The notes under the pieces: generated by a model
The model's input: only the letters and a program-made list of their open reading frames with translations
Databases searched by the model: none
What the model was told of the DNA's origin: nothing
In this document: in pieces, positions 1 through 64,000 of the stretch
Numbering within the stretch: the first letter of the stretch is position 1
How the letters are laid out: every line of letters starts with the position of its first letter
Position numbers and translations under genes: made by a program
Assembly: GCA_900298995.1 (NCBI GenBank)
Contig: OMIC01000037.1
Coordinates: 62,001 to 126,000, forward strand
Origin: Hyphomicrobiaceae bacterium
Lineage (GTDB): Bacteria > Pseudomonadota > Alphaproteobacteria > Rhizobiales > Aestuariivirgaceae
Reading direction: 5' to 3'
Length of the DNA: 64,000 nucleotides

Positions 1-1
1 G

Positions 2-247
2 GGCTCGGGACTCCTGAGCCTCGACAGCGAGAACCGCATCTCGGGAAAGCTCGACACCGAGACGAACAACACCACCGCACTGCTCGACGGTGTAGCGCCG
101 TATCTCCGGTTCACCGAACAGCAAAGAGCCGGGCTGCAGACCATGCTGGGCGTGCTTGGCAATGAGGCAAAGGTGTCGCTGATCGCAACCGACGGCGCGC
201 TCTATCTGGGTCCGTTCAGAATGGCTGTGCTGCCACCACTCTATTGA
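2..247 (+). CDS. DUF2125 family protein, C-terminal end (partial)
   Basis: The open frame enters from the left edge and ends at a TGA at 245-247, giving about 81 C-terminal residues. The end reads [13 protein letters not shown], preceded by a TALLDGVAPYLRFTEQQ segment. This looks like the tail of the DUF2125 proteins that alphaproteobacteria often carry beside the tyrC-hisC block; function is unknown and related proteins are envelope-associated. It converges on tyrC and overlaps its 3' end by 7 bp. The family call rests on the tail and on context, because the N-terminus is outside the window. Confidence 0.6.
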   Translation, partial: GSGLLSLDSENRISGKLDTETNNTTALLDGVAPYLRFTEQQRAGLQTMLGVLGNEAKVSLIATDGALYLGPFRMAVLPPLY

Positions 248-1164
248 GATTTTGGCGCCCCACGGCCGAAATCAGGCGCCGCCGTGTCCTGACCGGCGGC
301 GATGATGCTGCGGCGGATCTGGCGTGACCGATTGAAGATGTTGAACAGCGCTTCACCGTCACCCCAGCGTATGGCACGCTGCAGCGCTGACAGGTCCTCG
401 GAGAAGCGCCCCAGCATCTCGAGAACGGCATCCTTGTTGTTCAGGAAGACGTCGCGCCACATGGTGGGGTCGGATGCCGCGATACGGGTAAAGTCACGAA
501 AGCCGCCTGCAGAATATTTGATCACCTCGGAGGATGTCACCTCCTCGAGGTCGGCGGCGGTCGAGACGATGTTGTAGGCAATGAGATGCGGCAGATGACT
601 GGTGATGGCGAGAACCAGATCATGGTGTTCTGGAGTCATGACTTCGACATTCGAGCCACAGGCGCGCCAGAACGCAGACAGCCGTTCCACCGCGGCCGGG
701 TCCGCATCCGCAAGAGGCGTCAGAATGCACCAGCGGTTGACGAACAATTCGGCAAAACCCGACTCAGGCCCGGATTGTTCCGTTCCGGCAATCGGATGAC
801 CGGGAATGAAGTGTACGCCGGCCGGGACGTGCGGAAGTACATCGCGCACCACGGCGCCCTTGACGGACCCCACGTCCGTGAGAATGGCGCCGTCCATGAG
901 CCCCGGCGCTATTTCCCGCGCCAGATCGGCATAGCTTCCGACGGGCGAACACAGGATGATCAGATCAGCACCCAAGACAGCTTCCGCCGCCGAAGGAAAA
1001 ACCGCATCCACCAGGCCAAGTTCCAGCGCTTTCGCGCGCGTGACTTCGGTCTTGGCATAGCCGGTGACATGCTCTGCAAGTTTCTTGGCGCGTATGGCAT
1101 GTGCAATCGACGAGCCGATGAGGCCAATGCCGAGGATGGCTACGCGCCGGAACATCACGGTCAT
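241..1164 (-). CDS. tyrC: Prephenate/arogenate dehydrogenase
   Basis: NAD(P)-dependent oxidative decarboxylation of prephenate or arogenate in tyrosine synthesis, in the cytoplasm. The 307-residue protein has a Rossmann motif GIGLIGSS at residues 12-19, a [11 protein letters not shown] segment near residue 125 and SHLPHLIAY near 190, all typical of the TyrA dehydrogenase family. No chorismate mutase domain is fused. The chosen ATG at 1164 makes an ATGA overlap with the hisC stop; the frame remains open to 1185, but that start would overlap hisC more deeply. It is the last gene of an aroQ-hisC-tyrC run. Prephenate versus arogenate preference cannot be read from sequence. Confidence 0.93.
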
Positions 1165-2267
1165 GACAGAAAAGCCCTCAGGCACGCGACGAGACCGCGA
1201 TTGGCCTCCTCGCTGCCCACAGATATGCGCAGCGCGCCAGACAAGCCATAGGCATCCATGCGGCGCACGATGAAGCCGTTGTCCTGCAGCCAGGCATCAG
1301 CAGCATGGGCGTTTCGCTTTGCATCAGATGGAAAGTGCACGAGAAGGAAGTTTCCATCGCTTGGCGTCACCTCGAGTCCGATCGCGGCAAGCTCTGCACT
1401 GAGCCAGGGCAGCCACGTGTCATTGTGCGCGAGCGCCCGTTCAACGAATGCCTGATCGGCGATGGCAGCTGCGCCCGCTGCCATGGCAGGTGCGCTGACA
1501 TTGAAAGGCCCCCGGATCCGGTTGAGGACATCGGCGACATGCGCGGGACAATAGGCCCAGCCGAGCCTGAGCGCAGCCAGGCCGTGGATCTTCGAGAAGG
1601 TCCGCGTCATGACGACATTGTCCGAAGTCGCGACGAGTTCGATCCCCGATTCATAATCATTGCGCCGGACATATTCCGCATAGGCTGCATCGAGCACGAG
1701 CAGCACATTGGCAGGAAGGCCGGCATGCAGTCGCTTCACCTCGTTGAACGGCAGAGACCGCCCCGTCGGATTGTTGGGATTTGCCAGAAACACCATGCGG
1801 GTGCGCGGTGAAACTGCTGCCAGCATTGCATCGACGTCGGCGAGATAGTCCCTCTCCGGAACCACGACGGCAGTTGCACCGTTCGACTGGATCGCGATGG
1901 GATAGACCAGAAATCCATACTGGCTGTAGATCGCCTCGTCACCAAGCCCCAGATAGGCATGGGCCAGAAGCTGAAGCAGTTCATCAGACCCCGCGCCACA
2001 CACGATGTTGTCCGTCTTCAGGCCATAGCGGCTGGCAATCGCCTCGCGCAGGGTGGCGGCATTGCCATCGGGATAGAGTGCAAGACTGTTCGCCGCGCCC
2101 TTGTAGGCCTCAATTGCGAGGTTGCTGGCGCCGAGCGGCGACTCGTTTGATGACAGCTTGTGGATGCGCGCACCCTTCGCTCCGCTCTTCCCCGGCACAT
2201 AGGGCGCGATGTCGAGAATTCCGGGATTGGGTTGGGGCCGGTTCCGATGCAGTGCAGACATTCTCAT
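1161..2267 (-). CDS. hisC: Histidinol-phosphate / aromatic aminotransferase
   Basis: PLP-dependent class I/II aminotransferase of 368 residues. Visible motifs are NPNNPTG (163-169), DAAYAEY (193-199) and the Schiff-base lysine K226 in [15 protein letters not shown]. It probably transaminates histidinol phosphate and/or aromatic keto acids; its place between aroQ and tyrC favours an aromatic role. Two starts are possible. ATG at 2267 gives an ATGA overlap with aroQ. ATG at 2261 has a GAGG Shine-Dalgarno 7 nt upstream and may be the true start. The main his operon lies far away at 42-45.5 kb and has no hisC, so this gene may also serve histidine synthesis. Confidence 0.9.
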
Positions 2268-3040
2268 ACCTCGATTGGACGCGGACAGCGCCCTGCAATC
2301 CGTGTGCCGGGGTTCAGATTGAGTACCTCACGCAACTCCGTGTCCCCTGCGCCGAGAAAACCCGGCAGGCTCACCAGATACGCCTCGCCCGCCCGCGCCT
2401 GCCACAGTGCCGCGGCGGGTACTGCGGCATTGGCCGGCATCAGAAGCAGGGTCTCGTCATGACCGCTTGGCTGCGGCTCGGCATGGCCGAAGACCAGAAG
2501 CTCCGGGGCCCGGGAGGGGCCAAGCACGGGCAAGGTGCCGATGATCTGTGCGCCACCCGCCTCGGGCGGCGCGAAGGCATGGCTCCATGCGGAACCGGTG
2601 GCAAGAATGGCAAGATCGCCGCGCCGGCCCTTGAGCAGGCCGAGCACCTCCGCAGCACTGTCATGACAGGCGACCGTCATGTCGCAGAAATGCTGCGCTG
2701 TTGCGGTGTGGCGGATCGGATCCTCTCCGAGCTCACGGTCGATGTGCAGGGTGACCGGTGCCTGGGACTGAATGGAGGCTGACAGGATGACACGCCAAAG
2801 CCGCACCAGTGTTTGTGGTTGCAGATGGCCGGCGCTCTCGGCGATCAGGCGCCGCAGCATGACGGCCTCACGCGCCGGACGAAGCGGTGAGGAGGACAGC
2901 GAGCCATCGCTGGTCTTGCTGGCCTTGACCTTGTCCGTGGCGGCAAAGCGCCGGATCAGCAACGCCAGGATCTGACCGTCAATCGCGTCGATCTCCTGCC
3001 GCAGGGCATCCAGAGGCGTGTCGGGCTGAGGGGCAGTCAT
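2264..3040 (-). CDS. Chorismate mutase (AroQ) with extra C-terminal domain
   Basis: The N-terminal about 95 residues are an AroQ-type chorismate mutase: the long helix [19 protein letters not shown], then a basic segment ([13 protein letters not shown]), then the third helix around RLIAESAG. The enzyme would convert chorismate to prephenate for tyrC downstream. Residues 100-258 form a second alpha/beta-looking region (for example [15 protein letters not shown]) that I cannot assign firmly; it faintly recalls a prephenate-dehydratase-like fold but I see no clear dehydratase motif. The gene heads the aroQ-hisC-tyrC run and overlaps hisC by ATGA. Confidence 0.82.
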
Positions 3041-3131
3041 GGATCGGCGGACTCATCTGGAATGGACACCGGCAGCTTGGCCGGAAAGGCGGGCTATTCA
3101 TAGGCGCCGCGCCGGGAAATGCAATCCCACG

Positions 3132-3875
3132 CTAGGAATCGGCGGGGAGCCGCCGGGTTGCGGGCACCGGCGCCAGCACCGGGCGGGGACGCGCCAGAAG
3201 CCGCCGGACCCGCTTGCCAGCCGCCACCGCATAGACCTGCTTGACGGCCTCGACGATGATGACACCGGACAATGCCGGCATCAGACGCGAACCCAGCCCC
3301 TCGATGGCCGGGGCCGCCGAAAGCACGGCACTGTAGGTGGAGGGTGGAAAATACAGGGCATGCGACCAGGAGATCACCGAAAACTGGCTCTCCTTGAGCA
3401 AGGCCGAGAGCTGCGGCCGCGAGAAGGGTTGGCCATGGCCGAAGGGCGAGCTGTCAAACCGGGCCCAGACCCCGCGCCGGTTTGGCACGGCCAGCAGCAG
3501 GCGTCCCTGCGGCGCCAGGACCCGCCAGATCTCGCGGAGCATGTCCTGCGGAGAATCCGTCAGTTCGAGGCCGTGAATGACCAGCGCGGCGTCGATCACG
3601 CTTTCAAGCAGCGGAAGGTCGCACTCATCCACGAGTGCCGATTGCACCGGGCCATCCTCCGGCCAGCGGAACACGCCCTGCCTCGCCATCATGAAGGCGA
3701 GCTGGGCCTGCGGCTTCTCAACACAGTCGACGAGATAGGGCATGGCATAGCCAAGTCCCATGATCCGCCCGCCCGGGACCCCGGCGAGGCGAGGCCGCAG
3801 CCGGCCAGCCAGCGAACGGCGGGTAGCCAAACCGAGACGGCTGCCATAGAACTCCCGGAGATCAACGATATCCAT
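3132..3875 (-). CDS. Class I SAM-dependent methyltransferase
   Basis: A 247-residue protein with a methyltransferase-11-like layout: a somewhat degenerate motif I (RIMGLGYAMPY), then LVIHGLELTDSPQ and LREIWRVLAPQGRLLLAVPNR, the usual post-motif-III pattern of small-molecule methyltransferases. The substrate is unknown. A GTG two codons upstream (3881) is an alternative start. It is divergent from gloB with about 40 bp between them, an arrangement I associate with related alphaproteobacteria. It could instead act on a macromolecule; nothing in the sequence decides. Confidence 0.75.
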   Translation of the reverse strand: MDIVDLREFYGSRLGLATRRSLAGRLRPRLAGVPGGRIMGLGYAMPYLVDCVEKPQAQLAFMMARQGVFRWPEDGPVQSALVDECDLPLLESVIDAALVIHGLELTDSPQDMLREIWRVLAPQGRLLLAVPNRRGVWARFDSSPFGHGQPFSRPQLSALLKESQFSVISWSHALYFPPSTYSAVLSAAPAIEGLGSRLMPALSGVIIVEAVKQVYAVAAGKRVRRLLARPRPVLAPVPATRRLPADS

Positions 3876-3916
3876 CGCCACCCAGCATATCCCGCTCCCG
3901 GAAAAAGGCCACGCCC

Positions 3917-4690
3917 ATGTCAGAGCTCGTCTTTCATCTCTTTCCCTGCCGGTCCGACAATTACGGGCTCCTGTTGCATGATCCGACGACCGGCGCCACA
4001 GCGGCGGTGGACGCGCCGGACGCGGCAGCCGTCATGGCCGAACTCCAGTCCCGCGGCTGGCAGCTGACCCACATCCTGACTACCCATCACCACGGCGACC
4101 ACGTCGAGGGCAACCTGGCGCTCAAGCAGCGCTTTGGCTGCAGCATCATCGGACCTGCGGCCGAAGCGGCGCTGATCCCGGGAATTGACCGTCAGGTCAG
4201 CGGCGGCGAGCACTTCACCTGGGCCGGCCGCGAGGTGCGGGTTCTGGATTGTCCTGGCCATACCAAGGGTCATGTCGCCTATCACATGCCAGCCGAGGCC
4301 GCCGTCTTCGCAGGCGATACGCTCTTTTCGCTGGGATGCGGACGGGTGTTTGAGGGCACGCTGGACGAGATGTATCGCTCGACACGCCAGTTCCGGACAT
4401 TGCCGCCCGACACCCGGCTCTACTGCGGCCACGAATACACCCAGTCGAACGCCCGCTTCGCGCTCTCCGTCGAAGCCGGAAATGCAGCGTTGCAGGCCCG
4501 GGCGGCAGAGGTCGACCGCTTGCGCGCCGCGAACCACCTGACCTGCCCATCGACGATCGGCGCGGAGCTCGCCACCAATCCCTTCCTGCGCACCGACAGC
4601 CCCGAAATCCGCAAGACGCTCGGGCTCGAGCGGGCATCCGATGCGGAGGTCTTCGCCGAACTCCGCCGCCGCAAGGATTCCTTCAAGTAG
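3917..4690 (+). CDS. gloB: Hydroxyacylglutathione hydrolase (glyoxalase II)
   Basis: Metallo-beta-lactamase-fold thioesterase that hydrolyses S-D-lactoylglutathione to D-lactate and glutathione, the second step of methylglyoxal detoxification. The metal-binding THHHGDH sits at residues 56-62. GHTKGHV, GDTLFSLGCGRVFEG and CGHEYTQSNARFAL follow in family order, and the C-terminal glyoxalase II extension is present. At 257 residues it has the usual length. Its 3' end overlaps the convergent DMT transporter by 8 bp. Confidence 0.95.
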   Translation: MSELVFHLFPCRSDNYGLLLHDPTTGATAAVDAPDAAAVMAELQSRGWQLTHILTTHHHGDHVEGNLALKQRFGCSIIGPAAEAALIPGIDRQVSGGEHFTWAGREVRVLDCPGHTKGHVAYHMPAEAAVFAGDTLFSLGCGRVFEGTLDEMYRSTRQFRTLPPDTRLYCGHEYTQSNARFALSVEAGNAALQARAAEVDRLRAANHLTCPSTIGAELATNPFLRTDSPEIRKTLGLERASDAEVFAELRRRKDSFK

Positions 4691-5564
4691 CCGACGAACG
4701 CTTGAACAGCATGTCCTTGGCTGCAATCACCGCCCCCAGCGTGATGAGCAGACAGGCGATCACCACTGGCCAGGTGAGCGGAGCAAAGCCTGTCGACACC
4801 AGCACCAGCGTCGACAGCAGCGGCGAGGCATAGGAGGCGGCGCCCAGCACCATGATGTCGCCGTGCTTGACGCCATAGTCCCAGCTGTAGAAGGCAGCGC
4901 CCACGGGAAGGAGTCCGAGACCGAGAATGGCGGCCCATTGCAGCCCATCCTGCGGCCACACTGTCGTCTCGAAGGCGACATGGCACAGAGCTGCAAGGCA
5001 GGCCGTCACGAGACAGAACCCCGCCACGACATCTGTCGAGACATCCCCGAAGCGGCGCGAGAGAACCGAATAGCCCGACCAGATGAGCGGGCAGCCAAAG
5101 GCGAGGAGCTGGCCCGTGCCGATGCCACTGAAGATGGACAGTCCCCGGCCGCCCGTGATGATCACCACGGCACCCAGAAGCCCCAGCACCACGCCCAGAA
5201 CATGATGCGGCCTGATCCGTTCTCCGGGCAGAAGGGCGGAGAACAACACCAGAAACAGCGGCCACAGATAGGCGATGAGACTGACCTCGACGGGCGGGGC
5301 GGCACGGATGGCGCTGAAATAGACGAAGTGATAGCCGAACAGGCCGCCCACACCGACCAGCCATACCGGCCAGCCCTGGCGGAGCGAGGCCATCGCCCCT
5401 TTCCGGAACGGCCATGTGGCCGCTCCGATCAGGCCTCCAATGAAAAACGTCATCGCGGCAAGCTGGAATGGCGGGACCGCACCGCTGGCCGCCGTCATCA
5501 GCGCCAGCAGCGCCCACATCAGTATGGCGGTGAAACCCACGAGCGTTGCGGCAGAGCGGCTCAT
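4683..5564 (-). CDS. DMT (EamA) family transporter
   Basis: A 293-residue integral membrane protein with about ten hydrophobic segments in two EamA repeats (for example TLVGFTAILMWALLALMTAAS at the start and PVVIACLLITLGAVIAA near the end), typical of drug/metabolite exporters. The start is ATG 5564, which shares one base with the stop of the upstream paralogue (TGATG); a longer open frame to 6125 only shadows that paralogue. The pair may act together or export related solutes. The substrate is unknown. Confidence 0.85.
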   Translation of the reverse strand: MSRSAATLVGFTAILMWALLALMTAASGAVPPFQLAAMTFFIGGLIGAATWPFRKGAMASLRQGWPVWLVGVGGLFGYHFVYFSAIRAAPPVEVSLIAYLWPLFLVLFSALLPGERIRPHHVLGVVLGLLGAVVIITGGRGLSIFSGIGTGQLLAFGCPLIWSGYSVLSRRFGDVSTDVVAGFCLVTACLAALCHVAFETTVWPQDGLQWAAILGLGLLPVGAAFYSWDYGVKHGDIMVLGAASYASPLLSTLVLVSTGFAPLTWPVVIACLLITLGAVIAAKDMLFKRSSAT

Positions 5565-6478
5565 CACGCCTCGACGATCTGCGACCGCTTCAGCCAGCGG
5601 TCTCCGAAGATCGAGACCAGCACCGCGAGCACAATGACGCTTCCGCCGACATAGGCCGATCGTGCAGGCAACTCTCCGGCACCAGCCCACGCCCAGAGCG
5701 GATTGAGCACCACATCCAGCATCACGACGAGAGTCAGCGTCACCGCAGGCACATATCGCGCGCCGCGGGCATAGAGGATCAGGGGAATGGTGAGCTGCAG
5801 TGGACCCATGAGCGCCAGCAGCAGCATCTGATAGGGAGTTACCGGAAAGCCGCCACCGGGATGACCCCCCGCAAAGTAACCCATGACGCCAGCCACCGCG
5901 AAGGTGACGAAACCGCCGACGCAAATGGCGGGCACCATGTCGATCGCGCGGTAGCGCCGGAGCGCCACGGTCTGACCGGCAAAGGAAATGGGAACCATGA
6001 GACAGACGAAAATGCTCAGAAGATTGCCGGCAATCACGCCGTCCCAGGCAATGACACCGACTCCACCCAGGGCCATGCCGGCAGCGAGCCAGGATGCAAG
6101 CGAGGGACGCTCCTGCGTGATCCACGGGCTCAGAATGCCGGCGAAGATCGGCGAAAGTGCACCGATGACCGACACCGTTGCGGTTCCCGTCAGGGTCAGC
6201 GAGGTGACATAGAGCGTCGAGCCTGCCGTGAAGAAGGTTGCAACGGCAATCAGTGCGCCGACGGGAACCTCACGGAACTTCGTACCGGTATCGCGGCCAT
6301 AGACGGCCACGAGATAGACCAGCACGAAGACGGACATCCAGAACCCGCGCCAGCAGTTGATCTGCCAGCCATCCAGACCCGGGAGGAAGCGGACGAAGAC
6401 GCCAGCGAGGCTCCAGCCAACGGTCGCCAGCAGAACAAAGAGAATTCCGGCTCCGTAGCGGGCGTTGGGGTCTGTCAT
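5564..6478 (-). CDS. DMT (EamA) family transporter
   Basis: A 304-residue membrane protein of the same superfamily as its downstream neighbour. It begins with a short polar leader, then GILFVLLATVGWSLAGVF, and has a second EamA repeat (QMLLLALMGPLQLTIPLI). The two genes are tandem and translationally coupled. The gene follows the dimethylglycine-dehydrogenase-like gene by 76 bp in the same direction, so co-transcription is possible. The substrate cannot be inferred. Confidence 0.85.
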   Translation of the reverse strand: MTDPNARYGAGILFVLLATVGWSLAGVFVRFLPGLDGWQINCWRGFWMSVFVLVYLVAVYGRDTGTKFREVPVGALIAVATFFTAGSTLYVTSLTLTGTATVSVIGALSPIFAGILSPWITQERPSLASWLAAGMALGGVGVIAWDGVIAGNLLSIFVCLMVPISFAGQTVALRRYRAIDMVPAICVGGFVTFAVAGVMGYFAGGHPGGGFPVTPYQMLLLALMGPLQLTIPLILYARGARYVPAVTLTLVVMLDVVLNPLWAWAGAGELPARSAYVGGSVIVLAVLVSIFGDRWLKRSQIVEA

Positions 6479-6554
6479 TGCGCAGGACTGATTCGGGTGG
6501 TTGGTTCCTGCTTATCACCCGCCATCACGGGCCTGCGCAACACGCCGGCCGGAC

Positions 6555-9071
6555 TCACGCCCGCAGCGCCTTGTTCTCCGGATCATAGGGGCTTTCAGGA
6601 ATGACCGTGGCCCTGAACATCTGTCCGAGTATCTTGATGTCGAGCTCGGTTCCAACTGCCGCATGCTCAGGGCGCACCATGCCGAGGGCCAGAGACTTGT
6701 TCACGCGGAAGCCGAAGCCGCCATTGGTGGCACGGCCGATGAGCTGGCCCTTGCTGTAGATCGGCTCCGAACCGCGCGCGTCGGAGTCCTTGTCGGTGAC
6801 GCCATGAACTTCGAGCGTCACAAAATTCCAGTTGAGGCCCTTCTCCTTGCCATCAACCAGCGCATCACGGCCGATGAACTGGCCCTTGCCCGGATGCACA
6901 AAGCGATCAAGACCGGATTCATAGGCAGAATACTCAATGGAAAGTTCGCGCGGCACCAGGCGGTAGCTCTTCTCGATCGAAAGGGACGACATGGCCTTGA
7001 TGCCATAGGGGCGAATGCCAAATTCCTGGCCCGCCGCCATCAGCGCATCGAAGAGTGCAATCTGCTGCTCGATGGGGTGATGGAACTCCCAGCCCAGTTC
7101 ACCAACAAAGTTGACGCGCAGCGCATGCGCCGTGCAGGTGCCGACGCTGATCTCCTTGCCGGAGAGCCAGGGAAAGGCCTCGTTGGAGAGATCGGCATCG
7201 GTGAGCTTCTGAAGAACCTTGCGGGAATTGGGGCCGGCAAGCACCAGAACGCCAAGCCGCGTGGTGATGGGCGACAGCCGCACCGAACCGTCCGCCGGGC
7301 AGAGCTTCCGGAGATAGTCATGGTCGTGACGCTCATAGGCGCCGGCCGAGACGAGATAGAAGCGGCCCGGCGCCCATTCATAGACAGTGAACTCCGAGCG
7401 CACGCCTCCGCGCGGTGTCAGCAGGTGGCAAAGCGCAATGCGGCCCTGCTTCTTCGGAATCCTGTTGGCGAGGATCGATTCGAGCCAGTCCCGCGCGCCG
7501 GGGCCCGAGACTTCCATCTTGGCAAAGGCCGACATGTCCTGCAGAGCCACATTGCTCATGACATTGCGGCATTCCTCGCCGACAAACCGGAAGTAATTGG
7601 AACGCCGGAACGACCATTTCTCGACGATGCGGCCGTCCTCGGTGGGCGGGGCATAATTGTGATTGGTCAGCACATCGGGGCTGTTGATCTCTGCTTTCGT
7701 CAGGGCATAGCCCTTCGGCGCAAACCAGCCCGGCCGTTCCCAGCCATAGACAGAGCCGAACACGGCGCCGAGCGCCTTCATGCGGTCATAGCAGGGCGTG
7801 CGCTTCAGGGGCCGGGCTGCCGCCCGTTCCTCATCCGGATAATGCGGGGTGAAGACATTGGCATAGGCCTCTTCGTTCTTCACCTTCAGATAGCCGCGCG
7901 TGGCGTAGGGGCCGAAGCGGCGCGGATCAACGCCCATCATGTCGATGGTCGGTTCACCCTCGACGATCCACTCGGCCAGCTGCCAGCCCGCACCGCCCGC
8001 AGCGGTGACGCCGAAGGAGTGGCCCTCGTTGAGCCAGAAGTTCCGCTTGTCCCAGGCGGGCCCGATGATGGGCGAACCGTCGGGCGTATAGGCAATGGCG
8101 CCGTTGTAGACTTTCTTGATGCCCACCTCACCGAAGGCCGGCACGCGGGCGATGGCGGTCTCGATGTGCGGCGCAAGCCGGTCGAGGTCTTCCTGAAACA
8201 GCTCGTACTCGCTCTGGTCGGACGGTCCGTCCATGTAGCAGCACGGTGCGCCATGCTCATAGGGTCCGAGCAGAAGGCCGCCATTTTCCTCGCGCATGTA
8301 CCACGAGGAATCAGCCTCGCGCAGCACGCCCATCTCCGGCAGGCCCTTGGCGTGCCGCTCGCGGATCAGGGGGTGCGGCTCGGTGACGATGTACTGGTGC
8401 TCGACCGGAATGACGGGGATGTCGAGACCTGCCATGGCCCCGGTCTTGCGGGCAAAGTTGCCGCTGGCCGAGACGACGTGCTCGCAGGTGATGTCACCCT
8501 TGTCGGTCTTCACGATCCATTCGCCATTGGGTTTCTGCTCGATGCCGGTGACGGAGGTGTTGCGATAGATTTCAGCACCGCGCGCGCGCGCGCCCTTGGC
8601 CATGGCCTGTGTGAGATCGGCGGGCTGGATATAGCCGTCATCCGGATGCTGGATGGCGCCCAGAAGCCCGTCCGTTTCGCAGAGCGGCCAGATCTCCTTG
8701 ACCTGCTGTGGCGTGAGCTTGTTGACCTTGACACCGATCGTCTCGGCAACACCCGCGTAGTACATGAATTCGTCCCAGCGATCGGGCGTGCGCGCAAGAC
8801 GGATGTTCGAGACCTTCTTGAAGCCGACCGGCTGACCGGTCTCGGCCTCGAGGGAGTTGTAGAGATTGACGGAATACTTGTGGATCTGTCCGACCGAGTA
8901 GGACAGGTTGAACAGCGGCAGCAGCCCTGCGGCATGCCAGGTCGATCCCGAGGTGAGCTCCTTGCGCTCGACCAGGACGACGTCGCTCCAGCCCTTCTTT
9001 GCGAGGTGATAGAGCGTTCCGACGCCCACCACGCCACCGCCGATGACGACCACGCGCGCATGTGTTTTCAT
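6555..9071 (-). CDS. FAD-dependent oxidoreductase/GcvT protein (dimethylglycine or sarcosine dehydrogenase-like)
   Basis: An 838-residue two-part enzyme. The N-terminal DAO flavoprotein domain has the dinucleotide motif GGGVVGVGT (11-19) and STWHAAG (43-49); H46 matches the position that carries covalent FAD in mitochondrial dimethylglycine dehydrogenase. A FAO linker domain follows near 370-430. The C-terminal 400 residues are a GcvT/aminomethyltransferase fold (EFTVYEWAPGRFYLVSAG, KSYRLVPRELSIEYSAYESGL) that would pass the formaldehyde unit to tetrahydrofolate. Likely role: N-demethylation of dimethylglycine or sarcosine in betaine catabolism. The exact amine substrate is not readable. Confidence 0.85.
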   Translation of the reverse strand: MKTHARVVVIGGGVVGVGTLYHLAKKGWSDVVLVERKELTSGSTWHAAGLLPLFNLSYSVGQIHKYSVNLYNSLEAETGQPVGFKKVSNIRLARTPDRWDEFMYYAGVAETIGVKVNKLTPQQVKEIWPLCETDGLLGAIQHPDDGYIQPADLTQAMAKGARARGAEIYRNTSVTGIEQKPNGEWIVKTDKGDITCEHVVSASGNFARKTGAMAGLDIPVIPVEHQYIVTEPHPLIRERHAKGLPEMGVLREADSSWYMREENGGLLLGPYEHGAPCCYMDGPSDQSEYELFQEDLDRLAPHIETAIARVPAFGEVGIKKVYNGAIAYTPDGSPIIGPAWDKRNFWLNEGHSFGVTAAGGAGWQLAEWIVEGEPTIDMMGVDPRRFGPYATRGYLKVKNEEAYANVFTPHYPDEERAAARPLKRTPCYDRMKALGAVFGSVYGWERPGWFAPKGYALTKAEINSPDVLTNHNYAPPTEDGRIVEKWSFRRSNYFRFVGEECRNVMSNVALQDMSAFAKMEVSGPGARDWLESILANRIPKKQGRIALCHLLTPRGGVRSEFTVYEWAPGRFYLVSAGAYERHDHDYLRKLCPADGSVRLSPITTRLGVLVLAGPNSRKVLQKLTDADLSNEAFPWLSGKEISVGTCTAHALRVNFVGELGWEFHHPIEQQIALFDALMAAGQEFGIRPYGIKAMSSLSIEKSYRLVPRELSIEYSAYESGLDRFVHPGKGQFIGRDALVDGKEKGLNWNFVTLEVHGVTDKDSDARGSEPIYSKGQLIGRATNGGFGFRVNKSLALGMVRPEHAAVGTELDIKILGQMFRATVIPESPYDPENKALRA

Positions 9072-9175
9072 AGCTGACTGTCCCTGAAACCCGGAAAACC
9101 CGATACCGGGAAGATTAGTGAAGCAATTTCAACAGGCGTGAGGCGGAACGACCGGGGCCAGCCTGAATCCGACAC

Positions 9176-9712
9176 TCACCCCGCGAAACCGCCCGCCCTG
9201 AGGAAGGCGATCTCGCCCGGGGTCGATACCCGGCCCAGCACTGCATTGCGGTGCGGGAAACGCCCGAAGCGGGCGATGATGTCCAGATGCACCTGTGCCC
9301 AGAAGGCCATGTCGCCTAGCCCCATGGTCTGGAACAGCGCCACCCCGCGGCGCTGGGCGTCAAGATCCTCGGCATGCTCGAAGGGCATGATGAGCCAGCG
9401 CGCCCGGGGGGCGCTGAGCGTCTGATGGAACCCTCGCCCGATCCATTGACAGGCCAGCCGCAGTGCGCGCGGATCGGCGGCAAAGGCCAGGCGGCTGCCA
9501 CGGTGGATGTTGCGTGACATCTGGTCGAGCAGGATGACGAGGCCGACCGCCCCGTCTGGCGTATCGCCCCAGTGATCGAAGGCACCCGCCCGGGCCTCGG
9601 CCAGCGCCTCTCCGAACCGCACGCGCAGTGCCCCGTCGAAGGCTGCATCCTTGGTGAACCAGCGCTGCTCCCCCGCCTCGTCCCAGAACGCCGTGACCCG
9701 TTGCGGTGTCAT
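9176..9712 (-). CDS. DUF924 family protein
   Basis: A 178-residue protein with the DUF924 pattern: VTAFWDEAGEQRWFTKDAAFD at the N-terminus, then LVILLDQMSRNIHRGS, the NxxRG(S/T) signature, and FAADPRALRLA. The fold is thought to be TPR-like and helical, of unknown function. ATG 9712 overlaps the mobB stop by ATGA, so it is translated with the molybdenum-cofactor genes; I cannot say whether it takes part in that pathway. Confidence 0.85.
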   Translation of the reverse strand: MTPQRVTAFWDEAGEQRWFTKDAAFDGALRVRFGEALAEARAGAFDHWGDTPDGAVGLVILLDQMSRNIHRGSRLAFAADPRALRLACQWIGRGFHQTLSAPRARWLIMPFEHAEDLDAQRRGVALFQTMGLGDMAFWAQVHLDIIARFGRFPHRNAVLGRVSTPGEIAFLRAGGFAG

Positions 9713-10209
9713 GCGAGACCCTTGTGCTTCTCGACGAAATCGGCGAGCGCCGACACGTCGTCTCGGTCGAAGACCGGTACCGGTGCCGCCGTGATCCTGC
9801 CCTTGGCCGCGATGGCCACGACGGTCGGATCGCTGCCCGCCAGTTCCGGATGAGAGAGTTCCAGGTTCCGGACTTCGATCTTGTCATGACCATCGCGCTT
9901 GTAGCCTTCGATGATGACGAGATCGCAGGGGGCGAGCTTGGACAGTATCTCCGCGAGCGGCGGCTCGTCGTCATCGCGCGATTCATGGATGATAGCCCAG
10001 CGATGGCGCGATACGACCGCCACTTCGGAGGCGCCTGCCTTGCGGTGGCGGAAACTGTCGCGGCCCTCATGGTCGATGTCGAAGGAATGATGGGCGTGCT
10101 TCACCGTCGAGACGCGGTATCCGCGCCGGGTCAGTTCCCTCACCAGCTTCTCGACCAGCGTGGTCTTGCCCGCATTCTTGAAGCCTGCAACGCCGATGAC
10201 CTTGTTCAT
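9709..10209 (-). CDS. mobB: Molybdopterin-guanine dinucleotide biosynthesis adaptor MobB
   Basis: A 166-residue GTP-binding adaptor that assists MobA in attaching GMP to molybdopterin. The P-loop GFKNAGKT is at residues 9-16, followed by VSTVKHAHHSFDIDHEGRDS, which is diagnostic of MobB, and VIIEGYKRD. It overlaps mobA upstream and DUF924 downstream by ATGA on both sides, so the three are probably made as one coupled set with the MOSC gene. Confidence 0.93.
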   Translation of the reverse strand: MNKVIGVAGFKNAGKTTLVEKLVRELTRRGYRVSTVKHAHHSFDIDHEGRDSFRHRKAGASEVAVVSRHRWAIIHESRDDDEPPLAEILSKLAPCDLVIIEGYKRDGHDKIEVRNLELSHPELAGSDPTVVAIAAKGRITAAPVPVFDRDDVSALADFVEKHKGLA

Positions 10210-10799
10210 GACTGAAACTCTGCCGCAATACGCCCGGCCTCGGCAAGATCATCCGGCGTGTTCACGTTGAAGAACGGATCATAAGGTTCAACCGGCCAGT
10301 CGACGACCACCGCGCGTGCGCGCTCGACCCAGTCCTGCATGCGCGGCACATGGGCCATGCCCAGGGCCGCAACGGCCTCGCCCAGCAGCGAGGCCGCCCA
10401 CAGGCCCGTGAGATAATGCGCCTGGCCCCCGGAGGCTGCGATGGCGGCAGGACTGTCTGCCGCAGCAAGGCGCATGACGAGATCACGCGGCAGAAACGGC
10501 GTGTCGGAGGGCACCGTCAGAACGAAATCAAAACCCCGGTCCACGGCAAACTGCAGTGCGGCATGCAGCCCGGCGAGGGGTGTCGCCACGCCGCCTGGCC
10601 TGTCCGCAACGATCGGACAGCCCGTTCCGGAAAATCTCCCGGCCGGACCATTGGCATTGATCGCAACCAACGTCACCTGCGGTGCAAGGCGCTCGATGAT
10701 GCGCGCCAGAATGTGTCTGCCGCCAATCTCCGCAAATGCCTTTTCCTGCCCCATGCGCGAGGAGCGCCCTCCTGCCACGATGACGGCAGCAAGCTTCAT
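10206..10799 (-). CDS. mobA: Molybdenum cofactor guanylyltransferase
   Basis: Transfers GMP from GTP to Mo-molybdopterin, giving the bis-MGD cofactor of DMSO-reductase-family enzymes. The nucleotidyltransferase signature VAGGRSSRMGQEKA lies at residues 8-21, with FVLTVPSDTPFLP near 90-105 and the late DPFFNVNTPDDL typical of MobA. The chosen ATG at 10799 overlaps the MOSC stop (ATGA) and places the glycine loop at the expected distance; the frame stays open to 10832 but that extension lies within the MOSC gene. Length 197 residues is normal. Confidence 0.93.
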   Translation of the reverse strand: MKLAAVIVAGGRSSRMGQEKAFAEIGGRHILARIIERLAPQVTLVAINANGPAGRFSGTGCPIVADRPGGVATPLAGLHAALQFAVDRGFDFVLTVPSDTPFLPRDLVMRLAAADSPAAIAASGGQAHYLTGLWAASLLGEAVAALGMAHVPRMQDWVERARAVVVDWPVEPYDPFFNVNTPDDLAEAGRIAAEFQS

Positions 10800-11380
10800 C
10801 TGTGGGCATAGATCCGCTGGGGCGGGATCCACACGGTGATCCGATCACCTGCACGGATCATACCCTCGGCCTCGACCCACCCCACAACACCACGCTTGTG
10901 CATGGCGGCCTTGACGAAGCTCATGGCGGGATCCGGATGGTGCCGGGCGATGATGTCCGCCGGATAGCGGCAGGGATGGTTCTCGGCATCGACCACGACC
11001 ATGGCACCGGAGGCAAACTGCAGGCGGCTGCCCGGCGGCAGAAGCGTGAGATCGGGAATGCCGCGCACCACCATGTTGGCGCCGAGCCATTGCGGCGCGA
11101 CGGCCGGAAGTCCCATGCGCGCCGCGATCTCCGCCAGCTCCTCCTGAGACAGGATCGAGAGCTGCCGCGAATTGCGGACTTCGGTCCCGCGCCTGTACTG
11201 CTTCAGCATGCGGCTGTCCGACTTGCGCGTCAGGCCGCCATGGCAATCGCCCTCCATGCCGGAAAAGGCCAGCCGGGCCTCGGTCACCGGCTGTTTTTCC
11301 AGGCCGGACTTGCGCGAGGGATTGGCAAGCAGCATGTCCACGACGCCATCCACGGACAGCCTGGTCAGAAGCTCCGGCAC
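10796..11380 (-). CDS. MOSC domain-containing protein
   Basis: MOSC (Mo-cofactor sulfurase C-terminal) fold protein, proposed for this family to handle sulfur or the molybdenum cofactor. Seen: FSGMEGDCHGG, SILSQEELAEIAARMG, WLGANMVVRGIPDLTLLPPGS and the cysteine in VVDAENHPCRYPAD, the usual MOSC cysteine region. I chose GTG 11380, which has GGGAG 8 nt upstream. An ATG at 11425 is also in frame, but it would share its bases with the tusA start on the other strand. Downstream are mobA and mobB, supporting a Moco-related role. Confidence 0.82.
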   Translation of the reverse strand: MPELLTRLSVDGVVDMLLANPSRKSGLEKQPVTEARLAFSGMEGDCHGGLTRKSDSRMLKQYRRGTEVRNSRQLSILSQEELAEIAARMGLPAVAPQWLGANMVVRGIPDLTLLPPGSRLQFASGAMVVVDAENHPCRYPADIIARHHPDPAMSFVKAAMHKRGVVGWVEAEGMIRAGDRITVWIPPQRIYAHR

Positions 11381-11423
11381 GCTTGTCACTCCCTTTTTCA
11401 CAATGCTAGCTTCTATCCCGGTC

Positions 11424-11660
11424 ATGGCTGAAAATCATTCGGAAACGACGCTCGATCTCTCCGGCCTGCTGTGCCCGCTTCCCGTGCTGAAAGCCCGCAA
11501 GCGACTCGAGACCATGGCATCGGGCGCCATTCTCAAGGTCATTGCCACGGACCCCATGTCCGCAATAGACATGCCCCACTTCTGCAACGAGCAGGGCCAC
11601 GCACTTCTGGAGCAGGCCAGGGATGGTGGCGCCCTCATATTCAGGATCAGACGGAAATGA
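11424..11660 (+). CDS. TusA family sulfurtransferase
   Basis: A 78-residue sulfur carrier with the CPxP motif (C17 PLP) in GLLCPLPVLKARK, the persulfide-bearing cysteine of the TusA/SirA family. A longer open frame to 11172 runs into the MOSC gene and is rejected. No clear Shine-Dalgarno sequence precedes ATG 11424. It is divergent from the MOSC gene and overlaps the hydrolase gene downstream by ATGA. It could supply sulfur for tRNA thiolation or for the molybdenum cofactor genes opposite. Confidence 0.9.
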   Translation: MAENHSETTLDLSGLLCPLPVLKARKRLETMASGAILKVIATDPMSAIDMPHFCNEQGHALLEQARDGGALIFRIRRK

Positions 11661-12535
11661 CATTCGATTTCGGCGCCTTCAACAACTGGGCTTCCCTGAA
11701 GAAGGTTGCCATCCGCGATGTCGATACGGCTTTCGCCAGTGACGCCCGGATCGATGCCGAATGGAAGGACCTGAATTTCCATGCGCGCCCCGATCTCGCC
11801 AATGCCCGGACGGAATATGCGGCGGTCGAGGCGATACTGGCCGGTGCCGGCGCCGAGCTGATCAGGCTTCCGGCGGGCGAGGGCCTGACGCTCGATTCGA
11901 TCTACACCCATGACGCCCTGATCGTGACGCCGCGCGGGCTCGTCAAGCCGCGGATGGGCAAACCCCAGCGCCGCAAGGAATCAGAGGTCAACGGCGCAGC
12001 CCTGGAGAAGCTGGGCTTTCCGATTGCCGGCGAGATCACCGGCGAGGGCAAGGTCGAAGGCGGCGATCTCGTATGGATCGACCGCTACACCCTGCTGGCC
12101 GGCGTCGGCTACCGCACCAATCTCGAGGGGCTCCGGCAACTGGGCGAACTGGCTGGCCCCGATGTCGAGATCCTGTGGTTCGACATGCCGCACTACAAGG
12201 GACGGTCGGATGTCTTCCATCTCATGTCGTGCCTGTCGCCGCTCGACCATGACCTTGCCGTCGTCTATCCACCGCTGATGGCGGTGCGGCAGATCGAATT
12301 CCTCGAGTCGCGCGGCATCAGGTTCGTCGAAGTGCCGCCGGAGGAATTCGACACCATGGGCTGCAATGTCCTGGCGCTTGGACCGCGCCACGCCATGATG
12401 GTCGAAGGCAACCCGGAAACGGAACGCCGCATGAGAGCCATGGGCGTGAGGGTCGAGGTCATCAAGGGAACCGACATCTGCCGCAAGGGCGAGGGCGGCC
12501 CGACCTGCATGACCAGGCCGCTGGTCCGCGGCTGA
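11657..12535 (+). CDS. Dimethylargininase / arginine-deiminase-like hydrolase
   Basis: A 292-residue protein of the guanidino-group-modifying (amidinotransferase/DDAH) fold. Seen in order: HDALIVTPRG, VEGGDLVWIDRYTLLAGVGYRTN, DVFHLMSCLSPLD with the likely catalytic histidine, and GGPTCMTRPL at the C-terminus with the likely catalytic cysteine C284. This matches the Asp/Glu-His-Cys arrangement of these hydrolases. The substrate (dimethylarginine, arginine or another guanidine) is not decided. The start ATG overlaps the tusA stop (ATGA), an unusual coupling. Confidence 0.8.
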   Translation: MTFDFGAFNNWASLKKVAIRDVDTAFASDARIDAEWKDLNFHARPDLANARTEYAAVEAILAGAGAELIRLPAGEGLTLDSIYTHDALIVTPRGLVKPRMGKPQRRKESEVNGAALEKLGFPIAGEITGEGKVEGGDLVWIDRYTLLAGVGYRTNLEGLRQLGELAGPDVEILWFDMPHYKGRSDVFHLMSCLSPLDHDLAVVYPPLMAVRQIEFLESRGIRFVEVPPEEFDTMGCNVLALGPRHAMMVEGNPETERRMRAMGVRVEVIKGTDICRKGEGGPTCMTRPLVRG

Positions 12536-12549
12536 CGGGTGCGGGGCTC

Positions 12550-12900
12550 TCAGCCCAGCAATTCCTGGATCTTCTTGGAAAATCCCACCGTCACGCTGCC
12601 GTCCCGGTGCTCGATGACCGGGCGGCGGATCAGCGAGGGATTGTCGACGGCAAGGGCAACGGCCTTGGTCTCGGACAGATTTGCCGTCTTCTCCGGCGCA
12701 AGTCCGCGCCAGGTGTAGCCGGCCCTGTTGATCATCTTCTCCCAGCCGCCCAGCGCCTTGGACCATTTCGCGACCTGTTCCCGTGTGACGGGATCATCCT
12801 TCACGTCGGAGAAACTGTGCCTGATCCTGTGATCGTCAAGCCAGTCCCTGGCTTTCTGGCAGGTGGAACATTTGGACAGTCCATAGAGCTTCAGCGTCAT
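12550..12900 (-). CDS. ArsC/Spx family thioredoxin-fold reductase
   Basis: A 116-residue protein starting with a thioredoxin-like strand and a CxxC (C11-S-T-C14) in GLSKCSTCQKARDWL, with the conserved arginine region PSLIRRPVIEH near residue 90. This is the YffB/ArsC-like layout. No arsenic genes are nearby, so a glutaredoxin-type or arsenate reductase role is equally open. It lies 7 bp downstream of the CobW gene and is probably the last gene of the dacA-DMT-CobW-ArsC run. Confidence 0.85.
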   Translation of the reverse strand: MTLKLYGLSKCSTCQKARDWLDDHRIRHSFSDVKDDPVTREQVAKWSKALGGWEKMINRAGYTWRGLAPEKTANLSETKAVALAVDNPSLIRRPVIEHRDGSVTVGFSKKIQELLG

Positions 12901-12907
12901 GTCGGGA

Positions 12908-14032
12908 TCACCTGTTCAATGAGAGCGTCTTGTCGGTGAAGGCGTCCGCTCCGCCGCTGATCTGATCGGTGAAGGCCCGGAACAGCTTCTCGATCATCGG
13001 TTTTTCAATGTCCTTCACAATGAACACGAGGCGGGTGCGCACGTCACCGTCCGGCCAGGCATCGAGCCTGACAGGTGGATGGAATACGTGCTGAACGCCG
13101 TGCAGGACCACCGGCCGCGAGGGATCGTCCGACACCCTGACGATGCCCTTCATGCGCAGCATGTTGGCGCCGTGATAGGACTTGAGCAGCTCCATGAACA
13201 GCTCGAGTCCCTGCGGGCTGATGGCATTGGCCTCGGTGAAGCTGAAGGAGCGGATGTGATCATCATGGCGTGACACGTCATGGTGGTGGTCATGCCCATG
13301 ATCATGCCCATGATGACGGTGCCGCCGTCCACGCTTCTCGCCGGTCTCATGGGCTTCGACGGCAAGCCAGCCCTGCACGTCCGGCGTCTTGGTCCGGGGG
13401 TCGAACAATCCCATGGTGAACAGGCGCTCGGCGGTTGCCTCATTGCGGTGGGTGGTCAGAAGCCGTGCCGCCGGATTGAGCTTCCGAAGCCGTCCGATGA
13501 TGGCAAACAGCATCTCCTCGCCCGCACGGCCGACCAGCAGGTCGACCTTGGTCAGCACGATGCGGTCCGCCACGGCCACCTGCTTGACGGCTTCGGCGTG
13601 CTGATCCAGCGTCGCCATGCCGTTGAAGGCATCGACCACGGTGATCACGCCTTCCAGCCGGCAGGCTGCCAGAAGACCTGGCTCGCTCATCACCGCGTGC
13701 AGAACCGGTGCGGGATCGGCAAGCCCGGTGGTCTCGATGATGATCCGGTTGAAGCGCCGGATGTGACCGCCTGCGCGACGTGCGAGCAGGTCGTGGATGG
13801 TGTCGATGAGATCGCCCCGGATGGTGCAGCACAGGCAGCCCGACGCTAGCTCGATCACATTCTCGTCGGCCCGCTCGACGAGAAGATGATCAATCCCGAC
13901 ATCGCCGAACTCATTGATAATGACGGCGGCATCCGACAGAAACGGATCCTTCAGCAGGAAATTCAGCAGCGTTGTCTTTCCGGCTCCGAGAAAGCCGGTC
14001 AGGACCGCAACGGGGATCGGGGCACTGGTCAT
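12908..14032 (-). CDS. CobW/COG0523 family GTP-binding metallochaperone
   Basis: A 374-residue G3E GTPase. The Walker A GFLGAGKTT is at residues 13-21, NEFGDVGIDH at 40-49, the metal-binding GCLCC at 65-69 and LTKVDLL near 165. A histidine/aspartate-rich loop (HRHHGHDHGHDHHHD) lies near residue 235 before the CobW C-terminal domain. Family members deliver zinc or cobalt to client enzymes. ATG 14032 is chosen because the P-loop then sits near the N-terminus; the frame is open to 14104. I see no Zur box in the short upstream gap. The target is unknown. Confidence 0.88.
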   Translation of the reverse strand: MTSAPIPVAVLTGFLGAGKTTLLNFLLKDPFLSDAAVIINEFGDVGIDHLLVERADENVIELASGCLCCTIRGDLIDTIHDLLARRAGGHIRRFNRIIIETTGLADPAPVLHAVMSEPGLLAACRLEGVITVVDAFNGMATLDQHAEAVKQVAVADRIVLTKVDLLVGRAGEEMLFAIIGRLRKLNPAARLLTTHRNEATAERLFTMGLFDPRTKTPDVQGWLAVEAHETGEKRGRRHRHHGHDHGHDHHHDVSRHDDHIRSFSFTEANAISPQGLELFMELLKSYHGANMLRMKGIVRVSDDPSRPVVLHGVQHVFHPPVRLDAWPDGDVRTRLVFIVKDIEKPMIEKLFRAFTDQISGGADAFTDKTLSLNR

Positions 14033-14036
14033 GGCA

Positions 14037-14927
14037 CTAAATCTTACGCCGTCCGAGCAGCGTTGATGCCACAAGAGCGGCAAGAACGAGACCGCCTCCG
14101 GCATACTGGTTCATCTGCAACCGTTCCCCCAGCGCAATGGCAGCGACGGCGGTGGCTACCACCGGCTCGAGATTGAAGACGGGCGCCACGATCGAGGCGG
14201 CGGCAAAGCGCAGGGACAGCATGTGGGCCATATAGGCAATGATGTAGACCACGGCCACGGCCACCAGAAACACCAGACCGACATGGTCGGCAGATCCCCC
14301 GGGCAGAAACCTCAGCGTTCCCGACCCGGCCATCACCGCGATGAGCAGCACCGGCGGCAGGATCGTCATGTGGACGAGGGCGCCAAAGGCCGCCGGCGCC
14401 ATGTAGCGCGAGATGGCCCGGCCCGAAAAGAACTGCAGCGTGGCCCCGGCTGCGGCAAGAGCGGCAAGAGCGATGCCGCGGATGTCGAGGTCCTCGAAGC
14501 TTGGCCCGATGGCCACCGCAAGACCGCCGAAGGCGACGCCGGCAATGAGGATGCGCACCAGACCCGGGCTGCGCCGCTCGACGGCGGGGGCCAGCACCAT
14601 GATGAGGACAGGGAAGAGATAGAAGATGATGACCGCCAGGCCGACCGGAATGAACTGGATGGACCCGAGATAGGCGACGGACACGAAGAAGGTTGCAACC
14701 GATTGCCCGATGAAGCTCGGAATGGCGGCTTTCGGAACGGCCAGACGTTCATTCTGGACAATGGCAATGATGGCGAAGACGACCGATATCAGAAAGGTCC
14801 GGAACAGCGTGCTTTCGATCGGGGGAATGCCATTGACGTAGGCGGCTCGCACGAAGATCGGAACGAAGCCGTAGAGTGCGGCCGCGCCCAGCGCACAGGC
14901 AATGCCCAGTCCCGCCCTCTTGATCAT
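14037..14927 (-). CDS. DMT (EamA) family transporter
   Basis: A 296-residue membrane protein with about ten hydrophobic helices (LGIACALGAAALYGFVPIF at the start, GGGLVLAALVASTLL at the end) and two EamA repeats. ATG 14927 overlaps the dacA stop by ATGA; the longer frame to 15146 is an artefact of dacA. It lies between dacA and the CobW GTPase (4 bp gap), all co-directional. The substrate is unknown. Confidence 0.83.
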   Translation of the reverse strand: MIKRAGLGIACALGAAALYGFVPIFVRAAYVNGIPPIESTLFRTFLISVVFAIIAIVQNERLAVPKAAIPSFIGQSVATFFVSVAYLGSIQFIPVGLAVIIFYLFPVLIMVLAPAVERRSPGLVRILIAGVAFGGLAVAIGPSFEDLDIRGIALAALAAAGATLQFFSGRAISRYMAPAAFGALVHMTILPPVLLIAVMAGSGTLRFLPGGSADHVGLVFLVAVAVVYIIAYMAHMLSLRFAAASIVAPVFNLEPVVATAVAAIALGERLQMNQYAGGGLVLAALVASTLLGRRKI

Positions 14928-16210
14928 TGTGATCCGTTCTTCGGGCGGGTCTTGCGCCCTCCCGGAGCCTTGGTCTTGCCGGGATCGTCGCCCTCGGGAT
15001 CTGCCGCAGCACCAGGCGGTGGCGCGGGATCGGGCAGCAGGGCAGCGATCTTTGCGAAGACCTCGGGGGCAATCACCTCGCAGGGGGCTTTTTCGGCATG
15101 ATAGCGTATACAGGCCGACCGGGCGGTGGCCTCGTCGAGCTTCCACATGGCGGCGGCAAAACCACGCTGGTCGGGCAGGCGAATTATCCCCGGGTCTCCG
15201 GCAAGCAAAATGCCGGAGGGGCTGAGCATGCGGCCGCGCAGGGCCATGTCCGCGGTGGCAGGGCTTTCATAATTGCCAAAAGACACGCCCCAGCCAGCGA
15301 GATCGCCCGACCGCGCCAGGGTCACCGGCTTGTACTTGCAAACCTGGCGCGTCATGTCCGTCGGGACGATCGCGCCGGTCTGCACATTGACGAGTGACTG
15401 GAGTTTGGGCCGTGGCGCCGCCGGTCGCGAAAACCCGTCGACCAGAAGCATCTCGGCAAGATCGGCGCGGTGCTTGCTACTGCCAGCGCCAAGGATCACG
15501 GCGCCGAGGCGACGTCCGTCACGGGTCGCGGTGGCGACCAGATTGAAGCCCGAACTGCAGACGAAGCCGGTCTTCATGCCGTCCGCTTCGGGCATCTGTC
15601 GCAGAAGTGCGTTGTGGTTGGCAAGCTTGCGTTTTCCGACCGCGAGGAAGGATTGGGCGAAATAGTGGTCATATTCGGGAAAATCGCGCAGCAATGCCGA
15701 GGCGAGCAGCGCCAGGTCACGGGCCGTGCTGATGTGGCGCGGATCGTAGAGCCCGTTGGGATTGACGAAATGCGTCCCCGTCATGCCAAGTCTGCGGGAC
15801 TCCGCATTCATCTCGGCGACAAAGGCCGCAGCGCTGCCTGACGCGGCTTCGGCAAGCACATAGGCCATGTCATTGGCGGAATAGACGAGCAGTGCGGCGA
15901 GAGCGAATTTGACGCTGATCTCGCTTCCCACCGGCATGCCGATCTTGCTGGGCGGCTGGACATGCGCAAGTGCCGATACCGGAATCTTCTGCTTGAGATC
16001 GAGCTGCCCGGATCTCAGCTTCTCGAACACGACATAGGCGGTCATCAGCTTGGTGAGCGATGCGGGATACCAGGGATCCCCGGCGCGATCCTGCGAGATC
16101 ACCTCGCCACTGGCCGGATCAAACAGCAAGGACGGCCCGCCGGCCACGGCCTGAGGCACCGCGCCCAGCAGCAGCAGCAGGATCAGGAGGGCGCGCTGGA
16201 GATGGGGCAA
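14924..16210 (-). CDS. Serine-type D-Ala-D-Ala carboxypeptidase (PBP5 family)
   Basis: Trims the terminal D-alanine from peptidoglycan stem peptides in the periplasm. Residues 1-24 form a signal peptide (ALLILLLLLGAVPQAVAG). The catalytic SxxK is S51-L-T-K54, the SxN motif is in VYSANDMAYVL and the KTG motif in DGMKTGFVCSSGF. The C-terminal 30 residues are rich in proline, glycine and lysine rather than a clear amphipathic anchor. The frame opens with TTG at 16210 (a GGAG lies 10 nt upstream); no in-frame ATG is close. It heads a four-gene run. Confidence 0.9.
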   Translation of the reverse strand: MPHLQRALLILLLLLGAVPQAVAGGPSLLFDPASGEVISQDRAGDPWYPASLTKLMTAYVVFEKLRSGQLDLKQKIPVSALAHVQPPSKIGMPVGSEISVKFALAALLVYSANDMAYVLAEAASGSAAAFVAEMNAESRRLGMTGTHFVNPNGLYDPRHISTARDLALLASALLRDFPEYDHYFAQSFLAVGKRKLANHNALLRQMPEADGMKTGFVCSSGFNLVATATRDGRRLGAVILGAGSSKHRADLAEMLLVDGFSRPAAPRPKLQSLVNVQTGAIVPTDMTRQVCKYKPVTLARSGDLAGWGVSFGNYESPATADMALRGRMLSPSGILLAGDPGIIRLPDQRGFAAAMWKLDEATARSACIRYHAEKAPCEVIAPEVFAKIAALLPDPAPPPGAAADPEGDDPGKTKAPGGRKTRPKNGSQ

Positions 16211-16300
16211 GGCTTCGCTTCTCCGGGGACTGGAATCAGGGCCGAGCCCCTTTCACATCACACGAACATGCCGGAACTGCGGCGACAGGACACGGCCGGT

Positions 16301-16386
16301 TGGTGCCCCTGGAGGGACTCGAACCCCCACGCCCTTGCGGGCAACAGATTTTGAGTCTGCCGCGTCTACCATTCCGCCACAGAGGC
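16301..16386 (-). tRNA. tRNA-Leu (CAA)
   Basis: An 86-nt cloverleaf on the minus strand. The acceptor stem GCCTCTG pairs with CAGGGGC (one G-U pair), the A-box GTGGCGGAATGGTAGACGC and TTCGAGTC T-loop are present, and there is an extra variable-arm hairpin (TGCCCGCAAGGGCG), as in a class II leucine tRNA. The anticodon loop CTCAAAA gives CAA (16351-16353), reading UUG. The 3' CCA is encoded (16301-16303). No clear Rho-independent terminator follows. Confidence 0.95.
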
Positions 16387-16397
16387 AAGCCAAAATC

Positions 16398-16426
16398 CGC
16401 ATAATTGCCTGCCCTTGCGCCGTCAA
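16398..16426 (-). promoter_or_regulatory. Candidate promoter of tRNA-Leu
   Basis: On the minus strand TTGACG (16426-16421) and TATGCG (16403-16398) are separated by exactly 17 bp. The -10 ends 11 nt before the first tRNA base, a fitting sigma-70-type placement. The -10 match is moderate. Confidence 0.5.
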
Positions 16427-16451
16427 CCGTAAAGGGCGAGAAGCTGTGTCC

Positions 16452-16871
16452 ATGATCCGGATCACCGACTCACTTGCGATCAGCGCGGATGAGATTGCCT
16501 GGGCCTTCACGCGGGCCTCGGGGCCGGGCGGCCAGAACGTCAACAAGGTGTCGACGGCCGTCGAACTCCGCTTCGATGTGGCCCGCGCCTTCCTGCCGGG
16601 GGACCTCAAGGCCAGGCTCAGGCCTCTGGCCGGGCGGCAACTCACGCAGGACGGAATCCTCCTCATCACCTGCCAGGAGACCCGCTCGCAGGAGCGAAAC
16701 CGCGAGATCGCCCTGCAGAAGCTCGTCGAACTCCTGCGCAAGGCCGCAGAGCGTCCGAAGCGGCGCATCGCCACGCGACCCACCCGCGCCTCGAAGACCA
16801 GGCGGCTCGATTCCAAGGCCCGGCATTCCCAGACCAAGAAACTGCGCCGCGCGCGGCCGGAGACGGATTGA
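16452..16871 (+). CDS. arfB: Alternative ribosome-rescue peptidyl-tRNA hydrolase ArfB
   Basis: A 139-residue release-factor-like protein with the catalytic GGQ at residues 26-28 (ASGPGGQNVNKVST) and a basic C-terminal tail (RRLDSKARHSQTKKLRRARP) that in ArfB enters the empty mRNA channel of stalled ribosomes. There is no codon-recognition domain, which distinguishes it from RF1/RF2. ATG 16452 is chosen; GTG 16446 is possible. It is divergent from the tRNA-Leu gene and 7 bp upstream of the VTT membrane gene. Confidence 0.92.
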   Translation: MIRITDSLAISADEIAWAFTRASGPGGQNVNKVSTAVELRFDVARAFLPGDLKARLRPLAGRQLTQDGILLITCQETRSQERNREIALQKLVELLRKAAERPKRRIATRPTRASKTRRLDSKARHSQTKKLRRARPETD

Positions 16872-16878
16872 GGCCGCG

Positions 16879-17490
16879 ATGCTGAGACGCCTCTACGACT
16901 GGACCCTGGCGCTGGCAGCGCGCGAGACAGCGGAAATCTGGCTCGCGGTGATCGCCTTTGTCGAAAGCTCCGTGTTTCTCATTCCGGCCGATGTGCTGTT
17001 CGTTCCCATGGCGCTGGCCCGGCCAAAACGTGCCTATCGCTACGCGCTGATCGCGACCGCAGCTTCGACGCTGGGCGGGATCGCCGGCTATGCCCTCGGC
17101 TATCTGGCGTTCGACGCCCTCGCAGCACCGGTTCTGGAATTCTACGGCAAGCTGGAGGCCTTCGAGCATCTGAAGAGTTGCGCCGGTGAGGACACGCTGA
17201 TGCTGCTGCTGGTCACTTCGGGCCTTGCACATCTGCCACCCATCAAGGTCGTCACCATACTGGCCGGCGTGGCGCAGATCAGCTTCGTGTTCTTTGTGAT
17301 CTCCTGCATCCTGGCACGCGGCGCCCGCTTCTTCGCACTGGGCTGGGCGCTGAGCCGGTTCGGCGAGCCGGTCAGGCGTTTCATCGAGCGCCGCCTGGGA
17401 GTGCTGGCGGCGGCAGTGGCGGCCGCCGCCATCATCCTCTATGTCGTCATCAAATATTCCGGTTTTGCTGAAGGCCTGAGCACATGCTGA
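16879..17490 (+). CDS. YqaA/DedA-like VTT domain membrane protein
   Basis: A 203-residue membrane protein. Seen: FVESSVFLIPADVLFVPMALARP, a YqaA-type re-entrant signature, then helices around GGIAGYALGYLAF, LAHLPPIKVVTILAGVAQI and a final single TM segment (LAAAVAAAAIILYVVI). VTT proteins are linked to phospholipid scrambling and membrane homeostasis, but the role here is unproven. It overlaps the dsbB start by 7 bp. Confidence 0.82.
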   Translation: MLRRLYDWTLALAARETAEIWLAVIAFVESSVFLIPADVLFVPMALARPKRAYRYALIATAASTLGGIAGYALGYLAFDALAAPVLEFYGKLEAFEHLKSCAGEDTLMLLLVTSGLAHLPPIKVVTILAGVAQISFVFFVISCILARGARFFALGWALSRFGEPVRRFIERRLGVLAAAVAAAAIILYVVIKYSGFAEGLSTC

Positions 17491-17975
17491 CCACTCTCAC
17501 GGCGCACCGCGCCGCCTTTCTGATCTTCGCAGTGGCTCTCGTCACCATCCTGGGCGCCTGGGTCTTCGAATATGCAGGCTTTGCACCCTGCGAACTCTGC
17601 CTCCTGCAGCGCTGGGCCTATTATGCCGGTGTTCCGCTGGCGCTCGCCGTGGCGCTGGCCGCACCTGCCAGTCCCGGACTGGCGCGCGCGGGACTGGTCC
17701 TGCTTGCCGTGCTGTGGCTCGGCAGCATGGCATTCGGCATCTACCATGCCGGCGTGGAGTGGAAATTCTGGCCCGGACCCAGCACCTGCACGGGAACGGG
17801 CGGACTTTCGGGGGGACTTCCCGATCTGAGCCGCCCGGTCGTGCTCTGCGACAGCCCGGCAATCCGAATTCTCGGATTGTCGCTGGCGGGCTGGAATGCG
17901 GTGATTTCGCTGGCGCTGGCGCTCGTGGCGCTTGCCGGCCTGCGCGCTCAGGGATCGAGTTCGGTATCCCAGTAG
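17484..17975 (+). CDS. dsbB: Disulfide bond formation protein B (DsbB)
   Basis: Inner-membrane quinone reductase that reoxidises DsbA. The 163-residue protein has four hydrophobic segments, the first periplasmic pair C36-E-L-C39 in APCELCLLQRWAYY, and a second cysteine pair in the loop PSTCTGTGG ... VVLCDSPA. Length and topology are normal. No dsbA is in the window. Its 3' end overlaps the convergent HNH nuclease by 28 bp. Confidence 0.9.
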   Translation: MLTTLTAHRAAFLIFAVALVTILGAWVFEYAGFAPCELCLLQRWAYYAGVPLALAVALAAPASPGLARAGLVLLAVLWLGSMAFGIYHAGVEWKFWPGPSTCTGTGGLSGGLPDLSRPVVLCDSPAIRILGLSLAGWNAVISLALALVALAGLRAQGSSSVSQ

Positions 17976-18514
17976 AGATAGTCCTGCCAGCTCTCGTGGA
18001 GATAGTTGGGCGGGAAGAAGCGTCCGTTGCGATGAAGCTGCGCAACCGAAGGCCGCACCGGCTTCTGCGCCGGAAACATGTTGATGTGCTGCGGCAGGTG
18101 GCCGCCCTTCATCAGATTGCAGGGCGAACAGGCCGCCACAACATTTTCCCAGGTTGTCTGCCCACCCTTCGACCGCGGCACGACATGGTCGAAGGTCAGA
18201 TCCTCATGACCGCCGCAATACTGGCAGGTGAAGCGGTCGCGGAGAAACACGTTGAACCGGGTGAAGGCCGGCGTGCGCGAGGGCTTCACGAAGGTCTTGA
18301 GGGACACCACGCTCGGCAGGCGGAATTCGAAATTGGGGCTGCGGACGACCCGGTCATACTCGGAGACGATGTTCACGCGGTCGAGAAACACCGCCTTGAT
18401 GGTGTCCTGCCAGCTCCACAGCGACAGCGGATAGTAGCTCAACGGGCGGAAATCCGCGTTGAGAACCAGGGCTGGGCAGGCTTCCGGCGCAACCGGCGCG
18501 AATTGCAAACACAC
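17948..18514 (-). CDS. HNH endonuclease family protein
   Basis: A protein of about 188 residues with a McrA-like HNH motif: FTCQYCGGHEDLTFDHVVPRSKGG then NVVAACSPCNLMKGG, where two CxxC pairs would bind structural zinc and DHVVPRS holds the catalytic histidines. The N-terminus PALVLNADFRPLSYYPLSLW is typical of a family common in Hyphomicrobiales, of unknown role and not part of a restriction system. The start is uncertain: GTG 18514 is given, TTG 18508 has an AGAGG 5 nt upstream, and the frame is open to 18655. Confidence 0.82.
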   Translation of the reverse strand: MCLQFAPVAPEACPALVLNADFRPLSYYPLSLWSWQDTIKAVFLDRVNIVSEYDRVVRSPNFEFRLPSVVSLKTFVKPSRTPAFTRFNVFLRDRFTCQYCGGHEDLTFDHVVPRSKGGQTTWENVVAACSPCNLMKGGHLPQHINMFPAQKPVRPSVAQLHRNGRFFPPNYLHESWQDYLYWDTELDP

Positions 18515-18653
18515 CTCTCGGGTTCGAATCCGTTTCTGTTTACTATATCTAGTGTGGCGATCCTGTGAAGCCCCTTCAATAGCCTGGAAAATCTGCCCTG
18601 GGTATGGCTTCGCCCGGTTTGACCTTTCGGAAATTTGGCCGCAAGACCATCCC

Positions 18654-19439
18654 ATGGCCCGCCCCGTCTACCGCTTCGCACCGAGTCCCAATGGATTTCT
18701 GCATCTTGGGCATGCCTATTCGGCACTCCTCAACGCCCGGTTGGCAGCAGAGACCGGTGGCTGCCTGTTGCTGCGCATCGAGGACACGGATGAAAGCCGC
18801 GCCCGGCCGGAGTTCACGTCCGCCATCTTGGACGACCTCGCCTGGCTCGGCCTCAGCTGGGAAGAGCCGGTCCGGGTCCAGAGCGCTCATTTCGCCGACT
18901 ATGAGGCGGCTCTGGCGAGGTTGTGGGCGATGGAGGCCATCTATCCCTGCTTCTGTTCGCGCAAGCAGGCCCAGCAACAAGCACCTGCCGGTCGCGACCC
19001 GGATGGCCAGCCGCTCTATGGCGGCACCTGCCGGGGTCTGTCCGCGGACATCGCCCGCGAGCAGATCGCCGGAGGCGCGGTGCATGGCTGGCGCGTCGCC
19101 ATGGCAGCATTCGGCGATCCGGCCGCGGCTGTCTGGGGCGATGCCATGATCGCCAAGCGCAAGGTCGGTTCCAGCTACCATATTGCGGTGGTGACGGACG
19201 ACGCCCTGCAGGGCGTCACCCATGTCGTGCGCGGCAAGGACATCGAACCCGCAACACCCCTGCACGGCCTGCTGCAGCGATTGCTGGGCCTGCCCGCGCC
19301 GCACTACCACCACCATGAACTGATCCGCGACGCCGCTGGACAGAAGCTTTCGAAGAGCTCCGGCAGTACCGCGCTCCGGCAGCTTCGGGCCGATGGCGTG
19401 ACGCCTGCCGACATCCGGCGGCGGCTCGGTTTCGGCTGA
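18654..19439 (+). CDS. gluQ: Glutamyl-Q tRNA(Asp) synthetase
   Basis: A truncated GluRS-like enzyme that attaches glutamate to queuosine in tRNA-Asp. Seen: the class I signature FLHLGHA near residue 16, RIEDTDESR, the zinc site YPCFCSRKQ with TCRG, and the KMSKS equivalent QKLSKSS near residue 228. There is no anticodon-binding domain, and 261 residues is typical of GluQ rather than full GltX. ATG 18654 is divergent from the HNH gene. Confidence 0.93.
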   Translation: MARPVYRFAPSPNGFLHLGHAYSALLNARLAAETGGCLLLRIEDTDESRARPEFTSAILDDLAWLGLSWEEPVRVQSAHFADYEAALARLWAMEAIYPCFCSRKQAQQQAPAGRDPDGQPLYGGTCRGLSADIAREQIAGGAVHGWRVAMAAFGDPAAAVWGDAMIAKRKVGSSYHIAVVTDDALQGVTHVVRGKDIEPATPLHGLLQRLLGLPAPHYHHHELIRDAAGQKLSKSSGSTALRQLRADGVTPADIRRRLGFG

Positions 19440-19613
19440 TCAGAAGTCGGAGGCGAGACCCTTTGTCTCCCAGTCGCCGTAGCGTGTGGGCTCCGGCCCG
19501 GGCCGTCCGTTCACTTCCCTGGGCAGGTCCGGCGCCTGCTGCGCCTTGCGGCGCGCTTCGGCTTCGGCCAGCGCGCGCCGGGCTTCCGGCGTGAGGTTCT
19601 TGGTCATGATCAT
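19440..19613 (-). CDS. DUF1674 / SdhAF4-like succinate dehydrogenase assembly factor
   Basis: A small protein (57 residues from ATG 19613, 55 from ATG 19607). The C-terminus RPGPEPTRYGDWETKGLASDF matches the conserved tail of the DUF1674/SDHAF4 family, which in mitochondria protects flavinated SdhA during complex II assembly. The N-terminal half is a charged helix (ARRALAEAEARRKAQQA). Its stop abuts the gluQ stop, and it is divergent from htpX with a 69-bp gap. The sdh genes are not in the window. Confidence 0.82.
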   Translation of the reverse strand: MIMTKNLTPEARRALAEAEARRKAQQAPDLPREVNGRPGPEPTRYGDWETKGLASDF

Positions 19614-19682
19614 CTTGCCGTTTGAGCGTGAGGGCATCATATGGAGGCGGTTCGACGATCTTGGCAAGGAGGAGTTTGGGCG

Positions 19683-20597
19683 ATGAACACCCTGCGGACC
19701 GGACTGCTGATGGCGGCCCTCATGGGGCTTTTCCTCGCGGTGGGGTATCTCCTCGGCCGTGAGCAGGGCATGCTGATCGCCTTCATCCTGGCCGCCGGCA
19801 TGAATCTCTTTGCCTATTGGAATGCCGACAAGATGGTGTTGCGCATGTATGGCGCTCGCCAGGTAGACCGCCAGACGGCGCCGGAATACTACGGACTGGT
19901 CGAGGAGCTCGCTCGCAACGCGGGCCTGCCCATGCCCAAGGTCTATGTGATCGACAATCCGCAGCCCAATGCCTTCGCCACCGGGCGCAATCCGGAGAAT
20001 GCCGCCGTGGCAGCGACGACCGGCCTGCTGCAGCTGCTGAGCCCCGACGAGATCGCCGGCGTCATGGCCCATGAGCTGGCCCATGTGAAGAACCGCGACA
20101 CGCTGGTCATGACCATGACCGCCACCATCGCAGGCGCGATTTCCATGCTTGCGAATTTCGCCATGTTTTTCGGCGGCAACCGCGACCGCAACAATCCCCT
20201 CGGCGTGATTGGCGTCATCCTGATGGTGTTCCTTGCGCCGCTCGCCGCCATGCTCGTGCAGATGGCGATCAGCCGCACGCGCGAATATGGCGCCGACCGG
20301 GGCGGAGCCGAGATTTCCGGCCAGCCGCTGGCGCTCGCGTCGGCGCTGGCGAAGATTTCGGGCGCTGCGCACCGCATCGAGAACCCGACGGCCGAGGCCA
20401 ACCCGGCGACGGCGCCCATGTTCATCATCAATCCGCTGTCAGGCAAGCGCATGGATGGCCTGTTCTCGACACACCCCGACCCGCGCAACCGTATCGATGC
20501 CCTTCAGCGCATCGCGCAGGAAATGGGTGAGGGTCCAGGCAAGACTGGCGGGCCCTGGGGCCGCAGCGGGCAGACCGCGTCAGGCCCATGGGGGTGA
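19683..20597 (+). CDS. htpX: Membrane zinc metalloprotease HtpX
   Basis: A 304-residue M48B protease that degrades misfolded membrane proteins. Two N-terminal TM helices ([17 protein letters not shown] and [14 protein letters not shown]), the zinc motif H130-E-L-A-H134, two more hydrophobic segments, and the third ligand region [11 protein letters not shown]. The C-terminus is glycine-rich. An upstream in-frame start at 19641 adds a segment not found in the family. It overlaps rsmB by 10 bp. Confidence 0.93.
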
Positions 20598-21910
20598 GCG
20601 CCGCGCCGCCAGCCGAACCACAAGGTCTTCAGGTTCGCCGCCTCGCCTGTGACGCGCTGCAGGCCTGTCTCACGCGGCATCTGACCGTCGAGGACGCCGT
20701 TCAGGACGTGACGCGGCCGCATACGCTCGATGAGCGCGACCGCGCACTGATTTCCTCCATGCTCCTGACGCTGTTCCGTCATCGCGGCGAGATCGATGCC
20801 GTGCTTGGACGTTTTCTCGACAAGCCGCTGCCACGCAAATCCGGACCGGCGCGTGAGATACTGACACTGGCTGCGGCACAGCTTCTGTTCCTTGAAGTGC
20901 CACCGCATGCAGCAATCGATCTTGCGGTGCGGACCGCGAAGATGGACCACAATGCAAGGCACTTCGCGGGACTCATCAATGCCGTGCTGCGCAAGCTCGC
21001 TGCGACAGGCCCGGAGCAGTTGCGCGGGCTCGATGCCGTCCGGCTCAACACGCCCGACTGGCTGTGGGCGCGCTGGGCGCGCAACTATGGCACCGAGACG
21101 GCACGGCGCATCGCAACGTCCCACGCCAGCCGGCCCGGGCTGGACCTCAGCTTCAGGGATGACCCCGCGCCCTGGGTCGAGAGGCTGGGTGGCGTCAGTC
21201 TGCCAAATGGGCAGATCCGGCTTCCGGCAGGCCACGCGCCGGTGCCGGAGCTTCCCGGTTTTCGCGAAGGCGCGTGGTGGATTCAGGATGCAGCGGCTAC
21301 CCTGCCGGTGCACCTCCTGGGCGATGTCCGTGGCAGGCGTCTGCTTGATCTCTGCGCCGCGCCGGGCGGCAAAGCGATGCAACTGGCGGCGCTGGGCGCC
21401 GAGGTGACTGCGGTCGATGTTTCGGAGACGCGTGTTGCGCGGCTGTCCCGGAATCTGGCGCGCACCGGCCTTGGCGCCGGGATCCGCACCGAGGACATTC
21501 TGAAAAGCACGCTCTCCGGCCAGTGGGACGCAGTGCTTCTCGATGCCCCCTGCTCGGCGACCGGCACGATCCGGCGTCACCCGGAACTGCCCTGGCTTCG
21601 CCAGGAAAGCCAGATTGCAGAAATGGTGTCCCTGCAACGCAGCCTGCTGCAGCGGGCGGCAGACTGGGTGCGGCCTGGCGGCCTCCTGGTCTATTGCAGC
21701 TGTTCGCTCGAGCCCGAGGAAGGCGAATGGCAGGCACGGTGGTTTCTGGAAAGTGACCCGCGCTTTGCAGCCGCTCCTGCCTCAGGCGACGTGCTGCCCG
21801 CGGGATCGGTCAGGCCGGAAGGCTGGGTCCGGACCCTGCCCTGCATGGATTATGGCGCCGCCAGCGGCATGGATGGCTTCTTCGCCGTGGCGCTGCGGCG
21901 CATGGCTTAG
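20588..21910 (+). CDS. rsmB: 16S rRNA m5C methyltransferase, RsmB/NOP2-Sun family
   Basis: A 440-residue protein with an N-terminal NusB-like helical domain (residues 15-145, for example [21 protein letters not shown]) and a C-terminal Rossmann methyltransferase. Motif I is [13 protein letters not shown], the catalytic region [17 protein letters not shown], and the second cysteine is in [13 protein letters not shown]. RsmB methylates C967 of 16S rRNA in E. coli; the exact target here is inferred. It sits between htpX and purH, a common order in this clade. Confidence 0.9.
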
Positions 21911-21972
21911 GAGTTGTGCCGTCCCGCGAAACTGCTATGCGGGCGGGCATCCGCCACTCACCCGAGCCTCCG

Positions 21973-23553
21973 ATGAGCGAACCGATCCGCCGTGCCCTGC
22001 TCTCCGTCTCCGACAAGACGGGACTCGTCGCCTTTGCCGCGCGGCTCGTGTCCTGCGGGATCGAGCTGATCTCGACCGGCGGCACGGCCCGCGCGCTGGC
22101 CGATGCAGGGCTGCCCGTGACCGAGGTCTCTTCCGTCACCGGCTTTCCGGAAATCATGGATGGCCGGGTCAAGACCCTGCATCCGGCCATTCATGGCGGC
22201 CTGCTTGCGGTGCGCGGCAATCCCGAGCATCAGGCGGCCCTTGCCGCGCACGACATTCGCCCGATCGGACTGCTGGTGGTCAATCTCTATCCCTTCGAGC
22301 AGGCGCTGGCGCGCGGCGCATCCTGGGAGGAGACCATCGAGAACATCGATGTCGGCGGACCGGCCATGATCCGGGCCGCCGCCAAGAACCATGACAGCGT
22401 CACGGTGATCGTCGATCCTGCCGATTACGGCGCGGTCGCCGATGAGCTTGCCGCCGACGCCGGCAGGACGGCCGGTGCGACCCGGCGGCGGCTGGCGTCT
22501 AAGGCCTTCGCCCGCACCGCCAGCTATGATGCCGCGATCTCGACCTGGCTCGCCGGACATGGCGGCGAGAAGCTCGGTCCCGTCTTCGCAACGGGCGGAA
22601 CGCGGCTCGAGGCCTTGCGCTATGGCGAGAACCCCCATCAACAGGCTGCCTTCTACAAGGGGCCAGGCAAGAGCTTTGGCATCGCCGCGGCCCGCCAGCT
22701 GCAGGGCAAGGCGCTCTCCTTCAACAACATCAACGACACCGACGCGGCGCTCGAATGCCTCGCGGAATTTGAAGGCGGCGACCAGCCCGCCTGCGTGATC
22801 GTCAAGCATGCCAACCCCTGTGGCGTTGCGACCGGATCGACACTGGTCGAGGCCTATCGCAAGGCGCTGGCCTGTGATCCGGTGAGCGCCTTCGGCGGCA
22901 TCATTGCAGTCAACCGCCCGCTCGATGCCGCAACGGCGGCGGACATCATCGAACTCTTCACCGAGGTGATCGTCGCGCCGGCGGCCGACGCGGCGGCGGT
23001 GGCCGCCGTGGCCGGCAAGAAGAACCTGCGCCTGCTGGTGCTCGACGGCGCGCCCGTCTCCGGCGAGGGTCTGGCGGTGAAGTCCGCGGGCAGCGGGCTC
23101 CTCGTGCAGACGCGCGACACCATGTCGGTGTCGGCGATGACGCTCAGAACCGTGACCCGCCGCCAGCCGACGGAGGCCGAGATGTCCGATCTCCGCTTCG
23201 CCTTCCGGGTTGCCAAGCATGTGAAGTCCAACGCCATCGTCTATGCCAGGGACGGCGCCACCGTGGCGATCGGCGCAGGCCAGATGTCGCGCGTCGATTC
23301 AGCTCGCATCGCCGCCCGCAAGAATGAGGAGCTCTCGCGCGCGGCCGGGCTCGCTGTGCCAAGCATCCGCGGCTCGGTCGTTGCCTCCGATGCCTTCTTC
23401 CCCTTTGCCGATGGACTGCTTCAGGCCGCCGAGGCCGGCGCAACCGCCGTCATCCAGCCCGGCGGATCACTGCGCGATGACGAGATCATCCGTGCGGCCG
23501 ATGACGCTGGTCTCGCCATGGTCTTCACCGGCATCCGCCATTTCCGTCACTGA
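21973..23553 (+). CDS. purH: Bifunctional AICAR formyltransferase / IMP cyclohydrolase
   Basis: Catalyses the last two steps of IMP synthesis. The N-terminal MGS-like cyclohydrolase domain has [24 protein letters not shown] and [14 protein letters not shown]; the C-terminal formyltransferase has [13 protein letters not shown] and [11 protein letters not shown]. At 526 residues it is full length. ATG 21973 is preferred to the upstream start at 21916, which lacks family similarity. It converges with parB, with only 8 bp between the stops. Confidence 0.97.
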
Positions 23554-23561
23554 ACGAAAGA

Positions 23562-24425
23562 TCAGCCGCGCAGCCGGCGGCAGATGTCTTCCAGCTGGTC
23601 AAGCGACGCATAGGCGATGTCCAGGCTGCCGCTGCCATCCTTCCGGTGGGTGATCGCGACCTTGAGGCCAATCGCCTCCGAGATGGATTTTTCGAGTGCG
23701 CGCGTATCGGCATCCTTGTCCGGAACGGCCTTGGGCTGGCGCGGGGCGGCGGCGGCGCGGGCCAGGCCTTCTGCCTGGCGCACCGAGAGGCCGAGCTTGA
23801 TGATCTGCTCGGCGAGCTGTCCGGGCTGATCGGTGGCCACGAGGGCGCGCGCATGGCCGGCCGTGAGACGACCCAATTCAATCTGTGTACGGACGGATTC
23901 AGGCAGGTTCAGCAGACGCAACGTATTGGCGATGTGGCTGCGGCTCTTTCCGATCGCGTCGGCGAGCTGCTGCTGGGTATAGGTAAAGCGTTCGATCAGC
24001 TGGGTATAGGCGCGGGCTTCCTCGAGCGGATTGAGGTCCGAGCGTTGCACATTCTCGATCAGCGCAATCTCGAGCGCCTCGACGTCCGACAGCTCGCGGA
24101 TGATGACCGGCACGTCATGCACGCCGGCTTTCTGCGCCGCGCGCCAGCGCCGCTCGCCGGCCACGATCTCATAGGCGCCGTCGGATCGGGGCCGCACCAT
24201 GATGGGCTGCAGGAGTCCCTTCTCGCGAATGGAGGCGGCGAGGTCGTCGAGATCGGAATCGGCGAAATGCTTGCGCGGGTTGTTGGGGCTGGCCTTGAGA
24301 TACTCGATGGGCAACTGGCGCAGCGCGCGTGTGTCCTCGGCGGCGCCCTCCCCGGCGGATGCATCCCCGATCAGTGCCGCGAGTCCGCGGCCCAGCCTCT
24401 TCTTCGGTGCGCCTGCGCTGTCCAT
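23562..24425 (-). CDS. parB: Chromosome partitioning protein ParB
   Basis: A 287-residue CTP-dependent DNA clamp that loads at parS. The N-terminal KKRLGRGLAALIGD is the ParA-contacting segment, the CTP-binding motif GERRWRAA lies near residue 96, LIENVQRSDLNPLEEARAY follows, then a helix-turn-helix (TQQQLADAIGKSRSHIANTLRLL), and a C-terminal dimerisation domain. Its likely sites are the parS at 27835-27850 and perhaps the weak copy in rsmG. parA lies 50 bp upstream. Confidence 0.96.
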   Translation of the reverse strand: MDSAGAPKKRLGRGLAALIGDASAGEGAAEDTRALRQLPIEYLKASPNNPRKHFADSDLDDLAASIREKGLLQPIMVRPRSDGAYEIVAGERRWRAAQKAGVHDVPVIIRELSDVEALEIALIENVQRSDLNPLEEARAYTQLIERFTYTQQQLADAIGKSRSHIANTLRLLNLPESVRTQIELGRLTAGHARALVATDQPGQLAEQIIKLGLSVRQAEGLARAAAAPRQPKAVPDKDADTRALEKSISEAIGLKVAITHRKDGSGSLDIAYASLDQLEDICRRLRG

Positions 24426-24475
24426 TGATCCTGTCCCGTCCGTCCTGAAGCCTGATGATGACGCGTGGCGTGGGC

Positions 24476-25312
24476 CTAGGCCGCACGCAATTCGCGCTCG
24501 CGCCGGATGATCTCGGAGGCCAGCCGGATGTAGGCCTGCGAACCGACACAGCCATTGTCATACAGCAGAACCGGCTTGCCGTAGGACGGGGCTTCCGAGA
24601 TCCGGACATTGCGCGGGATCACCGTCTGATAGACCTTGTCCCCCAGCACACTGCGCACATCCTCGGCGACCTGTTCCGAAAGCTTGTTGCGGCGGTCAAA
24701 CATGGTGAGCACCACGCCCTGAATGGTGAGGCGCGGATTGAGGCTCGTCTTCACGCGCTCCACGGTCTTGATCAGCTGGCTCAGGCCCTCGAGTGCGAAG
24801 AATTCGCACTGCAACGGAACGAGGATGGCATCGGCAGCGGAGAGCGCATTGATGGTCAGCAGATTGAGCGAGGGCGGGCAGTCGACGAGAACATAGGTAT
24901 AGGCTGCCTCGGCCTGGGTTTCCCGGCAGAGGGCAGCGATGGCGTCGGCGAGCCTGTAGGTCTTGCGTTCGAAATCCGCGAGTTCGAGTTCGGCGCCGAG
25001 GAGATCCATGGTCGACGGGGCGCAATGCAGGCGCGGGATGCCGGAATCGACGATCACCTGGCGGAGCGTCGCCTCACCGATCAGCACATGATAGGAAGAT
25101 CTCTGCCCCGGCCGGCGCTGCACCCCGAGACCGGTGCTGGCATTGCCCTGCGGATCGAGATCGATGATCAGCACCCGCTCACCGACGGCCGCGAGCGCCG
25201 TGCCGAGATTGATGGCAGTCGTTGTCTTGCCAACTCCGCCCTTCTGATTGGCAACCGCCAGGATGCGGGGCGGCGCGGCAACGGAGGGAGTGCCGGAAAC
25301 AAGATCAGACAC
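24476..25312 (-). CDS. parA: Chromosome partitioning ATPase ParA
   Basis: A 278-residue deviant-Walker ATPase whose gradient drives ParB-parS movement. The Walker A KGGVGKTTT is at residues 24-32, followed by LIIDLDPQGNASTGLG, VDCPPSLNLLTINAL (Walker B) and the DNA-binding basic C-terminal region. The GTG at 25312 is chosen: a GAGG sits 6 nt upstream and the start overlaps the rsmG stop (GTGTCTGA). An ATG at 25339 is in frame but lies deeper inside rsmG. No helix-turn-helix precedes the ATPase, so this is a chromosomal-type (Soj) protein. Confidence 0.95.
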   Translation of the reverse strand: MSDLVSGTPSVAAPPRILAVANQKGGVGKTTTAINLGTALAAVGERVLIIDLDPQGNASTGLGVQRRPGQRSSYHVLIGEATLRQVIVDSGIPRLHCAPSTMDLLGAELELADFERKTYRLADAIAALCRETQAEAAYTYVLVDCPPSLNLLTINALSAADAILVPLQCEFFALEGLSQLIKTVERVKTSLNPRLTIQGVVLTMFDRRNKLSEQVAEDVRSVLGDKVYQTVIPRNVRISEAPSYGKPVLLYDNGCVGSQAYIRLASEIIRRERELRAA

Positions 25313-25928
25313 GGGAGACCTCACGAATCTCGAGAACAACGCCGCGCGGATCGCACTGGCTTGGATGTCTCACAAAATCAATTTTCCAACATTTAGTGGC
25401 CGCGGTCAATTCAATATCAACATCTTGCCCCTTGTGGAACAGGGCGACCGCTCCAGTCCGGAGAAAAGGTTCCGCATAATCAAGCAGTTGCGGCAAGGGG
25501 GCGAGCGCCCGGGCGAGCACGCACTGCACCCGCGGAACCTCCGTCATCCGGAGCGCCTCGAGCCTTGTGACATGAACATGGGCCCGGGTCGCCGTCTGAC
25601 GCGCCGCCTCGCGCAGAAATGCCGCTTTTTTCCCATTGCTTTCATAGAGATGCACCTCCAGATCGGCAGCCATGGCAACCACCAGACCTGGTATTCCGGC
25701 GCCCGAACCGAGATCCGCGATGGAAACCGTGCCTTGAGGAAGCAGCGGCAGAAGCTGGAGAGCATCGAGGATGTGACGTTCCCAGATCACGGGGACCGTC
25801 GCGGGTCCGATCAGGTTGATCCTGCGCTGCCAGGCGAGCAGCAGCTCCACATAGGCCTCGATCCGCTGGCGTGACACACGTGAAACATTGAAACGGTCCA
25901 GTATGGCCGCGGCGGCAGCATCGGTCAT
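25305..25928 (-). CDS. rsmG: 16S rRNA m7G527 methyltransferase
   Basis: A 207-residue GidB-type methyltransferase. The SAM-binding motif [15 protein letters not shown] lies near residue 68, with [12 protein letters not shown] and [20 protein letters not shown] later, typical of RsmG. ATG 25928 overlaps the mnmG stop by ATGA. The 5' end encodes [10 protein letters not shown], and the DNA there (25872-25887) is a 13/16 match to parS. Confidence 0.95.
25872..25887. promoter_or_regulatory. Degenerate parS-like site inside rsmG
   Basis: TGACACACGTGAAACA differs from the consensus TGTTTCACGTGAAACA at three consecutive positions (3-5). One half-site is intact. It lies in codons of the rsmG N-terminus. 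ParB binding is plausible but weaker than at 27835. Confidence 0.4.
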
Positions 25929-27790
25929 GCCGCGCTCTGGCGGCTGCGCCGTTTCACATGCCCCAGGATGATGGCAAGCGCGGCGGGCGTCATGCCGTCG
26001 ATCCGGGAGGCCTGCACCAGCGTCGCGGGCATCACCGCCTGCAGTTTTTGCCGGAGTTCGGCAGAGAGGCCCGGCATGGCCGCGTAATCCAGATCCTCGG
26101 GAAGTGCCAGCCGCTCCTCCCGTCGCAGTGCGGTGATATCGGCATCCTGGCGCGCGATGTAGCCCGCGTACAGCGCTTCGGCCTCCAGTGCTTCCACGAC
26201 GTCCGGCTTCAGCCCTGCCAGTTCCGGCCAGATGGCCGTGATCCCAGTCCAGCCCACATCCGGCATGGCGAGAAGATCAAGGGCGGTTCGGCGAAGCCCG
26301 TCCTGGTTCACTTTCAGGCCCTTGCGCGCAGCTTCCCCGGAGGTGAGCGACAGCTGCCTCGCCCGTGACAGGCCGTTCCGAATGGCCTGTTCCCGGGCCT
26401 CGAAGCGTCCGCGCCGTTCCGGACCGACAAGCCCGGCTTCCATGCCAAATGGCGTCAGCCTCAGGTCTGCATTGTCGGCCCTCAGGGTCAGACGATATTC
26501 CGCCCGCGAGGTGAACATCCGGTATGGCTCAGTCACGCCGCGGGTGACCAGATCATCGATCATCACACCCATATAGCCCTGCGTGCGATCAATCGTCAGC
26601 GGTGTCTGCCCTCCCGCCCTTCGGGCGGCATTGAGCCCCGCAACCAGCCCTTGCGCGGCTGCCTCCTCATAGCCGGTCGTGCCATTGATCTGCCCGGCGA
26701 GAAAGAGATTGGGCAGCCGCTTCACTTCCAGCGAAGCCGTCAGCTCGCGCGGGTCAACATAGTCATACTCGATCGCATAGCCCCAGCGCTTGACGACTAC
26801 CGCCTCAAGCCCCGGAATCGTCCGGATAAAGGCCTCCTGAACGTCCTCCGGCAGCGATGTCGAGATGCCATTGGGATAGACGGTGTCGTCATCCAGCCCT
26901 TCCGGCTCCAGAAAGACCTGATGGCTGTCCTTGTCGCGAAACCGGTGGATCTTGTCCTCGATCGACGGACAGTAGCGCGGACCGACACCTTCGATCTGGC
27001 CCGAAAACATCGGCGATCGGTGCAGATTGTCGCGGATCAGACGGTGGCCGGCCGCCGTGGTATAGGTCAGGAAGCACGATAACTGCGGGGTTTCGATGCG
27101 TTCCGTCAGAAAGGAGAAGGGCACGGGCTGGTCATCACCCTTCTGCTCCTCCAGCCGGTTCCAGGCGATGGTGCGGCCATCAAGCCGGGCCGGCGTGCCG
27201 GTCTTCAGGCGTCCAAGTGCCAGGCCGACCGCACGCAGCTGATCCGACAGGCCAAGTGCTGGCGCCTCACCATGCCGTCCTGCCGGGGTCTGGCGTTCTC
27301 CGACATGGATCAGCCCATTCAGGAAGGTTCCGGTGGTCAGAACCACCGACGCACTCCGGATGACCCGGCCATCCTCGCAGACAACACCGGTCGTCCTGCC
27401 CTGCTCCATTGCCAGTCCGCTGACCCGGCCGGGCACGACCGTCAGATTGAACTGCGCCGCGATCGCAGCCTGCATCGCCAGACGGTAGAGCTTGCGATCC
27501 GCCTGCGCCCGCGGTCCGCGCACCGCCGGTCCCCTGGACCGATTGAGAAGCCTGAATTGAATTCCAGCCTGATCAGCCACCCGGCCCATGAGCCCGTCCA
27601 GCGCGTCGATTTCCCGGACGAGATGTCCCTTGCCAAGCCCGCCAATTGCCGGGTTGCACGACATTTCACCAATTGTATCAGCACGATGGGTCACGAGCGC
27701 GGTCCGTGCACCGAGGCGCGCCGCTGCCGCGGCTGCTTCGGTGCCGGCATGGCCACCGCCAACGACTATCACATCGAAACTGCTGTCCAT
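25925..27790 (-). CDS. mnmG: tRNA uridine-5-carboxymethylaminomethyl modification enzyme MnmG (GidA)
   Basis: The FAD-binding partner of MnmE in making cmnm5U at wobble position 34 of tRNAs. The 621-residue protein has the dinucleotide motif [12 protein letters not shown] (9-20), [20 protein letters not shown] near 80-100, and [20 protein letters not shown], all GidA signatures, plus the C-terminal helical domain. Its start lies 45 bp from the parS site, in the 64-bp gap after mnmE. It begins the mnmG-rsmG-parA-parB coupled run. Confidence 0.96.
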
Positions 27791-27834
27791 GGATACTCTC
27801 TACGCATCCCCGGCACGGGAGTCAAAATGTCGGG

Positions 27835-27850
27835 CGTTTCACGTGAAACA
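27835..27850. promoter_or_regulatory. parS: parS centromere site
   Basis: CGTTTCACGTGAAACA matches the consensus TGTTTCACGTGAAACA at 15 of 16 positions; the inner palindrome GTTTCACGTGAAAC is perfect. It lies in the mnmE-mnmG gap, 2.5 kb upstream of parA and about 4.4 kb from the candidate oriC. It should load ParB, and it sits in the leader region of mnmG. Confidence 0.9.
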
Positions 27851-27854
27851 TGGC

Positions 27855-29195
27855 CTATTTCCCGATGCAGAAGCGGCTGAAGATCGCTCCAAGCCATTCC
27901 TCCACATCGACTCGACCCGTCAGGCGCCCGACCGACTCTGAAGCGAGCCGGATACACTCCGCCTTCACTTCCAGAGCCTCTGAGGCCGCCGAAAGTGAAT
28001 CGTTCAGGAAGCGAATCGATTCCTCGGCAATGCTCTTTTGTCGAACCGATACCAGAAGAGCAGAGTCCCCACCACCGAATCCACTCACCAAATTACTGAT
28101 TTGGTTTATCAAATCATCCATTCCGGCACCCGTCCTGGTCGAGACCGTTACATTCGGTTCCAGGATTTCATTTCGGAGGAGTCTCGATTCTCCGGCTGTG
28201 AGATCTGCCTTGTTTCTGATGTACAAAGCCGGCGTCAGGCCTGGCTCGGGCGTTTCACTACCGGCAACATCGGGAGACGAAACCCACAACACCATGTCCG
28301 CCGCCTCCATCTGGCAGCGTGATCGCCGCACACCTTCGGCTTCCACCTCATCATCCACGGCACCGCGAAGCCCGGCCGTGTCGGTCAGCATGACCGCAAC
28401 CCCCTTCAGGTCCAGCATCACCTCGATGACATCTCGCGTGGTCCCCGGGCGGTCCGACACAATGGCTGCGTCCCGTCCAGCCAAACTATTGAGAAGACTC
28501 GATTTTCCAGTATTTGGATAACCTGCCAGCACAAGCCGCACCCCATCGCGCACGACCTCCGAGGCGCCCGAGGCGGCCATGCAGTCGCGTATCTCCCCCA
28601 GAAGACGGCGAATATCCGCATCGATGGTTCTTCCGGCTTCCGCGGCAACGCCTGGCTCGTCGGCGAAATCGACCACGGCCTCAATTCCCGCCCGGATTTC
28701 CAGAAGCTGCCGCCGCCAGCCCTCGAACACCGAACTGGCCATACCGGACATCTGGCGGATGGCCTGCCGCCGCTGCGCTCCCGTTTGCGCGGTGAGCAGA
28801 TCCGAAAGCCCTTCGACCTCAACAAGATCCATCTTGCCATTGGCAAAGGCCCGCCGCGTGAATTCCCCCGCCTCCGCCGGCCGTATGCCCGTGTAGCGCC
28901 GAAGGACCGCCATGACTCCCCCGAACACGGCCGGACTGCCATGCAGGTGCAATTCGGCGACATCCTCGCCCGTGAACGATCTGGGACCGGGAAGCCAGAC
29001 GACAGCCGCCTTGTCGAGGATCTCCGACGTCTGCGGATCGCGAAGCACGCGCGGCACCAGATGCCGCGGCGCCGGCAATCCGCCCGCCAGTGCGGTGAGG
29101 ACCATGGAGGACCCCGGTCCCGACAGGCGCAGGACCGCGACGGCGGCGCGTCCCGCACCACTGGACAGCGCAAAGATCGTGTCGCTGCTCGTCAT
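27855..29195 (-). CDS. mnmE: tRNA modification GTPase MnmE
   Basis: A 446-residue GTPase that works with MnmG. It has an N-terminal formyl-THF-binding domain (FALSSGAGRAAVAVLRLSG), a long helical domain, an inserted G domain with P-loop GYPNTGKSS near residue 224 and the GTTRD switch, and ends in the catalytic C-terminal CIGK (C443). It is 43 bp downstream of rho. The C-terminus abuts the parS site. Confidence 0.96.
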   Translation of the reverse strand: MTSSDTIFALSSGAGRAAVAVLRLSGPGSSMVLTALAGGLPAPRHLVPRVLRDPQTSEILDKAAVVWLPGPRSFTGEDVAELHLHGSPAVFGGVMAVLRRYTGIRPAEAGEFTRRAFANGKMDLVEVEGLSDLLTAQTGAQRRQAIRQMSGMASSVFEGWRRQLLEIRAGIEAVVDFADEPGVAAEAGRTIDADIRRLLGEIRDCMAASGASEVVRDGVRLVLAGYPNTGKSSLLNSLAGRDAAIVSDRPGTTRDVIEVMLDLKGVAVMLTDTAGLRGAVDDEVEAEGVRRSRCQMEAADMVLWVSSPDVAGSETPEPGLTPALYIRNKADLTAGESRLLRNEILEPNVTVSTRTGAGMDDLINQISNLVSGFGGGDSALLVSVRQKSIAEESIRFLNDSLSAASEALEVKAECIRLASESVGRLTGRVDVEEWLGAIFSRFCIGK

Positions 29196-29238
29196 TACGC
29201 CCTCGAATCGGACCGCGAGGGATCAGGCGAGATCCTGA

Positions 29239-30522
29239 TCAGGCATTCATCGAGTCGAAAAAGTCGCTGTTCGTCTTCGTCTGCCGCAACTTGTCCAGCA
29301 AGAACTCGATTGCGTCAACCGTTCCCATGGGATTGAGAATGCGGCGCAGAACATATGTCTTCTTGAGCACGTCAGACTTCACCAGCAGCTCTTCCTTGCG
29401 GGTTCCCGACCGCAGAATGTCGATTGCCGGGAAGACGCGCTTGTCCGCAACCTTGCGGTCGAGGATGATTTCGGAGTTGCCGGTGCCCTTGAACTCTTCG
29501 AAGATCACCTCGTCCATGCGGCTTCCGGTGTCGATCAGCGCCGTTGCGATGATGGTCAGCGAGCCGCCTTCCTCGATGTTGCGGGCCGCGCCGAAGAAGC
29601 GCTTTGGCCGCTGCAGGGCATTCGCGTCGACGCCGCCGGTCAGGACCTTGCCGGAGGACGGCACGACCGTATTGTAGGCGCGCCCGAGGCGGGTGATGGA
29701 ATCCAGCAGGATCACCACATCACGGCCATGCTCCACGAGCCGCTTGGCCTTTTCGATCACCATTTCGGCAACCTGAACATGGCGCGAGGCAGGCTCGTCG
29801 AAGGTTGAGCTGATGACCTCACCCTTCACCGAACGTTGCATGTCGGTAACTTCCTCGGGCCGTTCATCGATCAGCAGCACGATGAGGTAGCACTCGGGGT
29901 GATTTGCGGTAATCGAATGCGCGATGTTCTGCAGCAGCACCGTCTTGCCGGTGCGCGGCGGCGCGACGATCAAGCCACGCTGGCCCTTGCCCAGCGGCGA
30001 CACGATGTCGATGACGCGCGAGGAATAGTCCTTCTTGGTCGGATCGCCCGTCTCCATCTCGAGGCGCTCGTCCGGATAGAGCGGCGTCAGATTGTCGAAG
30101 TGGACCTTGTGACGGGTCTTCTCCGGGTCCTCGAAATTGATGCGGTTGAGCTTCACCAGGGCGAAATAGCGTTCGCCATCCTTGGGGCTTCTGATCTGAC
30201 CTTCGACCGTGTCACCGGTCCGCAGCGTGAACTTCCGGATCTGGCTCGGACTGATGTAGATGTCATCCGGCCCCGCCAGATAGTTGGCGTCTGGCGAGCG
30301 GAGGAAGCCGAAGCCATCCTGCAGCACCTCGACCACGCCTTCGCCGATGATCTCGACGTCGCGGCCTGCGAGGTTCTTGAGGATCGCGAACAGCAACTCC
30401 TGCTTGCGGAGGGCGCTGGCGTTCTCGACTTCCAGTTCTTCTGCCAGCGAAACCAGTTCGGCCGGCGATTTCAATTTGAGGTCGTGGAGCTTGATTTCTT
30501 TCAGCTCGGCAATAGCGGTCAT
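29239..30522 (-). CDS. rho: Transcription termination factor Rho
   Basis: A 427-residue hexameric RNA helicase. It has the N-terminal Rho-N helical domain ([15 protein letters not shown]), an RNA-binding CSD ([19 protein letters not shown]), Walker [12 protein letters not shown] near residue 180, [14 protein letters not shown] (Walker B), and the Q/R-loop region [12 protein letters not shown]. Length and spacing are as in E. coli Rho. A short hairpin lies in its leader (30578-30594). Confidence 0.97.
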
Positions 30523-30577
30523 TTTCCAATCACATGAAATGTTTCCGGCCCTGTGGGCGGGAAAGGAGAGGCGGGAT

Positions 30578-30594
30578 CGCTCCCTACAGGAGCG
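30578..30594 (-). other. Short perfect hairpin in the rho leader
   Basis: CGCTCC-CTACA-GGAGCG, a 6-bp stem with a 5-nt loop, about 55 nt upstream of the rho start and 47 nt downstream of the hemJ stop. There is no U-run, so it is not a classical terminator. It might shape the rho leader, since rho is autoregulated in other bacteria; this is speculative. Confidence 0.25.
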
Positions 30595-30641
30595 CTGCGA
30601 CCCCCATATACTGCTTCACGCGACGGTCGCCAAGACCAAAG

Positions 30642-31082
30642 TCAGAAGGGCTTCAGGATCACCAGCACGACGATGGCGATCAGCAGCACGGTCGGCACCT
30701 CATTCACGATGCGGAAATAGCGGCCGGGTCGCGTCTCACGGCCGGTCCGAAAGCGTACCGCATGCATCTCCAGAACACCATGAAACACCAACATTCCGGC
30801 AACAAACAGCAACTTCAGCCACAACCACACGGGCATTGCCTGATCCCACCCGCCGAGGTGGATCAGCACCAATCCCGTGACGACCGTGACAAGCCCCGCC
30901 GGCCGCATGATTGCCTTCAGCAACCGCCGCTCCATCACCAGAAACACCGCGATCAGGCTGGAATTCGATTTGTTTTCAGAATGATAGACAAAAAGCCTGG
31001 GCAGGTAAAAGAGCCCCGCCATCCATGAGATCATGGCCAGGACATGCAGAACCTTCAGCCATCCGTAGCCGTCACCCATCAT
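30642..31082 (-). CDS. hemJ: Protoporphyrinogen oxidase HemJ
   Basis: A 146-residue membrane protein (UPF0093) that oxidises protoporphyrinogen IX. Four hydrophobic helices are seen, with the conserved histidine and fold signature KVLHVLAMISWMAGLFYLPR near the N-terminus, VMERRLLKAIMRPAG in the middle, and FRIVNEVPTVLLIAIVVL at the end. The gene starts with two adjacent ATGs (31082 and 31079) and overlaps the hemE stop by 11 bp, linking two heme steps. Confidence 0.92.
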   Translation of the reverse strand: MMGDGYGWLKVLHVLAMISWMAGLFYLPRLFVYHSENKSNSSLIAVFLVMERRLLKAIMRPAGLVTVVTGLVLIHLGGWDQAMPVWLWLKLLFVAGMLVFHGVLEMHAVRFRTGRETRPGRYFRIVNEVPTVLLIAIVVLVILKPF

Positions 31083-32118
31083 GCTGGCGCACCGCCTCGA
31101 CCACTGCCCCGACTACCGCCGGATCCGTACCCAGCCGGATTCCATGACCCAGATTGAAGATATGCCGCTGCCGGTCGATTGTGGAACAGATACGCCGAAC
31201 TTCCGAGCGGACAACGGCTTCGCCGGCAAGCAGGGCGACGGGGTCCAGATTCCCCTGAACCACCACATTCCCGGGAAGTTCGCCCAGATCACACTCTGTT
31301 TCCACGCCGATTGCGCTGGCGCCTGGCAGCGCCGCCGCTTTCCTCTGCTGAGATCCGATCCCGCGCGCAAAGACGATAATGGGAACAAGCGGATGGCGTG
31401 CCCGGACGCCTGCAATGATGGCGCCCATGGGCTTCAGCACAAATTCCTCAAGCTCCGATGCGACGAGATCACCGGCCCAGGAATCGAAGATCTGAAGGGC
31501 CTGAGCACCCGCATCTGCCTGTGCGCACAGATAGGCGACCGATTCCTCAACAAGCCGATCCATCAGTTTCACGAACCATGACTGACGCTGATAGGCTGCC
31601 ACCTTGGCCATCACCCGATCGGAACTGCCACCGCCGACCATGTAGCTCGCGACGGTCCAAGGCGCACCGCAAAAGCCAATCAGGGCCTGATGCGGCTGCA
31701 ACTGCCTGCGCGTGAGCGCAACCGTCCGGCACACCTGGGTGACCTCATGGGTCGAGGCGACAGGCTTCAATGCCGCCACATCCGCCATGCTTCGCACTGT
31801 CCCCAGCACCGGCCCCTCACCTTCCTCGAACTTCAGGGGAAGGCCCATCGCATGTGGAACGACGAGGATGTCCGCAAACAGAATGGCTGCATCGAGATCA
31901 TACCTCCGGAGAGGCTGGACCGTTACCTCGGCTGCCAGCTCAGGATTGTAGCAGAGATCCAGAAACGACCCTGCCTTTTCCCGAACAGCCCTGTATTCGG
32001 GCAGGTAGCGTCCTGCCTGACGCATGAACCACATGGGTCGGCGCACTGCCGGCCTGCGGTTGAGAACATCGAGCAATGCACTGGCTGATGCCGGGGCCTC
32101 TGACTTCCTATCAATCAT
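31072..32118 (-). CDS. hemE: Uroporphyrinogen decarboxylase
   Basis: Decarboxylates uroporphyrinogen III to coproporphyrinogen III. The 348-residue protein has the N-terminal signature PMWFMRQAGRYLPEY, then DLDAAILFADILVVPHAMG with the catalytic aspartate, and FCGAPWTVASYMV. ATG 32118 is preferred; the frame continues to 32166, but that region belongs to the origin gap. hemE borders oriC in Caulobacter, Rickettsia and Sinorhizobium, which supports the origin call. Confidence 0.96.
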   Translation of the reverse strand: MIDRKSEAPASASALLDVLNRRPAVRRPMWFMRQAGRYLPEYRAVREKAGSFLDLCYNPELAAEVTVQPLRRYDLDAAILFADILVVPHAMGLPLKFEEGEGPVLGTVRSMADVAALKPVASTHEVTQVCRTVALTRRQLQPHQALIGFCGAPWTVASYMVGGGSSDRVMAKVAAYQRQSWFVKLMDRLVEESVAYLCAQADAGAQALQIFDSWAGDLVASELEEFVLKPMGAIIAGVRARHPLVPIIVFARGIGSQQRKAAALPGASAIGVETECDLGELPGNVVVQGNLDPVALLAGEAVVRSEVRRICSTIDRQRHIFNLGHGIRLGTDPAVVGAVVEAVRQHDG

Positions 32119-32229
32119 TCTATTCTTCTTGAGTCTTTTGTTTGAGCCACGAAGAGCGGGATACAACCCAATCCAATGACAGTCGACAGGTCAAGCCCAA
32201 CCTTGCCACCAGAACGGGGAAATCTGCTG

Positions 32230-32244
32230 TTAACCGAAAATTAA
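32230..32244. promoter_or_regulatory. CtrA-binding motif 1
   Basis: TTAACCGAAAATTAA, an exact TTAA-N7-TTAA, the full recognition sequence of the cell-cycle regulator CtrA. In Caulobacter such sites repress initiation at the origin. Confidence 0.8.
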
Positions 32245-32250
32245 GGCGTG

Positions 32251-32265
32251 TTAACAGATCGTTAA
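32251..32265. promoter_or_regulatory. CtrA-binding motif 2
   Basis: TTAACAGATCGTTAA, a second exact TTAA-N7-TTAA, starting 21 bp after the first, so both would lie on the same helical face two turns apart. Confidence 0.8.
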
Positions 32266-32440
32266 TCAACTAGAACCGGTATGAAATCAGGTGCACAAGC
32301 TGTTCAAGACATCCAGATCTTCCACATCCCCCTGCAGGGTTTTCCCCGTGAAGGACTTTGTGGACTGATCCGGGATTGCGATCCGGCGGCACTGCAAGGA
32401 CCGTGCTGAAATCCAACTTACCCCCATTTCATCAACAGCC

Positions 32441-33283
32441 ATGCCCCAATCCGGTTCACAGCGATACTTCCATCTGCATCTGATCTCAGATGCCACAGGT
32501 GAGACGCTGTCAACGGTCGCCAAGGCGGCCGCTGCGCAATACGCTGACTTCCGGCCCATCGCACATATCTATGCTCTGGTCCGAACCCCTACGCAATTGA
32601 ACCGTGCCCTTCGCGAGATTGAGGAACAACCCGGCATCGTCCTGTTCACGCTCATCAATGATGACATGCGCAGGCAACTGGAGAAACAATGCGAGGCCAT
32701 CGGCATTCCTTGCCTGTCGATCCTCGATCCTGTGATCTCCATGCTCTCGCAATATCTGAACACTGCTTCGCGCCCGCAAGTTGCGGGTCAGCATGCCCTG
32801 AATTCCGACTATTTCCGCCGCATCGATGCATTGAACTTCACCATGGCGCATGACGATGGTCAGGACCTCGAGGACCTTGAAAAGTCTGACATCATTCTTG
32901 TGGGGGTGAGCCGGACCTCGAAGACGCCGACATCGATCTATCTTGCACAGCGCGGAATCAAGACGGCGAATATTCCGATTGTGCCCCGGATTCCCGTACC
33001 GCAGAAACTCTTCGATGTGAGGGGTCCACTGATCGTCGGGCTTATCGCCAGTGCCGAGCGCATCGCCCAAATTCGCCGGCATCGCCTGTTGTCTCTCAAG
33101 GAAAGCCGCTCCACGGACTATGCCGATCCCCGGCTCATAACTGATGAATTGATGTTCATGAAGACGATCTGTTCGGAGCATGACTGGCCAATGATCGATG
33201 TCACACGCCGCTCGGTAGAGGAAACAGCGGCCGCGATCCTCAACCTTCTTTCCGAAGCACGCCGCGTGGACGCCACCACATGA
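32441..33283 (+). CDS. ppsR: PEP synthase/PPDK regulatory kinase-pyrophosphorylase (DUF299)
   Basis: A 280-residue bifunctional ADP-dependent kinase / Pi-dependent pyrophosphorylase that controls pyruvate-phosphate dikinase or PEP synthase. It has FHLHLISDATGETL at the N-terminus and the P-loop GVSRTSKTPTS near residue 153, both DUF299 hallmarks, plus IVPRIPVPQKLF. It is the RP001-type gene that borders alphaproteobacterial origins. It starts the ppsR-maf-aroE-coaE-dnaQ set, joined by four-base overlaps. Confidence 0.92.
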   Translation: MPQSGSQRYFHLHLISDATGETLSTVAKAAAAQYADFRPIAHIYALVRTPTQLNRALREIEEQPGIVLFTLINDDMRRQLEKQCEAIGIPCLSILDPVISMLSQYLNTASRPQVAGQHALNSDYFRRIDALNFTMAHDDGQDLEDLEKSDIILVGVSRTSKTPTSIYLAQRGIKTANIPIVPRIPVPQKLFDVRGPLIVGLIASAERIAQIRRHRLLSLKESRSTDYADPRLITDELMFMKTICSEHDWPMIDVTRRSVEETAAAILNLLSEARRVDATT

Positions 33284-33864
33284 TCATCCTTGCCTCAACC
33301 AGTCCTGCACGTCAGTCCATGCTCCGGCAGGCGGGACTTGCGTTCTCGATTGATGCGCCACAGGTAAACGAGCGGCAGTTCGCATCGCTCCACCCCCACT
33401 GGTCTCCAAGCGACATGGCTGTCGAACTTGCAGCCGCGAAGGCACTCGATGTTGCGCAGCGCCATCACGACGCAACGGTCATCGGCGCCGATCAGGTTCT
33501 GGCACTGGCGGACCGGTCATTTTCAAAGCCGCGTGATCGTGCGGAGTGCCGTGAGCATCTCCGGGCCTTGCGCGGGACATCACACCTGCTGATTTCCGGT
33601 ATAGCCGTTGCCAAGGATGCCCAAGTGATCTGGCGTCATCATGAGGTCGCACGCCTCACCATGCGCAGCTTCAGCGATGCTTTTCTCGAGTCCTATCTCG
33701 ACCGGATCGGCGAGGATTGCTCGTCCTCGGTCGGCGGTTACAAGATCGAGGGCCCGGGCATTCAACTCTTCGAACGGGTCGAGGGCGATCACTTCACCAT
33801 CCTGGGCCTGCCGCTCCTCGCGCTTCTTGCAAGGCTAAGAGAGCTTGGGGAGATTGCAACATGA
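33280..33864 (+). CDS. Maf family nucleoside triphosphate pyrophosphatase
   Basis: A 194-residue house-cleaning enzyme that hydrolyses non-canonical or pyrimidine NTPs. It has LASTSPARQSMLRQAG at the N-terminus, the catalytic aspartate in VIGADQVLAL near residue 70, and SSVGGYKIEGPGIQLF near 155. It overlaps ppsR and aroE by ATGA on each side. Maf proteins have also been linked to septum inhibition, but substrate specificity cannot be read here. Confidence 0.93.
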   Translation: MIILASTSPARQSMLRQAGLAFSIDAPQVNERQFASLHPHWSPSDMAVELAAAKALDVAQRHHDATVIGADQVLALADRSFSKPRDRAECREHLRALRGTSHLLISGIAVAKDAQVIWRHHEVARLTMRSFSDAFLESYLDRIGEDCSSSVGGYKIEGPGIQLFERVEGDHFTILGLPLLALLARLRELGEIAT

Positions 33865-34700
33865 TCAAGGCCTGTGTGATCGGTTGGCCCATCAGCCACT
33901 CCCGCTCGCCGCTCATTCACGGCTACTGGCTCAGGCTGCATGGCATCGATGGCAGTTACACCCGCAAGCCTGTCGAGCCAGCACAGCTTCAAGACTTCAT
34001 CAGGAGCCTGCCCACACAAGGCCTGGCCGGCTGCAATGTAACAATTCCCCACAAGGAAGCCGTCCATGCACTGGTGAAACCGGCGGATGCGACGACCGAG
34101 CGGCTTGGTGCAGTGAATACTGTTTTCCTTCGCGATGCTGAAGTGATGGGGACAAATACTGATGGCGAGGGCTACATCAACAATCTGCGGCAGGCTGTTC
34201 CCGGTTTCACGATGAAAGACCGGCGCGCCATGGTGCTTGGGGCAGGTGGAGCCTCCCTGGCGGTCGTCAATGCCCTTCTCGAACAGGGCGCGGCTGAAGT
34301 GGTGGTGGCCAACCGTACTGTGGAGCGGGCAGACGATCTTAGGCGACGGTTCGGGACGCGGGTTGTTCCGCTGCCCTGGGAGCACATCGAGATCCATCTT
34401 CCCGAGACCGCGCTTCTGGTGAACACAACGTCGCTCGGCATGTCGGGCCAAGCGGATCTCGTTCTAGATCTTTCGCGGCTGTCCGTGGACGCAGTGGTGA
34501 GCGACATCGTGTACACACCCCTCCGGACCCATTTTCTCGAGACGGCTGCACGGCGTGGCAATCCGGTCGTTGAAGGTCTTGGCATGCTGCTTCATCAGGC
34601 CGTGCGTGGCTTCTCCTTGTGGTTTGGCGTTGTCCCGCAGGTGACACCTGAGCTTCATGATCTGGTCGCGCGCGACATCGATCCGGGTTATCAGCGATGA
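33861..34700 (+). CDS. aroE: Shikimate dehydrogenase
   Basis: NADPH-dependent reduction of 3-dehydroshikimate. The 279-residue protein has the substrate motif GWPISHSRSPLIHGYWL, the catalytic lysine in NVTIPHKEAV (about residue 65), NTDGEGYIN with the catalytic aspartate, the nucleotide loop VLGAGGASLAV, and the basic patch VANRTVERA for NADP. The upstream frame to 33717 overlaps maf and is discarded. Confidence 0.96.
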   Translation: MIKACVIGWPISHSRSPLIHGYWLRLHGIDGSYTRKPVEPAQLQDFIRSLPTQGLAGCNVTIPHKEAVHALVKPADATTERLGAVNTVFLRDAEVMGTNTDGEGYINNLRQAVPGFTMKDRRAMVLGAGGASLAVVNALLEQGAAEVVVANRTVERADDLRRRFGTRVVPLPWEHIEIHLPETALLVNTTSLGMSGQADLVLDLSRLSVDAVVSDIVYTPLRTHFLETAARRGNPVVEGLGMLLHQAVRGFSLWFGVVPQVTPELHDLVARDIDPGYQR

Positions 34701-35302
34701 TCATTGCCGCACTCACCGGATCCATTGCCATGGGAAAGAGCGAGACGGCGAAGATGTTCGCTGCCCGCGGCATCCCGGTCTTTGACAGTGATGCAGCGGT
34801 CCATGCCTTGTATTCGGAAGGTGGCGAAGCCGTGGAAGTGATACGCTCGATTGCGCCGTCAGCCGTGGAGAACGGCCGCGTAGACCGGCAGAAGCTCTCT
34901 GTGCTTGTGCAGCAGCGGCCATCGCTCCTGAAAGATATCGAGGCTGTGGTGCATCCACTGGTCAAGGCGCGGCAAAAGGAGTTTCTTTCGGATGCCCGCG
35001 CGGCAGGGGCTGGACTGGCAGTCCTCGATATTCCACTGCTCTTTGAAACCGGCCGCCAGGCGGACGTCGATGTCGTTCTCGTCGTGTCGGCCGGTCCGGA
35101 ACTGCAGCGTATGCGGGCGCTAGCACGCCCCGGCATGACACCGGAAAAACTCGAGCTGATCCTGTCCCGTCAAATTCCTGACGCCGACAAGCGGGCGCGT
35201 GCCGATTATGTGATCGACACATCCCGAAGCCTCGCCGACACAGCCCACGCGGTCGATCAGATCATTGCGGATTTGAAGGCCAGAGCGGAGACAGGTTCAT
35301 GA
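34697..35302 (+). CDS. coaE: Dephospho-CoA kinase
   Basis: The last step of coenzyme A synthesis. The 201-residue P-loop kinase has [15 protein letters not shown] near residues 8-22, [21 protein letters not shown] and [10 protein letters not shown], the CoaE lid and substrate signatures. Coupled to aroE and dnaQ by ATGA overlaps. coaA (45.5 kb) and coaBC (54.8 kb) also lie in this window, so three CoA genes flank the origin. Confidence 0.95.
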
Positions 35303-35988
35303 CTCGCGAGATCATCCTTGATACCGAAACGACCGGGCTGGATCCCGCTGCCGGACATCGTATCGTGGAGATCGGCGCGGTCGAACTTCTCAATCACGTG
35401 CCAACCGGGCGCACCTTCCATGTCTATCTCAATCCCGAGCGCGACATGCCGAGGGAGGCTGAAGCCGTGCATGGTCTCTCGTCGGCGTTCCTGAGCGACA
35501 AGCCGCTGTTCTCGGCGGTCGTTGACGAGTTCCTGGCGTTCATTGCCGATGCCAGTCTGATCATTCACAACGCAAGCTTCGACATGGCATTTCTCAATGC
35601 CGAACTGGGCTTTCTGCGCCTGCCATCCATTGCGCCCGAGCGTGTCATCGACACGCTGCACATCGCGCGCCAGAAACATCCGGGCTCGCCCAACAGCCTC
35701 GACGCGCTTTGCCGCCGATACGGGATCGACAACAGCAAGCGTTCGAAGCATGGTGCACTGCTCGACTCGGAACTTCTGGCCGAGGTCTATCTGGAGCTGA
35801 TCGGAGGTCGGCAGACGGCTCTCGTTCTCGAGGCCAGCATGGCCCGGCGGCCCTCTGCGGCGGCAACCGCGCAGGTGGGCCTGCAGCGTCCGCGTCCGCT
35901 CCCGCCAAGGCTGACGGCGGAGGAGCGCGCCGCCCATGATGCCTTTGTGGCAGGTCTGGGCGATCAGGCGCTGTGGAAACGGATCTGA
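35299..35988 (+). CDS. dnaQ: DNA polymerase III epsilon subunit
   Basis: The 3'-5' proofreading exonuclease. The 229-residue protein has Exo [10 protein letters not shown] (near residue 6-14), Exo [13 protein letters not shown], and Exo [17 protein letters not shown], so it is a DEDDh exonuclease. The C-terminal region carries the alpha-subunit-binding tail. It ends the rightward ppsR-dnaQ run, 18 bp from the convergent secB. Confidence 0.95.
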
Positions 35989-36006
35989 CGGATCGGCAGG
36001 GCGGCG

Positions 36007-36519
36007 CTAGGCCTGACCCATGGTCTGCTGCTGCATGCGGCGCTGATACATGGCGGCGAAGTCGATCGGGTCCAGCATCAGGGGTGGAAAGCCGCCGTTG
36101 CGGGTGGCTTCGGCCATGATTTGCCGGGCGAAGGGAAACAGCAGCCGCGGGCACTCGATGAGAACGGCCGGGTGAAGCATCTGTTGGGGAAAATTGTCGA
36201 GCCGGAAGGTTCCGGCATAGATGAGTTCCGCAGCGAACACGACCTTGTCCTGGGCCGTGGCCTTGGCTTCAAGCTGGAGTTCAACCTCGAAGTCGGTTCC
36301 GCCGACGTTACGGGCGTTGACATTGACGGCGATGTTGATGTCCGGTTGGGCCTGCTGCTGTCCGAGGGATTGGGGCGCGAGCGGGTTCTCGAAACTCAGG
36401 TCCTTGAGATACTGCCCCAGTATGCGGATCGCGGGCTGACCCTGAACGGCGGTCTCCGTCTTTCCGGAGCCATTGGGCTGGCTTTCCGAGGTGGCTTCGG
36501 GCTTGGGCGTGTTGGACAT
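36007..36519 (-). CDS. secB: Protein-export chaperone SecB
   Basis: A 170-residue tetrameric chaperone that keeps preproteins unfolded for SecA. It has ILGQYLKDLSFENPLAP and IAVNVNARNVGGTDFEVEL, LIYAGTFRLDNFPQQMLHP and LLFPFARQIMAEATRNGGFPP, all SecB core signatures. The N-terminal about 30 residues are a disordered serine/proline/glutamine extension common in alphaproteobacteria. Confidence 0.95.
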   Translation of the reverse strand: MSNTPKPEATSESQPNGSGKTETAVQGQPAIRILGQYLKDLSFENPLAPQSLGQQQAQPDINIAVNVNARNVGGTDFEVELQLEAKATAQDKVVFAAELIYAGTFRLDNFPQQMLHPAVLIECPRLLFPFARQIMAEATRNGGFPPLMLDPIDFAAMYQRRMQQQTMGQA

Positions 36520-36594
36520 TGTCGGCCTTTCTGGATTGACGGGTTCTCGGTAACACTCCCGCCGGATTGCCGCAAGACAGCCGGGTGAAGGGGA

Positions 36595-37068
36595 TCAGCC
36601 CGTTCGATCTGCAGGGGGTTGCAGTTGCTCGACTCGCGCGACGATTTCCACCGCCTCGGCGTCGATGATGGGGCCGAAGCCAGGGGCCTGAGAGGTCGGG
36701 GCCTGTACACGGCGGGCGAGGGCCGCCCACAGTCTCCGGCGAAGTGCTGGAACCACCAGAAGTGCTGCCAGCAGGTCGCTGAAGAAACCCGGAGCCAGCA
36801 GAAGAAGCCCCGATGTGAACCTCGCCAGGGTTTCCTCACCCAGTTTTCCAGGCAATGATGCCATCTGAGCGCGGTTGCTCAGCGCATCAACGAGACCGAG
36901 CCCAGCGGAGCGGAGCAGGGCGATGCCGGCAAGCCCGGCCGCAAGCAACAGCCCCAGTGTCGCAATGACGCCAAAAACCTGCCCGATCCAGATGATGGAG
37001 GCGATTTCAGCAGCCAGTCCGAGAAGCAGGAGCACGGGCAGAAAACGGAGCAGGAGGGATTTGCGCAT
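36595..37068 (-). CDS. FxsA family membrane protein
   Basis: A 157-residue protein with FxsA layout: LLLLGLAAEIASIIWIGQVFG, then LLLAAGLAGIALLRSAG, and GLLLLAPGFFSDLLAALLVVPALR, four hydrophobic segments in all. FxsA in E. coli suppresses F exclusion of phage T7, but the general role is unknown. It is divergent from the Tim44-like gene over a promoter region containing CTATATATAG. Confidence 0.88.
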   Translation of the reverse strand: MRKSLLLRFLPVLLLLGLAAEIASIIWIGQVFGVIATLGLLLAAGLAGIALLRSAGLGLVDALSNRAQMASLPGKLGEETLARFTSGLLLLAPGFFSDLLAALLVVPALRRRLWAALARRVQAPTSQAPGFGPIIDAEAVEIVARVEQLQPPADRTG

Positions 37069-37077
37069 GCTTGGGCC

Positions 37078-37106
37078 TTGGACCTCGATCTTGCGTTCTA
37101 TATATA
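37078..37106 (+). promoter_or_regulatory. Candidate promoter of the Tim44-like gene
   Basis: TTGGAC (37078-37083) and TATATA (37101-37106) with a 17-bp spacer, a good sigma-70-type match. The -10 lies in a palindrome CTATATATAG (37098-37107), so it could also serve the divergent fxsA gene. Confidence 0.6.
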
Positions 37107-37175
37107 GGCGTGCGGAAACGCTCCGTCACGCCGTGGTATCCCGTCAGCCGCCGTCTCTTGAAACTGGTCGATGAA

Positions 37176-37889
37176 ATGAGTTTTGATCCACTGAACATCC
37201 TTCTGCTTGCTGTTGCGCTGGTGGTCATCTGGCGGCTGCGGTCGGTGCTCGGTACGCGAACCGGCACTGAAAAGCCGCCATTCCAGCCCTATGATCGCCG
37301 TGACAGCAACAGTCCGAAAACTCAGGACACTGGTGCGACAGTCCTCGACTTTCCACAGACCGCCTCCGGTGACAGCCGCGGCGGGGAGCAGGAAGACCGG
37401 CCTGCCGTCTGGGCGGGCTATGCCGAGGCTGGCTCACCGCTCGCTGCGGTGCTCGAGGCAATTGCCGCGCGAGATGCCACTTTCACGCCCCGCAATTTTC
37501 TCGATGGCGCGAAGCTAGCCTATGAAATGACTCTCGAGGCCTTTGCCAAGGGTGACAAGCCAGGCCTCAAGAACCTTCTGTCCCGTGATGTCTTCGAGAG
37601 TTTCTCCCGCGTGATTGACCAGAGAGAGGCTGGGGGCCGCAGGGTGGAGCAGAATTTCGTCGGGATCGACAAGGCGCGCATCCAGTCGGCGCGGCTGGCG
37701 GACACCATGGCCTCGATCACCGTTGAATTCGTGAGTGAATTGATCACCGCGACCTATGACAGATCCGGGGAATTGGCAGATGGCGATCCCAAGCATATCA
37801 GCCGCGTGACGGATGTCTGGACCTTTGAACGTGATGTCTCCTCCCGCAATCCCAACTGGAAGCTGGTTGCGACCGAGGCGCCGGCCTGA
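37176..37889 (+). CDS. Tim44/TimA family inner-membrane adaptor protein
   Basis: A 237-residue protein with one N-terminal TM helix (LNILLLAVALVVIWRLRS), a proline-rich linker, and a C-terminal Tim44-like NTF2 fold (NFLDGAKLAYEMTLEAFAKGD, FVGIDKARIQSARL, VTDVWTFERDVSSRNPNWKLV). Bacterial TimA proteins are thought to be ancestral to mitochondrial Tim44; the exact job is unknown. It sits opposite fxsA/secB and upstream of mltA. Confidence 0.88.
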   Translation: MSFDPLNILLLAVALVVIWRLRSVLGTRTGTEKPPFQPYDRRDSNSPKTQDTGATVLDFPQTASGDSRGGEQEDRPAVWAGYAEAGSPLAAVLEAIAARDATFTPRNFLDGAKLAYEMTLEAFAKGDKPGLKNLLSRDVFESFSRVIDQREAGGRRVEQNFVGIDKARIQSARLADTMASITVEFVSELITATYDRSGELADGDPKHISRVTDVWTFERDVSSRNPNWKLVATEAPA

Positions 37890-37904
37890 GCTCCGGGTTG
37901 GTCC

Positions 37905-39002
37905 ATGGCTGGGGAGCTTGTGCCTTGTTCCGTTGCGGATCTTCCTGGCTGGGATGTGCATGACCATCTGGGGGCTTTCGACAGTTTCAAACGGTCCTGT
38001 CGCGAGATTCTTGACGCTGGCAGCGGTTTTGTGCGCCAGCCGCAGTTTGGTGGATGCCGCAGCGACTGGCAGGCCGTGTGCGAGGCAGGCCTCGGGGCAG
38101 ATGATGCGCGGAGGTTTTTTGAAAACTGGTTCGTGGCCTGCCGCGTGATGGATGCCGCGCGGCCAGAGGGAATGTTCACAGGTTATTTCGAACCTGAAGT
38201 CGAGGGCAGCCGGATGCCGTCTGCGGACTGTCAGGTTCCGATCTACGGACCACCCGCCGACCTGACCATTTTCACCGAGGATGAACGCGTCCGGAGCGGC
38301 TTTTCTGCAGGGCGTCGGCTCGGGGGTGAGCCCGTGGCCTATCTGACAAGGCGGCAGATCGAGGAAGGTGCTCTGGCCGGCCAGGGTCTCGAGATCGCCT
38401 GGGTGAGGGATTGGACTGATGCCTTCTTCATTCATGTCCAGGGGTCCGGCCGCATTCGTTTGCGCGAGGGCGGCAGCCTGCGGCTGACCTTTGCCGCGAA
38501 ATCCGGCCACGCCTACACATCGATCGGCAGTCGTCTTGTCGAACAAGGCGCGATGAGCCGGGACGAGATGTCCATGCAATCGATCCGGGCCTGGATGACG
38601 CAAAATCCCGGCAAGGCCCGTGCCCTGATGTGGGAGAACGACTCTTTCATCTTCTTCCGCGAAGCAGAACTCGACGATCCGTCGCTGGGTGCGCTGGGTG
38701 CGCAGCATGTGCAGCTCACGCCGCGCCGCAGCCTTGCCATTGACCATTCACACTGGATGTATGGAACGCCCATATGGCTGGATACAGAGGTCCCGGCGGG
38801 GGATGGCGGCGTCATGCGGCCCTTCCGACAGCTGCTGATCGCACAGGACACCGGCAGCGCAATCAGGGGCATGGCGCGCGGTGACGTCTATTGGGGATGT
38901 GGCGAGGCTGCGGGACTTGTTGCCGGACCGATGAAGAGCCCGGGCGTCATGACCGCGCTTCTGCCGCGCCTGGTGGCCCGGCGACTGGGCCTGGTTTCAT
39001 GA
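37905..39002 (+). CDS. mltA: Lytic murein transglycosylase A (MltA)
   Basis: A 365-residue enzyme that cleaves peptidoglycan glycan strands. It has GMFTGYFEPEVEGS, FFIHVQGSGRIRLREG, and RGDVYWGCGEAAG with the likely catalytic aspartate, plus the 3D domain. No signal peptide or lipobox is visible: the N-terminus MAGELVPCSVADLPGWD is polar, and an in-frame stop 18 nt upstream blocks extension. How it reaches the periplasm is unclear. It overlaps the smr gene by ATGA. Confidence 0.9.
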   Translation: MAGELVPCSVADLPGWDVHDHLGAFDSFKRSCREILDAGSGFVRQPQFGGCRSDWQAVCEAGLGADDARRFFENWFVACRVMDAARPEGMFTGYFEPEVEGSRMPSADCQVPIYGPPADLTIFTEDERVRSGFSAGRRLGGEPVAYLTRRQIEEGALAGQGLEIAWVRDWTDAFFIHVQGSGRIRLREGGSLRLTFAAKSGHAYTSIGSRLVEQGAMSRDEMSMQSIRAWMTQNPGKARALMWENDSFIFFREAELDDPSLGALGAQHVQLTPRRSLAIDHSHWMYGTPIWLDTEVPAGDGGVMRPFRQLLIAQDTGSAIRGMARGDVYWGCGEAAGLVAGPMKSPGVMTALLPRLVARRLGLVS

Positions 39003-39574
39003 CCCGCAAGCCCTCCGACTTCGATCTCTGGCTCGAAACAGCCAAGACGGTAAAGCCGCTCCGGCACGGTGCCACGCGCCAAACGCCGCAATCCGCATCG
39101 GCTGCGCTCTCGGCCGTGAAGAAGAAGCTCAAGACGCCCTCTGCACCGCATGTGCATGTACCCTCGCCGCAACAGAAGCCGCCGCCGCCCTCGACAGGTC
39201 TCGACCGGCGCACGACCCAGCGCCTCACCCGTGGCCAGGTAGAGATTGACGGTCGGCTCGATCTTCACGGCACGGGAATCGAGATGGCGCGGGTGATGCT
39301 GCTTCGCTTTCTCAGCGACGCGCAGGCGGCAGGGCTGCGCACGGTCCTGGTGATCACCGGCAAGGGAGAATCACCCTTTTCCCGGCATACGCTCCATGGG
39401 GCGGGGCATTTTCACGTACCTGAACGGGCAGGGCGGCTGCGCCGTCTTGCCACTGACTGGTTTCATGAGCCCGAGTTCCGTCGCCTGGTGGCCGGATTTC
39501 AGCCGGCCCACCCGAAACACGGTGGAGGCGGTGCCTATTATGTGCGCGTGCGGCGCATCAGGGAGGGACGGTGA
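38999..39574 (+). CDS. Smr domain protein
   Basis: A 191-residue protein with a charged, proline-rich N-terminal half and a C-terminal Smr domain: IDGRLDLHGTGIEMARVMLL, VLVITGKGESP, and a last segment HGGGGAYYVRVRR. Smr domains may have nicking or RNase activity; the DLHG and TGKG motifs are the conserved ones. It is not a MutS2 protein because no ATPase part is present. Its stop overlaps the XRE gene GTG. Confidence 0.88.
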   Translation: MTRKPSDFDLWLETAKTVKPLRHGATRQTPQSASAALSAVKKKLKTPSAPHVHVPSPQQKPPPPSTGLDRRTTQRLTRGQVEIDGRLDLHGTGIEMARVMLLRFLSDAQAAGLRTVLVITGKGESPFSRHTLHGAGHFHVPERAGRLRRLATDWFHEPEFRRLVAGFQPAHPKHGGGGAYYVRVRRIREGR

Positions 39575-39984
39575 CACCCTTCGGTGACAGAATGCGCAAG
39601 CTGCGGGCCGAGCGGGGAATTACCCTGAAGGACATGGCGGATGGGATCGGCGTGTCCTCGGCCTATCTCTCCGCTCTCGAGCATGGCAAGCGCGGGCGGC
39701 CTGGCTGGCATCTCATTCAGCGCATCCTGTCCTATTTCAACATCATCTGGGATGACGCCGAAGAGGTGGTCAGGCTGGCGCGCATCTCGCATCCGCGCAT
39801 CACCATCGACACGTCGGGTCTCAGTCCGAGGGCCACGGAACTTGCCAACCGCCTCGCAGATGAAATCGCACGGCTCGATGCCGCCGCTCTCGACGAGATC
39901 ATGGCCATCATGGAGAGAAGGCGGTCGCGACCGGGCGAGGTCACCGATGTGCCGCCAAAACGCAAGCTGCCACGAGCCCGATAG
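39571..39984 (+). CDS. XRE family HTH regulator
   Basis: A 137-residue protein starting at GTG 39571. An N-terminal helix-turn-helix (RMRKLRAERGITLKDMADGI then GVSSAYLSALEHGKRG) covers residues 5-45; the rest is helical, with a C-terminal basic tail (PPKRKLPRAR). The targets are unknown. It overlaps smr by GTGA and is convergent with hslU across 20 bp, so mltA, smr and this regulator form one unit. Confidence 0.85.
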   Translation: MTPFGDRMRKLRAERGITLKDMADGIGVSSAYLSALEHGKRGRPGWHLIQRILSYFNIIWDDAEEVVRLARISHPRITIDTSGLSPRATELANRLADEIARLDAAALDEIMAIMERRRSRPGEVTDVPPKRKLPRAR

Positions 39985-40004
39985 CCGAAGCGAGGGCGTG
40001 ACGA

Positions 40005-41306
40005 TCAGAGGATGAACTTGGATAGATCCGTGTTGCGCGCAAGCTGCCCAACATGCTGGTCCACATAGGCCTTGTCGATCCGGACTGTCTCTCCCGGCCG
40101 GTCGGGAGCTGCGTAGCTCACCTCATCGAGAAGCCGTTCCATCACCGTCTGAAGACGCCGTGCACCAATGTTCTCGATGCTGGCATTGGTGTCCGCCGCA
40201 ATCTGGGCGATGGCGGCGATACCCTCCTCCGTGAAGTCGAGGTCAATGCCCTCCGTGGCGAGCAAGGCGCGGTACTGCCGCACCAGGCTGGCTTCCGGCT
40301 CGGTGAGAATCTTCCGAAGGTCGTCGCGGCTGAGTGCCGTCAGCTCGACCCGGATCGGCAGCCGGCCTTGCAGTTCAGGCAGCAGATCGGAGGGCTTCGC
40401 GATGTGAAACGCGCCCGAGGCTATGAACAGGATGTGATCGGTCTTGACCGGACCATGCTTGGTCGAGACAGTCGTGCCCTCGATCAGCGGCAGGAGGTCG
40501 CGCTGGACGCCCTCACGGCTCACATCCGCGCCGTGGCGCTCGGCGCGCGCACAGATCTTGTCGATCTCATCAAGAAACACGATGCCATTGTTCTCGACGG
40601 CTTCGACCGCTTCCTGAACGATCTGATCCTGATCAAGGAGCTTGTCGGACTCCTCGGCCATCAGAACATCATGACTGGCCTTGACGGTCATGCGCCGTGT
40701 CTTTGTCCGCCCGCCAAAAGCCTTTCCCAGCATATCGGAGAGATTGATCACGCTCGCCGAACCGCCGGGCATGCCGGGAATCTCGAAACTGCTGCTGCCG
40801 GCATCAGAGACCTGGAGTTCTATTTCCTTGTCGTTGAGCTCTCCTGCCCTCAGCTTCCGCCGGAAGGCGTCGCGGGTCGTCTCGGACGCATTGACGCCGA
40901 CCAGCGCATCGATGACGCGGCGTTCGGCATTGAGCTGTGCCTGGGCTTCCACATCCTTGCGCCTCGCGGTCCTTGCCATGGCAATTCCAGCTTCGAGGAG
41001 ATCACGGATGATCTGGTCGACATCGCGACCGACATATCCCACTTCAGTGAATTTGGTGGCCTCGACCTTCAGGAACGGCGCATTGGCGAGCCGGGCCAGA
41101 CGCCGCGCGATTTCGGTCTTTCCCACACCCGTGGGGCCGATCATCAGGATATTCTTCGGCATCACCTCGTCGCGCAACGGGCTTTCGAGTTGCTTGCGCC
41201 GCCAGCGATTGCGCAGGGCGATGGCCACGGCTCGCTTGGCCTGGGTCTGTCCAACGATGTGCCGGTCCAGTTCGGAGACGATCTCGCGTGGCGAAAAATC
41301 AGTCAT
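40005..41306 (-). CDS. hslU: HslU ATPase of the HslVU protease
   Basis: A 433-residue AAA+ unfoldase. Walker A GPTGVGKT is at residues 57-64, the pore loop region follows [20 protein letters not shown], the I-domain is present, Walker [10 protein letters not shown] lies near 245, sensor 2 [13 protein letters not shown] near 385, and the C-terminus ends in LSKFIL, which docks into HslV. hslV lies 17 bp upstream. Confidence 0.97.
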
Positions 41307-41323
41307 GATGTGCTGCCGCCTGC

Positions 41324-41872
41324 TCAGCCTGCCGTAAGGGTTTCAACGGTCAGATTGTTGTTGGTATAGACGCAGATCTCTGCGGCAATGGCCATTGCCT
41401 TGCGCGCGATGGCTTCTGCATCCAGCGGGCTGTCAGCCAGTGCGCGGGCAGCAGCCAGCGCATAATTGCCGCCCGATCCAATGGCGACAACGCCGTTTTC
41501 CGGTTCCAGCACATCGCCGGTTCCGGTTAGCACCAGGGTGACAGATGCGTCCGCCACGATCATCATTGCCTCAAGCCGCCGGAGATAGCGGTCGGTTCTC
41601 CAGTCCTTCGCCATTTCCACGCAGGCGCGCGTGAGTTGCAGGGGGTGCTGTTCAAGCTTCGACTCGAGCCGCTCGAACAAGGTCATGGCATCGGCGGTGG
41701 CGCCGGCAAAACCGCCGATGACCTGGCCCGTTCCGAGCGGTCGAACCTTCCGCGCATTGCCCTTGATCACGGTCTGGCCAAGGCTGACCTGACCGTCGCC
41801 TGCGATGACAACCGTGCCCCCCTTTCTGACCGAAAGGATGGTGGTTCCATGCCAAGTGGACGTCTCTGCCAT
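41324..41872 (-). CDS. hslV: HslV peptidase of the HslVU protease
   Basis: A 182-residue proteasome-beta-type peptidase. The N-terminal threonine nucleophile is probably T10 in [13 protein letters not shown] after removal of a 9-residue leader. [12 protein letters not shown] and [16 protein letters not shown] are family motifs. It is the first gene of hslVU and divergent from hisB over about 125 bp. I looked for an RpoH-type heat-shock promoter there and saw no convincing one. Confidence 0.96.
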
Positions 41873-41997
41873 CTCCGTGTTCCCTGCCTGCCGCTGGGCT
41901 CATGTAGGCTGTCTGCCGGCCAAAGAAAAGGCGGTCTTGGCCAATTCCCGGCGCATCTGCTAAGAGGCGCGCCAGTGACCAGATGGGTACCCTCCGC

Positions 41998-42591
41998 ATG
42001 CGCAAGGCAACGATTGAGCGAAAAACCTCGGAAACCCGGATCTCCGCCACGGTTGATCTCGACGGGTCCGGCGTGTTCGACGTCAAGACCGGCGTGGGCT
42101 TTCTCGATCACATGCTGGAGCAACTCTCGCGTCATGCGCTGATCGATCTCTCCGTCAGGGCCGACGGGGATCTCCACATCGATTCCCACCACACTGTGGA
42201 GGATTCCGGCATTGCAATCGGGCAAGCCGTTGCCAAGGCACTTGGCGACCGCAAGGGCATCCGCCGGTATGCCAGCCTGCATCTTCCGATGGATGGTACG
42301 CTCACGCGCTCCGCCATCGATGTCTCTGGCAGGCCATTTCTTGTCTGGCGGGTGAATTTCACGGCGGCCAAGATCGGTGACTTTGACACCGAGCTGGTCC
42401 GCGAGTGGTTTCAGGCCTTTGCCATGAATGCCGGCGTGACGCTGCATGTCGAAACGCTTTATGCCGACAACAATCACCACATCGCGGAGTCGTGTTTCAA
42501 GGCGCTCGCGCGGGCCCTGCGCGAGGCGGTGGAGATTGATCCCCGGCAAAAGGACCGGATCCCTTCAACAAAGGGAACCCTGACAGGCTGA
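41998..42591 (+). CDS. hisB: Imidazoleglycerol-phosphate dehydratase
   Basis: The sixth step of histidine synthesis. The 197-residue protein has [30 protein letters not shown] and [15 protein letters not shown], the three metal-binding histidine motifs. ATG 41998 gives the usual N-terminus; ATG 41983 is in frame and possible. There is no fused HisB phosphatase domain. It begins the hisB-DUF2628-hisH-hisA-hisF-hisE-coaA run. Confidence 0.96.
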
Positions 42592-43016
42592 TGACGGTCT
42601 ACAGTGCTCTTGAGTCCCCGGATGGAACGCCGGACCGTGTGATCTTCGTGCCAGAAGGCTTTTCCTGGAGTGCCTTCGCATTCTCCCTTGTCTGGTCCCT
42701 CTGGCATCGCATGTGGGTTGTTGCGGCTTTGATACTGGCCGCCTTTTCCGCCCTTGGCGTTCTCGTGGCCTCGGAACAGGTTGCACCGGCAGTTGCGGTG
42801 GTCGTGGTATACGGAATCATGCTGATGCTGGGTCTCGAAGGTCGCTTTCTGCGCGTCCTGTCGCTCGAGCGTGCCGGGTTCCGGGTCGCGGGGCTTGTGG
42901 AGGCCAGCTGCTTCGAAGCGGCAGAACTCGCCTATTTTGCGGATCGCAGGATTGCTGTCCAGGAGCAGCGGCGAGGACCGAGCGAGGATGTGCTCGGTAT
43001 CTTCGGAAATGTGTGA
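42591..43016 (+). CDS. DUF2628 family membrane protein
   Basis: A 141-residue protein. Residues 20-85 hold about three hydrophobic segments (SAFAFSLVWSLWHRMWVVAAL, LGVLVASEQVAPAVAVVVVYG) and the signature FVPEGFSWSAFAFSLVWSL fits DUF2628. The C-terminal half is soluble. It is inserted between hisB and hisH and shares one base with the hisB stop (TGATG). Function is unknown; it may not belong to histidine synthesis. Confidence 0.82.
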   Translation: MTVYSALESPDGTPDRVIFVPEGFSWSAFAFSLVWSLWHRMWVVAALILAAFSALGVLVASEQVAPAVAVVVVYGIMLMLGLEGRFLRVLSLERAGFRVAGLVEASCFEAAELAYFADRRIAVQEQRRGPSEDVLGIFGNV

Positions 43017-43025
43017 GTACGGCGC

Positions 43026-43676
43026 GTGAGCCTGGTCATCATCGATTATGGGTCGGGCAATCTCCATTCGGCGGCGAAAGCCTTCGAGCGGGCTTCCAGG
43101 GACAGCGGCTCGGATGTGCGCATTGTCGTGAGTTCGGATCCTCAGGAATTGCGCCGTGCGGAGCGCATCGTTCTTCCCGGAGTCGGTGCCTTTCGCGATT
43201 GCCGCGACGGGATCATGGCGGTGCCTGGCCTGCGCGAGACACTGCAGGAGCAAGTGATTGCGCAGGCGAAACCCTTCCTCGGCATCTGTGTCGGCATGCA
43301 ACTGATGGCAACACGCGGCCTCGAACATGACGAGACAGAAGGATTTGGCTGGATCGCCGGTGATGTGAAGATGATCAAGCCGCGCTCATCCTCCTTCAAG
43401 GTTCCGCACATGGGATGGAACACGCTGGAGCAGCGGCGTCCACACCCGTTGCTTGATGGCATACCCATCGGTGAGTCGGGGTTTCATGCCTATTTCGTGC
43501 ATTCCTATCATCTTGATCCGGCTGATGCTGCAGACGTGGTGGCCCTCACGGAGCATGGCGCAACGCTCACCGCCATGGTGGCCCGGGCAAATCTTGCCGG
43601 CACACAGTTTCATCCTGAAAAAAGTCAGACGCTTGGCCTGCGTCTGCTGGCCAATTTTCTCAGGTGGCGGCCGTGA
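43026..43676 (+). CDS. hisH: Imidazole glycerol phosphate synthase, glutaminase subunit
   Basis: A class I glutamine amidotransferase that feeds ammonia to HisF. The 216-residue protein starts at GTG 43026 and has the nucleophile C88 in [20 protein letters not shown], and the catalytic His-Glu in TQFHPEKSQ. It is separated from hisF by hisA only. Confidence 0.96.
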
Positions 43677-44404
43677 TCCTGTTTCCGGCGATCGACCTGA
43701 AGGACGGGCAGTGCGTGCGGCTGAAGCTCGGCGATATGGCACAGGCAACGGTCTACAATTCCGATCCTGTAGCCCAGGTGATGGCATTCGAGGCGCAGGG
43801 CTTCAAATGGCTGCACCTCGTGGACCTCAACGGTGCGTTTTCTGGCAGGTCCGTGAATGGCGCGGCTGTCGAGGCGATCCTGAAGGTCACGCGGCTTCCG
43901 GTGCAGCTGGGCGGAGGCATTCGCAGCCTCCAGCAGATCGAGACGTGGCTGGCAAAGGGCATCGCCCGGATCATCCTTGGGACCGTGGCACTGCGTGACC
44001 CGGGTCTCGTGCGAGAGGCCTGCAGGGCTTTCCCGGGGCATGTCGCAGTTGGCATTGATGCGAGAGGAGGTCTGGTTGCGGTCGAGGGATGGGCAGAAAC
44101 CTCGGAACTCACGGCTGTCGATCTTGCGCGGCAGTTCGTGGATGCGGGTGTTTCCGCCATCGTCTTCACAGATATTGATCGCGACGGCGTCCTCAAGGGC
44201 CTCAACATCGACTCGACTCTGACGCTGGCGCGATCCGTCCCGATACCGGTGATCGCCAGTGGCGGATTGGCGTGCATGCAGGATATTCACCGGCTTCTGG
44301 AGCCCGACTGCCGGATTCTCGAAGGGGCCATTTCCGGCCGCGCCATCTATGACGGGCGAATTGATGTCGCCGAGGCCCTCAGGCTGTTCGCGGAGATGCG
44401 CTGA
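43673..44404 (+). CDS. hisA: ProFAR isomerase HisA
   Basis: The (beta-alpha)8-barrel isomerase of histidine synthesis. It has [15 protein letters not shown] with the catalytic aspartate D7, [23 protein letters not shown] with the second aspartate, and IASGGL. GTG 43673 gives a GTGA overlap with hisH and the usual N-terminus (243 residues); an upstream GTG at 43664 adds three residues. Its stop shares a base with the hisF start. Confidence 0.95.
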
Positions 44405-45165
44405 TGCTCAAGGCCCGGCTCATTCCCTGTCTGGACGTCAAGGACGGCCGCGTCGTCAAGGGTGTCAACTTCGTCGATCTCCGCGATGCGGGAGATCCTG
44501 TCGAAATCGCCAAGGCCTATGATGCCGCTGGCGCTGACGAGCTCTGCTTTCTCGACATCACTGCGACCCACGAGAATCGTGGAATCATTCTGGATGTCGT
44601 GCAGCGTACGGCAGAAGCCTGCTTCATGCCACTCACGGTGGGCGGTGGGGTGAGACACCTCGAGGATATCCGCCAGCTCCTGCTGGCCGGCGCCGACAAG
44701 GTTTCGATCAATTCAGCCGCCGTCGCCAATCGTCTGTTCGTACGGCATGCGGCCGAAAAATTCGGATCGCAATGTGTTGTGGTGGCCATTGATGCCAAGC
44801 AGGTGCAACCCGGACGCTGGGAAATCTTCACCCATGGAGGGCGCAGACCCACGGGCTTCGATGCGGTCGAATTTGCCCGCGAGGTCGTGGCGCTCGGGGC
44901 GGGCGAGATCCTGCTCACCTCCATGGACCGCGATGGTACCGGGGCAGGCTTTGACATAGCGCTGATCCGGGCTGTTGCCGATGCGGTTTCCGTGCCCGTG
45001 ATCGCGTCGGGGGGTGTTGGAACCCTCGACCATCTGGTCGAGGGTATCGCAGAAGGCCATGCAGGAGCAGTTCTGGCGGCTTCGATTTTCCATTTTGGCA
45101 CCTATTCGATCAGCCAGGCCAAGCTACACCTTGCCGCCAATGGCATTCCCATGCGCCTGTGCTAG
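44404..45165 (+). CDS. hisF: Imidazole glycerol phosphate synthase, cyclase subunit
   Basis: The barrel subunit partner of HisH. The 253-residue protein has [17 protein letters not shown] with the catalytic aspartate, [41 protein letters not shown] with the second aspartate, and IASGGVG. It overlaps hisA by one base, and hisE lies 9 bp downstream with a good AGGAG Shine-Dalgarno sequence. Confidence 0.97.
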
Positions 45166-45174
45166 GAGAATCAG

Positions 45175-45513
45175 ATGACCAATCACCGGCTTGAGGTTCT
45201 GGGGGCTCTGGCAGACGAGATTGCTGCACGACGATCGGCTGCCCCGGATCAGTCCTACACCGCGAAGCTTCTGTCGGGTGGTGCCGAGACCTGCGCCAGG
45301 AAGCTTGGCGAGGAAGCCATCGAGACGGTTCTCGCGGCCATGTCCGATGACGGTCGACACCTTGCCTCTGAATCCGCCGACCTGCTCTATCACCTTCTTG
45401 TTCTGCTGGAGGCCAGACAGGTTCCGCTGGCCGATGTCATGGCAGAACTCGCCCGCCGCCAGGGCGTGAGCGGGCTCGCCGAAAAGGCTGCTCGCGCCGG
45501 GGATCGAGGCTGA
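45175..45513 (+). CDS. hisE: Phosphoribosyl-ATP pyrophosphatase
   Basis: The 112-residue helical MazG-like enzyme that hydrolyses PR-ATP. It has the EExxE pattern in [13 protein letters not shown] and [16 protein letters not shown]. No HisI domain is fused, so phosphoribosyl-AMP cyclohydrolase must be elsewhere. The start follows AGGAG by 6 nt, and the stop overlaps the coaA start (TGATG). Confidence 0.94.
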
Positions 45514-46463
45514 TGGAAGAACTGGTCAAGGAGGTCTCTCCCTTCCGGCGCTTCGCGCGCGAGGAATGGGCAGCATTGCGTGCCGATACGCCCATGACGC
45601 TGACGCAAGCGGACCTTGATGAACTTCGGGGGCTCAACGACCGCATTGATCTCGCCGAGGTGGAAACGATCTATCTGCCTTTGTCGCGGCTCCTCAATCT
45701 CTATGTCGCAGCGACGCAGGGACTGTTCCGGGCAACCAACAATTTTCTCCACCTGAACGACCGCAAGGTGCCCTATGTCATCGGCATGGCGGGCAGTGTC
45801 GCGGTCGGAAAGAGCACGACGGCGCGTATCCTGCAACGTCTTCTCGCCCGCTGGCCCAAGCATCCCAAGGTCGATCTGGTGACAACGGATGGCTTTCTGC
45901 TGCCCAATGCCGTTCTCGAACGTGAAGGATTGATGACCCGCAAGGGTTTTCCGGAGAGCTATGATCTGCCATCCCTGCTGCGCTTTCTTTCGGACATCAA
46001 GGCCGGCAAGGAGAATGTGGCGGCGCCGCTCTATTCGCATCTGACCTATGACGTGCTCAAGGACGAACGCCTTGTCATCAATCAGCCTGACATTCTGATC
46101 GTCGAAGGCGTGAATGTTCTGCAGACCGGCCGGCCGCCGCGCGATGGCCGCGGCATACCCAACACATCCGACTTCTTCGATTTTTCGATCTACATCGATG
46201 CTGACACGGAAGACCTGCGCAGCTGGTACATCGAGCGCTTTCTGACCTTGCGCGACAGTGCCTTCCGCAATCCCAGATCTTACTTCCATCGCTATGCCAC
46301 GCTCGCCGATGGCGAAGCCCGTCAGACCGCGATGCGGATCTGGGACACTATCAATCTCGTGAATCTGCGCGAGAATATCCTGCCGACACGGCCACGCGCT
46401 GATCTTGTGCTGCGCAAGGGAACGGATCACTTCATCCGCAGCGTCTTCCTGCGAAAGCTATAG
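45513..46463 (+). CDS. coaA: Type I pantothenate kinase
   Basis: The first step of CoA synthesis, the bacterial CoaA P-loop kinase. The 316-residue protein has [20 protein letters not shown] near residues 88-107, [19 protein letters not shown], and [10 protein letters not shown]; this is the usual length. Its position after hisE is typical of the order. The 3' end overlaps the convergent adenosine kinase by 6 bp. Confidence 0.96.
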
Positions 46464-47453
46464 GAGACCAAGTGCCCGGCCATGATCGCGCAGATTGATC
46501 TCGGGTCTTGCGCCAACATGCGAGATGACCTCGGCAGCTGCAAGTGACCCGAGACGCGCACGGTCATGGAGCGGCCGGCCGCTGGTGAAGCCATGCAGGA
46601 AGCCGGCAGCGAAAAGATCGCCGGCGCCCGTGACATCCACAACCCGGCTCACGGGGTGAGCTGGGCTTTCATGCACACCCTGCGCCGATACGATCACGCA
46701 GCCTTTTTCCGAACGCGTGATGACGGAGATCGGGCAGAGCTGAGCGATCATCTTGACGGCATCGTCGAAGACTGCTGCCTGGCTCAGTGACTTGATTTCT
46801 GCTTCATTGGCAAAGACGATGTCGATGCCTGTGCGGATCAAGTCGAGAAAACTGTCGCGATGGCGCTCGACGCAGAAGGAATCCGACAGCGTGAGCGCTG
46901 TCTTGCGGCCTGCTGCCCGGGCCATGCGGGAGGCAAGCTTGAAGGCGTCCTTGGCCTCGGGCCGGTCCCAGAGATAGCCCTCCATGTAGGTGACAAGGGC
47001 CGCTTCGACCGCAGATCTGTCAACATCGGCGGTGGTGAAATTCACACAGGCGCCAAGATAGGTGTTCATGGTGCGCTCGCCATCTGGCGTCACCAGAATG
47101 AAAGAGCGTGCAGTGGCTGGGCCCTCCTGTGCAGGGTGCGTATCGAAGGACACCCCCTGCGCCCGCATGTCATGGCGGAAGATCGCACCCAGCTGGTCGT
47201 CCTTCACCTTTCCGAAATAGGCCGCACGGCTGCCGAGCGAGGCGAGCCCTGCCGCAGTGTTGGCTGCCGAGCCACCCGACACTTCAATTGCCTGACCCAT
47301 ATCGGCATAAAGCTGTTCGGCCCGACTCTCGTCGATCAGCGTCATCGATCCCTTGACCAGCCCATGGCGTGCGACGAAGTCGTCGCTGACACGGGCGATC
47401 ACATCGACAATCGCATTGCCGATGCACAGCACGTCATGATCCGTTCCAGCCAT
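46458..47453 (-). CDS. Adenosine kinase-like PfkB family sugar kinase
   Basis: A 331-residue PfkB kinase. It has [12 protein letters not shown] at the N-terminus, [15 protein letters not shown] (PfkB signature 1) near residue 60, and [16 protein letters not shown] (signature 2) with the catalytic aspartate near 280. The N-terminal pattern and context in alphaproteobacteria fit adenosine kinase, which phosphorylates adenosine to AMP; other PfkB sugars cannot be excluded. It is divergent from the EI24 gene. Confidence 0.88.
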
Positions 47454-47573
47454 TGCCTGTCTCCCAGCGCCCAGCAGGACTCCGCCTAGCGAAGTGTGTG
47501 CGCGCTGGCAAGCGGCTGGACCGGGCGCTTGTCGGCGCTTTCACTTTTCGACCCGATGGGCTAGGGACATGCC

Positions 47574-48236
47574 ATGCTGAAGGCTGCTTACAGGGCGCTG
47601 GGCGATCTGACGTCCACGCCATTCCGCATGGTGCTGGTCAAGTCGATAGCGTTGACGATTGGCCTTTTCGTCATCGTTCTTGTACTGACGGAACTGCTGC
47701 TTGTGACGTTGACCCAGTTCTCCTGGCCCTGGGCGGAAAGCATCGTGGCAGTCGGCACCGGTGTTGTGCTCATCGTGGCGTTCTTTTTCCTGATGTCACC
47801 CGTCGCGGCGGCCTTTGCCGGCCTGTTTCTTGATCAGGTGGCCGAAACGGTCGAACGACAGCATTACCCTGCTGATCCACCGGGCACAGTCCTGCCGCTC
47901 CGGACCACCCTCCCGCTGGCAGCCAAATTCTTCATCGTCGTTTTCGCAGTCAACATCATTGCCTTGCCCGCGGCCTTGCTGGGTTTTGGCGCCCTGGCAC
48001 TCATCATCGCCAATGCCTATCTCCTGAGCCGGGAGTATTTCGAAATGGTTGCGATGCGACACATGGCGGGCGAGGCTGCCCGGGCGTTGCGCAAGCGCAA
48101 CGCTCCAGCTGTGTTTCTGGCCGGTCTGCTTCCGGCGGCGCTCACGCTCATTCCCATCGTCAACCTCGCGGTACCGCTCTTTGCCACCTCCTTCTTCACC
48201 CACCTGTTCAAGTCGGTGCGGCTGCCTTCGTCCTGA
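47574..48236 (+). CDS. EI24/CysZ-like membrane protein
   Basis: A 220-residue membrane protein with four to six hydrophobic stretches (ALTIGLFVIVLVLTELLLV, IVAVGTGVVLIVAFFFLM, FFIVVFAVNIIALPAALLGFG, AVFLAGLLPAALTLIPIVNL). The pattern YLLSREYFEMVAMRHM and IPIVNLAVPLFAT match the EI24 domain found in CysZ-like sulfate-uptake proteins. No cys genes are adjacent, so transport of sulfate is not established. It overlaps the convergent nth by 29 bp. Confidence 0.8.
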   Translation: MLKAAYRALGDLTSTPFRMVLVKSIALTIGLFVIVLVLTELLLVTLTQFSWPWAESIVAVGTGVVLIVAFFFLMSPVAAAFAGLFLDQVAETVERQHYPADPPGTVLPLRTTLPLAAKFFIVVFAVNIIALPAALLGFGALALIIANAYLLSREYFEMVAMRHMAGEAARALRKRNAPAVFLAGLLPAALTLIPIVNLAVPLFATSFFTHLFKSVRLPSS

Positions 48237-48867
48237 ACCGGCAGATGTCGGCGATCGGGCATCGCCAGCATTCAGGCTTGCGCGCCTTACAGATATATCT
48301 TCCATGCAGGATCAGCCAGTGGTGGGCGTGGTGGCCATAGGCAGCCGGCACGGTCTTGAGAAACTTGCGTTCGACCTCCAGTGGCGTCCTGCCGCGCGCC
48401 AGGCCGGTGCGATTGCCAAGCCGGAAGAGATGGGTGTCGACGGCGATGGTGGGATGTCCGAAGGCGGTGTCCAGCACCACATTCGCCGTCTTGCGGCCAA
48501 CGCCGGGAAGCGCTTCAAGTGCCTCCCGATTGTCGGGAACTTCGCCGCCATGTCGGTCGATCAGCTGCTGCGACAGAAGCAGGACGTTCTTGGCCTTGTT
48601 GCGAAACAGCCCGATGGATTTGATGGACTCGCGGATGCGGGCCTCGCCGAGGGCCACCATCTTCCGGGGTGTGTCCGCCAGCGCAAACAGTGGTCCGGTG
48701 GCGCGGTTCACGCTCTCGTCGGTCGCCTGGGCCGACAGCACCACCGCCACGAGAAGCGTGTAGGGACTGTGGTAGTGGAGTTCGCCCACGGGTTCGGGGT
48801 TTGCGGCATGGAAACGGCGGAAGATCTCTTCCACCTCCTCGGCCTTCAAGCGGGTTGATTTCGCCAT
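48208..48867 (-). CDS. nth: Endonuclease III
   Basis: A bifunctional DNA glycosylase/AP lyase for oxidised pyrimidines. The 219-residue protein has the helix-hairpin-helix ALPGVGRKTANVVL with the catalytic lysine, the catalytic aspartate in VDTHLFRLGNR, and a C-terminal iron-sulfur loop C-x6-C-x2-C-x5-C (KARKPECWRCPIADIC). Complete and of normal length. Confidence 0.97.
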   Translation of the reverse strand: MAKSTRLKAEEVEEIFRRFHAANPEPVGELHYHSPYTLLVAVVLSAQATDESVNRATGPLFALADTPRKMVALGEARIRESIKSIGLFRNKAKNVLLLSQQLIDRHGGEVPDNREALEALPGVGRKTANVVLDTAFGHPTIAVDTHLFRLGNRTGLARGRTPLEVERKFLKTVPAAYGHHAHHWLILHGRYICKARKPECWRCPIADICRFRTKAAAPT

Positions 48868-48903
48868 GGATTGCGTGTTCCCTCAGGCTGAGGGGTAAAC
48901 CGG

Positions 48904-49383
48904 ATGACAGAGACAGACAAGACCCAGGCCTGGCAGGCCACGCTGACGCCGCACCGCAGTCTGACGCGGCAAGGCTTCCTCACGGTCATGGCTCTTGTGA
49001 TTCTGGTCAATCTCGTGGTGGGCGGGCTCTTCACGATGGTTGGCGCCTGGCCGATCGCTGGCTTCGCGGGGCTCGACGTGCTGCTTGTGTGGTGGGCCTT
49101 CCGTGCCAATTTTGCCGATGCCCGGCAAATGGAGCGGATCGAGGTTACCGAGCATGAGGTGGTTCTCGACCGTTTACGTGCCGACCGGCCGCCGGAACAG
49201 CAGCGCTTCGTCCGCCGCTGGGTACGCGTGGAGCTTGAGGAAGACCGTGAGCGCGAGTTGATCGGGCGTCTCAGCCTCGTTTCCGGCCAGACGCGTGTGG
49301 CGTTGGGTGACTTTCTGTCGCCTGATGAGCGCAAGACGCTGGCCCAGGCGCTGCGTTCGGCGCTTGCGATCCCGCGGATCTGA
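48904..49383 (+). CDS. DUF2244 family membrane protein
   Basis: A 159-residue protein with two adjacent TM helices (FLTVMALVILVNLVVGGLF and AGFAGLDVLLVWWAFRAN) and a soluble C-terminal domain (RIEVTEHEVVLDRL ... RVALGDFLSPDERKTLAQAL), the DUF2244 layout. Function is unknown. It is divergent from nth with a 36-bp gap, and the Ada-like gene lies 47 bp downstream in the same direction. Confidence 0.85.
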   Translation: MTETDKTQAWQATLTPHRSLTRQGFLTVMALVILVNLVVGGLFTMVGAWPIAGFAGLDVLLVWWAFRANFADARQMERIEVTEHEVVLDRLRADRPPEQQRFVRRWVRVELEEDRERELIGRLSLVSGQTRVALGDFLSPDERKTLAQALRSALAIPRI

Positions 49384-49430
49384 TCGGTTTTCGGGTGGGA
49401 ATGCGCAGCGTTCGGGACTAGTGTCCGGAC

Positions 49431-50312
49431 ATGTCCATCCAGGATCCCTTTGCCGAGGCCGCGCGTGACTACGATCTGGTCCGTCAGACGCTGAGTTTCA
49501 TTCGAGAGAACTGGCGCGAGCAGCCTTCGCTTGAGGATCTCGCCCGGCAGCGCGGCATCAGCGCCGACCATCTTCAGAGGTTGTTCATGCGCTGGGCGGG
49601 CCTCAGCCCGAAAGCCTTCCTGCAGGCTCTCACCATCGATCACGCCCGAGTGCTGCTCAGAAACTCGGCAAGCGTGCTCGAGACGGCATTCGAAGTCGGT
49701 CTGTCTGGCCCTGGCCGTCTCCATGATCTCTTCGTGACGCATGAAGGCATGAGCCCGGGCTCATACAAGACGGGCGGACGGGGGCTTGTCATCCGGTACG
49801 GCTTTCATGACTGTCCCTTTGGCCGCGTTCTCCTGATGATGACGGATCAGGGCATTTGCGGTCTTGCCTTCGCCGATGAGGGCGGCGAGGACAATTGTCT
49901 CGCGGACATGCGGGCCCGCTGGCCCCAAGCTGATTACGTGAATGACTGGCGTGCCACCACGGCTTCGGTGAGACGGATTTTCGATCCCGTGCTCTGGAGC
50001 CCGGCAAAGCCCCTCCGCATCGTTTTCATTGGAACCGATTTCGAAACCCGGGTCTGGCAGACCCTGCTAAGGATACCGCTCGGCCTTGCCACGACCTATT
50101 CTGACATCGCCAGCACTATCGGGCGGCCAAAGGCCAGCCGTGCGGTGGGTGCGGCAGTCGGCCGCAACCCCATTTCCTTTGTGGTGCCCTGTCACCGTGT
50201 CCTGGGCAAGTCTGGAAGTCTCTGCGGATATCACTGGGGCCTGACGCGCAAGCAGGCCATTCTCGGCTGGGAAGCGGGGCTCGTTTCCGCCCACGGCGAC
50301 AAGAAGTCCTGA
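49431..50312 (+). CDS. AraC-HTH / methylated-DNA-protein-cysteine methyltransferase
   Basis: A 293-residue Ada-related fusion. An N-terminal AraC-type HTH (RENWREQPSLEDLARQRGIS ... DHLQRLFMRWAG, residues 20-110) is followed by an AGT domain (residues 115-290) with IPLGLATTYSDIAS and the acceptor cysteine in VVPCHRVLGKSG. It lacks the zinc Ada N-terminal domain, so it would repair O6-alkylguanine and may regulate, without the phosphotriester sensor. It is convergent with irr, 5 bp apart. Confidence 0.9.
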   Translation: MSIQDPFAEAARDYDLVRQTLSFIRENWREQPSLEDLARQRGISADHLQRLFMRWAGLSPKAFLQALTIDHARVLLRNSASVLETAFEVGLSGPGRLHDLFVTHEGMSPGSYKTGGRGLVIRYGFHDCPFGRVLLMMTDQGICGLAFADEGGEDNCLADMRARWPQADYVNDWRATTASVRRIFDPVLWSPAKPLRIVFIGTDFETRVWQTLLRIPLGLATTYSDIASTIGRPKASRAVGAAVGRNPISFVVPCHRVLGKSGSLCGYHWGLTRKQAILGWEAGLVSAHGDKKS

Positions 50313-50317
50313 TCGGC

Positions 50318-50734
50318 CTATTTTCCGGTCCGCCGCAACCGCACGATGATGTCCACGCGGTCGATTTCGGTCGCGGGCGGCAGCGGTGGAAGCCCCTTCA
50401 GCTCGATGTCCGTGGTGCCAATGTCCACCAGCGAGCCGGTCTCCTCGAGGAAATAGTGGAAATGATTCGATGTGTTGGTGTCGAAGAAGGTTGTCTGGCC
50501 CTCGAACGCCACTTCGCGCAGCAACCCCGCTGACTTGAACTGGTTGAGGGTATTGTAGACCGTTGCAAGCGACACGCCGATCCTGGCGGCCAGCGCCTCC
50601 TGATGCAGGGATTCCGCACTCACATGCCGATCCCCCGAGCCGAACAGGATGGCCGCCAGCGCCAGCCGCTGGCGTGTCGGCCGAAGGCCGGCAATTCTGA
50701 GACGCTCGGAGAGGTTCCGATGAGACGCATTCAT
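50318..50734 (-). CDS. irr: Irr/Fur family iron-response regulator
   Basis: A 138-residue Fur superfamily protein. It has the winged helix LRIAGLRPTRQRLALAAILF and GVSLATVYNTLNQFKSAGLLREVAFEG, then FDTNTSNHFHYFLEETG. In rhizobial Irr this last region is an HHH heme-sensing motif; here it reads HFH. There is no N-terminal heme regulatory motif and no Fur-type cysteine cluster. The location next to fabA-fabB is characteristic of Irr in this order. The TATAAG at 50745-50750 is a candidate -10 for it. Confidence 0.88.
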   Translation of the reverse strand: MNASHRNLSERLRIAGLRPTRQRLALAAILFGSGDRHVSAESLHQEALAARIGVSLATVYNTLNQFKSAGLLREVAFEGQTTFFDTNTSNHFHYFLEETGSLVDIGTTDIELKGLPPLPPATEIDRVDIIVRLRRTGK

Positions 50735-50744
50735 GATGTCTACC

Positions 50745-50774
50745 CTTATAGGCGAAACTGGATTTGCAAGGCAA
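50745..50774 (-). promoter_or_regulatory. Candidate promoter of irr
   Basis: Minus-strand TTGCCT (50774-50769) and TATAAG (50750-50745), spacer 18 bp. The predicted start would be only a few nt before ATG 50734, so the mRNA may be nearly leaderless. No palindromic iron-control element is evident. Confidence 0.4.
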
Positions 50775-50816
50775 TCATGGCGCGGATGCGGCCGGAAGCG
50801 GCTCTCACTTGCGGGC

Positions 50817-50845
50817 TTGGACCCCGAATTTCCTTGTGATATTAA
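50817..50845 (+). promoter_or_regulatory. Candidate promoter of fabA-fabB-fabI
   Basis: TTGGAC (50817-50822) and TATTAA (50840-50845) with a 17-bp spacer, about 46 nt upstream of the fabA start. A GAGG Shine-Dalgarno sequence precedes that start by 4 nt. Confidence 0.5.
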
Positions 50846-50891
50846 CGAACTGGTCCGGCCTGGCCGGATGAAACGGGCATCCTGAGGCAGA

Positions 50892-51404
50892 ATGAGCGAA
50901 CCGAAAGCGCACTATGATTACGAGGATCTGCTGGCCTGTGGGCGCGGTGAGCTTTTTGGCCCCGGCAATGCTCAACTGCCGCTGCCTCCGATGCTGATGT
51001 TTGACCGGATTACCGAGATTTCCAAGGATGGCGGCGAAGCCGGACTTGGCAAGATCGTCGCTGAATTCGACATCAAGCCCGACCTCTGGTTCTTCGGGTG
51101 CCACTTCAAGGGTGATCCCGTGATGCCGGGGTGTCTCGGACTTGACGCGCTCTGGCAGATGACGGGCTTTTTCCTCGGCTGGCTCGGCGAGCCCGGCCGG
51201 GGCCGGGCACTTGGCGTGGGCGAGGTCAAACTCAGCGGCATGGTGACGCCGATCATCCGGCGGGTCACCTATGAGGTCGAGATTACCCGGCTCATACTGC
51301 GCCGCCTCAAGATGGCCGTGTCCAACGGCGTCATGAAGGCTGATGGCGAAACGGTTTACCAGGTCACCGACATGAAGGTCGGGCTGTTCCAGCCCGCGAC
51401 CTGA
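50892..51404 (+). CDS. fabA: 3-hydroxydecanoyl-ACP dehydratase/isomerase FabA
   Basis: Introduces the double bond of unsaturated fatty acids at the C10 stage. The 170-residue protein has the catalytic H71 in [17 protein letters not shown] and D85 in LGLDALWQM, matching E. coli H70 and D84. It begins the fabA-fabB-fabI set and sits opposite irr. Confidence 0.97.
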
Positions 51405-51417
51405 GAAAGGAAGCAAG

Positions 51418-52629
51418 ATGCGGCGCGTCGTCGTCACTGGGCTCGGTGTGGTGTCGAGCATCGGGAGCAATGTGCAGGAAGTCCTCAACTCTCTCTATGA
51501 CGCAAAGTCCGGCATCGTGAAGGCCGATGACTATGAGCGGCTCGGCTTCCGCTGTCAGGTGCATGGTGCGCCAAGCTTCGACCTCGACTGCATCGATCGA
51601 CGCGTCAGGCGGTTCATGGGCGATGGTGCGGCGTGGAATTATGCGGCCATGCAGCAGGCAATTGTCGATTCCGGTCTCGAGGACGCAGACGTCAAGAATG
51701 ACCGCACGGGAATCATCATGGGCTCTGGTGGCCCGTCGACGCGCACCATTGTGCAGGCCGCCGACACGACGCGGGAGAAGGGCCCCAAGCGCGTCGGCCC
51801 CTTTGCTGTTCCGGCTGCCATGTCGAGCACTAATTCTGCAACGCTGGCAACGCCTTTTGGCATCCGCGGCGTCAATTATTCGATATCCTCGGCCTGTGCG
51901 ACATCCGCGCACTGCATCGGAAATGCCGCCGAGCTGATCCAATGGGGCAAGCAGGATGTGATGTTCGCTGGCGGTGGCGAAGAGCTCGACTGGACCCTTT
52001 CGGTTCTGTTTGACGCGATGGGCGCCATGTCGAGCAAATACAACGAGACGCCCCAGAAGGCTTCACGCGCCTATGACAAGAACCGCGACGGCTTCGTGAT
52101 TGCCGGCGGTGCAGGCACTGTCGTCCTTGAAGAGCTCTCCCATGCCAAGGCGCGTGGCGCCAAGATATATGCTGAACTTGCCGGCTATGGCGCTACCTCG
52201 GATGGTTTCGACATGGTTCAACCCTCTGGTGAAGGTGCGGTGCGCTGCATGAAGCAGGCCATGGCATCGGCCGCAAGCATCGACTATATCAACCCGCATG
52301 CCACGTCGACGCCGATTGGAGACAAGAAGGAAATCGAGGCGATCCGCGCTGTTTTCGGCGACAGGATACCGCCGATCTCAGGCACGAAATCGCTGACCGG
52401 TCATTCACTCGGCGCGGTTGGTGTCCAGGAGGCGATCTATTCAATTCTCATGATGAAGAACAATTTCATCTGCGAAAGCGCCAATATCGAAGAGCTGGAT
52501 CCGGAATTCACCGATGTTCCGATCGTCCGCAAACGCATCGACAACGCCCGGATCGACACCGTCATGTCGAACAGCTTCGGCTTCGGCGGCACCAATGCAA
52601 CTCTCGTATTCCAGCGCTACAACGGTTGA
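51418..52629 (+). CDS. fabB: 3-oxoacyl-ACP synthase I FabB
   Basis: The condensing enzyme required for unsaturated fatty acid elongation. The 403-residue protein has the catalytic Cys160 in [13 protein letters not shown] and two histidines in [11 protein letters not shown] and TGHSLGAVG (C-H-H triad, as in KAS I/II). A good AAGGA lies 5 nt upstream of ATG 51418. Adjacent fabA favours FabB over FabF. Confidence 0.95.
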
Positions 52630-52636
52630 TCCTGAC

Positions 52637-53437
52637 ATGACAACTTCACTGATGGCCGGCCGACGTGGACTCATCATGGGCGTCGCCAATGATCACTCCA
52701 TAGCCTGGGGCATTGCACAGCAGCTTCATCAGCATGGCGCACAGCTTGCCTTTACCTATCAGGGTGAAGCCTTTGGACGGCGAGTGAAGCCCCTGGCCGA
52801 GTCAGTCGGATCGGATGTGCTTCTTCCCTGCGATGTCGAGGACATCTCGACGGTGGATGCTGTTTTTGCCGCGCTCAAGGAGAAGTGGGGCACCATCGAT
52901 TTTCTGGTTCATGCCATCGCCTTCTCCGACAAGAACGAGCTCAAGGGAAAATACGCCGACACCACGCGCCAGAATTTCATCCGGACCATGGTGATCTCCT
53001 GTTTCTCGTTCACCGAAATCGCCAAGCGGGCGGCAGCGTTGATGCCGAACGGCGGATCGCTGGTGACCCTTACCTATGGCGGATCGGTGAGGGTGATGCC
53101 CAACTACAATGTCATGGGTGTAGCCAAGGCGGCTCTCGAATCCTCGGTCCGCTATCTTGCAGCCGATTACGGACCGCAGGGAATTCGCATCAATGCCATA
53201 TCGGCGGGACCGATGCGGACGCTGGCCGGTGCCGGTATCGGTGATGCCCGTGCCATGTTCAGCTACCAGCAGGATCATGCGCCACTGCGGCGGACGATCA
53301 CGCTGGACGAAGTGGGCGGCGCCGGTCTCTATCTGTTGTCGCCTCTCTCGGGCGGCGTCACCGGCGAGATCCATTATGTGGACTCAGGCTACAACATCAT
53401 ATCGATGCCCCGGCCCGAAGATCTCAAGACGGTCTAG
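52637..53437 (+). CDS. fabI: Enoyl-ACP reductase FabI
   Basis: NADH-dependent reduction of enoyl-ACP. The 266-residue SDR-like protein has the FabI nucleotide loop GVANDHSIAWGIA and the catalytic Y157-x6-K164 (NYNVMGVAK). The E. coli G93 position is A95 here (VHAIAF) and the F203 position is A204 (GIGDARAM); both positions are known sites of triclosan-resistance changes in E. coli. The true start is ATG 52637; the frame is open from 52514 inside fabB. Confidence 0.95.
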   Translation: MTTSLMAGRRGLIMGVANDHSIAWGIAQQLHQHGAQLAFTYQGEAFGRRVKPLAESVGSDVLLPCDVEDISTVDAVFAALKEKWGTIDFLVHAIAFSDKNELKGKYADTTRQNFIRTMVISCFSFTEIAKRAAALMPNGGSLVTLTYGGSVRVMPNYNVMGVAKAALESSVRYLAADYGPQGIRINAISAGPMRTLAGAGIGDARAMFSYQQDHAPLRRTITLDEVGGAGLYLLSPLSGGVTGEIHYVDSGYNIISMPRPEDLKTV

Positions 53438-53534
53438 CGCGGAAGGTTGCGCCGCCAGGAACCGATGCTGGTTTCGTCCTTGCAATCGGACCCCACTTTC
53501 CTAAACGATGCGTCATGTCTGCAACTCCAGGGGT

Positions 53535-54356
53535 CTAGCCCTGACCGTCGCGATAGTTTTCGGCACGGAGCGACGTGATGACCGGATCGCGGCCTGACAG
53601 CGGGTTGTCCGGGTTCCAGGCGAGGCGGGTTTCGTAGAAGCGACAAGCCAGTGCATCATACATGATCAGGCGGCCCACCAGGCTGTCACCGATCCCTAGC
53701 AGCTCCTTGATGACTTCCATGGCCTGCATGGAACCGATGATTCCCGGCAAAGCGCCAAGGACGCCGGCTTCCTCGCATGCCGGAAACAGTCCGCGCGGTG
53801 GTAGTTCTCCCATCAGGCAGCGGTAAGTGGGCCAGGGCGTGCCATCGGGTGACGATTCGTGCGGCTTGAACGTCGAGAGTTGACCGTCAAACTGACCGAC
53901 TGCCGCCGAGACCAGCGTTTTCCGCGCCAGATAGCAGGCATCGCTGACCAGATAGCGGGTCGGAAAATTGTCACAGCCATCGGCTACCAGATCATAACCG
54001 GAGATGATGTCGAGCGCATTTTCGGCCGTAATGCGGTGGTTGTGCTCAACCACGGTCGTATGCGGATTAAGGGCTTCCAGGGTCTCTCTCGCGCTGCGTG
54101 TCTTGGCTGTGCCCACCCGGCCCGTGGCGTGGATGATCTGGCGCTGGAGATTGGAGAGGCTCACCGTGTCATTGTCGATGATGCCGATGGTGCCTACGCC
54201 AGCGGCCGCGAGATAACAGAGCAGTGGCGATCCGAGACCGCCTGCGCCCACAACCAGCACACGTGACAATTTCAGCTTGGTCTGACCCGGTCCTCCCACC
54301 TCATGGAGCACGAGGTGGCGGGCGTAGCGCTCGATCTCGTCGGCTGAGAGCGCCAT
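53535..54356 (-). CDS. HesA/MoeB/ThiF family E1-like adenylyltransferase
   Basis: A 273-residue E1-like protein that probably adenylates the C-terminal glycine of a MoaD or ThiS sulfur carrier. It has the Rossmann loop VVGAGGLGSPLL, DNDTVSLSNLQRQIIH, and the adenylation aspartate in VADGCDNFPTRYL. The two CxxC zinc pairs of E. coli MoeB are missing: their sites read PTYRC and NPDNPLSG. ATG 54356 gives a TGATG overlap with dut; GTG 54359 is an alternative. A weak hairpin (53528-53543) spans the stop, without a U-run. Confidence 0.85.
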   Translation of the reverse strand: MALSADEIERYARHLVLHEVGGPGQTKLKLSRVLVVGAGGLGSPLLCYLAAAGVGTIGIIDNDTVSLSNLQRQIIHATGRVGTAKTRSARETLEALNPHTTVVEHNHRITAENALDIISGYDLVADGCDNFPTRYLVSDACYLARKTLVSAAVGQFDGQLSTFKPHESSPDGTPWPTYRCLMGELPPRGLFPACEEAGVLGALPGIIGSMQAMEVIKELLGIGDSLVGRLIMYDALACRFYETRLAWNPDNPLSGRDPVITSLRAENYRDGQG

Positions 54357-54796
54357 CACCGCTTGCCAGAAGAGCCGAAGCCAGATTCTCCCCGCATGGT
54401 TGCATCAAGCAGGGTCACTTCCCGCCAGGCAATCTGGGTGACAGGAGCCACGACGAGCTGCGCGATCCGGTCGCCCCGGGTAATGACAAAGGGGTGCTCT
54501 CCGTGATTGATCAGCGCCACCTTGATTTCACCCCGGTAGTCGCAATCGACGGTGCCAGGTGCATTCAGGACCGTCACGCCATGCTTGACGGCGAGGCCTG
54601 ATCGCGGACGAATCTGTCCCTCGAAACCTTGTGGAAGGGAAATTGCGAGCCCGGTCGGAACAAGCCCTCGTCCCTGTGGTTCAATCGTGAGATCCGCCGC
54701 GGCCCGGAGGTCCATCCCTGCTGCGCCACCGGATTCGTATGCAGGCAGGGGAAGATCTTCGCCGTTCGGCAAACGCCGGATCTCGACGCTGATCAT
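54356..54796 (-). CDS. dut: dUTP pyrophosphatase
   Basis: A 146-residue trimeric dUTPase that keeps uracil out of DNA. Motif 1 is GMDLRAA, motif 2 is [11 protein letters not shown], motif 3 is [13 protein letters not shown], motif 4 is GDRIAQLVV and motif 5 is ESGFGSSGK, the whole set. It is coupled to coaBC upstream by ATGA, an order also seen in many proteobacteria. Confidence 0.97.
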
Positions 54797-56016
54797 GAGA
54801 CGGCCTTATCTTGTGCTGTCATCATGTCCGCCAGGCGCTCCATCAGCCTCAGGGCGACATCATCCTTGCTCATCGGCGACCAGCTCTCGATGCCTGCCAC
54901 CGTGATGAGATGCACGGTATTGCTGTCACCGCCGAATACACCGGACTTGCTGCTCACATCATTGGCCACGATGATGTCACACCCCTTCTTCTTCAGCTTC
55001 TCCCGCGCATGTTCCGCAATGCGTTCGGTTTCGGCTGCAAAGCCCACTACGAGACGTGGTCGTTGTCTGTGCTTCGATATCGTTGCCAGAATATCGGGAT
55101 TCTCCGTCAGCTGCAGCGATGGAGGCCCGCTGGTGATCTTCTTCAGCTTTTCAGGGGCCATGGTGGCCACACGCCAGTCGGCCACAGCAGCCGTAAACAC
55201 GGCAAGATCGGATGGCATTTCGCTCTCGCAGGCGGTGAGCATCTCCTGTGCAGTTTCGACGCGGATCAACTTTACGCCTGCCGGTGCAGACAGCGATACA
55301 GGACCTGAAATCAGCACGGTGTCTGCGCCGAGCGATGCCGCGGCACGAGCGATGGCATAGCCCTGTTTTCCCGATGAATGGTTCGAAATGAACCGGACAG
55401 GATCGATAGGCTCGCGTGTTGGACCAGCCGTAACCACTACCTTGCGGCCCGCCAGGGGCTGGTCCCTGGGCTGCAGCAGGCCGATGATGGTCTCGAGAAT
55501 CTCGCCGGGTTCAGCCATGCGTCCGGGCCCGAATTCGCCGCAGGCCATCTCGCCCTCTCCCGGGCCTACCACTGCAATGCCGCGCCGCTGCAGGGTCGCT
55601 ACATTGTCTTCAGTAGCCGGATGCCGCCACATCCGCACATTCATGGCGGGTGCAATCAGAACCGGCTTGTCCGTGGCGAGCAGAGCCGTTGTCGCAAGAT
55701 CATCGGCAAGCCCATTGGCCATCTTTGCCATGAGATCGGCTGTGGCTGGCACAACGACCAGCAGATCGGCCGAGCGCGACAGCTGGATATGACCCATCTC
55801 GACCTCGTCGGTGAGATCAAACAGCGCGGTATGAACCTTCTCGCCCGAGAGACTTGCAAGCGACAGCGGCGTCACGAAGGCCTGCGCAGCCTTTGTCATG
55901 ATGATGCGGACCCGGATGCCGCGGGTCTTCAGCAGCCGCACGAGTTCATGCGTCTTGTAAGCGGCAATGCCGCCCCCGATGATGAGAAGAACTGTTTTTC
56001 CTGCCGTTATGGTCAT
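54793..56016 (-). CDS. coaBC: Bifunctional PPC decarboxylase / PPC synthase (CoaBC)
   Basis: Makes 4'-phosphopantetheine from 4'-phosphopantothenate plus cysteine. The N-terminal FMN flavoprotein domain has [17 protein letters not shown], the active-site histidine in [33 protein letters not shown] and PAMNVRMW. The C-terminal ligase domain has [16 protein letters not shown] and [12 protein letters not shown]. 407 residues is normal. Coupled to dut by ATGA. Confidence 0.96.
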
Positions 56017-56058
56017 ATTTTCAGTATGCCAGCATTCATCGCGGCCCGCCAGCGGGCT

Positions 56059-57621
56059 TCACAGGAAGGGCCGGACCGCGATGACCGCCAGCGACAAGGC
56101 TGCCACGGCCAGCCAGATCAGTTTCCAGCGTGACGCCCGGGCCTCGGCGCGGGCGAGCCGTTCGGCGCTTTCCCTGTCGAGCCGCAGACCTCCGCCCTCG
56201 GCCATGCCGGCGAGCAGGCTGGCACCTCGTGAGGCATCCTCCAGCATGGTTGGAAGGCGGCTGAACATGTGCACAAGATTGCTGGTTGCGTCCTCGAGCT
56301 TTCCTGCAGGTCCAAGCTTGCGCTCCATCCAGCTCCTCACCACCGGCTCGGCCGTTACCCACATGTTGAGATCCGGGTTCAGCGTCCGGGCAACACCCTC
56401 CACCACAACCATCGTCTTCTGCAGCAGCAGAAGCTGTGGCTGGGTTTGCATGTCGAACTGAGAGGTCACCTCGAAGAGCTGTGTCAGCAGGCGCGCCATG
56501 GAGATCTGACTGGCAGGCCGGTCCATGATCGGCTCGCCAATGGCCCGGATGGCCTGTGCGAAGACCGCAGGATCATGCTCAGGCGGAACATAGCCCGCCT
56601 CGAAGTGAACCTCACTGACCCGCATGTAGTTCCTGGTGATGAAGCCATAGAGTATCTCGGCAAGGAACATGCTTTCCTTGCGGCCCAGGCGTCCGACAAT
56701 GCCGAAGTCAACCGCGACAAGCACGCCCGCCTCATCAACGAACAGATTTCCCTGATGCATGTCGGCATGGAAGAATCCGTCGCGGATGGCATGGCGCAGA
56801 AAGCTCTGGATGACCGTATCGCCCAGTTTGACCAGATCAAAACCCTGAGCATGCAGTGCCTCGATATCGGAAATCGGCGTGCCGTCGATCCACTCGGTTG
56901 TCAGAACCTCGCGGTTGGTTCGTTCCCAATCCACTCTTGGCACACGGAAACCAGGATCCTCTCTGGTGTTCTCCGCCATCTCGGAGAGCGCAGCGGCTTC
57001 CATCCGCAGGTCGAGCTCCTGCTTCATCGATTGTTCAAGCATGTGCACGGCTGCGACCGGCCGAAGTCTCCGGCCTTCGGTGCTGAAACGTTCGATCAGC
57101 CGCGCGGCAAAATAGAAGCTGCCGAGGTCCGCCTTGAAACGCCTTTCGACGCCTGGCCTGAGGACCTTGACGGCGAGCTCGCGTCCGTCTGCCCGCCTCG
57201 CCTTGTGTACCTGCGCGATCGAGGCGGCCGCCACGGGAGGCCCGAATTCCACAAAGAGATCACCGGGCTCTGCACCCAGATTGGTTCGTATGATTGCCTC
57301 CGCCGTTTCGGTGGGAAAGGGCGGAAGCCGGTCCTGAAGGGCCTTGAGCTCAAAGGCACGCCTGGGCCCGACCAGATCAGGACGTGTTGAAAGAAACTGT
57401 CCGAGCTTGATGTAGCTCGGTCCCAGTGAGGACAGGGCAGCGGCGACGGCATTGGCATCGCTGGCCGGGGGCCTTCGCGTTCCGATCCTGGCAATCGAAA
57501 GACCGAGCCTTGCCGACCAGGGCAGTTGCCTGATCTGTTCTGGCGTCAGCAAGGCATCATAGGCTGCCAGTGTGCGGCCGGCCCGGAGAAGGCTGAGAGT
57601 GTAGCGGATGGATGCGAACAT
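56059..57621 (-). CDS. ubiB: UbiB/ABC1-type atypical kinase for ubiquinone synthesis
   Basis: A 520-residue membrane-tethered ADCK-type ATPase needed for ubiquinone synthesis. It has the KxGQ motif in YIKLGQFLSTRPDL, the alanine-rich loop VAAASIAQVHKA, the catalytic HADMHQGNLFV and the metal site AVDFGIVG, plus a C-terminal membrane stretch (LIWLAVAALSLAVIAV). Coupled to ubiE by TGATG. Confidence 0.95.
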   Translation of the reverse strand: MFASIRYTLSLLRAGRTLAAYDALLTPEQIRQLPWSARLGLSIARIGTRRPPASDANAVAAALSSLGPSYIKLGQFLSTRPDLVGPRRAFELKALQDRLPPFPTETAEAIIRTNLGAEPGDLFVEFGPPVAAASIAQVHKARRADGRELAVKVLRPGVERRFKADLGSFYFAARLIERFSTEGRRLRPVAAVHMLEQSMKQELDLRMEAAALSEMAENTREDPGFRVPRVDWERTNREVLTTEWIDGTPISDIEALHAQGFDLVKLGDTVIQSFLRHAIRDGFFHADMHQGNLFVDEAGVLVAVDFGIVGRLGRKESMFLAEILYGFITRNYMRVSEVHFEAGYVPPEHDPAVFAQAIRAIGEPIMDRPASQISMARLLTQLFEVTSQFDMQTQPQLLLLQKTMVVVEGVARTLNPDLNMWVTAEPVVRSWMERKLGPAGKLEDATSNLVHMFSRLPTMLEDASRGASLLAGMAEGGGLRLDRESAERLARAEARASRWKLIWLAVAALSLAVIAVRPFL

Positions 57622-58388
57622 CAGATCCGCCAGCCGGAGTGGATGGCGACCACGCCGCCTGTCAGGTTACGATAGGTCGCATTGGCAAAACCTGCCGCGG
57701 TGATCATCGTCTTGAAGTCTTCCTGCTTGGGGAAGGGGCGGATCGATTCCACGAGATAACGGTAGGGATGGCCGTCGCCTGTCACAACCTTGCCAACAGC
57801 CGGTATGACCGTGAAGGAATAGGCATCATAGATCCTGTCGAGGAGTGGAACATCGACCTGCGAGAATTCAAGACAGAGAAAGCGGCCGCCTGGCTTCAAC
57901 ACACGATGGGCCTCAGCCAGCGCCCGGTCGATATGTGTCACGTTGCGGATTCCGAAGGCAATGGTGTAGCTGTCAAAGCCCTTGTCCGTGAATGGCAGAG
58001 ACTCAGCATTTCCGACGCTGAAGGTACAGCGTCCGGTGAGGGCATCGGCCGTCGCACGCTTGCGCCCCTCGCCCACCATCTCCGGGGAGATATCCGTCAC
58101 ACAGACCCGGACATTCGGCCCGCCCGCGCGGAGAATGCGAAATGCGACATCGCCCGTTCCGCCCGCCACGTCGAGATGCTGCCAGGCCATCGGCCCGCGC
58201 GGCGGATTGAGCATGGCGACAAGGTCATCCTTCCACAGCCGGTGCAACCCGCCTGACATCAGGTCATTCATCTGGTCATAGCGCTCGGCAACCTTGGAGA
58301 AGACGTCATTGACGAGTGACTGCTTCTCACCCTCGCCCACACGGCGGAAACCAAAGGCCACATCCTGTTCGGCCTGCTTGTCGGTCAT
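57621..58388 (-). CDS. ubiE: Demethylmenaquinone/demethoxyubiquinol C-methyltransferase
   Basis: The SAM-dependent C-methylation step in ubiquinone (and menaquinone) synthesis. It has the UbiE signature [19 protein letters not shown], motif [15 protein letters not shown], and [13 protein letters not shown] then LEFSQVD. The chosen ATG 58388 has GGGAG 8 nt upstream and gives 255 residues; GTG 58403 is in frame and also possible. It lies 8 bp (to the GTG) after murJ. Confidence 0.94.
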
Positions 58389-58411
58389 CTCGAGAACTCC
58401 CACCCCATCCC

Positions 58412-59968
58412 CTATCTCCTCAACAACTGGCGAAGTTCACCAATCCGCATGGCGCCGGTGAGATGGGCAATGGCAAAATAGCTTACCACGCCGGCTGAAA
58501 CGAGAGCCAAAAGTCCCCAGGCGGCGGCCAGAAATCCAGCGCCCGGTGCATAATTGTCATGCAGAAGCAGATTGCCGCCCAGAAGCAGTCCGCCCATCGC
58601 GAGGGCGGACAGGATGATCCGCGGCAGGCGCGCCCGTGACCGCTCGTCGAGCTTGAAAAGCCCTTGCCGTGACAGGGCTGCCCCGAGCAGTCCGGCGTTC
58701 ACCCAGGCTGCGAGCGAGGTGGCCAGTGCAATCCCGACATGACCCATGTACCGTGACAGGAGAAGGCTTGCCGCCACATTGATGGCGACGGACGCGACCG
58801 CATAGCGCATCGGAGTGCGGGTATCCTCACGGGCATAGAACCCAGGCTGGAAGACCTTCGCAAGCGAAAAGGCGGGGAGCCCCGCAGCAAAGGCGAGAAG
58901 CGCGGGCGCCACTGCAAAGCTGTCTGCACGGGTAAAGGCGCCGTGTTCGAAGACCGTGTGAATGATCGGATGCGGTATGGCCATCAGGGCAATGGCGGAG
59001 GGCAGTGTCAGGAACATGGACAGTTCCAGAGCGCGGTTCTGGCTGGCCAATGCCCCTACGCCATCACCTGCCCGCAGCTTTCGTGACAGATCGGGCAGCA
59101 GCACAACCCCGATGGCCACGCCGATGACACCCAGAGGCAACTGGTAAAGCCGGTCTGCGTAGTAAAGAAAGGCAACAGCGCCCGGAAGGGTCGTGGCGAT
59201 CATGGTGGCCACCAGGAGATTGATCTGCATGACACCGCCCGAGATGATCCCGGGGATCGACAGGGCAATGACACGCCGCACATCTGGCGTCAGCCTCGGC
59301 CAGCGCGGTATGAGCCGCATGTTGGCCCGGTTGCAGGCGAAAGCGAGCATCGCATATTGTGCGACACCCGATGCGAAGAGGCCCCAGGCGAAGATATGGC
59401 CTGTTGCCGGCGTGTTTCCGGTGGCGAGAAGCCATGCCACGCCATTTGACGCGATCATCACCACATTGAGCAGGATCGGCGCAGCGGCAGCAGCCGTGAA
59501 CCTATTCAGGCTGTTGAGCACTCCGGACTGCAGTGCCGTCAGCGACATGAACAGGAGATAGGGGAAGCAGATTCGCGTCAGGCTGACGGTCAGCTCCAGC
59601 ATGTTGCTGTCACCGGTGAAGCCAGGTGCGATGACGTAGATCAGCAAGGGCATCGCCATCATGGCGACAGCCGAGAACAGCACCAACCAGGCAAGCAGGA
59701 CGGAAAACACGTCGATCGCAAAAGCCCTGGCATTGGCTTCGCCCTCACCCTCGACCCGCTTTGCGAAAAGCGGCACGAACGCGTTGTTGAAAGCGCCCTC
59801 GGCAAACAGTGCACGGAACAGGTTTGGAAAACGCTGCGCCACGAAGAAGGCCTCGGCCACATAGCCGGTGCCGAGGGTGAAGGCGATCAACTGATCCCGG
59901 AGAAAGCCGAGAATCCGGCTGACCAAGGTCAATCCACCCACCGTTGCTGCGGATTTGGCGAGCGACAT
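58412..59968 (-). CDS. murJ: Lipid II flippase MurJ
   Basis: A 518-residue MOP-family membrane protein with about 14 hydrophobic helices ([57 protein letters not shown]). The N-terminal arginine-rich helix and the NxxNRF and AxxALP-like segments fit MurJ (MviN). It would move lipid II across the inner membrane. It lies 7 bp after glnD. In E. coli murJ has other neighbours; glnD-murJ order is common in this clade. Confidence 0.94.
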
Positions 59969-59975
59969 GCGGAGA

Positions 59976-62735
59976 TCAGGCTCCCACCGGGGCGAGTGGC
60001 GCCGGCCTGAGAATGCCTGCGAGCGCAGTCTCGATCTGTTTGTGGCGCGCTGCGCTTTCGATCTTCGCTCCCGTAAGATCGGTCACGTAGAACACGTCAA
60101 CAGCCTTCTCGCCAAATGTCGTGACATGCGCCGATGCAATATTGAGGTTCAGTCGGTAAAGCCCTTCGGTCAGATCATACAGCAGTCCAATGCGGTCAAG
60201 GCCGTTGATTTCTATGACGGTGAAGCGGTTTGAGGACTGGTTGTCGATGATGACCCGGGGCTCGACTGTGAAGGCTTTGATCCTCTGCTGTGGCCTGTAG
60301 GCTCTCGATACGGCTTCCTTCAGGCGCAATTCACCGCGCAGCGCCTTGCGCACAAGTTCGGCGATACGCTCACCCCTGCGGCGCTCGTCTTCCTCGTCAA
60401 CAAATTCGCGCTGGATCAGGATCGTGTCGAGAGCCATGCCATCCGTTGTGGTGAAGATCTGTGCGCCTGCAATGTTTGCTCCTGCAGCCGCACAGGCGCC
60501 GGTAATGAGCGCCAGCAGACGCGGATGATCAGGGGCATAGATGGTTAGTTCCGTGATCGCCGTGAAAGCATCGGTCTCAAGGCTCGTTACGATGCTTTTG
60601 GGCGGAGCCTCGCAGATCAGTCGGGCATGTTTCAGCTGCTTCTCTGTGGAGGTTCCCAGCCAGTAGGCATCATAGTGACGCGCTGCATAGGCCTCCTTCT
60701 GGCCGCCGGTCCAGTTCGGGTAGCGCGCAAAGAACTCAGCCTGTGCGGTCGCCACGCGGTCCCTTCTCGAGACCGCAGTGTGCCCACCGGTGAGCACAGG
60801 CTCGGCCTCGGCATAGAGCGTGCGCAGCAACTGCCCCTTCCAGCCATTCCAGACTCCGGGCCCTACGGCACGGATGTCCGCGACAGTCAGGATGATGAGC
60901 AGCTTCAGGCGTTCGAGGCTCTGCACCACCGCGCAGAAGTCGAGAATTGTCTTGAAATCATTGAGGTCGCGCATCTGCGACGTTTCGCTCATCAGCAAGT
61001 GATGACGGATGAGCCAGGCAACGGTCTCTGTTTCCGATGCCGTAAGTCCGAAGCGCGGGCACAGGTCAAGTGCGATGCGCTCCCCCGCAATCGAGTGGTC
61101 TTCTTTCCGGCCCTTGGCGATGTCATGAAGAAAGACCGCTACATAGAGAAGCCGGCGGCTGGTGATGGTGGGAAATATCGCCGTTGACAGCGGATGATCA
61201 TCGGCCAGCCGACCACGTTCTATGGCGGACAGGTGCCCAACGGCTCGAATCAAATGTTCGTCAACTGTGTAATGATGATACATGTTGAATTGCATCATTG
61301 CCACGACACGACCGAAAGGCGGAATGAACCGGCCCAGGACACCTGCCTCGTTCATCATTCTCAGCACGATGTCGGGGTCTTCTGATGCCGTGAGAATACC
61401 CAGAAACAGCGAGTTCGCCTCGGGATCCGACAGGATGCTGCGAATGAGCCCCAAGGACTTCCGCAGCAGTTTCAGAGCATCGGGATGGATCTCCGCCCCC
61501 GTGCGACCAGCCGCTGCAAAGAGACGGATGGCATTGACGGGATCGCGGACAAACACATCTTGCGCGGTGGGCACGATGCGTCCGCTTTCAATTCTGAAGT
61601 CGGGTGCCTCTCGCAGCTCCCCGGAAGACTTCGCGACAAGCCGGCCAAGGACACGCCCCAGACCTGGAGTATCTTTCACTTGTGTAGCCTCAAGGCTGGC
61701 GCAGAGGATCCGCGTCAGGTCGCCGACGTCCTTTGCAACGAGAAAATAGTGTTTCATGAAGCGTTCGACATGCTTCAACCCGCCATGCGCCTTGTAACCA
61801 AGCCGCTCTGCGATATCGGGCTGACGATCAAAACTCAGCCGGTCTTCACCGCGCCTTGACAGGAAGTGCAGGTGGCAGCGCACGGCCCACAGGAAGCGCT
61901 CGCACTTCTTGAAGACCGCAAGTTCCTCGCGCGAGAAAGCACCCTTCTCGGCGAGTTCATCAGTCGAATTCGTTGCGTAGATGTACTTCGCGATCCAGAA
62001 GAGCGTGTGCAGGTCGCGCAATCCGCCCTTGCCGTCCTTGACGTCGGGCTCCACGACATATCGGCTTTCACCGACCTTCATGTGGCGAACGTCACGCTCT
62101 GCAAGCTTGTCGGCGATGAACTTCTTTGTGTCCCTGGACACGATTTCACGACGGAAATCGGTGACGAGCCGATTGAACAATGTCTCGTCGCCACAAATGA
62201 AGCGTGCTTCCAGTATGGCCGTCAGTATGGTGTTGTCGGATCGGGCCAGGCGGATGCACTCGTCGATATTGCGTGTGGCGTGGCCCACTTTCTGGCGCGT
62301 ATCCCACAGGCAGTAGAGCATGAACTCCACGATGTTTCTGACCCTGTCACTCTGACGGGCAGGGAGAACGAACAGAAGATCAATATCGGATCCAGGCGCC
62401 AGTGTGCCGCGCCCGTATCCGCCCACTGCCACCACGGCAATGGGTTCCTGTCCGCCATTGGAAGGATGGAGCCTCGTGTCGGCAAAGTGAAAGAGTTCGC
62501 GGACGAGGCTGTCCTCAACGTGGCTCAGATACTCTGCACAGGCCGTTCCATCGCCATCCGAGAGCAGCCGCATCTCTGCGAGGGCATAGGCATTGCTGAG
62601 AACGGCCTTCAAGATCCGGACAATCTCCGGACGCAGCTCGGCAGGGCTCTTTCGCTTCGCCTCGAATGCCTCGAGAAGCTCTGTCCGCAGCGTATCTGGC
62701 GGCGCGTCGCGGTGATGATGCAACGAGACTGTCAC
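59976..62735 (-). CDS. glnD: [Protein-PII] uridylyltransferase / removing enzyme GlnD
   Basis: The nitrogen-status sensor. The 919-residue protein has a nucleotidyltransferase domain with [17 protein letters not shown] (residues 105-121), an HD hydrolase domain with [15 protein letters not shown] near residue 540, and two C-terminal ACT domains ([18 protein letters not shown] and [16 protein letters not shown]). It starts at GTG 62735, overlapping the mutS stop by GTGA. It uridylylates PII proteins when glutamine is low. Confidence 0.96.
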
Positions 62736-64000
62736 GGTCGATCATCCCGGAGGAGCGAAGCCAGTTCATAGATCAGCTCAAGGGCCTCGCGTGGCGAAAG
62801 ATCATCGGCGGCGATGTTCCGAAGCCGTTTCTCGACGGCCGACTCCCTCAGAAGCGCGGGACTTGCGACCGAAAAGAGCGGGAGTTCCTCGGCGAGATTT
62901 GACGCACTCACCTTGCTGCCCTCACGCTCAAGCCGCTCCAGAACCTTCTGTGCACGGTTGATGACAGCAGGTGGAAGTCCAGCGAGCCTCGCAACATGGA
63001 TTCCGTAGGAACGGTCGGCGACGCCCGACGTGACTTCATGCAGGAATATGATCTGGTCTTGCCACTCCCTTACCTTCATCGTCGCGTTAGCGAGATGCGG
63101 GAGCTTCGCGGCCAGGCAGGTCAGTTCATGGTAATGGGTCGCGAACAGCGCACGGCACTTGTTGACGCCATGCAGATGTTCAAGTGTCGCCCAGGCGATG
63201 GAGAGGCCGTCGTAGGTTGCGGTCCCACGTCCGATTTCGTCCAGAATAACAAAGGAGCGCTCCGTCGCCTGATTCAGGATTGCAGCCGTCTCGATCATTT
63301 CCACCATGAAAGTGGAACGCCCGCGCGCCAGATCATCAGCGGCGCCGACGCGGCTGAACAGCCTGTCCACGACACCGAAATGCGCTTCATTGGCAGGAAC
63401 GAAGGATCCCATCTGTGCGAGGATCACGATCAGTGCGTTCTGTCGCAGATAGGTTGACTTGCCGGCCATGTTGGGACCGGTGAGCAGGCAGAGCCGCTTG
63501 CCGTCTCCCGGAATGCTGCAGTCATTGGCCACGAATGATCCGGCCGCACTGTCCTGGAGTGCTGCCTCCACAACCGGATGACGTCCGCCTGTGATCGTGA
63601 AGCCCAGAGATCCATCGACCTTGGGTCTCATATAGCGGCGCTTTTCGGCCAGTTGCGCCAGCGCCGCTGCCGCGTCGAGCTGCGCCACGGCCTCGGCAAT
63701 TTCGGAGATGTGGTTGCGACGAGCGAGGACCGTCCCGCAGAGATGCGCAAAGATCTCGAGTTCGAGAGCAAGGGCCTTTTCGGCTGCCGCGGCGATCCGC
63801 TGGCCGAGCGAGGCCAGTTCGGCGGTGACAAAGCGCATGGCATTGGCCACTGTCTGGCGGTGCATGAAGAAGCCGGGCTCTCCGGCTGTCTGCAGTGCAC
63901 TGGCGGCGTTCGCGGGAACCTCGATGAAATAGCCGAGCACGTTGTTGTGCTTGACCTTGAGTGACTTGACGCCTGATGTCTCGCAGTAACGGGTCTGCAG
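62732..64000 (-). CDS. mutS: DNA mismatch repair protein MutS (C-terminal part)
   Basis: The frame runs off the right edge at 64000, giving about 422 C-terminal residues. It starts within the core ([10 protein letters not shown]), then has Walker [16 protein letters not shown], Walker B region [14 protein letters not shown], the H-loop FATHYHEL and the C-terminal helical region. It is the ATPase half of MutS; the mismatch-binding N-terminus is outside the window. It heads the mutS-glnD-murJ-... run. Confidence 0.97.

Follow-up and report, generated by a model that had tools for sequence, protein, structure and literature searches.

The hemE-ppsR gap as predicted Cori-type chromosomal replication origin of an Aestuariivirga-like member of the Hyphomicrobiales

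The intergenic gap between hemE and ppsR was analysed in a stretch of 64,000 nucleotides (the window), which lies in contig C37 (166,689 bases) of a genome of 2.99 Mb in 58 contigs. By the PpsR protein, the closest named loci belong to Aestuariivirga, order Hyphomicrobiales. The gap is bounded on the left by the ATG of hemE on the minus strand (32116-32118) and on the right by the ATG of ppsR on the plus strand (32441). The genes to the left of hemE are UPF0093 (which we take to be hemJ), rho, mnmE, gidA, gidB, parA and parB. To the right of ppsR follow, in order, maf, aroE, coaE and an RNase_T exonuclease, presumably dnaQ. The features of the locus are as follows.

23562-24425, minus strand: parB; parAB lies about 7-9 kb from the gap
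24476-25339, minus strand: parA, of the same parAB pair
25872-25887, no strand: weak parS-like site with 2 mismatches, which may be due to chance
27835-27850, no strand: parS, the best match in the genome (1 mismatch), 4.3 kb left of the gap and near parAB
31072-32118, minus strand: hemE, uroporphyrinogen decarboxylase (Pfam URO-D, PF01208)
32111-32197, no strand: conserved hemE-proximal block, from the alignment of relatives; probably the hemE leader or putative promoter plus the first DnaA-like box
32119-32440, no strand: predicted oriC, the hemE-ppsR gap of 322 bp (contig coordinates 94,119-94,440)
32180-32188, plus strand: position of a DnaA-like box, aligned with TCGTCCACA of most close relatives and degenerate here
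32230-32244, plus strand: perfect CtrA-type box TTAA-N7-TTAA, first of a pair; exact match, kept in relatives
32230-32276, no strand: AT-richest 40-mers of the gap (67.5% AT), overlapping the CtrA boxes; likely unwinding region, a putative role
32251-32265, plus strand: second perfect TTAA-N7-TTAA box of the CtrA type, 21 bp after the first; exact match, kept in relatives
32318-32326, plus strand: DnaA-like box TCTTCCACA; TTnTCCACA in 7 of the 10 closest gaps
32359-32367, minus strand: DnaA-like box (plus-strand letters TGTGGACTG); TGTGGA present in all 10 of the closest gaps, own included
32418-32437, plus strand: two degenerate DnaA-like sites, of the TCCACA..TCATCCACA type in close relatives
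32441-33283, plus strand: ppsR, kinase/pyrophosphorylase of the COG1806/DUF299 type (Pfam Kinase-PPPase, PF03618)

The AT fraction of the gap (0.506) lies above that of its surroundings (0.377 for the window). Only 0.08% of the 322-bp windows in the 64 kb match this value, and the richest of them starts at 32099 and overlaps the gap. The 67.5% AT of its richest 40-mers is reached by 44 of the 63,961 40-mers of the window, at several places. The first-pass annotation had proposed an oriC candidate between hemE and ppsR, with flanks like those of Caulobacter Cori, an AT-richer core and transcription diverging on both sides. The gap coordinates and the Pfam names of the flanking genes bear out the position, hemE and a COG1806 gene on the two sides agree with the Cori-like flanks, and the composition and the minus and plus orientations of the two genes confirm the remaining points. 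The annotation had also called the gap the sole gene-free stretch above 300 bp, which is consistent with our own gene call and is not proved by it. Five longer gaps (433-873 bp) came out of that call, all of them spanned by long open reading frames which its overlap rule had dropped; in one of them the dropped gene is maf (33280-33864), confirmed by Pfam, and in the other four these are open reading frames alone. By the gene call, the hemE gap is the only stretch of the window above 300 bp that no open reading frame crosses. The scan for sigma-70 promoters and terminators gave no match; the missing sigma-70 match says little because promoters of this group may differ.

The occurrence of the CtrA sites was analysed in the window, in the whole genome and in relatives. 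The two boxes listed above are the only exact TTAA-N7-TTAA matches in the 64 kb, as against 0.03 expected. With up to 2 mismatches, the paired arrangement was found at one place in the whole genome, and the reversed-pattern control at none. The CtrA protein of the genome itself scores over the family cut-off. For the comparison with relatives, 112 non-identical gaps were obtained from 146 loci, identical ones being merged and loci without hemE plus ppsR or maf being dropped. At least one exact CtrA site is present in 31 of the 112 gaps and at least two in 13 (own included), and the total of 44 sites compares with a mean of 1.4 in shuffled sequences. Of the 10 gaps closest to the window, its own among them, all carry at least one exact site and 7 carry the 21-bp tandem pair, which occurs in 9 of the 112 gaps overall. 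No exact site was found in the 10 gaps from records named Hyphomicrobium. The same 21-bp pair was seen at gap positions 154 and 175 in a distant uncultured member of the Rhizobiales (L025), whose hemE is 43% identical.

The alignment of 13 gaps revealed conserved islands, namely the hemE-side block with its TCGTCCACA-like box, the CtrA pair, TTnTCCACA, TGTGGA and the double TCCACA beside ppsR. The sequence between the islands varies, and a DNA-level match of the gap itself was found in only 4 of 40 relatives, over the hemE half. The AT content of the gap exceeds that of its flanks in 112 of 112 cases. Several of the DnaA-like boxes are degenerate in the genome studied here, a point that the first-pass annotation does not mention; the gap reaches a DnaA-box score of 1, which is equalled by 11% of windows of the sampled DNA, as against a score of 4 reached elsewhere on the same contig and near dnaA. 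The DnaA recognition motif of this genome, GRDHSTVLHAV, looks canonical despite the degenerate boxes at 32180-32437 (the protein comparison was made without the row of genome G018, where the open reading frame picked is not DnaA). Caulobacter relies on weak DnaA sites, and the degenerate boxes suggest either such a reliance or drift.

The DnaA boxes are clear in most of the relatives, and the score summed over the 112 gaps is 553 as against 38 +/- 9 for 20 shuffles and 26 for the reversed motif; these gaps are not independent because some come from close relatives. The gap is the top DnaA-box stretch of all the sampled DNA in G018 (300 kb) and G027 (790 kb). In G055 it is not the top stretch, its score of 1 being matched by 6% of windows. 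Ranking within the locus was carried out for 67 of the 112 gaps, those in loci of at least 9 kb; in 46 of them no other window of the locus (mostly up to 20 kb) equalled or exceeded the DnaA-box score of the gap, and in the other 21 at least one did. The gap of this genome showed no match to the IHF consensus forms WATCAN5WTR or WATCAANNNNTTR. Over the 112 gaps the looser form was counted 28 times against 12.7 +/- 3.8 and the stricter form 6 times against 1.9 +/- 1.5. According to the published criteria for origins of the Cori type, not every element need be present (PMC1914354).

The distribution of parS was surveyed in 12 genomes picked by hand from 60 relatives. The core TTTCACGTGAAA is present in 1-2 copies per genome in all 12, and every copy lies 4-9 kb from the hemE gap. 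The terminus was sought in 10 genomes, that of the window (G000) included. A dif pattern closely resembling that of E. coli found a match in just one of them and was dropped. A shorter pattern, for which up to 3 mismatches were allowed, gave matches in 8 of the 10: at one place each in G000, G001, G018, G048 and G055, and with a second place (3 mismatches) in G004, G027 and G040, while G046 and G053 gave no match to it. The reversed control matched once each in G027 and G048. The palindromic dif-like GCATAATATATATTATGGAAT is identical in all five same-genus genomes searched, namely G000 (contig C43, 13227-13250), G001, G004, G018 and G027; in G000 it lies on another contig than the gap. G055 consists of one contig (4,494,445 bases), treated here as a circle, and has a weak 3-mismatch dif-like site at 1,553,354, which is 29 kb from the point opposite the gap (1,524,178). 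G027 consists mainly of a 1.0-Mb and a 2.3-Mb contig, whose order and sense the assembly does not give, and two small contigs were left out. The two arms from gap to dif measure about 1,647 and 1,642 kb with the larger contig reversed, and about 1,037 and 2,252 kb with it forward.

An unsupervised scan for words that flip strand on a two-arm axis was also performed. The strongest octamer for an axis at the gap was CCCTGCCC in both G055 and G027; its complementary strand reads GGGCAGGG, a variant of the KOPS motif GGGNAGGG used for alphaproteobacteria in PMC2443382. The gap axis ranked 1 of 40 in G055, and in G027 2 of 40 with the contig reversed and 34 of 40 with it forward; for words of 6 and 7 letters its ranks were 6 and 2 in G055 and 3 and 2 in reversed G027. 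Words which keep one strand all round scored even higher than those that flip, which agrees with the constant strand offset described below. The KOPS pointing away from and toward the gap number 175 and 68 in G055 (175 of 243 away; control motif p=0.38), 78 and 14 in G027 with the contig reversed (78 of 92 away; control p=0.13) and 25 and 7 in G048 (p=0.013; control p=0.14). The values for G018 are 32 and 20 (p=0.14), no better than the same-composition control (p=0.064), and G018 therefore says nothing on polarity. When the larger G027 contig is taken by itself, 65 of its 75 KOPS point towards dif, a count that does not depend on the order of the contigs (control 20 of 32, p=0.05).

The contig of the window gave small counts, 14 away and 4 toward over 144,000 of its 166,689 bases (p=0.054; control p=1). 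Its nearest KOPS flanking the gap lie on the minus strand at 86,346 and on the plus strand at 101,426, with 4 of 18 sites out of pattern around this strand switch. Elsewhere in the genome GGGCAGGG is nearly one-stranded per contig: among the 100 of 276 places listed (contigs C1-C12), the 8 contigs with at least 4 listed sites hold 96 sites, of which 87 are on the majority strand (random mean 59). The 74 pooled loci of +/-10 kb showed no KOPS polarity (92 away, 88 toward). Judged by KOPS only, the best origin of G055 lies at 4.2-4.3 Mb, and placing it at the gap costs 3 to 6 log units and at dnaA 5 to 10. In G027 the gap is inside the best interval, and dnaA is about 5 log units down with the contig reversed and more if it is forward. 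KOPS do not place the origin finely.

These data support the oriC candidate of the first-pass annotation through the uniqueness and proximity of parS, the nearby parAB, the DnaA-box clusters of the relatives, the dif-like site of G055, the KOPS polarity and the persistence of the gap where ppsR is absent, which is given below. The sequence anatomy, the conservation and the geometry of parS, KOPS and dif were observed directly, that of KOPS and dif mainly in relatives. It is highly probable that the gap at 32119-32440 is the chromosomal oriC of this Aestuariivirga-like bacterium, with initiation modelled on Caulobacter, and very probably it belongs to the hemE-type (Cori-type) origins of alphaproteobacteria, a kind already known. 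The origin might instead be at dnaA or upstream of it, an arrangement found in many bacteria, the hemE gap being just a divergent promoter controlled by CtrA. Two one-mismatch DnaA boxes about 0.7-0.8 kb upstream of dnaA, on another contig, speak for this with their score of 4 against 1 for the gap. Such boxes are also explained by autoregulation of dnaA, and the parS core is confined to the neighbourhood of hemE in all 12 relatives surveyed. In G055 and G027, moreover, the fit of dnaA to the KOPS polarity is about 2 to 5 log units worse than that of the gap, and the dif-like site of G055 is about 0.76 Mb from the point opposite dnaA as against 29 kb for the gap. An origin at dnaA is considered very unlikely.

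A similarly low probability is given to an origin at another point of the surrounding 15-kb interval, such as between mnmE and gidA next to parS, with the hemE gap as its neighbour. The parS and the KOPS switch of the window's contig limit the origin only to about 24,346-39,426 of the window and so leave room for this; the rank of the gap as best DnaA-box window in 46 of 67 relatives' loci, and its position as the sole uncrossed stretch above 300 bp in the gene call, argue against it. That the gap is merely the divergent hemE/ppsR promoter region under CtrA control has almost no probability, even though the conserved block lies beside hemE and CtrA also regulates promoters. The parS, KOPS and dif geometry stands against it, and so does the fate of the gap where ppsR is missing. 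Among the same-genus hemE loci there are 17 with hemE beside maf and no ppsR between them (L123-L125, L127-L134 and L136-L141). A gap of 261-384 bp stays in all of these. It exceeds its flanks in AT content in all 17 and contains an exact CtrA site in 10 of them; such persistence would not be expected of a plain ppsR promoter. Across the 61 genomes searched (own included, some incomplete), PF03618 was found in 36 and hemE in 59. A PF03618 match was absent in 25 of these 61, some of them incomplete.

The GC skew of the whole chromosome had been proposed at first pass as a check on the origin in the hemE gap, and the outcome is mixed. The raw skew rises from left to right over up to 8 kb in 42 of 47 loci, a count confounded because genes diverge at the gap, and no clean minimum appears at the gap over the stretches sampled in five genomes. 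The window has a local minimum at 34,071; over the sampled stretches of G000, G018, G027 and G055 the raw skew has no clean minimum at the gap. The right-minus-left difference in skew at fourfold sites, corrected for gene strand, came to 0.084 for G048, 0.043 for the G027 contig, 0.022 for G055, 0.021 for G018 and -0.016 for G000. A joint model combining a constant with terms for gene strand and replichore was then fitted at fourfold sites (standard errors 0.006 to 0.019). As a check of the method, E. coli stretches gave the expected constant of 0.000 +/- 0.012, gene-strand term of 0.098 and replichore term of 0.068 +/- 0.012, and 16 of 17 KOPS pointed away from oriC. The constant, gene-strand and replichore terms were -0.074, -0.244 and 0.010 +/- 0.006 for G055; -0.116, -0.099 and 0.008 +/- 0.009 for G027; -0.113, -0.143 and 0.044 +/- 0.010 for G048; -0.013, -0.131 and 0.011 +/- 0.009 for G018; and -0.005, -0.119 and -0.010 +/- 0.019, with no step, for the own contig in G000. 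The replichore term is clearly above zero in G048 alone, and the skew minimum inside the window is therefore weak evidence. In G048 the best single split fell about 19 kb (one sample) from the gap, and a split at the gap came second; the best split fell within about 15 kb of the gap on the G027 contig and about 93 kb away in G055; in G018 and G000 it fell elsewhere and in the opposite sense.

The constant strand offset was the one unexpected observation. It lies more than 10 standard errors from zero in three relatives (G055, G027 and G048) and does not reverse at the gap or at dif. Its sign is the same in these three, which belong to three families, once hemE is turned to the minus strand; the sign in G027 rests on the large contig being reversed, each contig alone being one-signed, and that in G048 on one sampled contig of 1.5 Mb. 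In G055 the offset is negative in all eight octants (-0.047 to -0.090), and it is about zero in the G018 contig and, within error, in the window's own contig, which it leaves unaffected. The forks in these relatives might leave the hemE gap unequally, one direction doing most, or some strand-specific process might act; such an explanation is held to be unlikely, and KOPS and dif are still two-armed. A Methylocystis chromosome without a clear skew inversion (PMC3794950), unidirectional chromids in Pseudoalteromonas together with 77 unidirectional replicons of 16,103 predicted from skew (PMC7858055), and about 250 chromosomes with very unequal skews in SkewDB (PMC8941118) have been described. 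Among the few papers surveyed, a thin basis, none dealt with such a constant offset in Hyphomicrobiales. The offset is a curiosity rather than a refutation of the origin.

The proposed working of the hemE gap as an origin follows Caulobacter by analogy in every binding and firing step. DnaA would bind the array of weak boxes on both sides of the central AT-rich segment, open this segment and load helicase for two outgoing forks. Phosphorylated CtrA would bind the two tandem sites, whose spacing of 21 bp is two helical turns, inside the AT-rich segment and hold the origin shut outside S phase until CtrA is removed; it may also adjust the activity of the hemE promoter. Bound to parS 4.3 kb to the left, ParB would pull the copied origin away, and FtsK would track KOPS from the origin to the opposite dif site.

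The gap was compared with known and predicted origins, as far as the available parts of the papers describe them. Cori of Caulobacter crescentus (PMC1914354) shares the hemE and COG1806 flanks, the AT-rich core and the TTAA-N7-TTAA sites; it has five CtrA boxes, whereas the gap has two in tandem, with weaker DnaA boxes and no IHF consensus seen. The predicted origin of Azorhizobium caulinodans (PMC2443382) likewise has the conserved alphaproteobacterial origin gene cluster and a polarity of GGGNAGGG towards dif, but a GC-skew shift agreed there, unlike the raw skew of the genomes sampled here. In Hyphomonas neptunium (PMC6650430) a replication peak lies close to hemE, and parAB with parS lies about 7 kb away, which is comparable to the parAB at about 7-9 kb and parS at 4.3 kb observed here; the origin was measured there by marker frequency and is inferred here. 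The predicted oriC of Methylocystis sp. SC2 (PMC3794950) also lacks a clear GC-skew inversion and has dif almost halfway round; the region predicted there spans 1,063 bp, longer than the gap, and the available text mentions no CtrA sites for it. Of the few Aestuariivirga genome papers found, none concerns an origin by its title or the opening of its abstract.

The result locates the origin in a lineage for which most of the available genomes are drafts or assemblies from metagenomes. This lineage is a natural experiment, in which ppsR has been lost in many congeners and the gap stays, and in which the DnaA boxes have decayed in one species and the CtrA pair has not. The result also indicates that GC skew, the usual test for an origin, can fail in this lineage, where parS, KOPS and dif still point to the origin.
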